Origin: Brevundimonas sp. PAMC22021
GTDB lineage: Bacteria > Pseudomonadota > Alphaproteobacteria > Caulobacterales > Caulobacteraceae
Reading direction: 5' to 3'
Length of the DNA stretch: 64,000 bases
NCBI RefSeq assembly: GCF_019443405.1
Contig: NZ_CP080376.1
Location: 2,666,001 to 2,730,000 of the forward strand
Of the stretch, positions 1 through 64,000 are shown piece after piece; position 1 is the stretch's first letter; the number at the start of each line of letters is the position of its first letter. The position numbers were made by a program, and so were the translations under genes. Under the pieces are notes generated by a model. That model ran no database searches. It saw only the letters and a list, made by a program, of their open reading frames with translations, and was not told the DNA's origin.

Positions 1-111
1 CTTGATGCGCACGTTGACGCGCAGGGTGTCGCCCGGCTGGAATTCGGGAATGGTGCGATCGCCGAGGACGCGCGCCTTTTCTTCGGCAGCGAGTTGCTGG
101 AGAAGGTTCAT
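1..111 (-). CDS. rplS: 50S ribosomal protein L19, N-terminal part (cut by window edge)
   Basis: Only the first 37 codons lie in the window. The reading frame runs off the left edge. The peptide starts [14 protein letters not shown] and continues into a stretch ending [11 protein letters not shown], which is the usual L19 beginning: an N-terminal helix followed by the PGDTLRV strand. L19 sits at the interface of the 30S and 50S ribosomal subunits. It lies 36 bases downstream of trmD on the same strand, the usual end of the rpsP-rimM-trmD-rplS operon, which supports the call despite the short length. Confidence 0.93.
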
Positions 112-147
112 GGTTCTTGTCTCCTGGGCTTTAGCGCCCTTTAGCTG

Positions 148-861
148 TCATTTGGCGGGGCGAGCGGCCCAGAGGTCCGGACGCCGTTCCCGCGTGGTCT
201 CTTCCCGCTGCGCCTGGCGCCACCGTTCGATCCTTGCGTGATCGCCCGACAGCAGCACCTCGGGTATCTCCAGCCCCTCGAACGTCCGCGGTCTCGTGTA
301 CTGCGGATGCTCCAGAAGCCCGTCCTCGAAGCTTTCGGTGCTCAGGCTCGCGGCCTGGCCCAGAACTCCGGGGATCAGTCGTACGCACGCCTCGATCACC
401 AGCATCGCCGCCGCCTCGCCGCCGGCGAGAACCGCGTCTCCGACGGAGACCTCCTCGAACCCGCGCGCGTCGAGCACGCGCTGGTCCACCCCCTCGAACC
501 GGCCGCAAAGGACGACAACGCCGTCCGATTTCGCCCAGTCCTTGACGCGCGCCTGGGTCAGGGGCCGACCCCGGGCGCTCATGTACAAAAGCGGCCGCCG
601 CGACCCGGAGTCGCCCTCGACAGAATCAAGAGCGCGGGCCACCACGTCCGCCTTCAACACGGCTCCCGGCCCGCCACCCGCGGGGGTGTCGTCCAGGAAG
701 CCGCGCTTATCGGTGGAAAAGTCGCGAATGTCCACTGTTTCCAGCGCCCACAGCCCCTTCTCCCGCCACGCCGTGCCGATCAGCGACACCCCCAACGCGC
801 CCGGAAAGGCCTCGGGGAACATGGTCAGGACGGTGGCGGTGAAGGGACGGGCGGCGGTCAT
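148..861 (-). CDS. trmD: tRNA (guanine-N1-)-methyltransferase TrmD
   Basis: TrmD methylates G37 next to the anticodon of tRNAs using S-adenosylmethionine, which prevents +1 frameshifting. The 237-residue protein has the normal length and the SPOUT-fold trefoil-knot motifs: [11 protein letters not shown] near 91-101, [11 protein letters not shown] at 118-128 and [10 protein letters not shown] at 140-149. A C-terminal part follows with LEHPQYTRP and a [14 protein letters not shown] segment. These are characteristic of the bacterial family. It is followed by rplS after 36 bases, as in many bacteria. No strong Shine-Dalgarno sequence is visible before the ATG. Confidence 0.97.
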
Positions 862-908
862 GGCGCGCGCTCATAGCGCAAAACCATCGGCCGCGCGCCT
901 GCGGCCAG

Positions 909-1541
909 TCAGGCTTGGGGGGCCGGCGGGATCAGGGCGTCGTCGGCCGCTGCCGCCCGACGATAGGCGTCCCGCGCCGTCAGTCGCGCCGCATAGGCGG
1001 TGAACGCCTCGCGCTCCGGCAGGGTCTTGAACTGCATGCCCCAGAGCACTTGGGAGCCCAGATAGACGTCGGCGGCCGTGAACCGCTCGCCGCACAGCCA
1101 GGGATCGGCCGAGGCGACGGCGCCTTCCAGCGCATCGACCATCTGCTCGAAAGAGCCGTAGCCCACCATGCCCGCGCGTTCGGCCGGAGCCAGCAGGTTC
1201 AGCGCCTTGGCCGTCACCGCCGCCTCCATCGGCCCGGCTGCGAAGAACAGCCAGCGGTAATAGAGGGCGCGCAGGGGATCGCTCGGCGCGGGCGCCAGTT
1301 CGGCCTGCGGAAAGGCGTCGGCCAGATAGGCGCAGATCGCCGCCGCCTCGGTCACCACAGCCTGGCCATGCACCAGGGTCGGCACCTTGCCCATCGGGTT
1401 GACGGCCAGGAACTCGGGGGACTTGAGCTGCTCAAAGGCCCGAACCTCCACCTGATAGGGCTGTTCGATCTCCTCCAGCATCCAGCGCGCGATGCGGCCC
1501 CGGGACATGGGATTGGTGTAGAGCACGAGGTCGTTGGTCAT
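909..1541 (-). CDS. glutathione S-transferase family protein
   Basis: A 210-residue cytosolic protein with an N-terminal thioredoxin-like GST domain (about 1-80, containing SRGRIARWML and the cis-Pro stretch MGKVPTLV) and an all-helical C-terminal domain (about 88-205). Such enzymes conjugate or transfer glutathione to electrophiles, but the substrate cannot be told from sequence. The start ATG is preceded by a GGAGAGA ribosome binding site. It follows the DUF885 gene (22 bases between them) on the same strand, so co-transcription is plausible. gshB, for glutathione synthesis, lies about 9 kb away and is not linked. Confidence 0.9.
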   Translation of the reverse strand: MTNDLVLYTNPMSRGRIARWMLEEIEQPYQVEVRAFEQLKSPEFLAVNPMGKVPTLVHGQAVVTEAAAICAYLADAFPQAELAPAPSDPLRALYYRWLFFAAGPMEAAVTAKALNLLAPAERAGMVGYGSFEQMVDALEGAVASADPWLCGERFTAADVYLGSQVLWGMQFKTLPEREAFTAYAARLTARDAYRRAAAADDALIPPAPQA

Positions 1542-1563
1542 GGCGTGTGTCTCTCCATTATCT

Positions 1564-3423
1564 TCAGGATTGGCCGCCGCCCGCCGCGATCCAGGCGTCG
1601 ACCTGTTCCTCCAGCACGTCCAGCGGCACCGAGCCCGAGCCCAGCACGACCGCGTGGAAGGCCTTGATGTCGAAGCGGTCGCCCAGCGCCGCGCGCGCCT
1701 TGTCGCGCAATTCCTCGATCTTCAGCTCGCCGATCTTGTAGCTGGTCGCCTGGCCCGGGTTGGTGATGTAGCGCTCGACCTCCTTGACGATGTCGCGCTC
1801 GCTCAGGAGCGAGTTCTGGCGGAAGTAGTCGATGGCCTGTTCGCGCGACCACCGCTTGGCGTGCAGGCCCGTATCGGTGACCAGCCGCACCGCCCGCCAC
1901 AGCTCGGTCGAGAGCCGGCCGAAGTCGGAGTAGGGGTCCTGGTAGAAGCCCATCTCCTTGCCCAGTCCCTCGGCGTACAGGCCCCAGCCTTCGGCATAGG
2001 CGCCGTATCCGCCGAAGCGACGAAAGCGAGGCATCTCGCCCAACTCCTGCGCATAGGCGATCTGGAAATGGTGGCCGGGCGCGCCCTCGTGATAGCTGAT
2101 GCCTTCGATCTGCGGCTTCAGCACCTGGGTCATGTCCGACAGGTTGACGTAGTAGATGCCCGGCCGCGACCCGTCGGGCGCAGGGGCATTGTAGAAGGCG
2201 ATGGACGCGGTGGCCTCGCGGAACGGCTCCACCGCTCGCACCTCAAGTTCAGCCTCGGGCAGGGTCGAGAACCACTGCGGCGCCGCCGCCATGACCTGGG
2301 TGATAAAGGCCCGCGCGTCCGTCAGATACTGTTCCTTGCCTTCCGGCGTGTTCGGATACTGGAAGCGGGGGTCCGTCTTCAGGAAAACAAAGAAGTCCTG
2401 CAGCGAGCCCGTGAAACCGACCTGCGCCTTGATCGCCTCCATCTCGGCCTGGATGCGCGCGACCTCGCTCAGGCCGATGTCGTGGATCTGGTCCGCCGTC
2501 AGTTCGGTGGTGGTCGAGAGCTGCAGGCGGGCGTTGTAGTAGGCCTTCCCGTTCGGCAGGCGCCAGACGCCGGCGTTCCGGTCGGGCATGGCCTCGGCCC
2601 GCGTCTGCAGTTCGCCCAGCGCCGCAAGCACCGTGTCGTAGCCTCGGCGGAACGGTCCGGTCAGGGCGGCGCGCGCCTCGTCCAGAAGAGCGGCCTTGGC
2701 GGCGGCGTCGGCGTCCAGCGCCTCGACCTTTTCGTTGAAATCGGCCCATACCGGGTTGTCCTCGCCATCGTCGAACGGCGCGCCCGCGATCACCTGACGC
2801 GTATTGGCGATGGACGGGGCGAAGACGAAGGCCGGCGAGATCACGCCCTTGTCGGCCCGCGCCTTTAGCACCGTCGTGACCTCGCCCATGACGCGTTCGG
2901 CTTCGCGGATGCGCGCCACATAGGCGCGGGCGTCCTCGACGCTGTCCACCGCGTGCTCGTTGATCAGGAACACCGGCAGGCCGGTGGTCGGATTGCGGTT
3001 GGCGGCGAACAGATAGCCCCAGTCGCGCCATTGCTCGCCCAGCCGGCTCTGCACCACGCCGTGCTCGAACAGCCGCCAGCTGACCTGGCTCTGCGGCGAC
3101 AGCGCGTCGTAATCGAAGCCGGCCTTCATCTCCGCCAGCTGCCGTTCGGCCAGCGCCTGGCCCTGCGCCGAGCCGGCGTCGGTGTAGTCGTCCAGCTTGT
3201 CGTAGTCGGTCTTGATCCCCAGCGAGGTCATGCTTTCGGGGCTGAGCGCCAGCGACTGGTCGAAGGCCGTCTCGAACCAGGCGGCGAGACGCGCGTCCTC
3301 GCCCTGCGCGGCGGCTTGCGTCGCCGGACCCGCTTGCGCCCCCGCAACGCCTTGCGCCCAAGCCGCCGGCGCGGCTGACAGCGTGGCCAGCACGGCGGTT
3401 GTAACCATCAAAAATCGGCGCAT
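1564..3423 (-). CDS. secreted DUF885-family protein (metallopeptidase-like)
   Basis: A 619-residue exported protein. The start is placed at the ATG giving MRRFLMV because GGGGGAG lies six bases upstream; an upstream in-frame TTG would run through that ribosome binding site. A signal peptide ends near AAWAQ. The body matches DUF885, with a conserved ISYHEGAPGHHFQ stretch near residue 445 that looks like an HExxxGHH zinc-binding site, followed by an AYAEGWGLYAEGLG segment. Members are thought to be zinc peptidases or carboxypeptidase-like enzymes; activity here is inferred. Predicted location is the periplasm. It is followed at once by the glutathione S-transferase gene. Confidence 0.9.
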   Translation of the reverse strand: MRRFLMVTTAVLATLSAAPAAWAQGVAGAQAGPATQAAAQGEDARLAAWFETAFDQSLALSPESMTSLGIKTDYDKLDDYTDAGSAQGQALAERQLAEMKAGFDYDALSPQSQVSWRLFEHGVVQSRLGEQWRDWGYLFAANRNPTTGLPVFLINEHAVDSVEDARAYVARIREAERVMGEVTTVLKARADKGVISPAFVFAPSIANTRQVIAGAPFDDGEDNPVWADFNEKVEALDADAAAKAALLDEARAALTGPFRRGYDTVLAALGELQTRAEAMPDRNAGVWRLPNGKAYYNARLQLSTTTELTADQIHDIGLSEVARIQAEMEAIKAQVGFTGSLQDFFVFLKTDPRFQYPNTPEGKEQYLTDARAFITQVMAAAPQWFSTLPEAELEVRAVEPFREATASIAFYNAPAPDGSRPGIYYVNLSDMTQVLKPQIEGISYHEGAPGHHFQIAYAQELGEMPRFRRFGGYGAYAEGWGLYAEGLGKEMGFYQDPYSDFGRLSTELWRAVRLVTDTGLHAKRWSREQAIDYFRQNSLLSERDIVKEVERYITNPGQATSYKIGELKIEELRDKARAALGDRFDIKAFHAVVLGSGSVPLDVLEEQVDAWIAAGGGQS

Positions 3424-3535
3424 CGGCGGCTCCCCCAAGAACGGCAGGGAGCTTCACAGGGCACGCTCTCCGACGCAAGTTACCGAAGCGTCAGATGCGC
3501 GGCTGCAACACCTTCATCCGCTTCATCATCGTCAT

Positions 3536-3560
3536 GCAACCCGAGCCGGGGGTCGGCGTT
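3536..3560 (+). promoter_or_regulatory. near-match EcfG-type promoter upstream of the entericidin-like gene
   Basis: GCAAC, 16 bases, then CGTT. This differs from the alphaproteobacterial general-stress consensus (GGAAC-N16/17-CGTT) by one base in the -35 element. The -10 element ends 31 bases before the ATG of the small lipoprotein gene. Entericidin-type genes are often stress controlled, so the site is plausible, but one mismatch makes it weaker than the other five sites in this window. Confidence 0.4.
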
Positions 3561-3591
3561 TTCAGAGCTTCACCGTTTAGGGATACCCAAA

Positions 3592-3729
3592 ATGCGCAAG
3601 ATCATCGCTCTGTCCGTCGTCGCCGCCGCCCTGGCCGTGTCGGCTTGCAACACCATCTCGGGCGCCGGCCGCGACGTCTCGGCCGCCGGTTCGGCCGTGA
3701 CCTCGGGCGCTGAAGACGCCAAGAACTAA
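3592..3729 (+). CDS. entericidin A/B-family small lipoprotein
   Basis: A 45-residue lipoprotein precursor. It has a Met-Arg-Lys start, a hydrophobic stretch and the lipobox AVSAC with the modified Cys at residue 19, followed by NTISGAGRDVSAAG, the pattern of the entericidin (EcnA/EcnB) family. In enteric bacteria these are small membrane toxin/antidote lipoproteins expressed in stationary phase. The role in alphaproteobacteria is unclear, and only one copy is present here. An AGGGA ribosome binding site precedes the ATG and a strong terminator follows, so it is probably a single-gene transcript. It lies divergent to the DUF885 gene. Confidence 0.88.
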   Translation: MRKIIALSVVAAALAVSACNTISGAGRDVSAAGSAVTSGAEDAKN

Positions 3730-3753
3730 GTCGATCCTTCGACGGTTCGGAAC

Positions 3754-3784
3754 AGGGCCCGCCGGTCGCCGGCGGGCCCTTTTT
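3754..3784 (+). terminator. Rho-independent terminator after the entericidin-like gene
   Basis: A perfect 12-base-pair stem (AGGGCCCGCCGG with CCGGCGGGCCCT), a three-base loop and a T run. It lies between the convergent entericidin-like and ampG genes. The T run serves the plus strand only. Confidence 0.93.
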
Positions 3785-5532
3785 CATGTCTGCGCCGGTT
3801 CGACCCGGGCCACGTCGCTCTCGGCCTGGTTCGACAGACGGGCCTGAAGCGCCGTCTGCTTGCGCGCCACGATAAAGGCGAGGATCACGGCGAAGACACC
3901 GATCGCGGTCGAGTACAGGAAGAACGTCACATAGCCGGCGCCCAGGGCCTCCCGCGTGACGCCGCTGGTCGCCGCGCCCGCCGCCAGCGAGCCTTCCGGC
4001 AACCCCGCAAACAGCGCGCGAAGGCCCGAGAACGGTCCCGAGCCCTCCGCCGCCCGCGCCGAAGCCTCGACGATGCGGCCGGACTGCGAGGCGATCAGCT
4101 TGCCGGGCAGGGCATACAGCGAGCTGAACAGCGCATATTGGGTCGCGGTGAAGCCGATCGAGGTCAGGCTGGACATATAGGCGATCAAGGCGGTGCCGGC
4201 GTAGCCGGTGGCCAGGTTGTCGACGCCGATGGCGACGAACAGCGCCTGCAGGCTGGGTCCCTGCGTCGCCAGCCAGGCGAACACCAGGTTGGACACCGGG
4301 CTCATGAAGGCGCCGATCACCATGGTGCGGATCAGGCCCAGCCTGGCCACCGACCAGCCGCCGACGAGCACGCCCAGCGTCGTCATCACCACGCCGAACA
4401 CCTTTCGCACTTCCGCCAGCTCGGTCTTGGTGAAGCCGAGGTCCAGGTAGAACGGGTTCATGATGTTCAGCACGAAGTCAGCCAGGCGATAGACGCAGAT
4501 CAGCGCCAGGATCAGCGTCGCCACGCCCGAGAACCGCCGATAGAAATCGCGCAACGGCTCTCCGAACGATCCCGCCAGATAGGCGCCCGGCCGCGTGCGC
4601 AGGCGCGGGATCGGCCAGCAGGCCAGCACCAGCAGGCTCAAGCCCCCGAACACCGAGGCGACCTGCAGATAGACGCCCTCCGGCCGCGCTTCCCAGGCGG
4701 CGGCCACGGCCTCGCGCCCGCCGTCGCTCAAACCGAACAGGGACAACAGCGCGTTCAGCGGACCCGGTTGGCCGGTCAGGCCGGAGCCGATCACGCAGGC
4801 CGCAGCGGCGATGACCAGCAGCCGCGCGATCCACTCCAGCCCTTCCAGCGCGGGACGCGATGGCGCGTCGCCCACGGGGATGCGGCGCACCTCATGGGCC
4901 TTCTCGCGCGGGGCGAACAGCACGCCGGCGACGCCGAAGCCCATCAGCGCCGCCATCACCGCATAGGACAGGTTCCAGTTGTAGAGGTCGGCCAGGACTA
5001 GCGGCACGGCGCCGGCCACGATCATGGCGACGCGGTATCCCATCTGATAGGCGGCGGCCATGGCGCCGTGGCGGCTGTCGTCGGCGGCCTCGATCCGCCA
5101 GGCGTCGATGACGATGTCCTGGGTCGCACCAAAGAAGCCGACCAGGGTGGCGAACAGCGCCACCTGCAGCAGGGCGTTCGCCGGATCGAGGCCCGAGATC
5201 GCCCAGAGGCCCAGGATGATCACGACCTGCGTCGTCAGCATCCAGGCCCGCCTGTGACCCAGGAGGCGCGTCAGGCCGGGAATCGCCGTCCGGTCGATCA
5301 GCGGCGCCCAGACGAACTTCAGCGAATAGGACAGGGTGGCGAGCGCGAAGAAGCCGATCACCTCCAGCGACAGGCCGCTTTCCCGCAGCCAGGCCGACAG
5401 GGTGTCAAAGATCAGCAGGTTCGGCAGGCCGGCCGAAAACCCGAGCAGCAGCATGATGAACACCCGCCGCTCGCCGTAGACCGCCAGGCCCCCAAGGCGA
5501 GAGGCGGACTTGGGCGAGGCGGCGTCGGTCAT
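3784..5532 (-). CDS. ampG: AmpG-type muropeptide permease (MFS transporter)
   Basis: A 582-residue membrane protein of the major facilitator superfamily with about 12-14 hydrophobic segments. It begins MTDAASPKSA; an upstream extension of the frame lacks membrane character and runs toward the kinase gene. AmpG-like features include FSAGLPNLLIF in helix 1, FVWAPLIDR after helix 2 and ATQDIVIDAWRIE. AmpG imports anhydro-muropeptides released from peptidoglycan and feeds cell-wall recycling and, in many bacteria, beta-lactamase induction. No ampR or beta-lactamase gene is visible nearby. A hybrid histidine kinase ends 41 bases upstream on the same strand. Confidence 0.92.
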   Translation of the reverse strand: MTDAASPKSASRLGGLAVYGERRVFIMLLLGFSAGLPNLLIFDTLSAWLRESGLSLEVIGFFALATLSYSLKFVWAPLIDRTAIPGLTRLLGHRRAWMLTTQVVIILGLWAISGLDPANALLQVALFATLVGFFGATQDIVIDAWRIEAADDSRHGAMAAAYQMGYRVAMIVAGAVPLVLADLYNWNLSYAVMAALMGFGVAGVLFAPREKAHEVRRIPVGDAPSRPALEGLEWIARLLVIAAAACVIGSGLTGQPGPLNALLSLFGLSDGGREAVAAAWEARPEGVYLQVASVFGGLSLLVLACWPIPRLRTRPGAYLAGSFGEPLRDFYRRFSGVATLILALICVYRLADFVLNIMNPFYLDLGFTKTELAEVRKVFGVVMTTLGVLVGGWSVARLGLIRTMVIGAFMSPVSNLVFAWLATQGPSLQALFVAIGVDNLATGYAGTALIAYMSSLTSIGFTATQYALFSSLYALPGKLIASQSGRIVEASARAAEGSGPFSGLRALFAGLPEGSLAAGAATSGVTREALGAGYVTFFLYSTAIGVFAVILAFIVARKQTALQARLSNQAESDVARVEPAQT

Positions 5533-5573
5533 GCGGCTTACGGCTCCGGCGGCGGCCGGATCGCGGCCGTCGT

Positions 5574-7106
5574 TTACTGTCCGGCGACCTTGGCGCGAAC
5601 GGCCCCGCCCGTCCAGCGCGCCAGCGCCGCGCGCAGGGCCTCGGGCTCCAGCGGCTTGGCCAGGTGGTCGTCCATGCCGGCCTCCAGGCACAGGCGGCGA
5701 TCCTCGGCGAAGGCGTTGGCGGTCAGGGCCAGGATCGGGGTGCGATCGCCGCCCGAGCGAATGATGCGCGCCGCCGAGGGGCCGTCCAGGCCCGGCATGC
5801 GCATGTCCATGAACACGAGGTCGTAGCGCGCGCGTTTCAGCGCCTCGATGGCTTCGTCGCCCGAGCCGGCGGTTTCGACCACGCAGCCTTCGCGGCGCAG
5901 CAGGGTGCGGGCCAGAAGGGCGCCGACCGGATTGTCCTCGGCCAGCAGCACGCGCACGCCGGCGAAGCGGACGGGCTGGACGCGGTCGTCCTCGACCGGC
6001 GCCTGAGGAGCGGCCTCAGACGGCGACCGCTGCGCCGCCAGCACGCGTTCAGCCAGCGAGGCGCGGCGCAGCGGCTTGATCAGATAGCCGCTGAAGCCGA
6101 CCGAACGATATCGGGCTATCAGTTCGCGCTCGCCCGGCTTCAGCAGCACAATGGCGCGTGCGCCGGCGGGCGCCTCGACCAGCGGCCGGCCCTCCCGCGC
6201 GGCCAGGGCGTGATCGACCAGGACCACGGGCGCCTCATCCGTCACCGTTCCGCCGGACGCCTCGATCTGGACCGCGGCGGAAGCCTCGACCAGCGGATCG
6301 TGGATGCGCAAGGCGACGGCGCAACCGCTCAGAGGGCGGTCGCGCGCTATTGCTGTGGCCTCGAAGGCGGCCTCGAAACGGAAGCGCGCCCCGGGGCCGT
6401 CCGGCCGGTCCTCGACCCAGACCTTGCCGTCCATGGCCTGGGCCAGGCGACGCACCACCGCCAGGCCCAGGCCCGCGCCGTCGACGCGCACCGCGTCGGA
6501 CGCATCGGCGTGACCAAACTCTTCAAAGATGCGGCCGCGCGCCTCGATCGGCACCCCGGGGCCGGTGTCCTCGACCACAAAGGCCAGGCGCGGCCGCGCG
6601 CGCGTGCCGCCGCAGCGTTCGATGCCGATGCGCACGCCGCCGGTTTGCGTGAACTTCACCGCATTGCCGGCCAGGTTGAACAGGATCTGACGCAGACGGC
6701 CGTCGTCGGCGATCACGTCCGGCGCATCGCCCGCGACCGACCAGGCGATCTCCAGCCCCTTGTCGTGCGCGCGGGGGCTGAGCAGTTCGGCCACGCCACG
6801 CGCCAGACCTTCCAGATCGACTGGCGCCAGATCGAACTCCAGCCTGCCGGCCTCCAGCCTGGCGTAGTCCAGAAGGTCGTTGACTAGGCCCAGCAGGTGT
6901 TCGGCCGACTGCAGCGCATTGTCGGCATAGGCGCGCTGCGCTCCGTCCAGCCGCGTGCGCTGCAACAGGCCGATCATGCCGATGACGCCGTTCAGGGGCG
7001 TGCGCATCTCGTGGCTCATCAGCCGGAGGAACTGCTGGCCCGCCGGATCGACGTCGGCGGCAGGCGGCGTCGGCGTCTTGCGGGGCTTCCGGGCGGCCTG
7101 GGTCAT
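5574..7106 (-). CDS. soluble hybrid histidine kinase with receiver domain
   Basis: A 510-residue protein with no membrane segment or recognisable sensor domain. The dimerisation/phosphotransfer domain begins near residue 25, with His32 in SHEMRTPLNG. The ATP-binding domain spans about 100-250, with the N box around Asn148 and EDTGPGVP and GAGLGLAV motifs. Residues 258-357 look like a decayed receiver that keeps the lysine motif YLIKPL (Lys344) but lacks the phosphorylatable Asp. A complete receiver spans about 385-497, with the acidic AEDN stretch, Asp434 in VFMDMRMPG and Lys484. A GGGAG ribosome binding site precedes the ATG. The signal is unknown; it probably acts through a separate phosphotransfer protein. 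Confidence 0.93.
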   Translation of the reverse strand: MTQAARKPRKTPTPPAADVDPAGQQFLRLMSHEMRTPLNGVIGMIGLLQRTRLDGAQRAYADNALQSAEHLLGLVNDLLDYARLEAGRLEFDLAPVDLEGLARGVAELLSPRAHDKGLEIAWSVAGDAPDVIADDGRLRQILFNLAGNAVKFTQTGGVRIGIERCGGTRARPRLAFVVEDTGPGVPIEARGRIFEEFGHADASDAVRVDGAGLGLAVVRRLAQAMDGKVWVEDRPDGPGARFRFEAAFEATAIARDRPLSGCAVALRIHDPLVEASAAVQIEASGGTVTDEAPVVLVDHALAAREGRPLVEAPAGARAIVLLKPGERELIARYRSVGFSGYLIKPLRRASLAERVLAAQRSPSEAAPQAPVEDDRVQPVRFAGVRVLLAEDNPVGALLARTLLRREGCVVETAGSGDEAIEALKRARYDLVFMDMRMPGLDGPSAARIIRSGGDRTPILALTANAFAEDRRLCLEAGMDDHLAKPLEPEALRAALARWTGGAVRAKVAGQ

Positions 7107-7147
7107 GCGCGTCTCCCACGTGCGGGGCCGAGCATGGTCAGCGAAGC

Positions 7148-7163
7148 GTTAAGGATGATGTAA
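7148..7163 (-). promoter_or_regulatory. CtrA-like site upstream of the hybrid kinase gene
   Basis: Read on the minus strand this is TTAC, seven bases, TTAAC. It is one base from the Caulobacter CtrA consensus TTAA-N7-TTAAC and lies about 40 bases upstream of the kinase start. A single near-match of this kind can occur by chance. Confidence 0.3.
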
Positions 7164-7170
7164 GCGGCGT

Positions 7171-8766
7171 CTAGTGGACGAAGGGCGTCTGCGCTTCCTC
7201 GCGCACCCCCATGCCGCGTGCGGACGTGGCGCGATCGAAGTCGCCCTGGGCGTCCATGGTGGTGCGGCGATAGATCAGGGCCTCGGCGATGTGGCGGCGC
7301 AGCACGCCCGCCGATCCGTCCAGGTCGGCGATGGTGCGGGCCAGGCGCAGGGTGCGGGTCCAGCCCCGCGCGGTCAGGCCGCCGGCCTCGCCCGCACGCA
7401 TCAGCAGGGCCCGTCCAGCCTCGTCCGGCGTGGCGAACCGGTCCAGCAGCTCGCCCCCCGCCCGGGCGTTGACCCCGGGATCAAGGCCGGCCTCGCGCAT
7501 CCGATCCTCGCCCATGGCGCGGGCGGCGGCGACGCGCGCCCGCGCCTCCGCCGTGCCCTCCGCCGGCGGAGGCAGCGCCATGTCGGCGGCGGTCACCGGC
7601 GGCGTCTCCACCGTCAGGTCGATGCGGTCGAACATCGGCCCGGAGATGCGGTTCTGGTAGTCGCGCTGGCAGCGCGGAGCCTTGCCGCAGGCGCCCCGTC
7701 CCGCCCCGCCCAGGCCGCAGCGGCAGGGATTCATGGCGGCCACCAGCTGGAACCGCGCCGGATAGCGCACATGGGCGTTCGCCCGCGCCACCACGATCTC
7801 GCCCGTCTCGAGCGGCTGGCGCAGGCTGTCCAGCGCCTGGGCGCTGTATTCCGGCAGTTCGTCCAGGAACAGCACGCCGTTGTGCGCCAGCGACGCCTCG
7901 CCGGGCTTGGCCTTGGCCCCTCCGCCGGTCAGGGCGGCCATGGAGGCGGAGTGGTGCGGGCTGCGGAACGGCCGGTCGCGCGTCAGCGTCCCGCGCTCGA
8001 TCAGGCCGGCCACCGACCAGACCATGGAGGTCTCCAACAGCTCCTGCGAGGTCAGCGGCGGCAACAGGCCGGGCAGGCGCTGGGCCATCATCGACTTGCC
8101 GGAGCCCGGCGGACCCATGAACAGGATGTTGTGGCCGCCGGCCGCCGCGATCTCCAGCGCGCGCTTGGCGCTTTCCTGACCCTTGACCTCGCGCAGGTCG
8201 GGGACGACCCCGCCCTCGACCATGGCGCCCGGCTCGGGCGGACGCAGCACCTGGGCGCCCTTGAAGTGGTTGACCAGTCCGATCAGGGAGCGGGGCGCCA
8301 GGATGCGCGCATCGCCGGCCCAGGCCGCCTCCGGCCCGTTCACCTCGGGACAGATCAGGCCCAGCCCCATGCCGTCCACCGCCACGGCGGCGGGCAGGGC
8401 GCCGCCCACGCGTGCGATCTGCCCGTCCAGCCCCAGCTCGCCAATGGCCGCCCAGCCGTCCAGCGCGTCGGGCGCGATCACCCCCATCGCCGCCATCAGC
8501 GCCAGAGCGATCGGCAGGTCGAAGTGGCTGCCTTCCTTGGGCAGGTCGGCCGGCGCCAGATTGGCGATGATCCGCTGCGACGGCAGGGCCAGGCCGATGC
8601 CGGCAAAGGCGCCGCGCACCCGCTCGCGGCTTTCGGCCACCGCCTTGTCGGGCAGGCCGACGATGGTGAAGATGGTCTGCTGGTTTTGACCGACCAGCTG
8701 CACCTCCACGTCCACGCGCCGCGCCTCGACCCCGTCAAAGGCCACCGTCACCACCCGCGCGACCAT
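7171..8766 (-). CDS. comM: ComM/YifB-family Mg-chelatase-like AAA+ ATPase
   Basis: A 531-residue protein of normal family length plus a short tail. It has an N-terminal Lon-like/ChlI domain (about 1-160, with IFTIVGLPDKAV), then a Mg-chelatase AAA+ core with Walker A GPPGSGKS near 218-225, Walker B VLFLDELPE near 300, the AAMNPCRCG motif and a cysteine pair region characteristic of YifB. A C-terminal helical domain follows with RTLRLARTIADLDG. ComM is known as a hexameric helicase driving branch migration of recombination intermediates during natural transformation. A perfect SOS operator lies 25 bases upstream, implying LexA control. Confidence 0.95.
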   Translation of the reverse strand: MVARVVTVAFDGVEARRVDVEVQLVGQNQQTIFTIVGLPDKAVAESRERVRGAFAGIGLALPSQRIIANLAPADLPKEGSHFDLPIALALMAAMGVIAPDALDGWAAIGELGLDGQIARVGGALPAAVAVDGMGLGLICPEVNGPEAAWAGDARILAPRSLIGLVNHFKGAQVLRPPEPGAMVEGGVVPDLREVKGQESAKRALEIAAAGGHNILFMGPPGSGKSMMAQRLPGLLPPLTSQELLETSMVWSVAGLIERGTLTRDRPFRSPHHSASMAALTGGGAKAKPGEASLAHNGVLFLDELPEYSAQALDSLRQPLETGEIVVARANAHVRYPARFQLVAAMNPCRCGLGGAGRGACGKAPRCQRDYQNRISGPMFDRIDLTVETPPVTAADMALPPPAEGTAEARARVAAARAMGEDRMREAGLDPGVNARAGGELLDRFATPDEAGRALLMRAGEAGGLTARGWTRTLRLARTIADLDGSAGVLRRHIAEALIYRRTTMDAQGDFDRATSARGMGVREEAQTPFVH

Positions 8767-8790
8767 GCCGTTCCTCCATAAACCCGAGAA

Positions 8791-8805
8791 GAACGAACCA
8801 TGAAC
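8791..8805 (-). promoter_or_regulatory. LexA (SOS) operator upstream of comM
   Basis: On the minus strand this is GTTC, seven bases, GTTC, an exact match to the direct-repeat SOS box of alphaproteobacteria including Caulobacter. It sits 25 bases upstream of the comM start codon, within normal operator distance. ComM acts on recombination intermediates, so SOS control fits. Confidence 0.75.
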
Positions 8806-8828
8806 TCAGATCGATTGCAAGAGCGGCG

Positions 8829-10184
8829 TTATTCTGCGGCGGGGTGGACCCACTCGGCGAACAGGGGGTGCAGATCGACGCCGGTCGCGCCCTGCATGGC
8901 CGCCTCGAAGTCTCGCGACGTCACCGAACGCCCGACCTGCGCGGCCGTAAAGTCGGCCACCCCGCGCCAGAACGCCTCCTCGCCCATGCGCGTCCGAAGT
9001 TCGTGCAGGAAGACGGCCGCCTTGGAATACTGGAAGCACCGGCGCGTGGCGAGGGAAGGGTAATCGCCCGAATAGGCCAGCGGAACATCGCGCCATGCCT
9101 CCCGACAGCGCATCCAGCGGCTGCGCGCCAGCTCGATCTCGCGCCGGTAGGCCGCGTCGCCCCAGCGATGTTCTTTCCAGCTGGCGACCATGAAGGTGAC
9201 CACGCCCTCGTTCAGCCAGAACTGCGACAGGTCTGTCGCCGTGACGCGATTGCCCCACCATTGATGCGCCAGTTCATGAGCGACCGCCCAGTCCTCGGCG
9301 GGATCGGTCAGCATGGGCTCCATCGCGCCGCCGCCCAAGGTGCTGTGGGAGATCGCCTCCTGCGCTTCCCACGCGTCCGGAACATAGAGCTGGCTATAGC
9401 GGTCGGCGGGATAGGGGACGCCGGCGCGACCCGCGAAATATTCCAACATGGCGCAGGTCGGGCCAAACAAGGCCGCGACCTGTTGGGCTGGCGCGGACGA
9501 CAGGACGTCGAGCCGCGCGGCGCATCCGCTCGTCACGTCGTGTGGCCTCAGCCGCCCGGCGACAAATCCGTGGACATAGGCGGAGTAGGGCTCGGTCGTG
9601 CGCCAGCGGTGCAGTTCGTCCTCGCCGTCGCGCGCGGCGCCGAGCTCCGTTCCCGGGCCGAGCGTCCGCATGCCCCGGGGCGTTCGGATCGTCAGGTCGA
9701 AGGTGAACCGGTCTGCGAAATCCGCCTGATTGCACAGCATCCAGTCGCAGGAGAAGTAGGTGGAATAGGCGAGGGTCTCGGACCGCCGGACGCCCCGGCC
9801 GGGCGCCGCCTCGTAGGTCAGGCGCAGCGAATGCCGGCTGTTCGCGTCCAGCGTGCGCCCAAGCCGGATGTTGATCGCATCTCCGCTCGTGCGCCAGTCC
9901 TCGAGCGCGCGGCCGTCGAGGCTCAGCGTGGCGATCTGGAGCGGGCCGCCCGTGAAGCGAAGCCGGTCCCCGGCCGTTTGGGCCTGGAAGACCATCGTCT
10001 GCGCGCCCGTCAGTTCGTTCGGTTCGGCGAAGGGCGCGATCTCCACGTCCTGATGCAGGATGTCGAAAGCGACGACGGCCTCGGGCCGCGGCGCTGAAGC
10101 CGGCCGAGCGGCGGGCGGCGTCGATGAACAGGCGGCGACCAGGGTCACCGCCGCCCACGCGATCCCCTGTCGAAACAAGCCCAA
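8829..10184 (-). CDS. M1-family aminopeptidase-like lipoprotein
   Basis: A 451-residue exported lipoprotein. The signal sequence ends in a lipobox around LVAAC, with Cys19 followed by SSTPP. An M1 fold follows: an N-terminal beta domain, a GGGAMEP stretch near 284-290 resembling the substrate-binding GAMEN motif, then zinc ligands HELAH at 303-307 and Glu326 in LNEG, exactly the HExxH-x18-E spacing of family M1. It is shorter than classical aminopeptidase N and lacks the large C-terminal helical domain. A role in periplasmic peptide trimming is inferred. It starts nine bases after gshB ends and is probably co-transcribed with it. Confidence 0.9.
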   Translation of the reverse strand: MGLFRQGIAWAAVTLVAACSSTPPAARPASAPRPEAVVAFDILHQDVEIAPFAEPNELTGAQTMVFQAQTAGDRLRFTGGPLQIATLSLDGRALEDWRTSGDAINIRLGRTLDANSRHSLRLTYEAAPGRGVRRSETLAYSTYFSCDWMLCNQADFADRFTFDLTIRTPRGMRTLGPGTELGAARDGEDELHRWRTTEPYSAYVHGFVAGRLRPHDVTSGCAARLDVLSSAPAQQVAALFGPTCAMLEYFAGRAGVPYPADRYSQLYVPDAWEAQEAISHSTLGGGAMEPMLTDPAEDWAVAHELAHQWWGNRVTATDLSQFWLNEGVVTFMVASWKEHRWGDAAYRREIELARSRWMRCREAWRDVPLAYSGDYPSLATRRCFQYSKAAVFLHELRTRMGEEAFWRGVADFTAAQVGRSVTSRDFEAAMQGATGVDLHPLFAEWVHPAAE

Positions 10185-10193
10185 TGCCGACGA

Positions 10194-11144
10194 TCAGGCG
10201 GAGGGGACGCGCTTGGACTCGATGGCGTCCCACATCAGGGCCGCCGCATCGACGCCGGAGAAGCGCTTCAGCTGCTGGGCGCCCGTTGGGGAGGTGACGT
10301 TGATCTCGGTCAGGTAGTCGCCGATCACGTCGATGCCGACGAACAAGAGGCCCCGTTCGCGCAGCGTGGGCCCGATGGCGGCGCAGATCTCACGGTCGCG
10401 CGGGGTCAGTTCGACCGGTGCGGCGGTGCCGCCGACACGTAGGTTGGAGCGCACCTGATCCTTGGCCGGCACGCGGTTGATGGCGCCGACCGGCTCCCCG
10501 TCGATCAGGATGATGCGCTTGTCGCCGGCCGAGACGGCGGGAATGAACTTCTGGATCACCAGCGGGTCGCGCGATCCCGCGGCGTGGATCTCGATCAGCG
10601 CCTCCAGGTTCGGATCGTCGGCCTTCAACCGCACCACGCCCGAGCCGGCCGCGCCGTGCAGGGGCTTCAGCACCACGTCGCCGTGGCGGCGGTGGAAATC
10701 CAACAGGGCGACCGGATCGGACGAGATCAGCGTCGGCGGCTGCAGGCCCGGGAACCGCGTGGCGAGAAGCTTCTCCGGCGCCGAGCGCACCTCGGCCGGG
10801 TCGTTCACCACCAGGGTCTGCGGATGCACCGTTTCCAGCAGGTAGGTGGCGGTGACATAGGCCATGTCGAACGGCGGATCCTGGCGCATCAGGATCACGT
10901 CCACATCCTTCGATAGGTCCAGCCGGACCTCTTCACCGAAGGAAACATGATCGCCCTGCGTCTGGCGCAGCGTCGCCGGGCGCGCGCGGCAGAACAGGCG
11001 GCCGTCCTCCAGCGCCAGGGTGCGGAAGTCGTAGATCCACAGCGCGTGGCCCCGATCCTGCGCCGTCGTGGCCATCAGCCAGGTGGTGTCGGACTCGATG
11101 TTGACGGACTCGACGGGGTCCATCTGAATGGCGACACGAAGCAT
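10194..11144 (-). CDS. gshB: glutathione synthetase
   Basis: A 316-residue ATP-grasp enzyme that joins gamma-glutamylcysteine and glycine to make glutathione. Family motifs are clear: an N-terminal [14 protein letters not shown], then [14 protein letters not shown], the ATP-grasp stretch [30 protein letters not shown] and a C-terminal EINVTSPTG metal-binding motif. The length matches bacterial GshB. An AGGA ribosome binding site lies eight bases before the ATG. gshA is not in the window. Confidence 0.97.
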
Positions 11145-11221
11145 GGGGAGGTCCTGAAGGCGGGCGGGTCAGCTTCGCTAATGGGTCCGCCGCCCCCGGG
11201 GCGCAAGGCCGCGCCGGAGGA

Positions 11222-11788
11222 TCAGGGCGCTTCGGGGGCCTCCGGCGCCTCGGGCGCTTCCGGAGCCTCTGGCGCTTCCGGCGGCTCGGGCGCGTCGTCG
11301 AGCGACTCCTCGACTTCGGCCAGGGCGTATTCGGTCATCAGCTTGTAGGTCTCCAGCTGCTCCGGGTCCGGATTGGTCCAGGCGCTGTTGGCGGCGATGC
11401 CCGTCCCCACCGCCGAGGCCTGCTGGATGGAGGCCTGCACCTCCGGGTCGTTCATGGCCTCGGCCACCACGGCGTCGACGTCGACCTCGGCCAGGGCTTC
11501 GGCCGCGATGGCGCTGGCCGAGGCGGCGGCCATGGCGGTGAAGGCCGTGACCTCCGGCTGGTGCTCGGCCCACAGGGCGGCGACACGCGCGGCGCGCTCG
11601 CTTTCGCTCAAGGCCTTGTCGGCGGCGATGGCCTCGGCGCGGGCGCCGAAAGCCTCCATGCGCGCTTCAAAGGCCTCGGCGGCGGCTTCGAGCCTGGCTT
11701 CGGCGGAAGGTGCGGGCGTCGCCTGCTGGGCCAGGGCCGGCGCGGCGGCGGACAGGACGGCGGCGGCGGAAAGGAGGGCGCGGATCAT
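11222..11788 (-). CDS. secreted protein with C-terminal Pro-Glu-Ala repeats
   Basis: A 188-residue hypothetical exported protein. The start is the ATG giving MIRALLS, preceded by GGAAG; it begins a clean signal peptide ending APALAQ. The middle is alanine- and glutamate-rich and predicted helical. The last 22 residues are a Pro-Glu-Ala repeat ending exactly at the stop codon. Residues 30-95 resemble residues 45-110 of the secreted protein two genes upstream (12542-13018): both carry EAFGAR followed by a QPE..AF segment, so they look like paralogues flanking the LysE gene. Function unknown; probably periplasmic. Confidence 0.75.
   Translation of the reverse strand: MIRALLSAAAVLSAAAPALAQQATPAPSAEARLEAAAEAFEARMEAFGARAEAIAADKALSESERAARVAALWAEHQPEVTAFTAMAAASASAIAAEALAEVDVDAVVAEAMNDPEVQASIQQASAVGTGIAANSAWTNPDPEQLETYKLMTEYALAEVEESLDDAPEPPEAPEAPEAPEAPEAPEAP
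11225..11290 (-). repeat. Pro-Glu-Ala codon repeat at a gene's 3' end
   Basis: A nine-base-unit tandem repeat encodes the Glu-Ala-Pro tail (residues 167-188) of the secreted protein. Six complete Glu-Ala-Pro units run up to the stop codon. Such tracts can change copy number by slippage. Confidence 0.85.
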
Positions 11789-11866
11789 GGCGGGCTTCCG
11801 GTGTTTGACCGCCGCGAGGGTCGGCCCAACGCCGCCCGGCCTCAAGTGAAATCGCGGTAAGGCGGG

Positions 11867-12499
11867 CTACAGCCGCATGGCGATCAGCACCGCGGCGGTC
11901 AGCAGCAGCAGGCCCACGAAGACGTTGAAGCCCCGGCGAAAGCGCGGCTCCCGCATCCGGCGCGACAGGGCGGCGCCGGACAGGGCGTAGGCGCTCATGG
12001 CCAACGTATCCAGACCGATCATGGCGACGGCGAACAGCGCCAGCTGCGGCCAGACCGGCCGGGCCGTGTCGATGAACGGCGGCAGCACGGCGGTGAAGAA
12101 CAGAATGGCCTTGGGATTGGCGATCTGGACCGCAAAGCCGTTGGCATAGGCGTTGCCGCCGCCCCGCACCGCGATCTCGGACGGGTCGGAAGGGTTGCGA
12201 AAGGCGCCGTGCAGGGCCTTCAGCCCCAGCCAGGCGACATACAGCGCGCCGCCGATAGCGATCAGCCGGAACACGGCGGGAAAAGCCGCCACCAGGGCGC
12301 CGAGGCCCAGCGCCGCCGCCCCGAACCAGACGAGGCTGGCGCTGTTCATGCCGGCCACGCTGACCAGGGCCGAGGCGCGGCCCCGCTGCACGCCCGAGGC
12401 CACGGCGAACAGGTTCGCCGGGCCGGGCGTGATCGCCATCACCGCCATGATCCCCAGAAAGGTGGTGAACAGGTGCGGATCGACGGGCAGGACGGGCAT
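11867..12499 (-). CDS. LysE/RhtB-family amino-acid exporter
   Basis: A 210-residue inner-membrane protein with about six hydrophobic helices. The family signature ITPGPANLFAVASG in the first helix and IANPKAILFFTAVLPPF in the middle mark the LysE/RhtB superfamily, which exports amino acids or their derivatives. The substrate (lysine, threonine, homoserine lactone or other) cannot be told. It lies between two related secreted-protein genes on the same strand. Confidence 0.93.
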   Translation of the reverse strand: MPVLPVDPHLFTTFLGIMAVMAITPGPANLFAVASGVQRGRASALVSVAGMNSASLVWFGAAALGLGALVAAFPAVFRLIAIGGALYVAWLGLKALHGAFRNPSDPSEIAVRGGGNAYANGFAVQIANPKAILFFTAVLPPFIDTARPVWPQLALFAVAMIGLDTLAMSAYALSGAALSRRMREPRFRRGFNVFVGLLLLTAAVLIAMRL

Positions 12500-12541
12500 G
12501 GCGGCGGTGTCGGACCCGCCGCCCGTCGCGTCAAGCCGCGA

Positions 12542-13018
12542 TCAGTGCTGGTGCGGCGCCGTCGCCGGAGCGGCCGAGACGGACGCCTTTTCCAGATCGG
12601 CGCGGGCCTCGGCCGGCGCCCCTCTGACGGCGGACACGGCTTGCGCCATGCCGGTGGTGAAGCCGGCGCGCTGATCATCAGGAATTTGCGAGGCCTGAGC
12701 GGCGACAAAGGTCTCCAGTTCGGTGGCGAAGGCGTCGGCCTCCGGCTGGTAGCGCGCCTGGATCGCGTCCAGGTCTGTCTTCGCCCTGGCCGTATCGGAG
12801 CCGGCAGCCGTCCGGGCCGCCTGCATTTCCGTGATCATGGCCTGAATGCGAGCGCCAAAGGCTTCGCCCTTGGCCTGCAACTGGGCGGGGTCGAGCGTGG
12901 CCGGCTGAGCCGGTGTGGCGGCGGCCGGCGGCGAGGCCGGGGTCTGAGCATCGGTCTGCGCCAGCGCCGGAGCGGCGACGGCGAGGGCCAGAATGGAAAC
13001 AGCGGCGAGCAGGCGCAT
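12542..13018 (-). CDS. secreted alanine-rich protein, paralogue of the 11222-11788 protein
   Basis: A 158-residue hypothetical exported protein. The start is the ATG giving MRLLAAV, with GGAGCC upstream; the signal peptide ends APALAQ, identical to that of its downstream relative. A Pro/Ala/Thr-rich linker follows, then a helical region with GEAFGARIQAM and ARYQPEADAFATE, which aligns by eye with the 11222-11788 protein. It ends HQH. No family is recognised. It lies between the LysE exporter and argG, behind a hairpin with a T run that may terminate argG transcription. Confidence 0.75.
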   Translation of the reverse strand: MRLLAAVSILALAVAAPALAQTDAQTPASPPAAATPAQPATLDPAQLQAKGEAFGARIQAMITEMQAARTAAGSDTARAKTDLDAIQARYQPEADAFATELETFVAAQASQIPDDQRAGFTTGMAQAVSAVRGAPAEARADLEKASVSAAPATAPHQH

Positions 13019-13030
13019 GGGACGGGCTCC

Positions 13031-13071
13031 AAAAACAGGTCCGCCACCGTGACGCGGGATCACGGCGGCGG
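13031..13071 (-). terminator. terminator after argG
   Basis: On the minus strand a 12-base stem with one internal mismatch (CCGCCGCCGTGA with TCACGGTGGCGG) and a seven-base loop is followed five bases later by TTTTT. It sits between argG and the next gene, close to that gene's ribosome binding site, so it could also act as an attenuator. Confidence 0.7.
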
Positions 13072-13105
13072 CAAGTGAGCGATCGTTCATGGACGCCGGT
13101 CGGCG

Positions 13106-14335
13106 TCAGCCCCCGCGCTGGTCCCGGCGCGCCAGCACCCGCAGGCGCAGGGCGTTCAGCTTGATGAAGCCGGCGGCGTCGCGGTGGTCGTACGCCTGCA
13201 CGCCTTCCTCGAACGTCACCAGGTCCTGGTCGTAGAGGGAGAAGGGGCTCTCGCGGCCGATCACCTGGACGTTGCCCTTGTACAGCTTGACCCGCACCGT
13301 GCCCGAGACCTTGGCTTGGGAGTGGTCGATGGCCGCCTGCAGCATCTCGCGCTCGGGCGAGAACCAGAAGCCGTTGTAGATCAGCTGGGCGTATTTCACC
13401 GCCAGCTCGTCCTTCAGGTGCATGGCCCCGCGATCCAGGGTGATCGACTCGATCCCCCGGTGGGCGGCCAGCAGAATGGTTCCGCCCGGCGTCTCATAGA
13501 CCCCGCGCGACTTCATCCCGACGAAGCGGTTCTCGACCAGGTCGAGGCGTCCCACGCCGTTATCGTGGCCCAGCTGGTTCAGCCGGGTCAGGATCTCGGC
13601 CGGGCTCATCAGCTCGCCGTCGATCGAGACGGCGTCGCCGCGCTCGAAGCCCAGGGTGAAGACGGTCGGCGTATCCGGCGCGTCTTCGGGAGAAATGGTG
13701 CGCTGGTGCACGAACTCCGGCGCCTCGACCGCCGGGTCCTCCAGCACCTTGCCCTCGGAGGAGGAGTGCAGAAGGTTGGCGTCGACGCTGAACGGCGCCT
13801 CGCCGCGCTTGTCCTTGGAGATCGGGATCTGGTTCTTCTCGGCGAAGTCCAGCAGGGCCTCGCGCGACCGGAACTCCCATTCGCGCCAGGGAGCGATGAC
13901 GTGGATGTCGGGGTTCAGGGCATAGTAGCTCAGCTCGAACCGCACCTGGTCATTGCCCTTGCCGGTGGCGCCGTGACAGACGGCGTCGGCGCCGACCTGG
14001 CGGGCGATCTCGATCTGGCGCTGGGCGATCAGTGGCCGGGCGATGGAGGTGCCGAGCAGGTACTGGCCTTCATAGACGGTGTTGGCGCGGAACATCGGAA
14101 ACACGAAGTCGCGCACGAACTCTTCGCGCAGGTCGTCGATGAAGATGTTTTCCGGCTTGATGCCCAGCTTCAGCGCCTTTTCGCGCGCCGGGCCCAACTC
14201 CTCGCCCTGACCCAAGTCGGCGGTGAAGGTCACCACCTCCGCCTCATATTCCGTCTGCAGCCACTTCAGGATGATGGAGGTGTCGAGGCCGCCGGAATAG
14301 GCGAGGACGACCTTCTTGATCGGGCTTGAGGACAT
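13106..14335 (-). CDS. argG: argininosuccinate synthase
   Basis: A 409-residue enzyme joining citrulline and aspartate with ATP in arginine synthesis. The start [16 protein letters not shown] puts the ATP-binding P-loop-like motif AYSGGLDTS at residues 12-20, as usual; a longer upstream frame is not needed. Other family motifs are [15 protein letters not shown] (here [11 protein letters not shown]), the [10 protein letters not shown] stretch and [13 protein letters not shown]. Length is normal for the type I family. Other arginine genes are not in the window. Confidence 0.97.
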
Positions 14336-14443
14336 AGGGGCGTTTCTTTCGCGACCGCTCGGGGAGGAGGCGGGGGAAGGATGGATCGACGCGCGCATAA
14401 GACCCGCGCCGCCTTGATGCAAATTCTACTGTTCCAAAGGTGA

Positions 14444-15373
14444 TCAGCGGGTCAGGTCGGACCAGCGCCAGCGGTCGCGGCCCAGCGCCACGCGCGGCCC
14501 GCCGGAGCGGTCGGTCAGTGCGATCACCACCAGCCCGCGCACCGGCGGCGCCCGGCAGGCGGCGGGGGCGAATGCGACCTCGACCGCCACCGCCTGGCGC
14601 ACCGAGGCCAGCCCCTTGCCGTCCTGTCCCCGGCTGCGCAGCCAGTCGCCGTTCCAGACCAGAAGCGCGCCGCCCGGACCGAACTCGTCCTGGGCCCGCT
14701 CGGCCGCCGCCAGCACGGCCGGCGCGTCGCGCAAGGCATCCTGAAGCCGGCGCACCATGTCGCAGCCGCCGTTGGAGCCTGCACCGGAGCCCGATCCGAC
14801 GCCTGATCCCGATCCACCGCCGGCGCCGCCGCCCGAGCCGCCGCTGCCGGCCCCTGAGCCCTGCCCGCCGGCCGATCCGCCCGCCACGGTCGCGCCCGCC
14901 AGCGCGCCTTCGCCCAGGCGCTGGATCAGGTCGGACGGCACGGTCGCCAGGGCTACGGTCGGCACGGGCGAGGGCGCGGGCAGGCGCGCGGGGCGCGGCC
15001 GGACGGGCGAGACCGGTGTCGGCGTCGGCCGGGGCGCCGGGCGGATCACCGGCGTCGGCGCTAGGGTGGGCTGCGGCGGCGTTTGCGGCGCCGGAGGCGA
15101 CGGTGCGGCTGCGCTGGCCGCCGGATCGGGCGCGCTCGCGGCCGGCGATCCGCCGCCGCCCGCCTCGCCGTCCGGCCCCGGGACCGGGGTCACCGGCGGC
15201 GTGGGCGCGGGAATGAGGGTGACCTCCACCGCGGCGGGCGGTTGCAGCGGCGCCCGCGGCGCTTGCGGCAGAAGCATCAGCGCCAGCACCGAAAGATGCA
15301 GCAGCACGCTCGCCGCCAGGGCGCCCCGGCGGCGGGTTGGCGGCTTGGCCGATGGGCGGGAAACGGGCGTCAT
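14444..15373 (-). CDS. TonB-like proline-rich envelope protein, function unknown
   Basis: A 309-residue protein starting MTPVSRPSAK. It has a basic N-terminus, one membrane helix (about 18-36, SVLLHLSVLALML, typical of TonB/TolA-like anchors), a long Pro-rich region (37-150), a Gly/Ser-rich linker (155-202) and a C-terminal domain (203-309) with two Cys and a terminal RWRWSDL. The architecture is that of a protein spanning the periplasm from the inner membrane. The C-terminal domain does not show the TonB YP motif, and no exbB/exbD lies nearby, so it is not called tonB. Function unknown. Confidence 0.75.
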   Translation of the reverse strand: MTPVSRPSAKPPTRRRGALAASVLLHLSVLALMLLPQAPRAPLQPPAAVEVTLIPAPTPPVTPVPGPDGEAGGGGSPAASAPDPAASAAAPSPPAPQTPPQPTLAPTPVIRPAPRPTPTPVSPVRPRPARLPAPSPVPTVALATVPSDLIQRLGEGALAGATVAGGSAGGQGSGAGSGGSGGGAGGGSGSGVGSGSGAGSNGGCDMVRRLQDALRDAPAVLAAAERAQDEFGPGGALLVWNGDWLRSRGQDGKGLASVRQAVAVEVAFAPAACRAPPVRGLVVIALTDRSGGPRVALGRDRWRWSDLTR

Positions 15374-15573
15374 CCGGGCTCCGGCGGCGGGGCGACGCCC
15401 GCGATCCACCCCACCATCACCGGCAACGCGTCCGCATCGTGGCGGAACTTACGGCCAAGCTGCCGGGTTCTCGCCTTAGACGGGACATGAGGAGGCCTCT
15501 TGGCCCCGTCCAGATGACGATTGTGTGATGGACCGGGCGTCTTCCCCCAGCGCCCCAACAGGAGAAAAGCACT

Positions 15574-16146
15574 TTGACCCGTTCCAAGATGAGAACCGCT
15601 TCCGTAACGGCCGTACTGCTCGCCGTCGGCGTCGCCGCCAGCGGCTGCGCCAGCCACCGCTTCGTCCGTGACCAGGACGCGATCGTGAACAGCCGCGTCG
15701 ATGGCGTCGAACAGCGCGTCGGCCAGGTGGAAGGCACCGCCGGCGAGGCCCTGCGCCGCGCCACCGACGCCCAGAAGCTGGCCGAGGGCAAGTTCCTCTA
15801 TGAGGTCGTGCTGTCGGACGACTCGGTGAAGTTCCCGGTCGAGGGCGACTCGCTGTCGCCGGAAGCCGAAGCGCGCCTGCGCGAACTGGTGCAGCGCCTC
15901 AAGGCCGAGAATCGCAACGTCTATCTGGAAATCCAAGGCCACACCGACGCCACCGGCGACGCCCGGGCAAACGAGGCTCTGGGTCTGGCCCGCGCCGAGG
16001 CCGTGCGCCGCTTCATGAGCCGCGAGGGCATCGCGCTGAACCGGATGTCGACCATCTCGTACGGCGACACCTCGCCGGCCGCGCCCAACAACACCCGCGA
16101 AGGCCGCGCCCAGAACCGCCGCGTGGCGATCATCGTCCTCAGCTAG
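15574..16146 (+). CDS. OmpA-family peptidoglycan-associated lipoprotein
   Basis: A 190-residue lipoprotein. The start is a TTG: AGGAG lies nine bases upstream of it, whereas the next in-frame ATG would be 24 bases from that site. The signal sequence ends at a lipobox around ASGC (Cys25). A short coiled-coil-like region (about 35-70) follows, then an OmpA-like domain (about 75-190) with EIQGHTDATGDARANEALGL, the peptidoglycan-binding segment, and AQNRRVAIIV at the end. It probably tethers the outer membrane to the cell wall. A strong terminator follows at once, so it is probably a single-gene transcript. Confidence 0.9.
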   Translation: MTRSKMRTASVTAVLLAVGVAASGCASHRFVRDQDAIVNSRVDGVEQRVGQVEGTAGEALRRATDAQKLAEGKFLYEVVLSDDSVKFPVEGDSLSPEAEARLRELVQRLKAENRNVYLEIQGHTDATGDARANEALGLARAEAVRRFMSREGIALNRMSTISYGDTSPAAPNNTREGRAQNRRVAIIVLS

Positions 16147-16168
16147 GACGTCCTCTCACGAACATGAC

Positions 16169-16201
16169 AAAGGGCGGGGCGCCTCGCGCCTCGCCCTTTT
16201 C
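16169..16201 (+). terminator. terminator after the OmpA lipoprotein gene
   Basis: Stem AAAGGGCG with CGCCCTTT, an inner GGCGC/GCGCC helix and a trailing T run, 23 bases after the stop codon. Confidence 0.85.
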
Positions 16202-16210
16202 TGTGCGCGC

Positions 16211-16246
16211 AAGAGAAAGGGGCGGGACCTTTCGATCCCGCCCCTT
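16211..16246 (-). terminator. terminator after groEL
   Basis: A perfect 11-base-pair stem (AAGGGGCGGGA with TCCCGCCCCTT) around an eight-base loop. Read on the minus strand it is followed by TCTCTT, 30 bases after the groEL stop. Confidence 0.8.
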
Positions 16247-16275
16247 CCTTGTTCAAGCGATGAGCCTGGCGTGGA

Positions 16276-17958
<1,683 letters not shown>

Positions 17959-18039
17959 TTAGTGGCGAGCGGCGAGTGATCTCAAGTGACGGCGAAGGCG
18001 GAGGGTCCATCCAGGATCCGTCTCGCCACCCGCCACTAA
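17959..18039. repeat. imperfect inverted repeat in the groES-groEL spacer
   Basis: TTAGTGGCGAGCGGCGAG at 17959-17976 pairs with CTCGCCACCCGCCACTAA at 18022-18039, 16 of 18 positions. The 45 bases between them could form the loop. There is no T run on the minus strand after it, so it is not an ordinary terminator. It may be an RNA-processing or stability element, or a copy of a dispersed repeat. Confidence 0.7.
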
Positions 18040-18063
18040 ACACGCGCCGCTGAGGGTTGAGCC

Positions 18064-18351
18064 TTAGCTCAGCACTCCCAGCACGTCGGATTCCTTCATG
18101 ATGATCAGGTCGTCGCCGTCGATCTTGACCTCGGTGCCCGACCACTTGCCGAACAAGATGCGGTCGCCGGCCTTCAGTTCGAGCGCATTGACCACGCCCT
18201 TGTCATCGCGGGCGCCCGGGCCGACGGAGACGACTTCGCCTTCCTGCGGCTTTTCCTTGGCGGTGTCGGGGATGATGATCCCGCCCTTGGTCTTGGATTC
18301 TTCTTCAACGCGCTTGACCAGCACGCGGTCGCCGAGCGGACGAAACGCCAT
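18064..18351 (-). CDS. groES: co-chaperonin GroES (Hsp10)
   Basis: A 95-residue protein of normal length starting [10 protein letters not shown]. It has the mobile-loop segment [19 protein letters not shown] (about 17-35) that docks on GroEL, and the family motifs VVSVGPGAR and [14 protein letters not shown]. It caps the GroEL ring. AGGGAGA precedes the ATG. It is the first gene of the groESL operon and carries a promoter-operator region upstream. Confidence 0.98.
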
Positions 18352-18420
18352 CGGTTCTCTCTCCCTGGAAGCCCCGTGGGGGGCGAGGTGAACGGTTTTC
18401 GCCGGCGCCGCCATCGCCCT

Positions 18421-18447
18421 TTGGCAATCGGGACGGCGGAGTGCCAG
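18421..18447 (-). promoter_or_regulatory. CIRCE-type HrcA operator upstream of groES
   Basis: On the minus strand CTGGCACTC, nine bases, GATTGCCAA. It is a slightly degenerate version of the CIRCE consensus TTAGCACTC-N9-GAGTGCTAA; the two arms pair at seven of nine positions. It lies about 70-96 bases upstream of the groES start, just downstream of the predicted transcription start, where bound HrcA would block transcription. Confidence 0.85.
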
Positions 18448-18457
18448 CGCGAGCGGG

Positions 18458-18486
18458 AGGTAGGCGGAGGCCCCCTCGCCGTCAAG
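18458..18486 (-). promoter_or_regulatory. probable groESL promoter
   Basis: On the minus strand a CTTGAC -35 element (18481-18486), a 17-base spacer and a CTACCT -10 element (18458-18463). The -35 CTTGA also fits heat-shock sigma-32 promoters. The predicted start falls just upstream of the CIRCE operator. Confidence 0.55.
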
Positions 18487-18497
18487 GCCGCGTGGAT

Positions 18498-18512
18498 GAA
18501 CGCCCGATGAAC
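18498..18512 (-). promoter_or_regulatory. SOS-box-like sequence in the groES/glycine-zipper intergenic region
   Basis: GAAC, seven bases, GAAC: an exact match in pattern to the alphaproteobacterial LexA operator. It lies upstream of the groES -35 element and 68 bases before the divergent glycine-zipper gene. Neither gene is a usual SOS gene, so chance is possible. Confidence 0.3.
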
Positions 18513-18579
18513 ATTTCCGGACGGGGTCGTTCAGCCTGACCCCTCTACAAGGGGTGCAACGGATCAACAGGAGGACGTC

Positions 18580-18996
18580 ATGTCCAACACCATCAAGATC
18601 ACTTCGGCCATTGTCGCCCCGGTCATCGCTCTGGGTCTGATGGCGGCTCCGGCCTCGGCGCAGAGCTGGCGCGACCGCGATCATGACCGCGGCGAGCGCA
18701 CCACCCGCAATGCGGTGGTTGGCGCGGTGGTCGGCGGCATCGCCGGCGCCCTGGTCGGCAACGGCGACGGCACCTACATCGCCGGCGGCGCGCTGGCGGG
18801 CGGCGCCCTGGGCGCCCTCAGCGCCAACGACCGGGATCGTCGCTACGACAACCGCTATGACCGTCGCTACAGCAACGGCTACAACTACCGGTACGACAAC
18901 CGCTACAACGCCGGCTACGACCGCCGCTACTATGACCGCAACGACCGTCGCGATTACCGCCGCGACCGCGACTATCGCTACGACCGCCGCTGGTAA
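18580..18996 (+). CDS. secreted glycine-zipper protein with Asp/Arg/Tyr-rich tail
   Basis: A 138-residue exported protein. A signal peptide ends ASAQS near residue 28. Residues 46-80 form a glycine zipper ([17 protein letters not shown] and a second GxxxG run), which can insert into or associate with membranes. The tail (about 83-138) is an unusual low-complexity repeat of Asp, Arg, Tyr and Asn ([11 protein letters not shown]-type units). An AGGAGG site lies six bases before the ATG. It is divergent from groES and ends in a strong terminator. Family members are linked to envelope stress, but the function is unknown. Confidence 0.85.
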
Positions 18997-19020
18997 GCGG
19001 ATTGCAGTCTGAAAGACCCG

Positions 19021-19054
19021 AGGGCGTCGCCGAAAGGCGGCGCCCTTTCTTTTT
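19021..19054 (+). terminator. terminator after the glycine-zipper gene
   Basis: An 11-base stem (AGGGCGTCGCC with GGCGGCGCCCT, one G-T pair), a GAAA tetraloop and TTCTTTTT. It lies between this gene and convergent pgi. Confidence 0.9.
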
Positions 19055-19057
19055 CCG

Positions 19058-20671
19058 TCAGCCCATCAGCCGCGTCAGCAGGGCGGCCGTGGACGGATCG
19101 AGATCGGCCGACGGACCGCCCGCCTCCACGTCCTTCAGGATCGCCTTGGCCAGCACCTTGCCCAGTTCGACCCCCCACTGGTCGAAGCTGTTGATGTCCC
19201 AGATCACGCCTTCCACAAAGGTCTTGTGCTCATAGAGCGCCAGCAGCGCGCCGAGCGTGCAGGGCGTAAGGCGATCCATGACGATGGCGGTGGACGGCCG
19301 GTTGCCGGGAAAGGCGCGGTGAGGGGCCAGCCGCTCCGCCTCCGCCACGTCCATCCCGCCCGCCAGCATCTCGGCGCGCGCGGCCTCGGCCGTCTTCCCC
19401 AGCATCAGCGCCTGCATCTGCGCCAGCGCATTGGACCACAGCGGGCTTTCGGGCCTCTGGGCGTGGGTGCTCTTCACCACCACGAACTCGGCCGGGACCA
19501 CCTGCGGCCCCTGATGGATCTGCTGGAAAAAGGCGTGCTGGCCGTTGGTGCCTGGCTCTCCGAACACCACGGGACAGGTCTGGCGCCCGACTTCCGAGCC
19601 GTCACGGCGCACCCGCTTGCCATTCGACTCCATCTCCAGCTGCTGCAGGAAGGACGGCAGGCGACGCAGGGCGTGGGCGTAGGGCGCGACCGTCCGCGCC
19701 GGCCGGTCCAGCCCATCGACATTGAACACCTGGGCCAGGGCCAGCAGCACCGGCGCGTTCCGCTCCAGCGGCGCTTCGACGAAATGCTCGTCCATGTCGC
19801 GGGCGCCCGCCAGCATGTCCTCGAACTCGTCCGGTCCCAGGGCCACCGCGCACGACAGGCTGACCGCCGACCACAGCGAATAGCGACCCCCGACCCAGTC
19901 CCGGAAGGCAAAGGTCCGCCCGCAGCCGAACGCTTCCGCCTTGTCCGGCGCGGCCGTGACGCCGATGAAATGGTTGCTCATGCCCTCTGTGGGCAGGGCG
20001 GCCTGCAGCCACGCCTTGGCGGCCTCGGCGTTGGCCAGGGTCTCCTGCGTCGTAAAGGTCTTGGACACCACCACCACCAGAGTGGTCGCCGGGTTCAGCC
20101 CGGTCAGGGCCTCGGCCATGTCGCGCGGATCGATGTTGGCGACAAAGCGCAGGTCGATCGTGGGCTCCAGCGGGCGCAGCGCATCCCACACCACGCGCGG
20201 CCCCAGGTCCGATCCGCCGATGCCGACATGGACGATGGCGGCGAACCGCTCGCCGGTAGCGCCGCGAAGCTCGCCCGAACGCACCGCATCGGCATAGGCG
20301 CGGATGTCGGCGCGGACCTGGTCCACCTCGGCCGACACCGGCTCGCCCAGCGCGTGGAAGTCGGCGCCCGCATCGGCGCGCAGGGCGGGGTGCAGCACCG
20401 CCCGGCCTTCGGTCAGGTTGACGGCCTCGCCCGCGAACAGCGCGGCGCGGCGGCCCTCGACATCGGCGGCGCGCGCCAGATCGAGGCAGGCGTCGAACGC
20501 CTCGCGCGTCCAGCTCTGCTTCGACAGGTCCAGATGCAGCCCGGCGGCGTCCAGCGTCATCCGCGACATCCGCTCGGGGTCGGCCGCGAACTGATCGACG
20601 ATGCGAGCCGAGGCGGAAGCGCGCGCGGCGGCGTCAAGGACGCTCCAGGCTTCGTCGAGCGTCTTGGTCAT
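19058..20671 (-). CDS. pgi: glucose-6-phosphate isomerase
   Basis: A 537-residue cytosolic enzyme interconverting glucose-6-phosphate and fructose-6-phosphate. The start MTKTLDEAW is preceded by GGAGA. Signatures include the SIS-domain sugar-phosphate motif [24 protein letters not shown], the second family signature with [10 protein letters not shown], and [18 protein letters not shown] near the C-terminus with the active-site His. Length is normal. Other glycolytic genes are absent from the window. Confidence 0.97.
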
Positions 20672-20757
20672 CTGCGGTCTCCGGCGCGGCTGTATGGTCA
20701 AGGCCTCGTTTACGGTTGAGGCGTAATCGGGTTCTAACGCGAAAAGGAACAATCGCC

Positions 20758-21234
20758 ATGTCCTGCGGCCTCGCCCTCGCCATCGCCCTGATGACCTCCG
20801 ACCCGGCCGTGGCGCTCGCCGCCGCGCAGCCGGAAACCCAGGCCGGCGCGCCCGTCTCCGTCGCGGGCGAGCCGATGTTCGCCGACATCATCGCCCGGTC
20901 CAAGCGGCTGAAGGCCCAGGTCGACGGCTGGACCGCGTCGGGCGCCGCCAACGCGCCCGGCTTCTTCGCCGGCGTCGACTATACGGGCTTCAAGAGCGAG
21001 GCCGAGCGCCTGGCCGCCCTGGACATGCAGGGCCACCTGATCCTGAAGGAGCGGGGCACGGACGGCGACCTGAAGTGCATCCTGCGCGGCATCTCCGAGG
21101 ACATGCCCAAGAAGATCGCGGCTGTGGAGGCCGCCCGTTCGGACGGCGGCCGCGCCACGGCCCTGTCGGAACTGTCCTACCTCCTGAACGACAACGTCGA
21201 AGTCATCACCGCCCCGCCCGCGCCGCCGGTGTAG
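20758..21234 (+). CDS. secreted protein of unknown function
   Basis: A 158-residue protein starting MSCGLALAIALM, with AAGGA nine bases upstream. A signal peptide probably ends in the ALAAAQ region near residue 23. The mature part is helical and mixed-charge, with FADIIARSKRLKAQVDGW and LKCILRGISEDMPKKIA, and has no motif I recognise. It ends in an Ala-Pro run. Its last 29 bases overlap the 3' end of the convergent dsbD-like gene, so the two transcripts would be antisense to each other there. It is divergent from pgi. Confidence 0.7.
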   Translation: MSCGLALAIALMTSDPAVALAAAQPETQAGAPVSVAGEPMFADIIARSKRLKAQVDGWTASGAANAPGFFAGVDYTGFKSEAERLAALDMQGHLILKERGTDGDLKCILRGISEDMPKKIAAVEAARSDGGRATALSELSYLLNDNVEVITAPPAPPV

Positions 21235-23362
21235 GACGCGGCGGCCCTCGCGCGCCCTTCAACGCATCCACGACCGACCCCTCCGTCAGCAGCTGCGGCA
21301 GCACGCGCGGCTCCCCGCCCCCGCCGGGGTACAGCAGGTACAGCGGCACGCCCGAGCGGCCGCGCGCCTCCAGTTCACGGGTGATGGCGTCGTCGCGGCG
21401 GGTCCAGTCGGCGACCAGATAGACGCCGTTCGCCGCCTCCAGAGCCTGTGAGACCTCGCGCGAGGACAGGGCCGCGCGCTCGTTGATCTTGCAGGTGACG
21501 CACCAGTCGGCGGTGAAGTTGACCAGCACCGGCCGGCCCGAGCCTTGCGCCTCCCGCACCGCCTGCGGCGACCAGGGCTGGGCATGCAGGGGACCTGAGG
21601 GGGAAACCGCGGGCGGACGCGCCTGCGATGCGGCGACGCCCGCAAGGCCGACGCCAAGCGCCAGCGCGGCGACGGCCGCGACGCCTGCGCCGATCGTGCG
21701 ACGGCCTTGTGCGCGGCGCGTCTGCAACCGGCCGGACAGCCACAGGCCCCCGGCGACGGCGAGGCTCCCGGCCAGCAGCAGGATCAGCGCGGGCTGCCCT
21801 GACTGGCGGGCGAACACCCACAGCAGCCAGGCCGCGGCGGCGTACATCGGCAGGGCCAGAACTTGCTTCAGCCGTTCCATCCACGGACCGGGGCGCGGCA
21901 GCCGCTTCAACAGGCCGGGAGAGAGACTGACCAGCAGATACGGCAGGCCCAGCCCCAGCCCCAGCGCCAGAAACACCGCCAGCGCCGCCGGCCACGGCAT
22001 GACCAGGGCCGCGCCGAGGGCCGCGGCCATGAAGGGGGCGGTGCAGGGAGCGGCCACCACCACCGCCAGGGCGCCCGTCAGAAAGGCGCCGCCCGCGTGA
22101 TGGCCGCTCCAGCGGCCGGCGCCCAGCGCCTGCAATCCTGCGCCCATGTGAAAGACGCCCGACAGGTTCAGCGCCACCGCCAGCATCAGCAGCGACAGGC
22201 CCGCCACCACCGCCGGCGACTGCAGCTGAAAGCCCCAGCCGATCGCCGCGCCGCCGGCGCGCAGCGCCAGAAGCAGGCCGGCGAGCAGCAGAAAGGTCAG
22301 GAGCACGCCCGCCACAAAGGCCAGCCCGTCGCGGCGGGCGCGGCGCGGGTCATGCGCCGCCGCCGACAACGCCGCCGCCTTCATCGCCAGCACCGGAAAC
22401 ACGCAGGGCATCAGGTTCAGGACCAGTCCGCCGAGCAAGGCGAGACCCAGCGCCTGCAGGACCGCGATCCCGCCGCCGTTCGTCGGCTCGCCCGCGTCGT
22501 CGGACCAGGGTCGGAGCGTCGCACCGCCGGATGCGCCGGGAAGCGCCGGGCCGGCCTCGGCGGTGATTTCCCAGGCGCCGCGATCGGTGGCCAGAACGCC
22601 CGACAGCGGCGCATCGCCCGCCCGCCTCGGCGTCAGCGTCAGGGTCACGCCGTCCGGCCCCGCTTGTCCGCTCTGGGGCGCGGCGTGGTCGATGGCGTCG
22701 CCGTCGTAGGGAAAGAACCAGGCCTGGCGAATGGCCTCGCCGGCCAGGGCGCCTCCGGTCGCCGACAGGATCAGGCGCTCGCCGTCACGGGTGGCGCGGG
22801 CGGCGATGGCGGCCGGGCGCGGCGCGGCCTCGACGGCCTGCTGGATCGCGGCGCCCCAGGGGCGGGTCAGGGGAGCGGCGCCGTCGCGCACCGGCAGGGC
22901 GAGGTTGAGCGTCAGCGGCTCGGGCACGCACATGCGGTCGCTGCACACCAGAAACAGCGCCTCGACCGACAGGTCCAGGGTCGATCCGACGCGGGCGGAC
23001 GCCGGTACGCTCAGCGTCACCGGCAGAAAGACCTCGCCCGAATAGCCGTAGTTGACCAGGCTCATCAGTCGCTGGCGCGTCGGCAGGGGCCACAGGATGG
23101 GTCCGGCTTCAACGCCCGGCGGCAAGCGCCATTCAAGCGTCGTGGCCCCGCCCGAGTCGCCCGGATTGCGCCAATAGGTGTGCCAGCCCTCGGCGATGCT
23201 CTGGCGCACCGCCACCACCACGGTCGAACCGGGCGCGGCCCAGGCGCTCATCGGGACCAGTTCGGCCTCGATCCGCTCGGTGCGGACCGGCTGGGCGCGG
23301 GCGTCCGATCCGAAGCCGAGGATCGCGGTCAGCAGGCCGAGAAGAAGACAGGCAAGGCGCAA
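21206..23362 (-). CDS. DsbD/ScsB-type protein-disulfide reductase
   Basis: A 718-residue inner-membrane protein. A signal peptide leads into an N-terminal periplasmic domain (about 25-290) of the DsbC-like type found in ScsB proteins. A transmembrane core (about 300-560) carries the redox Cys motifs MPCVFPVLAMK and APCTAPFMAA. A C-terminal thioredoxin-like domain (about 600-705) has the active site ADWCVTCKINE. Such proteins carry electrons from cytosolic thioredoxin across the membrane to periplasmic thiol proteins. No ccm or scs partner genes are adjacent. Its 3' end overlaps the convergent secreted-protein gene by 29 bases. Confidence 0.93.
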   Translation of the reverse strand: MRLACLLLGLLTAILGFGSDARAQPVRTERIEAELVPMSAWAAPGSTVVVAVRQSIAEGWHTYWRNPGDSGGATTLEWRLPPGVEAGPILWPLPTRQRLMSLVNYGYSGEVFLPVTLSVPASARVGSTLDLSVEALFLVCSDRMCVPEPLTLNLALPVRDGAAPLTRPWGAAIQQAVEAAPRPAAIAARATRDGERLILSATGGALAGEAIRQAWFFPYDGDAIDHAAPQSGQAGPDGVTLTLTPRRAGDAPLSGVLATDRGAWEITAEAGPALPGASGGATLRPWSDDAGEPTNGGGIAVLQALGLALLGGLVLNLMPCVFPVLAMKAAALSAAAHDPRRARRDGLAFVAGVLLTFLLLAGLLLALRAGGAAIGWGFQLQSPAVVAGLSLLMLAVALNLSGVFHMGAGLQALGAGRWSGHHAGGAFLTGALAVVVAAPCTAPFMAAALGAALVMPWPAALAVFLALGLGLGLPYLLVSLSPGLLKRLPRPGPWMERLKQVLALPMYAAAAWLLWVFARQSGQPALILLLAGSLAVAGGLWLSGRLQTRRAQGRRTIGAGVAAVAALALGVGLAGVAASQARPPAVSPSGPLHAQPWSPQAVREAQGSGRPVLVNFTADWCVTCKINERAALSSREVSQALEAANGVYLVADWTRRDDAITRELEARGRSGVPLYLLYPGGGGEPRVLPQLLTEGSVVDALKGARGPPRPTPAARAGR

Positions 23363-23432
23363 GGGGCGGACCGCTGGGGCGAAGGGGAGGCCTCAGTCTA
23401 GAGGTCCGGGTCCACCTGCGCCACTGCGCGGG

Positions 23433-23867
23433 TCAGCGCGGTCGGGCGTCGATCACGATCTCGGTGCGGCGGCGCAGCGGCTCGCTGGTCCCGTCCTGCT
23501 TGGTCGCGCCCTGATCGCCCGCCGCCTCCACGTCAAAGGCCGGCGTAGGCAGACCGGCCTCGGCCAGGGCGCCCGCCACCATACGCGCGCGCTGCGCCGA
23601 CAGGCTCAGGTTGGCGTCGGCGCCGCCGGTCGCATCCGCCAGCCCCAGCACCCGCACCATCTCGATCCGGCACGGCTGCATCCGCTCGCCCGCCAGCCTT
23701 ATCGCCTCCGCCGCATCGGGCGTCAGCCGCGCCTGGCCTTCGGCGAAATAGACGTCGAACCGATGCGCCGCGCACTGCGGCGTCTCCGCCACCAGCGCCT
23801 CGCGCGTCTCAGGCTGCGTCGCGCACCCCGCCGCCAGCATCCCGCCGACCACCATCAACCGTTTCAT
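23433..23867 (-). CDS. OmpA-family lipoprotein, short form
   Basis: A 144-residue lipoprotein. The start MKRLMVVGG is preceded by AGAGGGG; the lipobox is LAAGC (Cys15). The rest is an OmpA-like domain with the FDVYFAEGQARLTPDA strand-turn and VRVLGLADATGGADANLSLS, but the usual GHTD is replaced by GLADATG, and the final Arg motif reads RRRTEIVI. It has probable peptidoglycan binding. It follows the glycine-zipper lipoprotein gene, separated by a terminator. Confidence 0.85.
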   Translation of the reverse strand: MKRLMVVGGMLAAGCATQPETREALVAETPQCAAHRFDVYFAEGQARLTPDAAEAIRLAGERMQPCRIEMVRVLGLADATGGADANLSLSAQRARMVAGALAEAGLPTPAFDVEAAGDQGATKQDGTSEPLRRRTEIVIDARPR

Positions 23868-23900
23868 CGAAAGCCCCTCTCGCCAGCAGCCCCTGGCATG

Positions 23901-23932
23901 AAAAGGGCGGCCCGTCGCCAGACGAGCCGCCC
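23901..23932 (-). terminator. terminator after the glycine-zipper lipoprotein gene
   Basis: A 12-base stem with one mismatch (GGGCGGCTCGTC with GACGGGCCGCCC on the minus strand) and a four-base loop, followed by TTTT. Confidence 0.85.
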
Positions 23933-23973
23933 CGAAACCCTTTTGCGTCGTCAAACGACGCATCGGTCAGCGA

Positions 23974-24321
23974 TCAGTAGCGGCGCTGGCCGTTGTCCCA
24001 GTAGCATTCGCTCTGGCGGTTATCGTAGCAATAGTAGTACCGGCCGCCGGAGTCGCGGTAACGCTGCTGGTTGGCGCGGTCCTGCGAGGAGCCGCGGATG
24101 GCGCCCGCCGTGCCGCCGATGGCCGCGCCGATGGCCGCGCCGCGGGCGGTGTTGCCGCTGCCGTTTCCGAGCAGGCCGCCGACGACCGCGCCGGCTGCCG
24201 CGCCGATGGCGCCCTGGCGAACCGTTTCATTGGTGCCGTAGCTGTTGCCGCCGTAAGGGTCGCTGGCGCAAGCCGAGGCCAGAAGGCCGGCTCCGGCGAT
24301 CGCGATGATGGCCTTTTTCAT
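23974..24321 (-). CDS. glycine-zipper lipoprotein
   Basis: A 115-residue lipoprotein. AGAGGA precedes the ATG; the signal sequence MKKAIIAIAGAGLLASAC ends in the lipobox LASAC (Cys18). Residues 38-78 form a glycine zipper (GAIGAAAGAVVGGLLGNG and AAIGAAIGGTAGAI). The tail is Tyr/Arg-rich with two Cys near YYYCYDNRQSECYW, perhaps a disulfide. Probably anchored in a membrane facing the periplasm. An exact EcfG-type promoter lies 40-64 bases upstream, so it is likely a general-stress gene. Confidence 0.87.
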   Translation of the reverse strand: MKKAIIAIAGAGLLASACASDPYGGNSYGTNETVRQGAIGAAAGAVVGGLLGNGSGNTARGAAIGAAIGGTAGAIRGSSQDRANQQRYRDSGGRYYYCYDNRQSECYWDNGQRRY

Positions 24322-24360
24322 GGTGTGATCCTCTGCTCTTCCTGTTCGCCCCGAGCCACA

Positions 24361-24385
24361 AACGCCGCAGCCATGCGCCGGTTCC
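24361..24385 (-). promoter_or_regulatory. EcfG-type (general stress) promoter, glycine-zipper lipoprotein gene
   Basis: On the minus strand GGAAC, 16 bases, CGTT: an exact match to the alphaproteobacterial EcfG/SigT consensus. The -10 element ends 39 bases upstream of the ATG. Confidence 0.8.
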
Positions 24386-24415
24386 GCGATAAGGCGAAGC
24401 TTCTTTCGCGAGGCC

Positions 24416-24441
24416 GGAACGCCTGAACGACAAGGCGCGTT
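24416..24441 (+). promoter_or_regulatory. EcfG-type promoter, lipid kinase gene
   Basis: GGAAC, 17 bases, CGTT, an exact consensus match, divergent from the site at 24361-24385. The -10 element ends only eight bases before the ATG at 24450, so the message would start almost at the start codon, or a later start is used. Confidence 0.75.
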
Positions 24442-24449
24442 CGACGGCC

Positions 24450-25403
24450 ATGGACACGCAAATCGCCGACACGCCGGACGCCGCCAAGGGGCCGGCGCCC
24501 TCTTCCTTGAAGGCGCTCAGCCCGCATGCGCCTATGAAGCGCGTGGTGATGCTGGTGAACCCGCTGTCCGGCAGCGTGGGTCCGCGCGCGGCCGCCGAGG
24601 CCGAGGCCATCCTGAAGGAATACGACATCGAGGCGGAGGTGGTGACGCTGGAGGGCGGACAGTTCGACGCCCAGATCGACGCCGCGTTCGCCAGAAAGCC
24701 GGATGTTCTGCTGGTGCTGGCCGGCGACGGCACGGCCCGCTCGGTCGCTTCCAAGGCCAAGCCGGACGGGCCGCTGATCGCGCCCCTGCCGGGCGGCACC
24801 ATGAACATGCTGCCCAAGGCGCTTTACGGCACTGCCGACTGGAAGCAGGCGCTGACCCGCGCGCTGGAGGAGGGCGAACCGCGGCCGGTGTCCGGCGGCG
24901 AGGTGCAGGGCGAGTATTTCTATTGCGCGGCCATCCTCGGCTCGCCCGCTCTGTGGGCGCCCGCGCGCGAGGCGATCCGCACCGGCAAGATTCGATTGGC
25001 GTGGCAGTATGGCAGGCGCGCCTTGAAGCGCGCCTTCTCGGGTCGGCTGCGCTACAGCCTGGACGGGGCGGAGCGGCGGCGCAGCGAGGCGCTGGTGCTG
25101 ATCAGCCCGATGATCTCGCGCGCGATGGACGAGGCGATGGGGCTGGAAGCGGCGGCCATGGACCCGACCGATGCGGCCGAGGCCTTTCGCCTGGCCGCCA
25201 GCGCGGTGTTCAGCGATTGGCGCCAGGACCCGTCCGTATCGACCCAACCGGCGCGGCGCATCGAGGTGCATGCCCGCTCGCGCATCCCCGCCGTAATCGA
25301 CGGCGAGCCCATGCTGCTGAAGCCGGATGCGGTGGTGCGCTTCACGCCCAAGGCGTTTCGGGCGCTGGCGCCCCGTCCGGCGGCGGCGGAGGATTCGGTC
25401 TGA
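24450..25403 (+). CDS. diacylglycerol/sphingosine kinase-family lipid kinase
   Basis: A 317-residue protein. Residues about 30-150 form the DAGK catalytic domain with LVNPLSGS, LAGDGTARSV (the GGDGT-type nucleotide motif) and PLPGGTMNMLPK. The C-terminal beta-sandwich domain is shorter and divergent. The family phosphorylates lipids such as diacylglycerol; the substrate here is unknown. The first 28 residues precede the domain, and Met29 (base 24534) is an alternative start. No ribosome binding site is seen at either. An EcfG-type promoter lies immediately upstream, and a phosphoesterase gene overlaps its stop codon. Confidence 0.88.
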   Translation: MDTQIADTPDAAKGPAPSSLKALSPHAPMKRVVMLVNPLSGSVGPRAAAEAEAILKEYDIEAEVVTLEGGQFDAQIDAAFARKPDVLLVLAGDGTARSVASKAKPDGPLIAPLPGGTMNMLPKALYGTADWKQALTRALEEGEPRPVSGGEVQGEYFYCAAILGSPALWAPAREAIRTGKIRLAWQYGRRALKRAFSGRLRYSLDGAERRRSEALVLISPMISRAMDEAMGLEAAAMDPTDAAEAFRLAASAVFSDWRQDPSVSTQPARRIEVHARSRIPAVIDGEPMLLKPDAVVRFTPKAFRALAPRPAAAEDSV

Positions 25404-26254
25404 TGGGACGCGTGCTGCAGTTCTCGGACGTCCACTTCGGATGCGAGCACAAGAAGGCGGTGGCCGCTGCGCTGGAATACGCCCATGCGACGCCCAGCGA
25501 CCTGGTGCTGATCACCGGCGACATTACCCAGAAGGGCTATCCCGCCGAGTTCAAGGCCGCGGGCGAATGGATGCGGGCCATGCCCGAGCCGCGCTTCGTC
25601 ATCGTCGGCAACCATGACGTGCCCTATTGGGACGCGGTCGCGCGGGTGTTTCACCCGTGGCGCGCGTTCGAGACGGCGACCGGCTTTCCCGCCCATGACG
25701 GCCAGTTCTGCAACGAGACCGTGATGGTGCGCGGCGTGGTCACCGCGCGCGGTTGGCAGGCGCGGCCGAACTGGTCCAAGGGCGTGATCGACCTGGACCA
25801 GACCCGGCGCGCGGCCGAGGCGCTGCGCCAGGCGCCGATCGGGGCGTTGCGCATCCTGGCCTGCCACCACCCGCTGATCGAGATGGTGGGCACGCCCATG
25901 ACCGGCGACGTCAAGCGCGGCGACAAGGCGGCGCTCATCTTCGCCGAGGCCGGGGTGGACCTGATCATGTCGGGCCATGTGCATGTGCCCTTCGCCCTGC
26001 CGATCGACCTGGCGGACCGCTGCTCCTACGCCATCGGCTGCGGGACGCTGTCGCATCGGGAGCGGGGCTCGCCGCCCGGCTTCAACCAGGTGGATTGGGA
26101 CGCCAAGACCATCACCATAACGGCCATGGCCTGGGACGGCGCGCGTTACAGCTCGCACCAGACGTGGCGGCTGCCGCGCCGGCAGGACACCCGCAAGGCC
26201 GCCACGGCGCCGAGCCCGGTGCAGCCTGGCGAACTGGAGAAGGCGGCGACCTGA
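25403..26254 (+). CDS. calcineurin-like metallophosphoesterase
   Basis: A 283-residue protein. The ATG overlaps the lipid kinase stop codon (TGATG), implying translational coupling. All metal-binding motifs are present: FSDVHFG near residue 7, LITGDIT near 37, VGNHD near 67, ACHHPL near 153 and SGHVH near 190. No signal peptide, so it is cytosolic. The substrate is unknown; coupling to a lipid kinase suggests an opposing or sequential step on a phosphorylated compound, which is inference. A strong terminator follows. Confidence 0.92.
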   Translation: MGRVLQFSDVHFGCEHKKAVAAALEYAHATPSDLVLITGDITQKGYPAEFKAAGEWMRAMPEPRFVIVGNHDVPYWDAVARVFHPWRAFETATGFPAHDGQFCNETVMVRGVVTARGWQARPNWSKGVIDLDQTRRAAEALRQAPIGALRILACHHPLIEMVGTPMTGDVKRGDKAALIFAEAGVDLIMSGHVHVPFALPIDLADRCSYAIGCGTLSHRERGSPPGFNQVDWDAKTITITAMAWDGARYSSHQTWRLPRRQDTRKAATAPSPVQPGELEKAAT

Positions 26255-26301
26255 GCGCGAAGGTTGCTCCGCGCTGCGGGGTGCAGAAGGCCAGGCATGA
26301 G

Positions 26302-26333
26302 AAAAGGGCCGGATCGTGCGATCCGGCCCTTTT
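26302..26333. terminator. bidirectional terminator between convergent genes
   Basis: A perfect 15-base inverted repeat, AAAAGGGCCGGATCG with its complement, leaves A/T runs on both sides. It can stop the phosphoesterase transcript and the opposing DUF1328 transcript. Confidence 0.93.
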
Positions 26334-26358
26334 CCCTGTCTGGTGTTTCCTGTCGTCG

Positions 26359-26538
26359 CTAGAGCCGCGGCGTGCCGCGTCCGCGAAGTCCGCCCGCGAC
26401 CAGGGCGATCACGAACAGGATGATGGCGATCACGGCGATGAACTTGGCGATCTCGAACGAGAAGTTGGCGATGCCGCCGAAGCCGAGAACAGCCGCAATC
26501 AACGCCACGACCAGGAAAATAATAGCCCAACGCATCAT
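26359..26538 (-). CDS. DUF1328-family small membrane protein
   Basis: A 59-residue protein beginning MMRWAIIFLVVALI, with AGGAAGGA eight bases upstream. Two membrane helices (about 4-24 and 33-51) surround a GFGGIANFSFEIAK turn, the signature of DUF1328 (YtjA-like) proteins. These small inner-membrane proteins are widespread and often stress induced, with unknown function. An exact EcfG-type promoter lies 68-92 bases upstream. It converges on the phosphoesterase gene, sharing the bidirectional terminator. Confidence 0.9.
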   Translation of the reverse strand: MMRWAIIFLVVALIAAVLGFGGIANFSFEIAKFIAVIAIILFVIALVAGGLRGRGTPRL

Positions 26539-26605
26539 GACTGGGGTCCTTCCTGAGAGTTGATACTCGACGGCTTCGGGAGTGTCCTTGGCCTGTCGAG
26601 AAACA

Positions 26606-26630
26606 AACGTCGCCGTGACTTGCGCGTTCC
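26606..26630 (-). promoter_or_regulatory. EcfG-type promoter, DUF1328 gene
   Basis: On the minus strand GGAAC, 16 bases, CGTT, an exact match. It overlaps the short gap after the upstream membrane-protein gene and points at the DUF1328 gene. Confidence 0.8.
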
Positions 26631-26656
26631 GGGGCGAAGGCGAGATTCGACTCGGC

Positions 26657-27061
26657 TCAGCGCCGCCGACGATAGCCGCGCCGCTCCATCTTCCGTTCGG
26701 TCACGAAGCTAGCCACGATGGCGGCGAGCGCCGGGTTGCGCAGCAGCAGGAACAGGGCGCCGAGACCGCCGACCGCGCCGATCATCGGGCGGTCCTTAAT
26801 CAGATGCAGCGCCTTGGCCGCCAGGCCTTCCGGCTCCTCATCCTCGTCGTGGTGATCGCCGGCGTCCTTTTTCAGGAAGACCACGGCCACGACCGCCGCC
26901 AGCGCCGCGAAGACGGCGAACGTCAGCGCCGAGGCGCCGGCGGGCGGCAGGACCAGGAACAGCAGATGATAAACGGTGATCCCCAGAAAGATCACGGCGA
27001 CAAGCGCGGCGGCGGCGACGACCGCCCCCGCCACCACCTTGTTGATGAGGCCCTTCAGCAT
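26657..27061 (-). CDS. small membrane protein, stress-associated (unknown function)
   Basis: A 134-residue protein with two N-terminal hydrophobic helices (about 8-30 and 40-63), an acidic and His-rich loop DHHDEDEEPEG (about 68-78), a third hydrophobic segment (about 92-118) and a very basic end, RKMERRGYRRRR. It resembles holin-like or phage-shock-type small membrane proteins in layout but carries no motif I can name. Its ATG overlaps the stop of the DUF883-like gene by one base (TGATG), so it is coupled to that stress gene and shares its EcfG-type promoter. Confidence 0.8.
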   Translation of the reverse strand: MLKGLINKVVAGAVVAAAALVAVIFLGITVYHLLFLVLPPAGASALTFAVFAALAAVVAVVFLKKDAGDHHDEDEEPEGLAAKALHLIKDRPMIGAVGGLGALFLLLRNPALAAIVASFVTERKMERRGYRRRR

Positions 27062-27402
27062 CAGCGACGACGACCCGACAGCAGCAGGCCGATCACCACG
27101 CCGACGCCCAGCGCGATGGCGGTGGACTGGACCGGGCGCTCCTGCACCCGCTCGGTGATGTAGCGCTGGGCCTCGTCGACGCGTTCTGCGGCGTCGTCAT
27201 AGTACTCGCGACCGCGCACCCGGGCGGTGTCGTAGTAGCCGCGCGCCTGCTGGCGCACTTCATCGGATTTCTCGGCCAGCTTGGCCTGGGCCTGGGCGGC
27301 CTTGTCCTTCAGGCGCTGGGTCTCTTCGCGGGCGCCGGTCTTCAGATCCTCCTTGAGGGTCTTGATGTCCGCCTTGATGTCGTCTTTCGCCTGGGTGGCC
27401 AT
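27061..27402 (-). CDS. DUF883 (ElaB/YqjD)-family membrane-anchored stress protein
   Basis: A 113-residue protein. The start MATQAKDDIKADIK has GGAGCG upstream. Residues 1-90 are a long charged, amphipathic, coiled-coil-like helix (KTLKEDLKTGAREETQRLKD). A C-terminal membrane helix (about 92-110, TAIALGVGVVIGLLLSG) ends in GRRR. This is the ElaB/YqjD layout; in Escherichia coli YqjD is a stationary-phase inner-membrane protein that binds ribosomes. An exact EcfG-type promoter lies 50-74 bases upstream. The next gene overlaps its stop codon. Confidence 0.9.
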   Translation of the reverse strand: MATQAKDDIKADIKTLKEDLKTGAREETQRLKDKAAQAQAKLAEKSDEVRQQARGYYDTARVRGREYYDDAAERVDEAQRYITERVQERPVQSTAIALGVGVVIGLLLSGRRR

Positions 27403-27451
27403 GATGCGCGCTCCGTCTAAGCTTGGCTGTAAATAGGGAACCCCGCTTGCC

Positions 27452-27476
27452 AACGCCAGCAAGGCGCCGCGGTTCC
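27452..27476 (-). promoter_or_regulatory. EcfG-type promoter, DUF883 gene pair
   Basis: On the minus strand GGAAC, 16 bases, CGTT, an exact match. The -10 element ends 49 bases before the DUF883 gene start. Confidence 0.82.
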
Positions 27477-27535
27477 ATGGACGTCCTTCACGCGTCGCCC
27501 TCGTCAGGCGCGCTGACGCGCGATAAACGTCTTTC

Positions 27536-28189
27536 ATGACCGACTGGCTGTTTCCGCCCCGCCCGCAACCGTCCCTGCCCATTGAGGGAGAGGACCGGCG
27601 CTTTCCCGTGCGCCGCATCCTGTGCGTGGGGCAGAACTACGCCGCCCATGCGCGCGAGATGGGATCGAAGCTGGAGGGGCATGTTCCTTTCTTCTTTTCC
27701 AAGCCCGCCGACGCCCTGGTCTCCGATGGAGCCGATCCGGCCTATCCGCAGGCCACGGCCAACCTGCACCACGAGATCGAACTGGTGGCGGCGATCGGCG
27801 AGGGCGGGCGCATCGTCGGCTGGGCCGTGGGCGTAGACCTCACGCGTCGCGACCTCCAGGCCGAGGCCAAGGCGGCGGGACGGCCCTGGGACGCCGCCAA
27901 GGGCTTTGATCAGTCGGCGCCCTGCGGCGCGCTCCGACTGGGCGACCTGCCGGACGCCGATGCAGCCATTACGCTGAGCGTCAACGGCGAGACGCGCCAG
28001 TCGGGTCGCCTTGGCGACATGATCCTGGATCCCGAGGCGGTGCTGGAGGCCGCAGGCGCATTGTGGGCGCTGCAGCCCGGCGATCTGATCTTCACCGGAA
28101 CGCCTGAAGGCGTGGGACCGTTGATCCGGGGTGATCGCGTCGAGGCCGAGATCACGGGGCTGCCGAGCCTTGGTTTCTCCGTGGTCTGA
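27536..28189 (+). CDS. fumarylacetoacetate hydrolase (FAH)-family protein
   Basis: A 217-residue cytosolic enzyme with the FAH core: ILCVGQNYAAHAREMG, the substrate/metal region FFFSKPADALV, HHEIELVAAIG with acidic metal ligands, and DLIFTGTPEGVGPL. The small size and these motifs fit fumarylpyruvate hydrolases or acylpyruvases of the NagK/FAHD1 type, which cleave 2-oxo-acid C-C bonds. The exact substrate is not determined. It is divergent from the DUF883 stress operon and no aromatic-degradation genes are adjacent. Confidence 0.92.
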   Translation: MTDWLFPPRPQPSLPIEGEDRRFPVRRILCVGQNYAAHAREMGSKLEGHVPFFFSKPADALVSDGADPAYPQATANLHHEIELVAAIGEGGRIVGWAVGVDLTRRDLQAEAKAAGRPWDAAKGFDQSAPCGALRLGDLPDADAAITLSVNGETRQSGRLGDMILDPEAVLEAAGALWALQPGDLIFTGTPEGVGPLIRGDRVEAEITGLPSLGFSVV

Positions 28190-28221
28190 CCGGGTAGGGC
28201 CGCGTTCATTAACCGCGTGGG

Positions 28222-28244
28222 GTAAGACTCTCTCAAGGTCTTAC
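28222..28244. repeat. short inverted repeat between the FAH and aldo/keto reductase genes
   Basis: GTAAGAC and GTCTTAC, perfect seven-base arms nine bases apart. It could be an operator or a weak hairpin; there is no T run. It lies 32 bases upstream of the aldo/keto reductase start codon. Confidence 0.5.
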
Positions 28245-28275
28245 TGAGGGTCCCTTAAGCTTTCGGGTCCAGCAT

Positions 28276-29205
28276 GTGCGGGTGACGAACTCCCCCGCCC
28301 GCTCCGACAAGGCTCCTCCGATCGACCGCCTGGCGATCGCCGTGGTGACCGAGCCCGAGCGCGTGCGCGGGGCGGCGATTTCGGCGCCGCCGGGCGCCCG
28401 CGAGGACGCCATGCGCTTTCTGTTGCAGACGGCGGCCGATGCGGGCGTTCGCATGGTGGCGACCAAGCCAGGCGGCGACGCCGAGCGCCTGCTGGGCCAG
28501 GCCTGGCCGTTTCCTTCTCCGTTCGGGGTGACGGTGCGCACGGTGGGTCTGGCCGAAGGCGCGGACCGGATCGAGGCGCGGGCGCGACGCTCGCTGGAAC
28601 GACTGGGCCTGCCGCGCGGCGACGTTCTGCTGGTGTCCAGCGCCGCCGACCTTCTGGGCGCCGAAGGGCGCGCGCTCTGGAGCCGGCTTGAAGGATTGAA
28701 GGCCAGGGGCCTGTTTCGTCGTCTCGGCTTTTGCGCCTCGGCCGAAGAGGCGGCGGACGGTCTGGCGCGCCGTCTGGGCGCGGACGTGGTGCAGGTCGGC
28801 TGCAATTTGCTGGACCAACGGGCGGCGCGCAGCGGCCTGCTGGACCGGATCGCCCTGACTGGGGCGGAGGTTCATCTGTCGTCGGTATTCGCGCGCGGCC
28901 TCTTGTTCGCGGGCGGCGAGGATCTGCCCGCGCACCTGGCCGATCAGGCGCAGGGCCTGTCGCGCATGCGGCGGCGGCTGGCGGAGGGACGTTGCGACCC
29001 GATGCAGGCGGCCCTGGCCTACGCCTTTTCGCTGCCGGCGGTGGACAAGGTCATCGCCAGCGTCAGCTCGGCCGCCGAACTGCGGGCGGTGATCGCCGCG
29101 GCCCACGCGCCCTGTCCGAACCTGGACTGGTCGTCGCTGGCGCTGGACGCGCCGGCCGCGATCGCGACCGACGCGCCCCGCTTCCGGATCAGTAGCGCAG
29201 CCTGA
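28276..29205 (+). CDS. aldo/keto reductase-like protein lacking the usual active site
   Basis: A 309-residue protein, probably starting at GTG 28276 or GTG 28282; the ATG at 28274 is out of frame and stops at once. The C-terminal half keeps the AKR barrel pattern (LPAVDKVIASVSSAAELRAVI, the cofactor-binding end), and the middle has LGLPRGDVLLV. The N-terminal catalytic segment that normally reads like DTAxxYGxSE is replaced by VATKPGGDAERLLG, so the catalytic Asp and Tyr appear lost. It may be non-catalytic or have another role. Its last 17 bases overlap the convergent btuB-like gene. Confidence 0.8.
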   Translation: MRVTNSPARSDKAPPIDRLAIAVVTEPERVRGAAISAPPGAREDAMRFLLQTAADAGVRMVATKPGGDAERLLGQAWPFPSPFGVTVRTVGLAEGADRIEARARRSLERLGLPRGDVLLVSSAADLLGAEGRALWSRLEGLKARGLFRRLGFCASAEEAADGLARRLGADVVQVGCNLLDQRAARSGLLDRIALTGAEVHLSSVFARGLLFAGGEDLPAHLADQAQGLSRMRRRLAEGRCDPMQAALAYAFSLPAVDKVIASVSSAAELRAVIAAAHAPCPNLDWSSLALDAPAAIATDAPRFRISSAA

Positions 29206-31027
29206 TCCCGACGTAGCCGGACAGGCCCGGCTCGCCGTAGTCCAGAACCTGCTGGTAGTGTTCGTCGAAGAGGTTCTCAACCCGCGCCGTCAGCGTCACC
29301 TGTTCGCTCAGCGCATAGGCCGCGTTCAGGTTGGCGACGACGAAGCCGTCGCGCGTGGCCCGGGCAAAGGTCGCGTTGTCGACATCCTCCTGATCGCCTT
29401 CGGCCCGAACCGTCAGGGCGCCCGACAGGCGCAGGCCCGTCCAGCCCAGTGTGGCGGAGCCGGCGTGCTCGGCCACGCGCTGCAGGCGAAGGCCGGTGGT
29501 GCGATCCTCCGCGTCCGTCCAGGCGTAGGCCAGCGTCAGGTCGAACCCGCCGCCCAGGAGGGCGCGGCCTTCCAGCTCGACCCCGTCCGTGCGCGTCTCC
29601 GCGATGTTGATGTAGCGCCCGCCGACATAGCTGATCTGATCCTCGACGTTCAGTCGATAGAGGGTCGCGCGACCGTCCAGCCGCCCGTCCGCAGAGGCCC
29701 AGCCGAGGGCGATTTCGCCGCCATCCGCCTGTTCGGGGTTCAGCTGCGCGACCGGCGGCGTGAAGCAGAAGTCGCACACCGCCTGGCTGATGCTGGGCGC
29801 CTTGAAGCCCGTGCCGTAAGCCCCCGAGACAAGAAAGCCGCCGTCCAGCCGGTAGGCCGCCGAGACCCGGCCGGTGGTTTCCGAGCCGAAATCGTCGGTG
29901 TCGTCGTAGCGCAGGGCGCCCGACAGGTTCAGCCGCTCCGAGGCGTCCCAGCCGCCGGTGACGAACACCGAGGTGGTCGCCAGGTCGTCCGCCTCGCCCG
30001 ACGACAACTCGCCGGAGGTTTCCTCACGCTCCGCACCAAAGGCGTAGGTCAGGCCGAGGTCGGATCGGGCGCCGTCCGCCTGCCAGCGATAGAGCTGCCG
30101 GTCCCCCTGAAAGGTGGAGCCGAAGCCGCCGCTGTCGGAGGTGCGGTCGACGTCCGAGCCCGAGATGCTGAACTGGTGCGACAGGCCGAGCGCGTTCAGG
30201 CGCAGGCGACCAAAGCCGGACCACTGTTCCGACTGCTGAGTGTCGAAGGTGTCGGCGAGATCGAAGCTGGGGGCGGGAAAGCCGTCGGTCTCGGCGTCGC
30301 CACGCGACCAGCGCACCGAGCCGTCCACCGACGCCGCCGGAGACAGGGCGTAGCGACCCCGAACGCCGATGGTGGTGCTCTCGAAGCCGTCGTCCTCTGG
30401 ATTGCCGTCCGCCTCGTCCGCCGCCGAGATGCCGTCGGTGTCCAAGCGCGACACATAGGCGCCGAAGGCGTACTGCTCCGTCGTCATGCCCGCGGACAGG
30501 CGGCCGCGCAGCGTGTCGTAGCTGCCTGCCTCGGCCTCGGCGCGCAGGCCGTCGATCTCGCGCGTGGTGAAGGCGATCACCCCGCCGATGGCGTCCGACC
30601 CCCACAGCGAAGACTGGGGACCGCTCAGCACCTCGATCCGCTGGATGTCGCCCAGCTCGAAGCCGGAGAAGTCGAACGCGCCGTTGGGCTCTGTCGGATC
30701 GTTGACCGGCACGCCGTCGACGAGGACCAGGGTCTTGCCGGGCGTGGCGCCCCGCATCCGCACCTGGGCCAGGCCGCCGAAGGCGCCGGTGCGCGTGACC
30801 GACAGACCCGGCACGTCGGCCAGGATGTCGGCGGCGAAGATGGCCCCGCGCTGCTGAATGGCGCGCTCGTCGATCACGCGCGCGCCGGGCGTTTCGGCGA
30901 CAATCGCCTCGACGCGGGTGGCGGTGACCACGACCTCTTCGAGTTGTTCGTTGGTCTGAGCCCAGACAGGCGTCGAGAGCACGGCGACGGACAGCGCCGC
31001 CGAGGAGAGAAGGATGGATCGCTTCAT
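29189..31027 (-). CDS. btuB: TonB-dependent vitamin B12 receptor (BtuB-like)
   Basis: A 612-residue outer-membrane receptor starting MKRSILLSSAAL, with GGAG eight bases upstream. The signal peptide ends PVWAQ. A TonB box lies near residues 30-36 (EEVVVTA), then the plug domain (with RGATPGKTLVLVDGVPVND and DAIGGVIAFTT), then a 22-strand barrel ending GYVGIRLRY with an aromatic last residue. The plug sequence and size match BtuB. The cobalamin riboswitch in its leader supports B12 as the substrate. Its 3' end overlaps the convergent aldo/keto reductase-like gene by 17 bases. Other B12 uptake genes are not in the window. Confidence 0.95.
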   Translation of the reverse strand: MKRSILLSSAALSVAVLSTPVWAQTNEQLEEVVVTATRVEAIVAETPGARVIDERAIQQRGAIFAADILADVPGLSVTRTGAFGGLAQVRMRGATPGKTLVLVDGVPVNDPTEPNGAFDFSGFELGDIQRIEVLSGPQSSLWGSDAIGGVIAFTTREIDGLRAEAEAGSYDTLRGRLSAGMTTEQYAFGAYVSRLDTDGISAADEADGNPEDDGFESTTIGVRGRYALSPAASVDGSVRWSRGDAETDGFPAPSFDLADTFDTQQSEQWSGFGRLRLNALGLSHQFSISGSDVDRTSDSGGFGSTFQGDRQLYRWQADGARSDLGLTYAFGAEREETSGELSSGEADDLATTSVFVTGGWDASERLNLSGALRYDDTDDFGSETTGRVSAAYRLDGGFLVSGAYGTGFKAPSISQAVCDFCFTPPVAQLNPEQADGGEIALGWASADGRLDGRATLYRLNVEDQISYVGGRYINIAETRTDGVELEGRALLGGGFDLTLAYAWTDAEDRTTGLRLQRVAEHAGSATLGWTGLRLSGALTVRAEGDQEDVDNATFARATRDGFVVANLNAAYALSEQVTLTARVENLFDEHYQQVLDYGEPGLSGYVGIRLRY

Positions 31028-31196
31028 TGAGCAGACTCCGTTCGGTCGCCTCCGCGAATGCGCGCGAGGAGGCGGAACAAGCGAGCCGATCCGCCGGGCC
31101 CTTGGGCTCGGACGGCGCAAGATCGGGTCGCTTCGACGGAACTCATCGGTCCCCGCGCCTCTGTCTGGTCCCGGACAGCGGACGAGCGACGTCGGC

Positions 31197-31350
31197 GGCC
31201 AGGTCTCCTGGCTTGCGGGTCATGAGCCGCCGTCCTCGCCTTCCCAGACCGGGGTCCAGTGGCGCCGGGATCGCTCCCGGTTTGGACGACGGCCTCGCCG
31301 CCTACAGTTGCGGGCACAGCCGCGGTGTCTGACCGCGTTCCCTTAACCGC
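31197..31350 (-). ncRNA. cobalamin (B12) riboswitch in the btuB leader
   Basis: Read on the minus strand it has the canonical conserved elements in order: TTAAGGGAACGCGGT, GCTGTGCCCGCAACTGTAGG, GCCACTGG, GGGAAGGC, ATGACCCGC and the B12 box AAGCCAGGAGACCTGGC. It represses btuB when adenosylcobalamin binds. The 170 bases between the B12 box and the btuB start contain a CGAGCC/GGCTCG hairpin (31082-31110) that may be part of the expression platform. The whole 31028-31441 gene-free stretch is this leader plus about 90 bases before mutS in which I see nothing firm. Confidence 0.96.
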
Positions 31351-31441
31351 CGGGCGCGGCTATCGCAGGCGTCGGCGCCCGGTGCAACGGAGGGCGGATG
31401 GCGCTTGAGACGACGGGCGCGATCCGTCACCCTGCGGCCAC

Positions 31442-34135
<2,694 letters not shown>

Positions 34136-34214
34136 GGACTAATACGTAATCACGGGGTTTGTTAACCGCCTTGGCGGAGGGTGCGGCCGCCTGACCGAAT
34201 AGGACCCTGCTCCG

Positions 34215-36014
34215 ATGCTTCGAAGCCTTTCGCTGGCGACCAAGACCGCGCTGATGGTCGTGGCCGCCTTGACCCTGCTGACGCTGGCCCTGCTGGCGGT
34301 CGCGGCCGTGCTGCTGACACGCGACGCGGAGGCGCAGGCGCGCGATCGGCAGGAGGCCAATATGCGCGTGGCCTGGCAGGTGCTGAACCAGCACGGTGGA
34401 AACTACAGCCTGAAGAACGGCGCACTGTTGGCTGGCGATCAACCGCTGAACGGCCACTTCGAGCCGGTGGACCGGATCAAGACCCTGGTCGGCGGGGTGG
34501 CTACGGTCTTCATGGGCGACGAGCGCATCTCCACAAACGTCACCAAGGAAGACGGATCGCGCGCGGTCGGCACCCGCTTGAAGGCCGGACCGGTTCATGA
34601 CGCGGTGCTGCGCGACGGCCGATCCTATCGCGGCGAGGCCGAAGTGCTGGAGACGCCGTATTTCGTCGCCTATGACCCGATCAAGGACGCGTCCGGCAAG
34701 GTTGTCGGCGTTCTGTTCGTCGGCATTCCGCAATCCGACTACATGGCCTCGGTGAACGCGGTCCTGACCGCCTTCATCGTGGTGGGGCTGCTGGCTGCGG
34801 CCATGACGGCTGGGGCCTGCCTGTGGGCGTCGCGGCGGATGTTCGCGCCGTTGGGCGCGTTGTGCGAACGGCTGGAAGCCCTGCAAAGGGGCCGCACGGA
34901 TGTGGAGGCGCCCTGGGCCTCGCGCGGTGACGACATCGGCCAGATCAGCCGCGCCGTGCTGGCCTTCCGCGACGCCGCCATCCGCAACGCCCGAAGCGAG
35001 GCGGAGGCGGAGCGAATGCGCGAAACCGCCCGCGCCGGCCGGATCGCCAGCGAGGCCGAGCAGGCCCGCATCGCCGAGGAAGACGCCGCGGTGGTCGCGG
35101 CGTTGGGACGCGGCCTTTCCGCACTGGCCGAGGGCGACCTGACGCACCGCATCCTAGCCGACTTCGCCCCGCGCAGCCGTCAGCTGAAGGACGACTACAA
35201 CGCCGCCGTCGTCGCCATGGGCGAAACGGTGGCCGAGATCGCCGCGCTGGGCGAGGCCATGCGGTCCGGCACGGCGGAGGTCTCGAGCGCCACCGGCGAC
35301 CTGTCGCGCCGCACCGAGCGCCAGGCGGCCGCGCTGGAAGAAACCGCCGCCGCCCTGGACGAGATCACCGCCACCGTGCGCCGGACCGCCGAGGGCGCCC
35401 AGGCGGCCGCCGCCATCACCACTGCAGCGCGGGACGGCGCAGACGATAGACAAAGGATCATCGCCGACACCGCCGCCGCCATGGCCGGGATCGAGGCCGC
35501 CTCTTCGCGGATCAACGAGATCATCGGCGTCATCAACGAAATCGCCTTTCAGACGAACCTGCTGGCGCTGAACGCGGGCGTGGAGGCGGCGCGGGCGGGC
35601 GACGCGGGCAGGGGCTTCGCCGTGGTCGCCTCCGAGGTTCGGGCTCTGGCCCAGCGTTCGGCGGACGCGGCCAAGGAAATCCGCACCCTGATCGGCGAAT
35701 CCGGCGCCAGCATCGAGGAGGGCGCGCGCCTGGCGGCCCTGGCCGGCGCCGCCCTGGCGACGCTGAACGATCATGTGGGCGAGATCGACGTGCTGGCGGC
35801 CGACATCGCCGCCTCGGCGCGCGAACAGGCGATGGGCCTGGGCGAGGTCAACACCGCCGTCGGCCAGATGGACCAGACCACCCAGCAGAACGCCGCGATG
35901 GTCGAGCAGACAACGGCCGCCAATCAGTCGCTGAGCCTGGAGGCTGAACGTCTGGCCAGCCTGCTGGGCCGCTTCCGCCTGGAGGCCGCGCCGGCGTTCG
36001 CCCGGGCGGCCTGA
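34215..36014 (+). CDS. methyl-accepting chemotaxis protein with a single Cache-type sensor
   Basis: A 599-residue chemoreceptor. The first membrane helix is at about 11-33, a periplasmic sensor domain of the Cache type at about 34-182 (with [13 protein letters not shown] and [13 protein letters not shown] near its end), the second helix at about 184-206, and HAMP-like segments at about 207-335. The signalling domain has the hairpin tip [21 protein letters not shown] near 439-459 and [11 protein letters not shown]. The usual AVEAARAG reads GVEAARAG. It ends in FARAA without a CheR-binding pentapeptide. No other chemotaxis genes are nearby. Confidence 0.95.
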
Positions 36015-36063
36015 GGACGATCAGACCCGCTGAAGGCGCGCGACGTGGCGGCGCCGTCCGCCT

Positions 36064-38787
36064 ATGTTCGGATCAATGACGGCTTTGACCCTGAATCTCG
36101 ACCAGCGCCTTGCGGCGGCTGCGCGTGCGCCTGACGTGCGCGCGGCGACGGCGGGGGTATTGCGGGAGGCTTACGGCGCCGGTCGTGCGCGGGCCGAGCG
36201 GCGGCTGGAGGCTGGAGGCGAGGGACGGGTCGTGGCGCGTCTTTATGCCGGGGCGGCGGACGAGATGCTGCAAGCCTTGTGGACACAGGCGACGCAGGTG
36301 CTCTGGCCGGTGTCGGCGGTGGAGGCCGAGCGGCTGTCGCTGCTGGCGGTGGGCGGCTATGGGCGCGGGGTGCTGGCCCCGTTTTCGGACCTGGACCTGC
36401 TGTTTGTGCGCTCGGGACGGGCGACGCCCAGGGCCGAACAGGTGATCGGCCATGTACTGCATGTGCTGTGGGATCTAGGGCTCAAGGTCGGCTCGGCCTT
36501 TCGTTCCATCGACGAGGCGCTGTCTCTGGCAAAAGCCGACATGACGATCCGCACGACGTTGCTGGAGGCGCGGCCGCTGGCTGGGGACGCGGGTTTGTCC
36601 GACCTGCTGATCGCACGGTTTCAGGACATGGCGAACCGGGCCGATCCCCGGCCGTTCATCGCCGCCAAGCTGGAGGAGCGCGCGGCCCGCCACGAAAAGG
36701 CGGGCGCCGTCCGCTACAAGGTCGAGCCGAACGTCAAGGACGGCAAGGGCGGCTTGCGCGACCTCAACGCCCTGTTCTGGATCGCGCGGGCGCTCGCGCC
36801 CGAAAGCCGGCTGGGCGCCGCCGTGATGGACCCGCTGCTGACGGCGCGGGAGCGGCGCACTTTTGACGAGGCGTTCGACTTTCTGTGGCGGGTGCGCAGC
36901 CACCTGCACCTGATCGCCGGCCGCGCGGAAGAGAAGCTGACCTTTGACATGCAGCCGGAGGTGGCGCGGCGCATGGGCTGGCGCGGGCGGGGCGACGAAC
37001 CGGCGGTGGAGCGGTTCATGCGACGCTATTTCCTGGTGGCGCGCGATGTGGGCGCCCTGACCCGCGCCCTGTCGGCCAAGCTTGAGGCGCGCCAGCACAA
37101 GCAGCCGCAGGGACTGTCGCGACTGGCCGCATCGCTGTTGCCGTCACGGCAGAAACGGATCGATGCGCCGGGGTTCTCCGTCTCGGGCGGGCGGCTGACG
37201 GTGAACGGACCCGAGGTGTTCGCGAACGATCCGGTGCAACTGCTGACCCTGTTCGTCCTGGCCGATCGGCACGACCTCGACCTGCATCCCGACGCCTTTT
37301 CGGCGGTGACGCGGTCCCTGTCGCGGGTGACGCCCCGGCTGAGGCGAGACCCGCGCGCGGCCAGCGCCTTTCTGGACATTCTGGCGCATGGACAGCGGCC
37401 TTATCGCGCGCTGACGGTGATGAACGAGACCGGGCTTCTGGGTCGCTTTCTGCCGGAATGGGGGCGGATCGTCGGCCAGACGCAGTTCAACATGTATCAC
37501 GCCTATACGGTGGACGAGCACACGCTGCAGGCCATCGGCATCATCAACGACATCGCGCGCGGCAAGCTGAAGACCGACCATCCGGTGGCGTCGGAGATCG
37601 TGCACCTGATCGCGGACATGGAAGCCCTGATGCTGGCCATGCTGCTGCACGACGTCGGCAAGGGCGGCGAGCGGGGGCAGCTGGAGGACGGCGCCATCGC
37701 CGCGCGGCGGGCCTGCGAGCGACTGGGCGTCGATCCGCGCCGGATCGAGCTGGTGGTGTGGTTGGTCCGCAATCACCTGGCGCTGTCGGACTATGCGCAG
37801 AAGCGAGACCTCGGCGATCCGCAGACGGTGCGCGACTTCGCCCAACTGGTCGGCGATCCCGAGCGGCTGCGGCTCCTGCTGATCCTGACCGTGGCCGACA
37901 TCAGGGCTGTCGGGCCGGGCGTGTGGAACGGTTGGAAGGGCCAGTTGATGCGCACCCTCTACAACCAGGTCAGCGCCCTGTTCCGGGGCGAGGACATGCG
38001 GCGGCCCGATCCGGTCAGCGAACACCCGGCGCTGGTCGAGCGGGCGAGAGCAGCGGGCGCAGCGGCGGAGGCCGCGCCGGTCGCGCCGGTGCAGGGGCTG
38101 ACGGTGCAGGCGACCGAGCTGCGCGTCGCCGCCCAGGACCGGCCCGGTCTGTTCGCCGATCTGGCCCAGACCATCGCCGCCGCCGGCGCCGACATCACCG
38201 ACGCGCGGGTGGCGACCACGGATCAGGGCCTGGTGCTGGACGTGTTCCGCATCCAGGACGGAGCATGCGCGCCCTATGGCCAGGCGGAGCCGCGCCGGCT
38301 GTCGCGATTGGTCGAGGCGGTGGAGCGGGCGGCGCGGGCCGAAGGCCGCATCGCGCGCGCGCCGGAATCCGCGCCCAGTGCCCGACGCGCGGTGTTCGAG
38401 GTCCGTCCCGTGGTGATGGTGGATCATCACGCCAGCGATGCGGCCACTGTGGTCGAGGTGTCCGGCGCCGACCGGCCGGGCCTGCTGGCGGCCCTGTCGC
38501 GAACCATCACCGAGCGTGGCCTGTCGATCCGCTCGGCCCATGTGGCCAGCTTCGGCGAGCGGGCGGTGGACAGCTTCTATCTGGTCGATGCGCGCGGGCG
38601 GAAGATCACCGACGAGGCGATCCTGGCCGAGCTGCGCGACGCCCTGCATGCGGTGCTGGAGCCGCCGCGCGCCCAGCCGCCCGGCCGCCAGGTGGTCGCC
38701 GCCCGCGCCAGCGCCCGCGACGTCTCCGACCTCGGCCGTCGCAGTCCGCGCGCCAAGCCCGTTTCGCCCGGCGAACAGGCGCGCTAA
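36064..38787 (+). CDS. glnD: bifunctional [protein-PII] uridylyltransferase/uridylyl-removing enzyme
   Basis: A 907-residue nitrogen-sensing enzyme that uridylylates PII proteins when glutamine is low and reverses this when it is high. The nucleotidyltransferase motif GGYGRGVLAPFSDLDLLF begins near residue 97, with KVEPNVKDGKGGLRDLNAL after it. The HD domain has LLHDVGKGG near 528. Two ACT domains (about 690-770 and 800-880, each with a RPGL(F/L)A(D/A)L motif) bind glutamine. The ATG at 36064 and the in-frame ATG at 36076 are both possible starts; neither has a clear ribosome binding site. Confidence 0.97.
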   Translation: MFGSMTALTLNLDQRLAAAARAPDVRAATAGVLREAYGAGRARAERRLEAGGEGRVVARLYAGAADEMLQALWTQATQVLWPVSAVEAERLSLLAVGGYGRGVLAPFSDLDLLFVRSGRATPRAEQVIGHVLHVLWDLGLKVGSAFRSIDEALSLAKADMTIRTTLLEARPLAGDAGLSDLLIARFQDMANRADPRPFIAAKLEERAARHEKAGAVRYKVEPNVKDGKGGLRDLNALFWIARALAPESRLGAAVMDPLLTARERRTFDEAFDFLWRVRSHLHLIAGRAEEKLTFDMQPEVARRMGWRGRGDEPAVERFMRRYFLVARDVGALTRALSAKLEARQHKQPQGLSRLAASLLPSRQKRIDAPGFSVSGGRLTVNGPEVFANDPVQLLTLFVLADRHDLDLHPDAFSAVTRSLSRVTPRLRRDPRAASAFLDILAHGQRPYRALTVMNETGLLGRFLPEWGRIVGQTQFNMYHAYTVDEHTLQAIGIINDIARGKLKTDHPVASEIVHLIADMEALMLAMLLHDVGKGGERGQLEDGAIAARRACERLGVDPRRIELVVWLVRNHLALSDYAQKRDLGDPQTVRDFAQLVGDPERLRLLLILTVADIRAVGPGVWNGWKGQLMRTLYNQVSALFRGEDMRRPDPVSEHPALVERARAAGAAAEAAPVAPVQGLTVQATELRVAAQDRPGLFADLAQTIAAAGADITDARVATTDQGLVLDVFRIQDGACAPYGQAEPRRLSRLVEAVERAARAEGRIARAPESAPSARRAVFEVRPVVMVDHHASDAATVVEVSGADRPGLLAALSRTITERGLSIRSAHVASFGERAVDSFYLVDARGRKITDEAILAELRDALHAVLEPPRAQPPGRQVVAARASARDVSDLGRRSPRAKPVSPGEQAR

Positions 38788-38834
38788 GCGAAGAACCGAC
38801 GGCGCCCCGCCGCGCCCCAGGACCCTATTCCCGC

Positions 38835-40529
38835 GTGAAGCCTTCCGACCCCTTCGAACCGGCCGCTCCGGTCAACCAGGCCGTCGCCAACGGCGAGCCG
38901 GTGGTGCAGCCGCCCGCCGCCTCGACCACGACGGACAAGGTCGGCGGCGTCATGCGGTCGTCGGCCATCTTCTCGGGTCTGACGCTGGTCAGCCGGCTGG
39001 CGGGCTTCGCGCGCGACGTGGTGATCTCGGCGGCGCTGGGCGCCTCGTCCAGCCCGGCGGCGGACGCCTACAATACGGCGCTGAGCTTCCCCAACCTGTT
39101 TCGCCGCATCTTCGCCGAAGGGGCGTTCGCCGCCGCCTTTGTGCCGGCCTACGCCAAGACGCTGAAGACCGAGGGCGACATCGAAGCCGACCGGGTGGCC
39201 ACCGATGCGTTGGCGGCGGTGGCGGCGGTGACGGTGGCGCTGACGATCGCCGCCCAACTGGCCATGCCGTGGCTAATGACGATCATCAACGTCGGCTTTC
39301 TGGACGATCCGGCGCGGTTCAAGCTGGCGGTGATCCTGACGCAGATCACCATGCCCTATCTGCCGTGCATGGCGGTGGCGGCGCTGCTCAGCGGGGTGCT
39401 GAACGCACGCGGGCGGTTCATCGTCTCGGGCGCCTATCCGATCCTGCTGAACCTGATCATGCTGGCCGTGGTGATCCCGGCGCGGGGCGGCCAGGTCGAG
39501 GCGGCGACGGCGGCGTCCTGGGGCGTGCTGGTCGCGGGCGTGGCGCAGGCCGGCCTGTGCTGGTGGGGGGCGCGCAAGGCGGGGGCGAACATCCGCCTGG
39601 CCCTGCCGCGTCTGACGCCGGCGGTGAAGGCCATCGTCATCACCGCCATTCCCGCCGCCATCGGCAACAGCGCGACCCAGATCAACGTCTTCATCTCGGG
39701 CAATCTTTCCAGCTTCGTGCCCGGCGGACGGACCTGGCTGGCCACGGCGGACCGGCTGTATCAGCTGCCGCTGGGATTGGTGGGGGTCGCCATCGGCATC
39801 GCCCTGCTGCCTCGGCTGTCGGCGGCGGTGGCGTCAAAGGATCACGCGCAGCAGCAGGCCTCGATGGACGAGGCGCTGTGCCTGTCCATGGCCCTGACCC
39901 TGCCGGCGGCGGCGGCGCTGATGGCCATGCCTTATTTCCTGATCGACGCCCTGTTCACGCGCGGGGCGTTCCTGCAGGTGGATGCGGTGAACACCGCCCA
40001 GGCCCTGCTGCATTTCGGCTGGGGCGTGCCGGCCTTTGTGCTGATCCGCATTCTGGCGCCGGCCTTCTTCGCACGCGGCGACACCAAGACCCCGATGACC
40101 TTCGCCCTGGTGTCGGTGGCGGTGAATGCGGCCCTGGCGATCGGCCTCTTCAACCTGGGCATGGGCATAGCCGGGATCGCGGCGGCGGTGTCGGCGGCGG
40201 CGTGGAGCAATGCGCTGCTCCTGGCCTCGACCCTGTGGCGGCGCGGGGACTATCGGCCGAGCCCGGCCGCGGTTTCGCGCTTCTCGCGCATCGCCCTGGC
40301 CAGCGCGGGGCTGGCGGCGGTCGTGGGCCTGGCGTCCTGGGCGCGGCCGTGGATCGAGGCGCCGGTGGCGAGCCTTTTGAACGCCGTGCAGATGTCTGTC
40401 GGCGCCAAGGAAGTGTCCCTGCTGCTGGTCACGGCGGCCGGCGGCCTCGCCTATGTGGCGCTGGCGTTCGCAACGCGGGCGGTGACGGTGCGGGAGGTGA
40501 AGGGGCTGCTGCGGCGCGGCGGGCGCTGA
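38835..40529 (+). CDS. murJ: lipid II flippase MurJ (MviN)
   Basis: A 564-residue inner-membrane protein with about 14 helices; it flips lipid II for peptidoglycan synthesis. The family features are [20 protein letters not shown] in helix 1, [18 protein letters not shown] in the next segment and [16 protein letters not shown]. The start is uncertain: GTG 38835 gives a 39-residue hydrophilic leader, whereas ATG 38952 begins just before helix 1 and gives 525 residues, closer to the usual length. AGGA lies 12 bases before the GTG. It follows glnD and precedes trpS. Confidence 0.96.
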
Positions 40530-40569
40530 TCCGCTTGCTCTAAAGCCTCGCGTCGGGCATTGCCGCGCC

Positions 40570-41616
40570 ATGTCCGACGCCGCTTCCGCCGATCCCGCCG
40601 TCTACGCCGGTCCCCGCCGCATCCTGTCCGGCATCCAGGCCTCGGGCGCCCTGCACCTGGGCAACTATCTGGGCGCATTGAAGCGGTTCACGGCGCTGCA
40701 GGAAACAGGCGCGCCGGTGTTCGTGTTCGTCGCCGACATGCACGCCATCACCGTGTGGCAGGACCCGCAGAAGCTGGCGGATCAGACGCGCGAGATCGCC
40801 GCCGCCTATCTGGCCTCGGGCCTTGACCCGGCCCGGTCGATCATCTTCCCGCAGTCGGCGGTGCGCGCGCACGCCGATCTCGCCTGGGTGTTCAACTGCG
40901 TCGCCCGCCTCGGCTGGCTGGATCGCATGACCCAGTTCAAGGAGAAATCGGGCAAGCACAAGGAGCGCGCCTCCGTCGGCCTCTACACCTATCCGGTGCT
41001 GCAGGCCGCCGATATCCTGCTGTACAAGGCGACGGAAGTGCCGGTCGGCGAGGACCAGAAGCAGCATCTGGAGCTGACCCGCGACATTGCCGCCAAGTTC
41101 AATACCGACTTCGGCGTGCCCGGCTTCTTTCCCCAGCCCGAACCGGTGATTCACGGACCGGCGACGCGGGTCATGTCCCTGCGCGACGGCTCGGCCAAGA
41201 TGAGCAAGTCCGATCCTTCGGACCAGAGCCGGATCAACCTGACCGACGACGCCGACACTATCGCCGCCAAGATCCGCAAGGCGCGGACAGATGCCGAGCC
41301 GCTGCCCGACAGCCTGGACGGCCTGGCCGAACGGCCCGAGGCGCGCAACCTGGTGGCCATCTATGCCGCGCTGGCCAACACCAGCCGCGAGGCGGTGGTG
41401 GAGCAGTTCGCAGGCCAGGGCTTCGGCGCCTTCAAGCCGGCGCTGGCCGACCTGGCCGTCGAGGCGCTGGCGCCGGTCACCGCCGAGATGCGCCGGCTGA
41501 TGAACGATCCGGCCGAGATCGACCGCGTCCTGGCCGACGGCGCCGAACGCGCCGCCTCCGTCGCCGACCCGGTGGTCGAGGAGGTCAAGCGCATCGTCGG
41601 CTTCTGGCGCGCCTGA
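40570..41616 (+). CDS. trpS: tryptophanyl-tRNA synthetase
   Basis: A 348-residue class I aminoacyl-tRNA synthetase. The HIGH-type motif is [11 protein letters not shown] near residues 26-36 and the KMSKS loop is present as AKMSKSDPS near 213-221. TrpRS-typical [14 protein letters not shown] and [22 protein letters not shown] are clear. It is the last gene of the plus-strand run starting at mutS; an alpha/beta hydrolase gene converges on it one base after its stop codon. Confidence 0.98.
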
Positions 41617-41617
41617 T

Positions 41618-42370
41618 CTAGACGGTCGGAGAGACGTCCTCGAGGAAGGCGCCGAAGCGGCGGATCGCCTCGTCGGCAAGGGCCGGGTCGTGGCGCATGG
41701 GGCCGATGTTGGACGGCTCGTCGAAGGCGTGGGTGCCCTCGGCGATCCAGCTTTCGACCTCGGCCCCGCAGTTGCGGATCAGGGCGTTGACGTGCTCGGC
41801 GTTCCTGACGGTGGTCAGGTGGTCGCGGCGGCAGGTCACGGCCAGAACGCGCGGACAATGCCGCCAGGCCTTTAGGCGGTTGAAGGCGAACGGACCGACG
41901 TAGGGGTAGGCCAGCCACACCGCCTTGACGCCCTTGAGCGAACAGGCGCCTGCGTCGCTGAGACCCAGCGCGCCCCGGCGGTTCGGATCGGCGGTCATGG
42001 CCTCCATGATCGACCAGCCGCCGTGGCTCCATCCGGCCAGGACGATCCGGTCCGGATCGACATCGGGCCGCCGCGACACGCCGTGCAGCGCCGCCAGGAT
42101 GTCGCCGCCGCGCTCATAGCCGCGAAGGGTCAGGCCGGTGCAGACCCCTGCGACGGCCGCCGCTCGGCCGATGCCGCGATGGCTGTAGGAATCCACCACA
42201 AACGCCCGCCACCCCAGCGCCTTGGCCGCCTCCGCATAGCGCGGCAGATGGGCGCGCAAGCCGCCGCAGCCGTGAAACAGCAGCACCGCCGGACGCGGCC
42301 GATCGTCCTCCGGCCCGACCACGGCGACGTGCGGCTCAAGGCGCGCCCAGCGGCTTTGCAGGCTGTCCAT
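41618..42370 (-). CDS. dienelactone hydrolase-family alpha/beta hydrolase
   Basis: A 250-residue cytosolic protein with an alpha/beta hydrolase fold: the oxyanion region LLFHGCGGL, the nucleophile elbow AGWSHGG near 112-118, an Asp near CRRDHLT and the catalytic His in EGTHAFDEP. The nucleophile is Ser, not the Cys of classical dienelactone hydrolase, so it is an esterase-like member. The substrate is unknown. It lies seven bases downstream of purH on the same strand. Confidence 0.87.
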
Positions 42371-42377
42371 GGCGCGG

Positions 42378-43997
42378 TCAGTGCCGGAAGACGCGCACGC
42401 CGGTGAAGGCCATGGCGATGTTGCGTTCGTCGGCGACGGCGATGACCTCGTCGTCGCGGATCGATCCGCCGGGCTGGATCACCGCCGTGGCGCCTGCCGC
42501 GACCGCTTCCAACAGGCCATCGGCGAAGGGGAAGAAGGCCTCGGACGCACAGGCCGAGCCCTGCGCCAGCGAATGGGCCAACCCCTTGGCCTCGCCGGCC
42601 TCCTTGGCCCGGATAGCGGCGATGCGCGCCGAGTCGCGGCGGTTCATCTGGCCGGCGCCGATGCCGGCGGTCTGGCCGTCCTTGGCGTAGACGATGGCGT
42701 TGGACTTGACGTGCTTGGCCACGGTGAAGGCGAACAGCATGTCGGCGATCTCGGTCGGCGAAGGCGCGCGGCGCGTGACTATCTTCAGGTCCTCGGGCTT
42801 GATCAACGACCCATCACGAGATTGGACCAGGAACCCTCCAGCAACCGAGCGGAACACTTCGCCTGCGCCCAACGGATTGGGCAGCCCGTCGGTGATCAGC
42901 AGGCGCAGGTTCTTCTTGGCGGCGAAGACGGCGCGGGCCTCCTCGTCGGCCCCCGGGGCGATCACCACCTCGGTGAAGATGCCGGTGATGGCGCGCGCCG
43001 CCTCGCCCGTCAGCGGCCGGTTGACCGCGATCACGCCGCCAAAGGCCGACACCGGATCGCACTCCAGCGCGCGGGCGTAGGCCTCAGACAGGTCATTCCC
43101 GACCGCGACGCCGCACGGGTTGGCGTGCTTGACGATGACGCAGGCGGGCGTCTCGAACTCGGCCACCAGCTCATAGGCCGCATCGGCGTCGGCGATGTTG
43201 TTGTAGCCCAATTCCTTGCCCTGCACCTGTTCGGCGTGGGCCACGCCCGGCCGACGCTCTCCCGTACGGTAGAAGGCGCCGGTCTGGTGCGGGTTCTCGC
43301 CGTAGCGCAGGGTCTGGGCCAGCGTGCCCGCGATCGACTTGCGGGCGGGCGCAGCGTCTTCCAGCTGCCCGGCGAACCAGGTCGAGACGGCGGCGTCATA
43401 GGCGGCGGTGCGGGCGAAGGCGCGGGCGGCCAGGCGCTTGCGCAGCTCAAGCGAGGTCGATCCGGCCGTCTTCAGCGCCTCAAGGATCAGGCCGATGGAC
43501 TCGCCGTCCACGGCGACGGCGACGTAGCCGTGGTTCTTCGATCCCGAACGGATCATGGCCGGGCCGCCGATGTCGATGTTCTCGATGGCCGCCTCGAAGC
43601 CGCCCTTTTCCCCAGGCTTGGCCGCCTCCACCGTCCTTTCGAACGGATAGAGGTCGATCCAGACAATATCGATCGGGGCGATGCCGTGGGTCGTCATCGC
43701 CTCAGCATGATCGGCCGCGTCGCGCACGCCCAGCAGCCCTCCGTGCACCACGGGGTGCAGCGTCTTGACCCGGCCGTCCATCATCTCGGGAAAGCCGGTC
43801 AGATCGGCCACGTCCTTGACCGGCAGGCCCAAGGCCGCGATCGCCGCACGGGTGCCGCCGGTGGAGACCAGCTCGACGCCGGCGTCATGCAGGGCGCGCG
43901 CTGCGTCATCCAGCCCCGCCTTGTCCGAAAGCGAGATCAGCGCGCGCGCAGGCTTCACCGCATCGGGCGCGGGCGGAAAGTCGGGAGCGGCGGGCAT
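42378..43997 (-). CDS. purH: bifunctional AICAR transformylase/IMP cyclohydrolase
   Basis: A 539-residue enzyme for the last two steps of purine (IMP) synthesis. The N-terminal cyclohydrolase domain has [21 protein letters not shown] and [15 protein letters not shown]. The C-terminal transformylase domain has [27 protein letters not shown] and the family-ending [10 protein letters not shown]. The start is probably the ATG at 43997 (MPAAPDF); an in-frame ATG at 44045 gives a 16-residue longer form. Neither has a clear ribosome binding site. It is followed by the hydrolase gene after seven bases. Confidence 0.97.
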
Positions 43998-44079
43998 GGC
44001 GGCGTCCGTGAATGGCTTGGAGGAGGATGGCGCGGCCTCTAGCATCGGGCGGCGGGTGCGTCACCCTTCGGGCGATGCG

Positions 44080-45897
44080 CTAGACCGGATCGTCGCTGGC
44101 GCCCGCGGGGCTCAGCTTCCAGCGGACCTTGGTTTCGGCGTCGGTGCGGGCCGAGCCGCGCACCACGATCTGCAGCGAGCGGCGGGTCAGGCCGGCGTCG
44201 ATGTGGACGCTGGGTTCTATGGCGACATCCGGTCCGTCGGTGCGGAACCACCAGCCTCGACCCGACGCCCCGCGCAGCAGGATGGCGCGGCGGTCGCGGG
44301 ACAGGGAGGCCTCCACGCCGGGCTCCAGGTGGAAGCGCGCGGCATAGGGGGCGGCGATGGCGCGCAGCACCTCGGGACGGCCGGGCGTCGGATAAATCCG
44401 CTCTTCGGCCCGCAGTTCGTCCAGGCGGGTGTCGAGATACAGCCGGCGCTGGTGCGTCAGGCCGAACGGCTCGACCCAGCCGTCGTGGTCCATCTCAAGC
44501 CACACGGCGCCCTCGCCGTCGCGCTGGCTGACATGGACGGCGTAGGGGCGACCGGCGAGGCGCGGCCCCAGCAGTTCGGCCTTCCAACCGCCCAGCGGTT
44601 CGTTCAGCGACCGCTCGCCCAGCGTCAGGGTGGAATGGGCCGGGGTCAGGCGCAGGGCCTGGCGATCGGTGGAGCGCGGCGTCCAGCCCGAGCCGGTGAT
44701 CAGCCGATCCCGTCCGCAGGTGATCTCCAGCGCCAGCGGCTGGGCGCAGGCGGTGGAGCCCCAGGCGCCGTACGCCGCCGGGGCCGCATCGGCCACCACG
44801 GCCAGAAGCGGACTGGAGAGGCGATACAGGCCGCCGACCACGCCCGAGGTCCTGTGGGCCTCCATGTCCTCGTCGTGCGCCAGGGCGGCCGAAAGCCGAG
44901 CCGTGGTCGAGGGGCCTCCGCCCTGGAAGCTGGCGAGGCGTGCGTCCGGCAGAGTCAGCAGGCGCACGGCCTCCGTCAGGCGGGCGATGGCGCGGCCGAC
45001 CGGTTCGGGCGCGGGCTCCGACAGCTGGGCCAGGGCGTCGTCCAGCGACAGGAGGTCGAGCAGCAGCTCCAGCGCCGCCTCGGGCGAGCGGCTCGCGTGC
45101 GATCCGTCGGCGTGAACCGTGGCCTGCAGGGCGGCGGGCAGGCTGGCGAGCGCGCGCCTGCGCAGACTGGCCCCGGCCACGCCAGACAGGACGCAACCGG
45201 CGATGGCCGCGGCGATAGAACGCTCAGCACGGCTGGCCAGGCCGCCCGGCGGGCGCAGCAGCTGCCGCGCCTGGCGCGCCAGCGTGTCGGAAAGGCGAAG
45301 GCGCTCGGCCTCCGTCGCCACCGCCCCCATGCGGCGCGCCGCGCAGGACAGGTTGATGACGCGCCGCGGCAGGGTCTCGGGACCCCAGGCGAACGGCGAC
45401 CAGCGTGCGAAATGATCGGCCCAGCTCAGGGTCAGGCGCACGGCCTCGCGCGCGCCGCGCTCGCCCTGGCTCATCAGGGCCGGCAACCAGTTAAAGGCGT
45501 GCAGCTCGACCGCGAAGGGGCGGGACGGGCTGGGGCGACCCCAGGGATCGGCCGGCGCCTCGGCCTCCAGCGTCGCGCCGGCCAGGGTGAAGCGGCCCTT
45601 CAGCAGGGCCTTGCCCGGCGCCGGATCGTGCGGGCGGAAATCGCGGGGGGTGGCGGCGAAGCTGGTGGACTTGGCCCCGCCCAGGGTCAGGGTGTAGCCC
45701 GGCAGACCATAGAGCTCGATCCAGAGCTGCCGGGTCAGGAGACGCCCGACAATGGCCGGCCACAGGCTGAGGGCGGTCTGGACCTCGCCGTCGCGTACGG
45801 GGGTTCGAACCGGCGCGCCCGGCAGGCCGGGAATGGCGCCTGCGCCCACATCAGGACCCGTCGGCTGACGCGGGGCGAAGGGCCCAAGCGGGCTCAC
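44080..45897 (-). CDS. heparinase II/III-family protein
   Basis: A 605-residue protein starting at a GTG that overlaps the rpe stop codon (GTGA), implying coupled translation. It has no obvious signal peptide. An N-terminal alpha-toroid-like region contains GLPGYTLTLGG, HAFNWLPALM and SWADHFARWSPFAWGP. A C-terminal beta-rich domain of the heparinase II/III type contains HDGWVEPFGLTHQRRLYLD. Family members are polysaccharide lyases, but this Caulobacterales form, embedded among housekeeping genes, has no known substrate. Probably related to a cell-surface or cell-wall polysaccharide (inference). Confidence 0.88.
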   Translation of the reverse strand: MSPLGPFAPRQPTGPDVGAGAIPGLPGAPVRTPVRDGEVQTALSLWPAIVGRLLTRQLWIELYGLPGYTLTLGGAKSTSFAATPRDFRPHDPAPGKALLKGRFTLAGATLEAEAPADPWGRPSPSRPFAVELHAFNWLPALMSQGERGAREAVRLTLSWADHFARWSPFAWGPETLPRRVINLSCAARRMGAVATEAERLRLSDTLARQARQLLRPPGGLASRAERSIAAAIAGCVLSGVAGASLRRRALASLPAALQATVHADGSHASRSPEAALELLLDLLSLDDALAQLSEPAPEPVGRAIARLTEAVRLLTLPDARLASFQGGGPSTTARLSAALAHDEDMEAHRTSGVVGGLYRLSSPLLAVVADAAPAAYGAWGSTACAQPLALEITCGRDRLITGSGWTPRSTDRQALRLTPAHSTLTLGERSLNEPLGGWKAELLGPRLAGRPYAVHVSQRDGEGAVWLEMDHDGWVEPFGLTHQRRLYLDTRLDELRAEERIYPTPGRPEVLRAIAAPYAARFHLEPGVEASLSRDRRAILLRGASGRGWWFRTDGPDVAIEPSVHIDAGLTRRSLQIVVRGSARTDAETKVRWKLSPAGASDDPV

Positions 45898-46562
45898 GCC
45901 GGCGCCTGCGCCTTCAAGGCGGCGATGTTCGAGGCGTAGGCGTCCGCCCCGCCCTTGAACACGAATGAGCCTGCGACCAGGGCGTCCGCGCCGGCGGACA
46001 CGCACGAAGCGGCGTTGGCCGAGGTCACGCCGCCGTCAACCTGCAGATGCGCGGGCGACCCGGCCCGGTCCAGAATGGCCCGGGCGCGCTCGATCTTGTG
46101 CAGGGCGCTGTCCACAAAGGCCTGACCGCCAAAGCCCGGATTGACCGACATGATCAGCACCAGATCGACCAGATCGACGACCTCTTCCAGGATCGAAAGC
46201 GGCGTGCCCGGATTGAACACGATCCCGGCCTTGGCGCCCAGTTGGCGAATCCGGCCGAGCGTCCGGTGCAGGTGCGGCCCGCTTTCAGGATGGACGCTGA
46301 GGATGTCGGCGCCGGCCGCGCGGTAGGCTTCCAGCCACGGATCGACCGGAGCGACCATCAGGTGGACGTCGAACGGCAGCGCCGTATGCGGCCGGATCGC
46401 CTTCACGATGTCGGGGCCCATGGTTAGGTTCGGCACAAAATGGCCGTCCATGACGTCGACGTGGATCCAGTCCGCCCCCGCCGCCTCGAGCGTCCGCACC
46501 TCCTCGCCCAGACGGGCGAAGTCGCTGGCGAGAATGGATGGGCAGATCAGCGGCGCGGTCAT
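45894..46562 (-). CDS. rpe: ribulose-phosphate 3-epimerase
   Basis: A 222-residue TIM-barrel enzyme interconverting ribulose-5-phosphate and xylulose-5-phosphate. The start MTAPLICPSILASD has AAGAGG upstream. Both family signatures are present: HVDVMDGHFVPNLTMG (metal His and Asp) and VLIMSVNPGFGGQAF, plus LQVDGGVTSANA. It follows rsmB after 46 bases and overlaps the heparinase-family gene at its stop codon. Confidence 0.97.
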   Translation of the reverse strand: MTAPLICPSILASDFARLGEEVRTLEAAGADWIHVDVMDGHFVPNLTMGPDIVKAIRPHTALPFDVHLMVAPVDPWLEAYRAAGADILSVHPESGPHLHRTLGRIRQLGAKAGIVFNPGTPLSILEEVVDLVDLVLIMSVNPGFGGQAFVDSALHKIERARAILDRAGSPAHLQVDGGVTSANAASCVSAGADALVAGSFVFKGGADAYASNIAALKAQAPA

Positions 46563-46608
46563 GCCTCTTCGGATAAGGCGGCTCCTCGTCCGGGGCAAGG
46601 CGGCGCGC

Positions 46609-47997
46609 TTAAGCTGTGCGCTCCAGTCGGGCGGCGAAGAAGCCGTCGAGGCCGCCGCGCTCGGGCCAGAAGGAGGGCAGGATGCGCAGCCAGCCTTCTG
46701 GCGTCAGGGCCTCGGGCGGGCAGCCGAGAGCCGCAGGGTCGGCCGGGACGGTGCGGAACGACGGGTTGCGGCGCAGAAAGGCGATGACCTGGGTCTCGCC
46801 CTCTTCACGCTCCAGAGAGCAGGTGCAGTAGACCATGCGACCGCCGGGCTTCACCCGCGCGGCGGCGGCGTCGAGCAGCCGGTGCTGCACGTCGGCCAGC
46901 TTGGCCACGTCGGCGGGGCGGGTGGCGCGCAGCACTTCCGGGTTGCGGCGGAAGGTGCCGGTGGCGGTGCAGGGCGCGTCCAGCAGCAAGGCGTCGAACT
47001 GGCGGGCGTCTTCCCAATCCTCGGCCGGGGTGGCGACGACCTCGGCGGACAGGCCGGTGCGCTCGAGGTTCTGCGTCAGGCGCTTCAGCCGTGGGGCCGA
47101 GCGGTCGAGGGCCGTGACCGTAGCGCCGGCGGCGGCGAGCTGCAGCGTCTTGCCGCCGGGCGCCGCGCACATGTCCAGCGCGGTCTCGCCGGCTTGAGCG
47201 TCCAGCAGTCGAGCGGGGATGGCGGCGGCCGCGTCCTGCACCCACCAGTCGCCGGTCTCGAAGCCGGGCCAGGACGCGACATCGCCGCGCCGGCTGGTGC
47301 GAACGGTTCCGCCGGGAAGGACCTCGCCTTCCAGCGCATCGGCCGCGGCGGCCGGATCGGCTGAGGGCTTGAGGCTGAGGTCGGTCGGCGGCTCCTCGCG
47401 GGCGGCGAGCGCCAATCCTTCCAGCGCGGCCTCGCCCCAGGTCGCGCGCCACCGCGCGGAAATCCAGTCCGGCAGGTTGGAGACAGCGGTGGTCAGTCCG
47501 GGGCCGTCGCGGTCGATGCCGCGCAGCACGGCGTTGACCAGGTTCTTGTAGGGCCGGGTCTTTGGATCGCGCTCGGCCAGCTTCACGGCGGTGGAGACGG
47601 CGGCGAAGGCCGGCGTACGCAGCACCAGGGTCTGGGCCAGCGCGACGCGCAGCAGGGTGCGCACGGCGTCGGGCGGCGACTTCTGCAATCGACGATCCAG
47701 AATCTGATCGATCTCGCCCAGACGGCGCAGGGCGGCCATGGCGACGGCGCGGGCGAAGGCGCGGTCCGCGGGGGGCAGGGCGCGCGCGGGCGCCTGGCCC
47801 AGCGTCTCGTCCAGGCCGTTGCGCGTCTCCAGCGCCGCGTTCAGCAAGAGGCCGGCGACCACGCGCGCCTCGACGCCGATGTCGTCCTGCGGCGCCGCCT
47901 CCGCCGGCGGCGAGGCCGGACGCGGCTTGCCCTTGGTCGCGAGCCTGCGTCCGCGCGCCTCGGAACTCTGGCCCGGCCGGGCGCCAGGCCCCTTCAT
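46609..47997 (-). CDS. rsmB: 16S rRNA (cytosine-C5) methyltransferase, RsmB family
   Basis: A 462-residue protein whose ATG overlaps the kup stop codon (ATGA). An N-terminal NusB-like RNA-binding domain (about 35-170, with RLGEIDQILDRRLQ and YKNLVNAVLR) leads into a Rossmann methyltransferase domain (about 215-462). The AdoMet motif is DMCAAPGGKT near 265. The two catalytic Cys sit in DAPCTATGTFRRNPE and CTCSLEREEGE. RsmB makes m5C in 16S rRNA. rpe follows on the same strand. Confidence 0.95.
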   Translation of the reverse strand: MKGPGARPGQSSEARGRRLATKGKPRPASPPAEAAPQDDIGVEARVVAGLLLNAALETRNGLDETLGQAPARALPPADRAFARAVAMAALRRLGEIDQILDRRLQKSPPDAVRTLLRVALAQTLVLRTPAFAAVSTAVKLAERDPKTRPYKNLVNAVLRGIDRDGPGLTTAVSNLPDWISARWRATWGEAALEGLALAAREEPPTDLSLKPSADPAAAADALEGEVLPGGTVRTSRRGDVASWPGFETGDWWVQDAAAAIPARLLDAQAGETALDMCAAPGGKTLQLAAAGATVTALDRSAPRLKRLTQNLERTGLSAEVVATPAEDWEDARQFDALLLDAPCTATGTFRRNPEVLRATRPADVAKLADVQHRLLDAAAARVKPGGRMVYCTCSLEREEGETQVIAFLRRNPSFRTVPADPAALGCPPEALTPEGWLRILPSFWPERGGLDGFFAARLERTA

Positions 47998-49970
47998 ACG
48001 GCGACCTGCGCGCCGAGCTCGACCACGCGGCCGGGCGGGATGTGGAAGAAGTCGGTCGGATTGGCGGCGTTGCGCATCAGGAAGATGAACAGCCGGTCCT
48101 GCCACAGCGGCATGCCCTGGCGCGCCGACGGGATCAGCGAACGGCGGCCGAGGAAGAAGCTGGTCGACATGATGTCGAACTTCAGCCCCTGCTTGCGGCA
48201 CAGACCCAGCGCGCGCGGCACGTTGGGCGTCTCCATGAAGCCGTAGGTGACGGTCAGCCGCTTGAAGTCGTCGTTGATCGGCTCCATCCGCACGCGGTCC
48301 TTCTCGCGGACGCGCGGCCGCTCGGAGGTGCGCACGGTTAGGACGATGTTCTTTTCGTGCAGCACCTTGTTGTGCTTGAGGTTGTGCATCAGGGCGACGG
48401 GCGCGACATCCGGATCCGAGGTCAGGAAGATGGCGGTGCCGGGCGCGCGGTGCGGCGGGCGCGCCTGCAGCATCTCGATCAGATCGCCCAGCGGCAGGCT
48501 GTCCTTGCGGGTCTTGGCCGTCAGGATCTGGGTGCCGCGCACCCAGGTCCACATCACCAGCACCAGCACGGCGCCCAGAACCAACGGCATCCAGGCGCCG
48601 TCGGGAATCTTCAGCAGGTTGGAGGTCAGGAAGACGGTGTCGATGAAGGCGAACGGGATCAGCGTCCCCGCCACCGCCCACATCGGCCATTTCCAGCCCT
48701 TGGTGATGACGAAATAGGCCATCAGAGTGTTGACCAGCATGGTGCCGGTTACCGCCACGCCATAGGCGGCGGTCAGGTTGTGCGAGCTCTGGAACACGAC
48801 CAGCAGCACCAGCACCCCGATCATCAGGAAGCTGTTGACCGCCGGCACGAAGATCTGTCCCGCCTGGGTTTCAGATGTGTTCCTGATGTCGATGCGGGGC
48901 AGGAGGCCCAACTGCACCGCCTGCTGCGTCACCGAGAACGCCCCGGTGATCACGGCCTGGGACGCGATCACGGTGGCGGCGGTGGCCAGCGCCAGCATCG
49001 GCCAATAGATGACCTGCGGCACCATGCTCCAGAACGGATTCTCGGAGGCGCCCGGGTTGTCCAGGATCATGGCGCCCTGGCCCAGGTAGTTCAGCGTCAG
49101 GCACGGCAGCACGAAATAGAGCCAGCCGGCCTGGATCGGCGCCTTTCCGAAGTGGCCCATGTCGGCATAGAGCGCCTCGGCGCCCGTCACCGCCAAGAAC
49201 ACGCTGCCCAGGATGATGAAGCCCAGAAATCCGTCTTCGATCAGCAGCTGAACGCCATAGTGCGGCGACAGGGCGCGCAGGATTGAGATGTCGTCAAAGA
49301 TGTGGATCAGGCCCAGCACGCCCAGGCTCAGGAACCAGACGGCGGTGATCGGCCCGAACAGCTTGGCCAGGCCTGCGGTGCCGCGCGACTGGACCATGAA
49401 CAGGGCGATCAGGATGCCGGCCGCGACCGGCACGATGAAGGGGTCCATGGCGGTGCCCACGCCCGGCGCGTCCTGTACGCCCTCGATCGCCGACAGGACC
49501 GAGATCGCCGGGGTGATGATGCCGTCGCCGTAGAACAGAGCGGCGCCGCACACGCCCAGCATGAAGATCCAGGCGCTGCGGCGGCCGACCGCGTGCTGAG
49601 CCAGGGCCATCAGCGACAGGGTGCCGCCCTCGCCCTTGTTATCCGCACGCATCAGAAAGAAGACGTATTTGAACGTCACCACCACCATCAGCGCCCAAAA
49701 GGCGAGGGACACTACGCCGACCACGGCCAGGTCGCCGCCGACGCCGCCGCGCGCATGATCAATGGCCTCGCGCAGCGCGTAGAGGGGGCTGGTGCCGATG
49801 TCGCCGAACACGACGCCGATGGCGCCCAGCGTCAGCGCCCAGAAGCCGCCGTGCGCCACGGTCTGGCCGCCGGGGACATGCGCCTCGGGCGTAACGGTCG
49901 CCGACGTGCCGGAAGCGGGTGTGGGCGTGGCGGCGGCGCCGTCCGACCCGAGGGGAGCATCCCCTGTCAT
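47994..49970 (-). CDS. kup: Kup-type potassium uptake protein
   Basis: A 658-residue K+/H+ symporter of the Kup/HAK family. The start MTGDAPLGSD has GGAGATCAGG upstream. After a short Thr/Pro-rich cytosolic leader the first helix has TLGAIGVVFGDIGTSPLYALRE, the hallmark motif; about 12 helices and a cytosolic C-terminal domain follow (with ILTVRTSERPRVREKDR and DIMSTSFFLGR). It overlaps rsmB by four bases and is divergent from the Rrf2-family regulator. Confidence 0.96.
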   Translation of the reverse strand: MTGDAPLGSDGAAATPTPASGTSATVTPEAHVPGGQTVAHGGFWALTLGAIGVVFGDIGTSPLYALREAIDHARGGVGGDLAVVGVVSLAFWALMVVVTFKYVFFLMRADNKGEGGTLSLMALAQHAVGRRSAWIFMLGVCGAALFYGDGIITPAISVLSAIEGVQDAPGVGTAMDPFIVPVAAGILIALFMVQSRGTAGLAKLFGPITAVWFLSLGVLGLIHIFDDISILRALSPHYGVQLLIEDGFLGFIILGSVFLAVTGAEALYADMGHFGKAPIQAGWLYFVLPCLTLNYLGQGAMILDNPGASENPFWSMVPQVIYWPMLALATAATVIASQAVITGAFSVTQQAVQLGLLPRIDIRNTSETQAGQIFVPAVNSFLMIGVLVLLVVFQSSHNLTAAYGVAVTGTMLVNTLMAYFVITKGWKWPMWAVAGTLIPFAFIDTVFLTSNLLKIPDGAWMPLVLGAVLVLVMWTWVRGTQILTAKTRKDSLPLGDLIEMLQARPPHRAPGTAIFLTSDPDVAPVALMHNLKHNKVLHEKNIVLTVRTSERPRVREKDRVRMEPINDDFKRLTVTYGFMETPNVPRALGLCRKQGLKFDIMSTSFFLGRRSLIPSARQGMPLWQDRLFIFLMRNAANPTDFFHIPPGRVVELGAQVAV

Positions 49971-50132
49971 GCCTGATCTCCGGGCGCCGCTTCTGGAGCG
50001 GGCCTTCAAAGCGGCGAGGGCTTTAGGCGCATTCCTGTCGCCGTTCAATCGCACACACGCCGATGGGTTGCGAGCGGCTGTCGCAGGCCCGTTTGTGATT
50101 CGAGGCGCGAACGCCTATTTTGGACGTTGATC

Positions 50133-50639
50133 ATGTCAGACAGCCAGCGTTTCCCCGTCGCCGCCCACGCCCTGGCCTATATGGCCCACAAGGGCGCGTT
50201 CGGCCCTGCGCAAGCGGCACCCAGCGCCCTGCTGGCCGCCTCGGTGCCCACCAACCCGGTTGTGGTGCGCCGCGTCACGGCCTTGCTGGCCAAGGCCGGG
50301 CTGATCGCCACGCGCCCCGGCGCGACCGGCGGCTCCTGGCTGTTGCGCCAACCGGCAGACATCCGGCTGGACGAGGTGCTGAGGGCGGTCAACGGCTGTG
50401 CGCACCTGGGTTCGACGCCGGCGGGCGCCAAGGGCTGTCCGGTCGGCGAGCACATCCCGCGCCAGGTGGCCAAGGCGCTGACGGCCGCCGACGAGGCCGC
50501 AAGCGAAGCCCTGTCCAAGATCACCATCGCCGATCTTCTGGCGAGCGATCCCGCATCACTGAGAGGATTCGCACCGCATTCGTCCTGCCCGCTGGCGGCG
50601 GGGGAGCCGGCAAGCGATGCGGACGCCGTCGCGGCCTGA
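50133..50639 (+). CDS. Rrf2-family transcriptional regulator
   Basis: A 168-residue DNA-binding protein. A winged-helix domain (about 7-80) has VRRVTALLAKAGLIATRPGATGGSWLL, the Rrf2 recognition helix and wing. In the cluster-binding loop only two Cys are present (NGCAHLGSTPAGAKGC, Cys89 and Cys102) instead of the three of IscR/NsrR, so it may not hold an iron-sulfur cluster or may sense redox otherwise. A third Cys lies far away near the C-terminus. Its end overlaps the SDR gene by 23 bases, so the SDR gene is a likely partner or target. It is divergent from kup. Confidence 0.92.
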   Translation: MSDSQRFPVAAHALAYMAHKGAFGPAQAAPSALLAASVPTNPVVVRRVTALLAKAGLIATRPGATGGSWLLRQPADIRLDEVLRAVNGCAHLGSTPAGAKGCPVGEHIPRQVAKALTAADEAASEALSKITIADLLASDPASLRGFAPHSSCPLAAGEPASDADAVAA

Positions 50640-51438
50640 CCCGTTGTCCCGCACCGTCCTGGTCACCGGCGCCTCGGCCGGGATCGGCAAGGCGCTGGCC
50701 AGGGTCTATGCGACCGAGGGCTGGGACCTGATCCTGACCGCGCGGCGGATCGAGCCTCTGGAGGCTCTGGCGCAGGAACTGCGCCGAACCGGCCGCGCCG
50801 TGCATGTGCTGCCGCAGGACCTGGCCGATCCCGCCGCGCCCGAACGGCTGCAGGCCGAGGTGGAGGCGCGCGGGTTGAGCGTCGATGGCCTGATCAACAA
50901 TGCGGGGTTCAGCCGGGTCACGGGCTTTCTTCACACCGATCTGCAGGCGCATCGGGACATGCTGCAGGTCATGTTGACGGCTCCGGTCGTGCTGTCGCGC
51001 CTGTTCCTGCCCGGCATGGTCGACAGGGGCTTCGGGCGGGTGCTGAACGTGGCCTCGCTAGCCGGTCAGATGCCGGCGACGGGCGGCGACACCCTGTATG
51101 GTCCGATCAAGAGCTTTCTGATCAAGGCCTCGCAGGGGCTGCATCTGGAGACGCTGGGGACGGGCGTGCACGTCACCGTGCTGAACCCCGGCTACACCCT
51201 GACCGAGTTCCATGACGTCAACGGCTCTCGCGATCAGGTCTCGCGCGCCTATCCGAAGTGGATGTGGATGGACGCGGAACGGGTGGCCCGCATCGGCCAT
51301 CAGGCCTGCGAGGCGAACCGGCCCAGCGTCACGCCGGGCGCGATGAACAACGTCATGGCCGGATTGGCTCGCTTCCTGCCCGACGGAATGGCGCTGAAAA
51401 TGACGGCCAACCATGCCCGAAGGCTGGCGCGACTCTAA
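50617..51438 (+). CDS. short-chain dehydrogenase/reductase
   Basis: A 273-residue SDR. The cofactor motif VTGASAGIGKAL lies near residues 16-27 (TGxxxGxG), LINNAG near 91-96, and a catalytic Ser-Tyr-Lys set in NVASLAG and LYGPIKSF (YxxxK). The Arg after the second strand (TARRIEPL) suggests NADP(H). It resembles classical SDRs of the DltE/YqjQ type acting on unknown substrates. The ATG overlaps the end of the Rrf2 gene; GGGGGAG lies upstream. It converges on marC with four bases between them. Confidence 0.93.
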   Translation: MRTPSRPDPLSRTVLVTGASAGIGKALARVYATEGWDLILTARRIEPLEALAQELRRTGRAVHVLPQDLADPAAPERLQAEVEARGLSVDGLINNAGFSRVTGFLHTDLQAHRDMLQVMLTAPVVLSRLFLPGMVDRGFGRVLNVASLAGQMPATGGDTLYGPIKSFLIKASQGLHLETLGTGVHVTVLNPGYTLTEFHDVNGSRDQVSRAYPKWMWMDAERVARIGHQACEANRPSVTPGAMNNVMAGLARFLPDGMALKMTANHARRLARL

Positions 51439-51442
51439 GGGT

Positions 51443-52141
51443 TCAGTGGCCGCCGGTCGGATAGGGCGCGGTGACCGATCCGGAGATCATGCCGGGAATG
51501 GCCTCCGACAGGCCCAGCAGCAGGAACTGGATGGCCAGGGCGCACAGGATCAGACCCAGCACCCGCACCACGATGGCCATGCCCACATCGCCCAGCACGC
51601 GGCTGATCGGCCCGGTGGCGGCGAAGCAGACAAAGATGGCGATCGCCGCGGCGACGATCGCGACCACCCCGGCCGCCTGACCCGCCGGACCGATGCGCGC
51701 CGCCTCGCCCGCCTGAATGATGATGGTGGAGATGGCCCCCGGCCCGATCAGCAGCGGCATGGCGAAGGGCACCACCAGACGCTGGAACCGCCTGCGGGCA
51801 TAGCCGCGCACGTCCTTGGCGTCGGCCACGGCGTCGGCGTCCTTGAACATGGTCAGGAAATCGCCGCGCGTCATGTCGAGCCCCAGCAGCAGCAGCAGAA
51901 TGCCGCCCGCGATGCGGAACGCCGCCAGAGAGATGCCGAAGAACTGCAGCAGCGCCAGGCCGGTGAAGAAGAAAAAGCCGAGGAAGCCGACGATGAACAG
52001 GCACATCAGGGCGGAGACCGAGGTGCGCTGCCTCAGATTCGCGCCGGCGGTGGCGGCGGCGAAGATCGGCACATTGCCGATGGGATCCAGGAGGGCGAAC
52101 AGGGCCACGAACAGGTTGACACCCAGATCGACCGCGTCCAT
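51443..52141 (-). CDS. MarC-family integral membrane protein
   Basis: A 232-residue inner-membrane protein with six helices in two halves. Family motifs are present: FALLDPIGNVPIF in helix 1, RIAGGILLLLLGLDM, and VPFAMPLLIGPGAISTIII in the middle, with the second-half RVLGLILCALAIQFLLLG. Once linked to antibiotic resistance, the family's real function is unknown. A GAGGGCAGG site precedes the ATG. It is divergent from pyrF. Confidence 0.94.
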   Translation of the reverse strand: MDAVDLGVNLFVALFALLDPIGNVPIFAAATAGANLRQRTSVSALMCLFIVGFLGFFFFTGLALLQFFGISLAAFRIAGGILLLLLGLDMTRGDFLTMFKDADAVADAKDVRGYARRRFQRLVVPFAMPLLIGPGAISTIIIQAGEAARIGPAGQAAGVVAIVAAAIAIFVCFAATGPISRVLGDVGMAIVVRVLGLILCALAIQFLLLGLSEAIPGMISGSVTAPYPTGGH

Positions 52142-52225
52142 CGCCTGCCCTCGCCCTGAAACCCCACACGCCGGACGATCCGACGCGAGCAAGCGTTGGC
52201 ATAGCCGGTCAGCGCGAGTCCGTCG

Positions 52226-52933
52226 ATGACCCCAGCCCCCGATCCCCGCCTGATCTGCGCCCTGGATACGCCGACGACAGCCGAGGCGCGGGCGCTTGTC
52301 GATCAGCTGAGCGACGCGATCGGCTTCTACAAGATCGGGCTGCAGCTGTTCGCGGCGGGCGGCATGGACCTGGCGCGCGAACTGAAGGCCGAGGGGCGGC
52401 AGGTGTTCCTCGACTGGAAGCTGCACGACATCGGCGCGACGGTGGAAAAGGCGGCGGCGAACCTGGCCGGCTCCGGGTGCGACCTGCTGACGGTTCATGC
52501 CCGGCCGCAGGTGATGGCGGCGGCGGCGCGGGGCGTGCAGGGTTCTGGACTCAAGGTGCTGGGCGTCACCGTGCTGACCAGCCTGACGGCCGAGCACGTG
52601 CGCGCCGACGATCACAGCCTGTCGCCGGCCGATCTGGTCGCCTTGCGAGTGCGCCAGGCGCTGGACGCCGGGATCGACGGGGTGGTGTCCAGCCCGCAAG
52701 AGGCGGCGCGGGTGCGCGAGATCGCGCGCGCGTCGGGCCGCGACGACTTCCTGATCGTCACTCCGGGCGTGCGTCCCGAAGGTTCAGCCGCCGACGACCA
52801 GGCGCGGGCGGCGACGCCTCAGGCGGCGCTGAAGGCCGGCGCGACCCACCTGGTGATCGGCCGGCCGATCACGGCGGCGGCCGATCCGCAAGCCGTGGCC
52901 CGAGCGATCGCCGAAACCATCGCCCGGCTCTAA
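52226..52933 (+). CDS. pyrF: orotidine 5'-phosphate decarboxylase
   Basis: A 235-residue TIM-barrel enzyme making UMP from OMP. The active-site signature VFLDWKLHDIGATV (Asp-Lys-Asp) lies near residues 69-82; LICALDTPT at the start, VTVLTSL in the middle and IVTPGVRP and LVIGRPITAA near the end are family typical. Length is normal for the short bacterial type. It ends four bases before the convergent heptapeptide-repeat gene. Confidence 0.97.
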   Translation: MTPAPDPRLICALDTPTTAEARALVDQLSDAIGFYKIGLQLFAAGGMDLARELKAEGRQVFLDWKLHDIGATVEKAAANLAGSGCDLLTVHARPQVMAAAARGVQGSGLKVLGVTVLTSLTAEHVRADDHSLSPADLVALRVRQALDAGIDGVVSSPQEAARVREIARASGRDDFLIVTPGVRPEGSAADDQARAATPQAALKAGATHLVIGRPITAAADPQAVARAIAETIARL

Positions 52934-52937
52934 GGCG

Positions 52938-53972
52938 TCAGCCCCGCTCGCCCGGCTCTTGCCGGTAGTTATGAGGGGGAGGGGGCGGAGGAGGAGGAGG
53001 AGGGGGCGGCGGCGCGGCCTCTTCGAGCCCATAGTACTGATTGGGCGTGGGCGGCGCATCATAGGGGATCGGCTCGGGCGCGGGCGCATAGACCGGCGGC
53101 GGCGCGATCACCTGCGGCGGCGGCGCATAAACCTGAGCCGGGGCGACGTGGACGTCGGCGGGCGCGACATGCACCTCGGCCGGAGCGACGTTGACGCGCG
53201 ACGGCTCCACATAGACGGGCGTCGGCTCCACATAGACCTGAGACGGCGCGACGTTCACGTCCGGCGGCGTCACATAGACGGGCGAGGGCCGCACATGGAC
53301 CGGCGGCGCCTGCACGTACACGGGCGGCGACTGCACATGGACAGGCGGGGCGTCCACATAGACCGGCGGCTGCTGGATGTAGACAGGCGGCGCGGACCGA
53401 TAGCCGCCGCGCTGCTCGTAGCGTTCTTCGTAGCGATAGCCGCCGCCCTGCGCGGGATAGCAGCGGCAGTCCTCGCGGTAACCGCCGCGATAGCCCCCGG
53501 AATAGCCATAGGGACGCCAGCCGATGTAGTCGCGGCCGAATCCGTGCACCGGATAGCCGACCGGCGCGCTGACCGGCGGGCGCCCGTGCAGGGGCAGCGC
53601 CGGCGACACCACATAGCCGGCGTAGCCGCCGCCTGCGTACCCGCCCTCGGCATAGCCGCCGCCGCTGTAGAAGGTCCCGCCGCCAACCGCGCCCGAGCCA
53701 TAGCCGTACCCATAGCCATAGGCGCTGGATGAGGCGCTGGAGTAGCTGCTGGCGCGCGCCATGCTGTAGGACGAGGCCCGGGCGCGGGCGTCGATGTTCA
53801 CATTGACGTTGTTGTGGCCGCTCCAGCCACCGCCGCCGCAGCGCGCGCCGCAGCCTCCGCCGCCATGGCCTCCGCCATGACCCCCGCCATGACCGAAGTC
53901 GCCGGCGACGGCGGGCGCCGCGCCCAGCGTCAGGGCCGCCGCGGCGGCGAGCAGAACCGAATGTGTCGTCAC
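52938..53972 (-). CDS. secreted protein with Gly/Tyr-rich region and 14 heptapeptide repeats
   Basis: A 344-residue exported protein. A GTG start is chosen because GGAGG lies seven bases upstream; the signal peptide ends PAVAG near residue 24. Next come a Gly/His/Cys-rich stretch (25-50), a Ser/Tyr/Gly-rich region (60-190) with a short Cys-Arg-Cys, and residues 195-292, which are 14 gap-free heptads of pattern x-x-Val-(Tyr/His/Asn)-Val-x-x, often starting Pro-Pro. A Pro/Ala tail ends in a 13-proline run. No known domain. Probably an extended surface or periplasmic fibre-like protein. A CtrA-like site lies about 53 bases upstream of the start. Confidence 0.85.
   Translation of the reverse strand: MTTHSVLLAAAAALTLGAAPAVAGDFGHGGGHGGGHGGGGCGARCGGGGWSGHNNVNVNIDARARASSYSMARASSYSSASSSAYGYGYGYGSGAVGGGTFYSGGGYAEGGYAGGGYAGYVVSPALPLHGRPPVSAPVGYPVHGFGRDYIGWRPYGYSGGYRGGYREDCRCYPAQGGGYRYEERYEQRGGYRSAPPVYIQQPPVYVDAPPVHVQSPPVYVQAPPVHVRPSPVYVTPPDVNVAPSQVYVEPTPVYVEPSRVNVAPAEVHVAPADVHVAPAQVYAPPPQVIAPPPVYAPAPEPIPYDAPPTPNQYYGLEEAAPPPPPPPPPPPPPHNYRQEPGERG
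53097..53390 (-). repeat. 14 tandem 21-base units coding heptapeptides
   Basis: Exactly 14 in-frame units of 21 bases, without gaps, encode heptads such as PPVYVDA, PPVHVQS and ADVHVAP. Third-position differences between units show they are not a recent identical expansion, though the 3' units share AP-x-VHVAP more closely. Confidence 0.9.
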
Positions 53973-54024
53973 GGGACAGCCTCCTCTAAGTCGAAGGAGC
54001 CATGGCAAGCCCGGCGCCAGATGC

Positions 54025-54040
54025 TTGACAAGAGGTTAAC
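54025..54040 (-). promoter_or_regulatory. CtrA-like site upstream of the heptapeptide-repeat gene
   Basis: TTGA, seven bases, TTAAC on the plus strand, one base from the CtrA consensus TTAA-N7-TTAAC, 53 bases before the GTG start of the minus-strand gene. The same TTGACA could be misread as a -35 element, but no gene lies in that direction. Confidence 0.3.
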
Positions 54041-54082
54041 GCGGCTGGCGGGGATTTGCACGGGCGCGCCGCCCGCGCGTCT

Positions 54083-54445
54083 TCAGGCCTCGGTGTCGTC
54101 CAGGCGGCCGGGCTGCGGACGACGCTCGTTCGAGCCGGAGTATTCCGCGCCGAGATAGGCGGATCGCGCGGCGTCCAGCACGGGCGGCCCACCGCGCAGG
54201 CCGCGCTTCTGCCCAGCCTGTCCCATCTGCTGGGCCGCAAAGGCGGCGGCCGCGTCGACGCCGGCGCCCGCCGCATGCGGAGGCGAGGCTTCGCCTTTCG
54301 CCTCGGCGTCGTCGGCCGCTGGCGTCGCGGCCGTGAGGACGGGAAGGCGCGAGGTCTCAGGCGCGCGACGCTCGCCGTCACGGCGTTCGACCTTGCGCCG
54401 GTCGGTCGATGACAGCGGTCCGATGCGATCCACCGGTCGGGTCAT
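54083..54445 (-). CDS. hypothetical protein coupled to phaR
   Basis: A 120-residue protein with no membrane segment. It begins MTRPVDRIGPLSSTDRRKVE and has a basic, Arg/Glu-rich N-terminus (RKVERRDGERRAPE), a low-complexity Ala-rich middle and a polar tail. Its ATG overlaps the phaR stop codon (ATGA), which argues for a real, translationally coupled gene. No known family. An involvement with polyhydroxyalkanoate granules or DNA is only a guess from position. Confidence 0.7.
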   Translation of the reverse strand: MTRPVDRIGPLSSTDRRKVERRDGERRAPETSRLPVLTAATPAADDAEAKGEASPPHAAGAGVDAAAAFAAQQMGQAGQKRGLRGGPPVLDAARSAYLGAEYSGSNERRPQPGRLDDTEA

Positions 54446-54897
54446 CTCGGCCTCGCTTCCGTGGGCGCCAGCCGATCCAGCCTGGCGCGCATCTCGTCCA
54501 TCTGCTGTCGGATCTCGGCCAGCGAACCCTGCATCTCGTCGGCGGCCGGCGTCGGTCGCGGGCCGGGCCTTGCAAGCGACGCCTCCAGGTCGCCGGGCGA
54601 CGCAGCGCCCCGACCGTGGATGCCGATCAATCGCCGCAGAAAGGCGGCGGGCAACACGGGCTCGCCCCGGCTCTCCTGCTCATAAAGGACGTGCATCAAC
54701 ACCTGCCGGGTCAGGTCGTCGTGGGTGCGGGCGTCCTCGACCACGAACCGGACCTCCTCGCGCACCATTCGCGCGAGGTCGTCGAGCGTGACATAGGCGC
54801 TGCGCCGCGTGTCGTAGAGGCGGCGGTTGGCGTATTTGCGGATCACGACGATGTCGGCGCCGTCGCTGCTTCCACCCGGGTTCGTCTTCCTCGCCAC
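54442..54897 (-). CDS. phaR: polyhydroxyalkanoate synthesis regulator PhaR
   Basis: A 151-residue protein, probably from the GTG at 54897. The N-terminal PHB/PHA accumulation-regulator DNA-binding domain is unmistakable: VIRKYANRRLYDTRRSAYVTLDDLA, then DARTHDDLTRQVLMHVLYEQE. The C-terminal part ends in a short coiled coil (about 125-145). PhaR represses phasin and PHA genes and is titrated by polymer granules. The exact start is uncertain, as no clear ribosome binding site is seen. It is overlapped by the downstream hypothetical gene. PHA synthase genes are not in the window. Confidence 0.93.
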   Translation of the reverse strand: MARKTNPGGSSDGADIVVIRKYANRRLYDTRRSAYVTLDDLARMVREEVRFVVEDARTHDDLTRQVLMHVLYEQESRGEPVLPAAFLRRLIGIHGRGAASPGDLEASLARPGPRPTPAADEMQGSLAEIRQQMDEMRARLDRLAPTEARPR

Positions 54898-54968
54898 GCT
54901 TGTTCTCGCGCCTGCTGCGCGATCACTATCCCGCAAGCCGACGGGAAGCGCCAGTCGGCTCGACAGCT

Positions 54969-55682
54969 TCAGCTCAAGGCGGCCGGCGCCAGAACCACGC
55001 CCACCAGCACCGCGGCCCAGTGCACGCCGGCGCCCGCCACGACAAAGCCATGCCAGATTGCGCGCCGGTACTTCACCCGGGGGCTGATGAAGACAAAGAC
55101 GCCGGCGGTGTAGATCAGCCCGCCCAGCACCAGAAGGCCCAAGGCCAGCGGATGCACGGTCTCCAGCATCGGCTTCAGCGCCAGAACCGCCAGCCAGCCG
55201 AACAGCACATAGACCCCGCTCCAGAAGGCGTCGGAAATGCGCGGCGCCAAAAGCTTGGTCCCGACGCCCGCGAACGCCAGCGTCCAGACCAGCAGGGTGA
55301 AGCCGACGGCCCAAGCGCCCTCGAACCGCTGGGTGGTGAAGGGGGTGTAGCTGCCGGCGATCATCAGAAAGATCGCCGCTTCGTCCATGCGGCGCAGCAC
55401 CGGCCGCGCCGCACAGGGCTTGGCCAGATTGTAGAGGGTCGAGGCGCTCAGCATGGCGACCATGCACACGGCGTAAATCGCCGTGGCGATGGCGGGACCG
55501 ACGCCAGCGTAAAGCACCGCCAGAACCGCCAGGACCACACCCCCCAAGGCGGCGAACGCCAGGCCGACGGCGTGAACCCAGAGGTCGGCCAGGCGCTCGG
55601 ATCGCGTGCTGTAATGCTCGATCATGTCGAGCTCGTCCGGCGTGCAGACGTGGACCACTAGCTTTTTCAGCGCGTCCTTCAT
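54969..55682 (-). CDS. hemolysin III/PAQR-family membrane protein
   Basis: A 237-residue membrane protein with about seven helices. Family motifs are RLADLWVHAVGLAFA in the first helix, LSASTLYNLAKP, MDEAAIFLMIAGSYTPFT and WHGFVVAGAGVHWAAV near the end, giving the conserved His/Asp/Ser set of PAQR (YqfA-like) proteins, thought to be metal-dependent hydrolase-like membrane proteins. The hemolysin name is historical. It has an unusually long N-terminal leader (about 30 residues) before the first helix. It lies upstream of phaR on the same strand, 71 bases apart. Confidence 0.9.
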   Translation of the reverse strand: MKDALKKLVVHVCTPDELDMIEHYSTRSERLADLWVHAVGLAFAALGGVVLAVLAVLYAGVGPAIATAIYAVCMVAMLSASTLYNLAKPCAARPVLRRMDEAAIFLMIAGSYTPFTTQRFEGAWAVGFTLLVWTLAFAGVGTKLLAPRISDAFWSGVYVLFGWLAVLALKPMLETVHPLALGLLVLGGLIYTAGVFVFISPRVKYRRAIWHGFVVAGAGVHWAAVLVGVVLAPAALS

Positions 55683-55734
55683 GCCGGATAAATCGAGCGC
55701 AGGCCGTGTTTGTTCCCGCCCAGCCAGCAGCGGC

Positions 55735-56694
55735 TCAGCCCCAGGGTCCGCGCGGCGAGGGCGTGGCCGGCACGCCGGTGGTGGCGGATGATCGACGAGG
55801 CGACGGCTCGGACGTCGCCGGTCGGCTTCGCGGCGCCATGCGCGCGGCCTGCTCGGTCAGGGCGCGCACGCGGTTGGCCGTGGCCGGATGGGTCGAGAAC
55901 AGGTTGTCGGCGCCTCGCCCCGCCAGGGGATTGATGATGAACAGCTGGCCCGAGGCGGGATTGCGCTCGGCCGTCGGATTGCTGATCCGACGCGCCCATC
56001 CGTCAATCTTCTGCAGCGCCGAAGCCAGGGCTTGCGGATCGCCGGCGATCTCGGCCCCGATCCGATCGGCCTCGTACTCGCGCGCGCGGCTGATCGCCAT
56101 CTGCACCAGGCCGGCGGCCATCGGCGCCAGGATCATCAGCGCCAGGGTTCCGATCAGGCCGCCCGGCCGCTCGCGGTCCTCTCCGCCGCCAAAGAACAGG
56201 GCGAAGTTGGCCAGGGCGGCGATGGCGCCCGCGACCGTCGCGGTCACCGTCATGGTCAGGGTGTCGCGGTTCTTCACATGGGCAAGCTCGTGCGCCATGA
56301 CGCCGCGCACCTCGTCGCGTGTCAGCATGTCCAGGAGGCCCGTGGTCGCGCACACCACCGCGTTGTCGGGACTGCGGCCGGTGGCGAAGGCGTTGGGCTG
56401 ATCGCTGGGGATGATGGCGATTCGCGGCTGCGGCAGGCCGGCGCCCTGCGCCATCTCCCGGATGTCGGCGACATAGTTGCGCACCACCGCGTTCGGATGC
56501 GCCTCGTCGACCGGCTGGGCGCGATACATCTTCAGCACCAGCTTGTCGGCGTTCCAGTAGCTGAACAGGTTCATGCCGCCGGCCAGCAACAGGGCGATCG
56601 CCATGCCGCCTGCCCCGCCGATCAGGTAGCCGAGCCCGGCGAACAGCGCCGTCAGCACGCCCAGAAGAACAAAGGTCCTGGCGTGGTTCATCAT
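55735..56694 (-). CDS. htpX: membrane zinc metalloprotease HtpX
   Basis: A 319-residue M48-family protease of the inner membrane. The start MMNHARTF has AGGAGG seven bases upstream; a longer TTG-type frame is not needed. Two N-terminal helices (about 7-25 and 30-45) precede the catalytic site HELAH at 135-139, with the third zinc ligand in AREYEAD near 220. Two more helices lie in between. The tail (about 285-319) is Pro/Ser/Arg-rich. HtpX degrades misfolded membrane proteins. It is divergent from the SDHAF4-like gene. Confidence 0.96.
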
Positions 56695-56789
56695 CGTCGG
56701 TCCTCCTCTTCCTTTGTGGATCGTCATGGCAGGACAGGCCTGGACGCCTATCTGAGAGGATCAACGCACGTCCTCAAGGGAGCCGCCCT

Positions 56790-57035
56790 GTGACCGAACA
56801 TCCCACCCCAGACGTCGATGTGGACCAGGCTGCGGCCGGTCTGAACGCCGACGTGCCGCATGCGACCGCCGATCGGCCGCTCAGCGAAGCGGCGCGGCGC
56901 GCCTTGCTTGAAGCGGCCGAGCGCCGCGCCCAGGCCGAGCAGGTCCAGGTGCTAGACGAGCACGGCGGACCTGCCGGGCCGGAGCCGACGCGCTACGGCG
57001 ACTGGGAGAAGAAGGGCCTGGCGATCGACTTCTGA
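56790..57035 (+). CDS. DUF1674/SDHAF4-like succinate dehydrogenase assembly factor
   Basis: An 81-residue protein starting at GTG, with AAGGGAG upstream. The C-terminal motif GPAGPEPTRYGDWEKKGLAIDF is diagnostic of DUF1674, the bacterial homologue of mitochondrial SDHAF4, which binds flavinylated SdhA and helps assemble complex II. Residues 1-50 are polar and Ala/Glu-rich. sdh genes are not in the window. It converges on the membrane-protein gene at 57043 with seven bases between. Confidence 0.92.
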   Translation: MTEHPTPDVDVDQAAAGLNADVPHATADRPLSEAARRALLEAAERRAQAEQVQVLDEHGGPAGPEPTRYGDWEKKGLAIDF

Positions 57036-57042
57036 GCAGGTC

Positions 57043-57462
57043 TCAGCCCCGGAAGTCCAGGTCGCGGCGCGAAGCGACGATGGTGACGATGAAGCCCGCC
57101 AGCACGTCCAGCAGCACCATCACGAGGATCAGGAAAAAGGTTGAGGTCGCAAACCCGCGCAGCAGCAGGAACTCGATCAGGCAGACCACGAACAGGATCA
57201 TCGACAGGGCGTGATTGACGATGGCCGCGCGGTGGCTGGCCGTCGATTTCAAGAGCTCGAAGAACAGGATGACCAGGCCCGTGAACAGGATCAGGTCGCC
57301 CACCCCCACGCTCCATTGCGCGCCGGACGCCATGGTCACCGTGAACAGCGGATCGCGCAAAATGGCGTCCGCCTGGGCCATGCCGACGTCCGATCCGTTG
57401 AACAGCACCACGATGTTGTACAGCGCCACCGGGATCAGCAGCAGCGGCAGGGCGGCCAGCAT
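57043..57462 (-). CDS. conserved inner-membrane protein of unknown function
   Basis: A 139-residue protein with four predicted helices (about 3-22, 51-70, 81-101 and 106-130) and short loops. It begins MLAALPLLLIPVALYN and ends SRRDLDFRG. The mix of a conserved FNGSDV loop and a C-terminal cytosolic tail is like small alphaproteobacterial membrane proteins without a name. Function is unknown. It lies upstream of the assembly-factor gene in convergent orientation. Confidence 0.82.
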   Translation of the reverse strand: MLAALPLLLIPVALYNIVVLFNGSDVGMAQADAILRDPLFTVTMASGAQWSVGVGDLILFTGLVILFFELLKSTASHRAAIVNHALSMILFVVCLIEFLLLRGFATSTFFLILVMVLLDVLAGFIVTIVASRRDLDFRG

Positions 57463-57537
57463 CGAAGGGTCCTCATTAGAGCGGCTTCGCCTTGTGCATA
57501 AACCGCTTCGAGGCCGATCAACAACGGCGCTGGGGGA

Positions 57538-58446
57538 TCAGGCGCGGGGAAACCGACCCGCACGGCTGAGCGCCGAGGGCGCGGGGCGTCCGATCCGCTC
57601 GCCGATCCAGCGAGCGGTCTCGATCAGGGCGTCGAGGTCGTAGCCGGTGCTGAACCCCGCCCGCTCCAGCATATAGACCAGGTCCTCGGTGGCGATGTTG
57701 CCGGTGGCGCCCGGCGCGAAGGGGCAGCCGCCGATGCCGCCGCAACTGGCGTCCAGCACGTCGATCCCGGCCTCCACGCCCGCATGGGCGTTGGCCAGGC
57801 CGGTGTTGCGCGTGTCGTGAAAGTGAAGGCGCAGACGCGCGTCGGGCGCCGCACGCCGGGCGCCCTCGATCACTCGCGTCACCGACCAGGGATCGCCGGC
57901 GCCGATGGTGTCGGCAAGGGCGATCTCCTCGACGCCCAGCGCACCGACCCGGGTGACGATGTCGGCGACCCGATCCGACGACACCTCCCCCTCGAACGGG
58001 CAGCCCCAGACGCAGGACAGGGTGACGCTGAGCCGTGGGGTCGCGTCCGCGTCATCCCGCCGCCGCGCGACGATAGCCTCCAGCATTGCGATCTGGTCGG
58101 CGACCGCCAGGCCCTGGTTGCGCAGGCCGAAGCCGTCGGTCACGGCCATGGCCAGGTTGATCTCGTCCACGCCGCTGGCCAAGGCTCGGTCGTAGCCGCG
58201 TGTATTGAGAGCGAGACCGATACGGCTGCGTCCGTCCTCGCGCGGCAGGGCTTGCATGACCTCCTCCGCCCCGGCCATCTGCGGCACGATCCGCGGATTG
58301 ACGAAGGACGCCGCCTCGATCCGGCGCGCGCCCGCCTGTTCCAGCCGGCGAACGAAGTCGGCCCGTTCCGTCGGCGCGAGAATGGCCGTTTCGTTCTGCA
58401 GCCCGTCGCGCGGGGCGACCTCGACAATCTGGATGTAACGGTTCAA
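57538..58446 (-). CDS. mvaB: hydroxymethylglutaryl-CoA lyase
   Basis: A 302-residue TIM-barrel enzyme of the DRE-TIM family that cleaves HMG-CoA to acetyl-CoA and acetoacetate, the last step of leucine degradation. The start has EVAPRDGLQNE (DRE-type substrate and metal motif, residues about 9-19), with SFVNPRIVPQM, LHFHDTRNTGLANA, and the catalytic Cys in GGIGGCPFAPGATGN near 238-252. Length is normal. Usual leucine-pathway partners (liu genes) are not seen on either side. Confidence 0.95.
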   Translation of the reverse strand: MNRYIQIVEVAPRDGLQNETAILAPTERADFVRRLEQAGARRIEAASFVNPRIVPQMAGAEEVMQALPREDGRSRIGLALNTRGYDRALASGVDEINLAMAVTDGFGLRNQGLAVADQIAMLEAIVARRRDDADATPRLSVTLSCVWGCPFEGEVSSDRVADIVTRVGALGVEEIALADTIGAGDPWSVTRVIEGARRAAPDARLRLHFHDTRNTGLANAHAGVEAGIDVLDASCGGIGGCPFAPGATGNIATEDLVYMLERAGFSTGYDLDALIETARWIGERIGRPAPSALSRAGRFPRA

Positions 58447-58630
58447 GACGGTCTCCCAGCGCGTGAATCAAGGCTTGTTGGCCTTCGAGACGCTGTAGCA
58501 CAGGCGCCACGGTGTTGCGCCACGGCGACTTCGCGCCCGCGCCGCCTCGACTCCGGCAAGCTCCGCTGTTATGGACGCCCGAGGCGAACCGATCGCCGAA
58601 GACTTTATCAGAAAGCGAGGGACCTCCCCT

Positions 58631-59791
58631 ATGCGTATGAAGACACTCGTTCTGGCCTCCAGCGCAGCAGCGGCCCTGGCCCTGTCCGCCGGCGCGGCTT
58701 CGGCGGAGCCGGATGGCTGGTACGGCGCGATTGACGCGGGTTATCAGTTCATTGAGCCGATCAACATCGAGTCGGAAGCGAACGGCTCGAACTTCAACAT
58801 CGACGTGAACGACGGCTGGGCGGCGTTTGCGCGTCTGGGCTACCGGTTCAACCCGAACTGGCGCGTGGAGCTTGAAGGCGGCTATCGTTCGGGCGACATC
58901 GGCACGGTTCGCGCCGTGTCGGGCACCCAGGGCGTGTGCAACTTCGCTCCGGCGACGGGCCCCTGCTATTCGCCGGAAGGCGACCTCGAGTCCGCCACCC
59001 TGATGGCCAACGTCATCTATGACTTCGGCTTCGAATACTGGGGTCTGCGTCCGTTCGTGGGTCTGGGCGCCGGCGCCAACTACGTCAACACCGACTTCGC
59101 CGGTCGTCTGCGCGCCACCCCGGCGGTGGGCTTCGTGGCCGACGACAGCTCGACCAAGTTCGCCGCCCAGGCGATCGCGGGCGTCGCCTTCGCCGTTGGC
59201 GAGCGCGCCAACATCGACCTGACCTACCGCTACCTGACCAGCGACCTGGAGTTCGATACGGTCACCGGCGGTACGGGCGCTCCGAACTTCGGCACCTTTG
59301 ACGGCGACTACGACGAGAGCCACACGGTGACGCTGGGCCTGCGCTACAGCTTCGGCGCCGAGCCGGTCGCGCCTCCCCCGCCCCCGCCGCCTCCGCCTCC
59401 GCCTCCGCCGCCTCCGCCCCCGCCGCCTCCGCCGCCTCCGGCTCCGGCGACCCCGCAGGCCCGTCAGTTCGTGGTCTACTTCGACTGGGATCGCTCGGAC
59501 CTGACGGCGGAAGCCCGCTCGGTGGTGACGCAGGCCGCCAACTACGCCAAGTCGGGCCGTCCGACCCGCGTGCTGGTGGTCGGCCACGCCGACACTTCCG
59601 GCTCGGCCGCCTACAACGTCGGCCTGTCGAACCGCCGCGCCCGCACCGTGGCTGACGCCATGGTCGCCCAAGGCGTGTCGGGCGGCGTGGTGTCGCTGGA
59701 CGGCCGCGGCGAAACCCAGCTGGCTCGCGCCACCGCCGACGGCGTGCGCGAACCGCTGAACCGTCGCGCCACCGTCGACATCAACTTCTAA
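58631..59791 (+). CDS. OmpA-family outer-membrane protein with polyproline linker
   Basis: A 386-residue protein starting MRMKTLVLASS; GAGGGA lies upstream. A signal peptide ends ASA near residue 25. An eight-stranded beta-barrel domain (about 27-245) follows, with WYGAIDAGYQF and YDESHTVTLGLRYSF at the ends. Then comes an uninterrupted run of 23 prolines (248-270), then an OmpA-like peptidoglycan-binding domain (about 283-386) with VVGHADTSGSAAYNVGLS and the conserved Arg. It is likely a major structural porin-like protein linking outer membrane and cell wall. It is preceded by a 184-base region with the mvaB gene divergent, and followed by two hairpins. Confidence 0.95.
   Translation: MRMKTLVLASSAAAALALSAGAASAEPDGWYGAIDAGYQFIEPINIESEANGSNFNIDVNDGWAAFARLGYRFNPNWRVELEGGYRSGDIGTVRAVSGTQGVCNFAPATGPCYSPEGDLESATLMANVIYDFGFEYWGLRPFVGLGAGANYVNTDFAGRLRATPAVGFVADDSSTKFAAQAIAGVAFAVGERANIDLTYRYLTSDLEFDTVTGGTGAPNFGTFDGDYDESHTVTLGLRYSFGAEPVAPPPPPPPPPPPPPPPPPPPPPPPAPATPQARQFVVYFDWDRSDLTAEARSVVTQAANYAKSGRPTRVLVVGHADTSGSAAYNVGLSNRRARTVADAMVAQGVSGGVVSLDGRGETQLARATADGVREPLNRRATVDINF
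59372..59440 (+). repeat. 23-codon proline run in the OmpA linker
   Basis: 69 bases of consecutive proline codons, a mix of CCG, CCT and CCC. Long proline runs stall ribosomes and usually depend on elongation factor P. Confidence 0.95.
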
Positions 59792-59807
59792 GACCCAAGC
59801 CATGGAC

Positions 59808-59834
59808 AAGAGGATCGGCCAAACCGGTCCTCTT
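59808..59834 (+). other. hairpin after the OmpA gene
   Basis: Stem AAGAGGATCGG with CCGGTCCTCTT (one G-T pair), five-base loop, 16 bases after the stop codon. There is no clear T run, so it is perhaps a 3' RNA-protecting hairpin. Confidence 0.6.
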
Positions 59835-59873
59835 GCTCACCGGCCGGATCCAGAAGACCGATGACGAACATCA

Positions 59874-59907
59874 GGCCGTCGCTCCACAACCGGAGCGACG
59901 GCCTTTT
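59874..59907 (+). terminator. Rho-independent terminator after the OmpA gene
   Basis: A perfect 12-base stem (GGCCGTCGCTCC with GGAGCGACGGCC), a six-base loop and TTTT. Confidence 0.92.
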
Positions 59908-59980
59908 GCGTAGCGGGCTCTATCGGCTTTGAAGTGGGTGCGCCGCGGGACCGACCGGCTGCGGTCGACAAGGGCTTGGA

Positions 59981-60199
59981 CTACGGCCGGGCACGTCCGG
60001 ACCGATCCAGGTCCGATCGCCAGGGCCTGAGGCCAGCGTCTTCTGCGGGTTGAAGCGAAGACGAGGGCGGTGCGTTGGACAGATCGGGCAGCAGGCGCGA
60101 CCCCGCGCCGATGACCAGGGCGGCGACGATCACGGCGGACAAGACGGCGACCACCGCCAGTCTCAATCCCTGCCCGAGATCATCCGTCCATGTCGCCAC
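59981..60199 (-). CDS. small single-helix membrane protein (uncertain)
   Basis: A 72-residue reading frame from a GTG preceded by AGGGGG. It has one hydrophobic helix (about 12-34, AVVAVLSAVIVAALVIG), then a Pro/Ser/Leu-rich tail rich in Arg and Asp. No family is recognised. The good ribosome binding site and single membrane helix make a small gene plausible, but the start codon is rare and there is no homology evidence. It stands alone between the OmpA terminator and the YiaD-like gene. Confidence 0.5.
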   Translation of the reverse strand: MATWTDDLGQGLRLAVVAVLSAVIVAALVIGAGSRLLPDLSNAPPSSSLQPAEDAGLRPWRSDLDRSGRARP

Positions 60200-60280
60200 G
60201 ATCCGCCCCCTGCGTCCTGCGCGCTTAGCGGAATCATGCCTGGCGGGTGCGTGCAAGTCACGGAACGGTGTGAGCCAAAC

Positions 60281-60312
60281 AAAAGGGAGCAGAGCCGAGG
60301 CGCCGCTCCCTT
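60281..60312 (-). terminator. terminator after the YiaD-like gene
   Basis: On the minus strand GGGAGC pairs with GCTCCC, with an inner GCC/GGC helix, followed by TTTTG and more T. Confidence 0.8.
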
Positions 60313-60335
60313 CGTGATCTATCCTGGCTGAACGA

Positions 60336-61022
60336 TCAGCCGCGGAATGGACGGATCAGGATTTCGACCCGTCGGTTCTGGGCCTTGCCCTGCACCGTGT
60401 CGTTGGAGGCCACAGGATTGCGGGCGCTGTTGCCGGCGACGAACAGCCGTTCGGCCAGGACCCCGCGCCGCACCAGTTCGCCCGCCACGCTGGAGGCGCG
60501 ACGTTCAGACAGCGGCTGATTGATCGCATCGCCGCCGGAGGAATCGGTGTGGCCGATGATGTCCACGGTGGACTGATCATACTGCTGCAGCACGCGCGCC
60601 ACGTCGTCCAGGACCGGGGTGAAGCCCGGATCGATCGAATACTGGTTGGTCGCGAAGGTGACGTCCGACGGCATGCGCAGCACCAGATTGTCGCCCTGGC
60701 GAGCGACGCCCACGCCGGTGCCGGACAACTCCGCTTCCAGAGCGCGCTGCTGACGATCCATGTACTGGCCGACCGCCGCCCCGCCCAGGGCGCCGATGCC
60801 CGCGCCGATCAGCGCGTTCTTGCGGCCTTCCTCGCCGCTGTCGGTGTTGGTCAGATAGCCGAGCGCGGCGCCGCCCAGCGCCCCGAGCAGGGCGCCGGTT
60901 CCGGTGTTGTTGCGGCGCGGCGCGGAGCTGTAGGGGTCGGTCGTTGTGCAGGCGGAGGCGCCCAACAGGGCGGCGAGGCTGACGCCGATCACGGCCGTGC
61001 GGGTGGCGAACTTGGCGCGCAT
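60336..61022 (-). CDS. YiaD-like OmpA-family lipoprotein with glycine zipper
   Basis: A 228-residue lipoprotein. The start MRAKFATRTAV has AAGGAA upstream; an upstream frame extension is unlikely. The signal sequence ends at the lipobox GASAC (Cys25). A glycine zipper (about 40-85, GALLGALGGAALGYL and ALIGAGIGALGGAAVGQ) precedes an OmpA-like domain (about 112-228) with VDIIGHTDSSGGDAINQPLS and AQNRRVEILI. The zipper-plus-OmpA layout is that of YiaD. An exact EcfG-type promoter lies just upstream (61059-61084), so stress induction is likely. Confidence 0.93.
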   Translation of the reverse strand: MRAKFATRTAVIGVSLAALLGASACTTTDPYSSAPRRNNTGTGALLGALGGAALGYLTNTDSGEEGRKNALIGAGIGALGGAAVGQYMDRQQRALEAELSGTGVGVARQGDNLVLRMPSDVTFATNQYSIDPGFTPVLDDVARVLQQYDQSTVDIIGHTDSSGGDAINQPLSERRASSVAGELVRRGVLAERLFVAGNSARNPVASNDTVQGKAQNRRVEILIRPFRG

Positions 61023-61058
61023 GGCGACGGTTCCTTCTTGGATGATGAGTGCGCGGGA

Positions 61059-61084
61059 AACGCGAGGCTTACCGTGAAGGTTCC
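61059..61084 (-). promoter_or_regulatory. EcfG-type promoter, YiaD-like gene
   Basis: On the minus strand GGAAC, 17 bases, CGTT: exact. The -10 element ends 36 bases before the ATG, a comfortable leader length. Confidence 0.8.
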
Positions 61085-61180
61085 TGCCTGTACCCGAGAT
61101 GAACAGGATCGCCGCCTGGCCTGACAAGTGGCGGCTTTGCGCGTATGCAGCCGCCAGACGCCGAACAGGGATCAAGAACC

Positions 61181-62134
61181 GTGACCCAGACATCCGCCGC
61201 TTCGGGCATCCAGCCCGTGTCGATGACGCTGTACGACCGCGACTTCCAGCGGTTCTCAGACGAACTGGGCGGCTCGTTCCAGCGGTATGGGTTCGCGGTC
61301 GTGGCCGATCATGGCCTGGACGAGCCGGTGATCGAGGCGGCGATCGATGACGCCAAGGCTTTTTTCGCCCTGCCCGAAGAGGTCAAGCGTCAGTACCACG
61401 TGCCCGGAACCGGCGGCGCGCGGGGGTTGACGCCGTTCGGGGTCGAGGCGGCCAAGGGCGCGGCGGCGGTGGACCTGAAGGAGTTCTGGCACGTCGGGCG
61501 CGAACTGCCGGAAGGACATCCCTATCGCCGCTATATGCGCGACAACCTGTGGCCGACCGAGGTCGAGGGTTTCCGCCAGCACCTGTACGGCATGTTCACG
61601 GCCATGGACGACCTCGGCCGCAAGATCCTGCGCGCCATCGCCCGCTACCTGAAGCTCGGCGACGACTTCTTCGACGACAAGGTCGAGATGGGCAACAGCG
61701 TCCTGCGCATGCTGCACTATCCGCCGGTGCCGGCCGACGCGCCGGGCGTACGCGCCGGCGCGCACGAGGACATCAACGTCATCACCCTGCTGCTGGGCGC
61801 CGAAGAGGCAGGGCTGCAGCTGAAGGAAAGGGACGGCAGCTGGCTGGATATCGCGCCGCCGCCGGGCGCTCTGGTGGTCAACATCGGCGACATGCTGCAG
61901 CGGCTGACCAATCACGTCCTGCCGTCGACGACCCATCGCGTGGTCAATCCTGCAGCCGAGCGGCGCGGCTTTGCGCGTTACTCGACGCCGTTCTTTCTGC
62001 ACTTCAACCCGGATTTCGTGATCGAAAGCCTGCCGTCCGCGGTCACGCCGGACAATCCCGATCGCTACGCCGGGAAGGCGATCACGGCCGAGGACTATCT
62101 GACCGAGCGGCTACGCGAAATCCGGCTGATCTGA
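61181..62134 (+). CDS. isopenicillin N synthase-like 2-oxoglutarate/Fe(II) oxygenase
   Basis: A 317-residue protein. A GTG start is favoured because AGGGA lies nine bases upstream; an ATG at 61145 gives 12 more residues without a ribosome binding site. The N-terminal DIOX_N domain has YGFAVVADHGLD, and the double-stranded beta-helix core carries the iron ligands His-x-Asp in GAHEDINVITLL and the distal His in STTHRVV, with the 2-oxoglutarate Arg in RYSTPFFLHF. No signal peptide, so cytosolic. The substrate is unknown; relatives oxidise diverse small molecules. It is divergent from the YiaD-like gene and converges on the TadG-like gene. Confidence 0.92.
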   Translation: MTQTSAASGIQPVSMTLYDRDFQRFSDELGGSFQRYGFAVVADHGLDEPVIEAAIDDAKAFFALPEEVKRQYHVPGTGGARGLTPFGVEAAKGAAAVDLKEFWHVGRELPEGHPYRRYMRDNLWPTEVEGFRQHLYGMFTAMDDLGRKILRAIARYLKLGDDFFDDKVEMGNSVLRMLHYPPVPADAPGVRAGAHEDINVITLLLGAEEAGLQLKERDGSWLDIAPPPGALVVNIGDMLQRLTNHVLPSTTHRVVNPAAERRGFARYSTPFFLHFNPDFVIESLPSAVTPDNPDRYAGKAITAEDYLTERLREIRLI

Positions 62135-62154
62135 CGATCAACCGGGGGCTGGCG

Positions 62155-64000
62155 CTATTTCGAGATGCGCAGCCGGGTGATGTCGCGACCGATTTCCTGA
62201 AAAGCGGTTTTCAGATCAGCCCCGGTGCCGGCGTTGAACGAGCGATCCGCAGAGGTGGCGCACCGCGCCATCAGCTCGCCGGCGGAGTCGATGTCGCCAC
62301 TGAGATTGGCGGCCGCCGGAATGTCGAAGCCGACTGTATAGACCACCACACCCTTGGCCTTCATGGCCTGACACAGCGCAAAGGCCTGGGCGAAGGGCGA
62401 GCCGTTGGACGCCGGCTGGTTGATGTGGGTGTTGGTGGCGCCGCTGCCCGTTCCAGCGTCCGAAGCGATGACGCCTCGGAAGTAGGGCGTGTTGAACTCG
62501 CCGTCCGTCATCAGCACCACGCTCTTCAGCGTTTCGGCGGTGTTGTAGGCGGCGGGGGCCGAGGCGCCGGACCATACGCCGAATGTGGGCGACACCAGAT
62601 ACCAGGCCCACGCCAGCCCGATGTGTCCCGCGGTCGATCCCACGGCCACGAACTCGTCGATCTCGTCGGTCAGCGTCTTCTTGGCGCTGGTCAGCGGCAC
62701 GACGCCGCGCGAGGGGCAATCGTTGTCCGGTCCCGGATAGTTGCGACCCACGCGGGTGCTGCTCGACGTCGGAGCCGCGTCGCTGTAGGCGGCGGAGCCC
62801 GCGCGCTCGCTGACGCAGGTGCTCGACGCAAAGCTGCTGAAGCCGCCGTCCGCGTTGACGAACATGCGGGTCTGGCACCCGTCCGCTGTGCACGCCGTCT
62901 TGCCACCGCTGGTGTAGGTGGTCCCGCCCTTGACGGCGTTGGCCAAGGACGAGGCGCGCGGCGGCGCCAAAGTCAGCGTGGAGCCGTCAACGCCGTTCAC
63001 CCGTAGAGTCACGTCGTTCAGTTGCGCCAGACCGCCCATGGACGTCAGGTGAGCGACGTCGCCCAGGGTGCTCAGGCCATGACCCGATGCGGTCATCACC
63101 ACCGAACAGTCGGATCGGGCGCATTTGGCGACATAGGCCTCGCCGCTGAAGCTGGAATAGTTGCTGCTGTTGATCCCTTTCAGCTCGAACTTGTTGCTGG
63201 AGGTGTCATCGACCGTAAAGGGGCCGCTGTTCAGCGCCGTCATCCGCTCCGAGCTCCAGATCACGACCTTGTCGCCCTTGACGAAGCCGTGATTGGAGGC
63301 GGTCACCACCGCCGGATAGTCCCGCGTGATTCCGGTGATCGTCTTCACCGAACCGGTCAGCCAGGTCGCCGCCGAGATCGAGGCCGTGCCCGAGCCCAGC
63401 GTGCCGCGCACCGTGTTGGCGTAGGAACCGACGTTCACCCCCATGGAGTACGGCGCAAGCGCCACCTTGGAGTAGAACGGGGCCTGATTGGTCTGAACAA
63501 CGATGTCGATCAGTTCCTTGGCGGCTGCTTGCAGGTCTTCCAGCTTGCTGGTCTTGGGACAGTTGCGGGTGCAGTTGTCCATGGATCCCGTGATGTCCAG
63601 CGCCAGCGCCACCTCGACGTTGCGCGAAGCCCGGTTCACCTCGGACTGCACGGTGACCGGCAGGTGATCGTCGAACACCCGGCCGTAGGGCGGCAGCACC
63701 ACATTGGCGATCAGGGTGTTCACCTGAAGAGTGGCCTCCGCGACCACCACCTGGTTGGCGTCCAGGGTGAAGCTGGCGTCGCTGTCGTTGAACTCGCCCG
63801 CCCGCGAGGCCGTAAGATTGGCGCGCAAGGCGGCCAGGCCGACCTCGTTCAGGGTGGCGGCGTCGTTGGTGGGCGCGCGCGCGGCGGCCAGGGTGGCGGC
63901 GTCCAGCGCGTCCTGCAGATTCGAACGCGCGGTCGAGGCGCGCTGGTAGTCGATGCCGCCAAGCGACATCATGGCCACGACCGGCAGGCTGAAGGCGAAG
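62155..64000 (-). CDS. TadG-like pilus-associated protein with von Willebrand A domain (5' end cut)
   Basis: The frame runs off the right edge, so the N-terminus is missing; 614 residues are visible. The first visible residues, FAFSLPVVAMMSLGGIDY, are the C-terminal part of the TadG membrane anchor. A pilin-like segment with QDALDAATLAAARA follows, then a VWA domain starting ALDITGSMDNC (MIDAS motif DxTGS). A large Gly/Thr/Ser-rich insertion with several Cys pairs splits the domain, which resumes with SVVLMTDGEFN and GVVVYTVGFDIP. TadG-type proteins belong to the Flp/Tad tight-adherence pilus machinery. The other tad genes would lie beyond the window. Confidence 0.9.
   Translation of the reverse strand, partial: FAFSLPVVAMMSLGGIDYQRASTARSNLQDALDAATLAAARAPTNDAATLNEVGLAALRANLTASRAGEFNDSDASFTLDANQVVVAEATLQVNTLIANVVLPPYGRVFDDHLPVTVQSEVNRASRNVEVALALDITGSMDNCTRNCPKTSKLEDLQAAAKELIDIVVQTNQAPFYSKVALAPYSMGVNVGSYANTVRGTLGSGTASISAATWLTGSVKTITGITRDYPAVVTASNHGFVKGDKVVIWSSERMTALNSGPFTVDDTSSNKFELKGINSSNYSSFSGEAYVAKCARSDCSVVMTASGHGLSTLGDVAHLTSMGGLAQLNDVTLRVNGVDGSTLTLAPPRASSLANAVKGGTTYTSGGKTACTADGCQTRMFVNADGGFSSFASSTCVSERAGSAAYSDAAPTSSSTRVGRNYPGPDNDCPSRGVVPLTSAKKTLTDEIDEFVAVGSTAGHIGLAWAWYLVSPTFGVWSGASAPAAYNTAETLKSVVLMTDGEFNTPYFRGVIASDAGTGSGATNTHINQPASNGSPFAQAFALCQAMKAKGVVVYTVGFDIPAAANLSGDIDSAGELMARCATSADRSFNAGTGADLKTAFQEIGRDITRLRISK

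Follow-up and report, generated by a model that had tools for sequence, protein, structure and literature searches.

Genes and promoter-like sites in the window

The window analysed here is a 64,000-nucleotide stretch of DNA, positions 2666001-2730000 of the 2.9-Mb, single-contig genome of Brevundimonas sp. PAMC22021. It contains a divergent pair of genes, one for a glycine-zipper protein and one for a lipid kinase of the DAGK_cat type, names that were given in an initial annotation of this DNA and were borne out by Pfam profiles. The same annotation had placed two exact matches to the EcfG-type promoter motif GGAAC-N16/17-CGTT between these genes, in opposite orientations. Both are there, at 24361-24385 on the minus strand with a 16-base spacer and at 24416-24441 on the plus strand with a 17-base spacer; the sites point apart and 30 bases separate their GGAAC boxes. 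The features discussed below are as follows.

23974..24321, minus strand: glycine-zipper gene, encoding a probable lipoprotein of 115 aa (PF13441, PF13488 and PF13436 over cut-off)
24322..24352, minus strand: predicted 31-nt 5' leader of this gene, with a Shine-Dalgarno-like AGAGGA at 24334-24329 and an inferred transcription start at about 24352
24361..24385, minus strand: predicted EcfG-type promoter of the glycine-zipper gene, exact match (GGAAC 24381-24385, CGTT 24361-24364, spacer 16)
24416..24441, plus strand: predicted EcfG-type promoter of the lipid kinase gene, exact match (GGAAC 24416-24420, CGTT 24438-24441, spacer 17)
24450..24452, plus strand: ATG of the kinase, start codon and predicted +1 (24450, to within a base or two), 8 bases after CGTT
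24450..25403, plus strand: lipid kinase (DAGK_cat, PF00781, E 1.6e-13) with a variable N-terminal extension
25403..26254, plus strand: calcineurin-like metallophosphoesterase (PF00149), its ATG overlapping the kinase stop codon
26606..26630, minus strand: predicted EcfG-type promoter, exact match, of a DUF1328 gene (26359-26538, PF07043)
27452..27476, minus strand: predicted EcfG-type promoter, exact match, of a DUF883 gene (27061-27402) that starts 49 bases past CGTT
61059..61084, minus strand: predicted EcfG-type promoter, exact match, of a glycine-zipper/OmpA gene (60336-61022) that starts 36 bases past CGTT

The DUF883 gene also has a longer frame (27061-27618), in which PF19029 was found, and the glycine-zipper/OmpA gene a longer frame (60336-61193) with PF00691 and PF13441. 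A consensus scan of 24250-24650 found neither a sigma-70-type promoter nor an intrinsic terminator. The region 26359-27476, on the opposite strand to the kinase operon, encodes the DUF1328 protein, a small hydrophobic protein without a Pfam match and the DUF883 protein, and with its two further EcfG-type sites it forms a cluster of probable envelope-stress genes. An exact site in the orientation of the one at 26606 was seen near the matching end of 19 of the 30 related loci described below, by eye and not gene by gene.

The GDGT motif of the kinase (G92-D93-G94-T95) was invariant in 10 of 10 aligned sequences, and the PF00781 match was over the cut-off. Distant profile matches were to DgkB/BmrU-type structures; the diacylglycerol kinases of this type share the DAGK catalytic domain with GDGT, but the kinase here reaches no NCBIfam cut-off. 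Every match in the NCBIfam search was far below its cut-off and the PDB search returned distant matches only, and on these results the naming of a substrate was rejected. The metallophosphoesterase gene followed the kinase gene in all 30 loci and is probably co-transcribed with it. That a kinase and a phosphatase under one sigma factor might act in membrane-lipid turnover is a guess from the domain names.

Six exact matches to the motif were found in the window, compared to a mean of 0.66 in dinucleotide-shuffled sequences (largest 3, with none of 100 shuffles reaching six). The initial estimate of about one chance match per 64 kb was right in order of magnitude, and the clear excess that had been claimed over it stands. 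The claim of five exact hits, all upstream of genes, holds for the five that do precede genes (24361-, 24416+, 26606-, 27452- and 61059-) but not for the count, as the sixth match, at 28097-28122 on the plus strand, sits within an FAA-hydrolase gene (27536-28189) and is probably due to chance. When spacings of 12 to 22 bases were scanned in the window, all six matches fell at 16 or 17, two others at 22, and none at any other spacing. The scan of the whole genome that the initial annotation had proposed gave 55 matches, versus 25 for a reversed control pattern; several of the 55, probably chance matches, fall within long open frames. At 1646490-1646516 of the genome contig, exact matches overlap on both strands of a palindrome.

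Conservation of the promoters and start codons

The kinase search covered 61 genomes, of which 51 matched, including 35 of the 37 in the same-genus subset (own genome included). Among the best 30 loci, again counting the window's own, the exact promoter was present in 30, and an in-frame ATG followed CGTT at +8 (27 loci) or +9 (3 loci). Fifteen further same-genus loci had the same geometry, one of them with a 15-base spacer, giving a site with an in-frame start at +8/+9 in 45 of 45 same-genus loci, own included. Two of these were dropped from the detailed count, their kinase motif having been missed by the motif search; the other 43 had ATG at +8 in 39 cases and +9 in four, in frame in all 43. 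The kinase N-terminal extension spans 27 to 56 residues across these 43 loci, yet the ATG stays in frame.

A second set was made up of the best 80 of 336 relatives from a kinase-profile scan of named genomes. By count 66 are Brevundimonas and the others are alphaproteobacterial bins, Caulobacterales bins or similar records, and because many strains are the same as in the 45-locus set the two sets are not independent. All 80 loci contained the exact kinase promoter and an in-frame start at +8/+9 (71 with ATG at +8, five with ATG at +9, and four with GTG at +8), while between offsets 0 and 59 no other position had an ATG in more than six. The 16 bases preceding CGTT made up 71 different strings among the 80 loci. 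In the profile of the 43 loci, CGTT was invariant, GGAAC was strong though blurred by mixed spacers, and most spacer positions were weak. Information reached 0.6-1.0 bits over the five bases before CGTT, and behind CGTT the C scored 1.7 bits and the G 1.4 bits; since the flanks of CGTT carry information, the conserved core is slightly wider than the two boxes.

The codon that would open a leaderless kinase message is ATG in 76 of the 80 loci, as it is in the window, and GTG in four. GUG also serves as a leaderless start codon in some bacteria, and the four GTG loci (L208, L215, L218 and L227), each with an in-frame ATG at +23, may be leaderless with a GUG start or may have moved their start to that ATG. 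GC content by codon position was 0.70/0.61/0.75 in the N-terminal extension and 0.72/0.54/0.86 in the kinase domain, so the extension is only moderately coding-like.

The position of the transcription start was predicted by comparison with Caulobacter crescentus, in which, according to the available text of PMC4287350, the SigT motif lies in the -35 region and one mapped start has a SigT-type motif at -34. If the A of the kinase ATG is taken as +1, the first G of GGAAC falls at -33 (spacer 16, offset 8) or, as in the window, at -34 (spacer 17), and thus the ATG is the expected transcription start. The prediction is good only to a base or two, because the -10 box of that C. crescentus promoter is TGCT rather than CGTT and the counting convention is unstated in the same text (PMC4287350). 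We infer that the kinase mRNA is leaderless, with its +1 on or adjoining the ATG. In a folding comparison of 17 segments over the 80 loci, made without a composition-matched control, the 40 nt that begin at the start codon were the least structured, with a mean of -6.1 kcal/mol versus -8.9 to -15.9 kcal/mol in the other 16. A weak predicted fold at the 5' end of the kinase message is in line with the leaderless mRNAs of C. crescentus, whose start region is described as unstructured in the accessible part of PMC4117421.

The glycine-zipper gene was the divergent neighbour of the kinase gene in all of the best 30 loci, and an exact EcfG site preceded it in 28 of them; in L056 and L060 the site has one altered base in the -10 box. 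Its ATG lay 38-44 bases after CGTT in 27 of the 28 loci with an exact site, and the offset of 36 in L058 was measured to a guessed start and not to an ATG. These leaders bear Shine-Dalgarno-like AGAGGA or AAGGA runs (by eye), and the start of the leader in the window, at about 24352, was predicted from the single C. crescentus SigT-type motif position in the available text of PMC4287350. A recurring GGGGCGAAC element is found in the lipoprotein leaders of many relatives, for example at 24322-24360 in the window. With a Shine-Dalgarno-like leader on one side and a predicted +1 at the kinase ATG on the other, a single intergenic region would serve both a Shine-Dalgarno-led and a leaderless EcfG gene.

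The two promoters had been described as back-to-back, which is true in the window but does not describe a conserved unit. Among the 80 loci the distance between the two GGAAC boxes was less than 100 bases in 24, 100-350 in two and 350-700 in 45, while nine had no exact divergent site; across the 71 loci with such a site it ranged from 30 to 512 bases. The promoters were adjacent in 10 of the best 30 loci and had a longer gap between them in 20. Inspection by eye of the 20 long-gap loci showed, in 19 of them, a related small open frame that reads toward the kinase, spans about 90-120 residues and contains a hydrophobic stretch (L037-L040, L044, L045, L047-L049, L051 and L053-L061); the frame from L051 had no Pfam match. 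L041 has a 230-base gap without the small frame. The small gene is absent from the window, and the promoters are therefore adjacent there. A conserved back-to-back unit was rejected, as the gaps vary and, in the long-gap loci that were looked at, the small gene lies between the sites.

Other genes with the same geometry and the assignment to EcfG

Throughout the 61 genomes of the genus scan, an ATG followed the motif at +2 to +32 in 1503 places, versus 173 for the reversed control, ATGs being counted whether or not they begin a gene. There were 385 such ATGs at +8/+9 (20 in the reversed control), 33 at +5/+6 and 34 at +12/+13, or about 6.3 sites per genome at +8/+9 versus 0.5-0.6 at either of the other offset pairs, making the +8/+9 arrangement over tenfold commoner. 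In the window's own genome, 8 of the 55 matches had an ATG at +8 to +10. Four of the eight belong to the kinase and to MgtC-family, PAP2-family and YihY/BrkB-like genes; the other four open shorter frames (53, 72, 111 and 116 residues), and the one of 111 residues may well not be a gene.

The PAP2-family phosphatase gene had an exact site and an ATG at +8 to +10 in all 22 genus loci, an arrangement absent from three loci from other families. The YihY/BrkB-like gene had it in 19 of the 23 genus loci; in three more (L149, L152 and L155) the match runs up to the edge of a contig, leaving no upstream DNA, and in L154 the frame is broken, a site and an ATG at +8 lying just upstream of it. One of two YihY loci from other families (L156) had the exact site with ATG at +8. 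In L135 and L172 there is an in-frame GTG even closer to CGTT. For the MgtC-family gene, 17 of the 25 fetched loci were examined, the remainder being second copies or from other families, and the exact site was found in 8 of the 17, all eight with an ATG at +8/+9.

In the wider family, 94 of 119 genomes had a kinase match, and 36 of the 77 matching genomes from outside the genus were compared. Eleven of the 36 loci, from seven genera (g13, g17, g19, g20, g21, g23 and g27), had the exact site with an ATG at +8/+9. In five more (L099, L101, L105, L108 and L109; two of g29 and three of g31), found by allowing one mismatch and without a control, GCAAC took the place of GGAAC, with ATG at +8 in four and GTG at +9 in one; the accessible text of PMC7083833 gives GCAAC as one of the two most frequent EcfG -35 boxes in Sphingopyxis granuli. 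Ten loci had an exact site at another offset, in one case with ATG at +5, and in ten, one g29 locus included, no kinase site was found. Four loci from other families had a site with GTG at +8 in one, with ATG at +26 in one, and no site in two. From this comparison EcfG control of the kinase looks old; the leaderless form looks widespread in the family but not universal, because in ten loci no site was found and ten have it at another offset.

Under stress, PhyR releases EcfG from NepR. In the window's own genome two exact matches form a divergent pair (2540463- / 2540529+), and the nepR gene (PF18557, E 1.4e-15) starts immediately downstream of it. The flanking genes code for a sigma factor of the ECF type and for a PhyR-type protein that combines a sigma-like with a receiver domain. 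Of 25 same-genus ecfG loci, 24 have an exact divergent pair upstream (L303 shows none), with a near-constant distance between its sites, and the presence of the same pair in 24 of 25 loci makes the assignment of the motif to EcfG well founded. Other exact matches in the genome precede genes for a catalase-family protein, a short-chain dehydrogenase, a glucose/sorbosone dehydrogenase and a glycine-zipper-like protein (below its Pfam cut-off); catalase, dehydrogenase and glycine-zipper genes are typical of stress regulons. The boxes thus occur at a spacing of 16-17 above chance, EcfG, NepR and PhyR are encoded with the motif upstream, and the site is kept while its spacer sequence varies (kinase, 80 of 80 loci; lipoprotein, 28 of 30). 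The initial reading of the sites before the kinase and lipoprotein genes as EcfG promoters is supported, at the level of sequence, by the excess of matches, the motif pair at phyR/nepR-ecfG and the boxes conserved before both genes.

Interpretation and comparison with known systems

The data are best accounted for by two independent EcfG promoters, one of them leaderless and belonging to a conserved leaderless group within the stress regulon. The probability of this reading is put at roughly 0.8; the analysis shows the motifs, the synteny, the constant offset, the open frames and a weak computed fold at the 5' end, with EcfG dependence, the +1, the route of translation and the physiology all predicted. 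Under stress PhyR would free EcfG from NepR, components that the genome encodes and whose activation here is presumed. Leftward, EcfG polymerase would transcribe the glycine-zipper envelope protein gene behind an ordinary leader, about 31 nt long, that carries a Shine-Dalgarno-like site. Rightward, it would produce a kinase and metallophosphoesterase transcript starting on the A of the kinase ATG, and 70S ribosomes would initiate at the 5' AUG of this leaderless message. There is no clear Shine-Dalgarno sequence before the kinase, so read-through RNA would be poorly translated and kinase output would be tied to the stress start. The same geometry would serve the PAP2-family phosphatase, the YihY/BrkB-like membrane protein and, in some species, the MgtC-family protein.

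The start sites used by ECF sigma factors differ by a few bases, and it is conceivable, though unlikely, that the EcfG promoter of the kinase is real but the message has a short leader, with its +1 a few bases before the ATG or with translation from a downstream start codon such as the ATG at +92. Downstream in-frame starts in many kinase loci, the ATG at +23 in the four of 80 loci with GTG at +8, and the moderate codon bias of the N-terminal extension would all fit such a leader. However, every one of the 80 loci has an in-frame start at +8/+9 and no other ATG offset occurs in more than six; this argues for a start at that position, as does the same +8/+9 peak in the unrelated PAP2 and YihY genes and in the genus-wide counts; in the window, no clear Shine-Dalgarno sequence was seen by eye just before the ATG at +92.

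That the two promoters act as one bidirectional unit, through coupled polymerases or a shared regulator, is very improbable given gaps of 30 to 512 bases in 71 of the 80 loci and the small gene in the long gaps looked at, although the EcfG sites and the synteny of both genes in nearly all 30 loci would be expected of such a unit, and phyR/nepR-ecfG has the same layout at a near-constant distance. Least credible of all is that the matches arose by chance or belong to a different ECF sigma factor whose motif is similar. About 25 chance matches are expected per genome, the sixth match in the window probably being one, and the 3-16 EcfG-protein matches per same-genus genome searched indicate that other ECF sigma factors exist; but the boxes are conserved while the spacers vary, and the identical motif pair at phyR/nepR-ecfG marks the motif as that of EcfG. 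A chance origin of the two sites was rejected on the shuffles, the reversed-pattern control and the conservation.

Beyond the preferred reading of two independent promoters lies a broader and more doubtful proposal, that the Brevundimonas stress response has a hard-wired leaderless arm, with the EcfG promoter locked 8-10 bases from the start codon at about six sites per genome, through which stress transcription might feed 70S initiation. Among these sites might be those of the lipid kinase, the PAP2-family phosphatase, the YihY-like protein and sometimes MgtC. If true, it would favour membrane-lipid genes when ordinary initiation is limited under stress. The role of leaderless mRNAs in stress adaptation is unsettled, and a single stress sigma factor whose orthologous target genes would be leaderless or Shine-Dalgarno-led, two of them in one intergenic region, makes a direct test possible. 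The fixed promoter-to-ATG distance also allows leaderless genes to be found, and start codons to be corrected, from sequence alone.

No paper joining EcfG to leaderless mRNAs, and none on the EcfG regulon and diacylglycerol kinase, was found in the literature searched, which left most subscription journals outside its reach. The link is unstated in the available portions of PMC3616915, PMC4117421, PMC4287350, PMC3073932, PMC7083833, PMC5869019, PMC4842269 and PMC9320726. A figure in PMC3616915, as far as its accessible text describes it, breaks down sigma-E2 promoters by class of transcript start, the leaderless class among them, and may contain cases; published start-site tables may likewise contain EcfG-leaderless cases. 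The accessible part of PMC4842269 states that the literature holds no specific promoters for leaderless genes. In normal growth the leaderless mRNAs of C. crescentus are translated about as well as others, according to the available text of PMC4117421, which contrasts this species with stress-linked leaderless mechanisms proposed in other bacteria.

The boxes and spacing found here are those of the EcfG/SigT promoters (GGAAC-N16-CGTT) of alphaproteobacteria in the accessible text of PMC4287350 and PMC7083833, and the divergent phyR / nepR-sigma layout is common to Brevundimonas and the known systems described in that of PMC3073932. What distinguishes a subset of Brevundimonas promoters is a start codon fixed 8-9 bases after CGTT, which is undescribed in the available text of these three papers. 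Leaderless mRNAs number 375 in C. crescentus, where they are initiated by 70S ribosomes (PMC4117421), and 171 in Sinorhizobium meliloti (PMC3616915), as given in the accessible parts of the two papers. They have AUG at the 5' end, as predicted here; those sets are genome-wide, whereas the present one would depend on one alternative sigma factor with a conserved promoter-to-ATG geometry. In Bradyrhizobium japonicum, as here, a promoter motif is tied to leaderless starts, but that motif, in the available text of PMC4842269, is an extended -10 element, TGnTA, and RpoD-like, while the one here is of the EcfG type. In alphaproteobacteria both EcfG promoters and leaderless mRNAs were known already; it is their proposed combination for which the literature searched gave no precedent.
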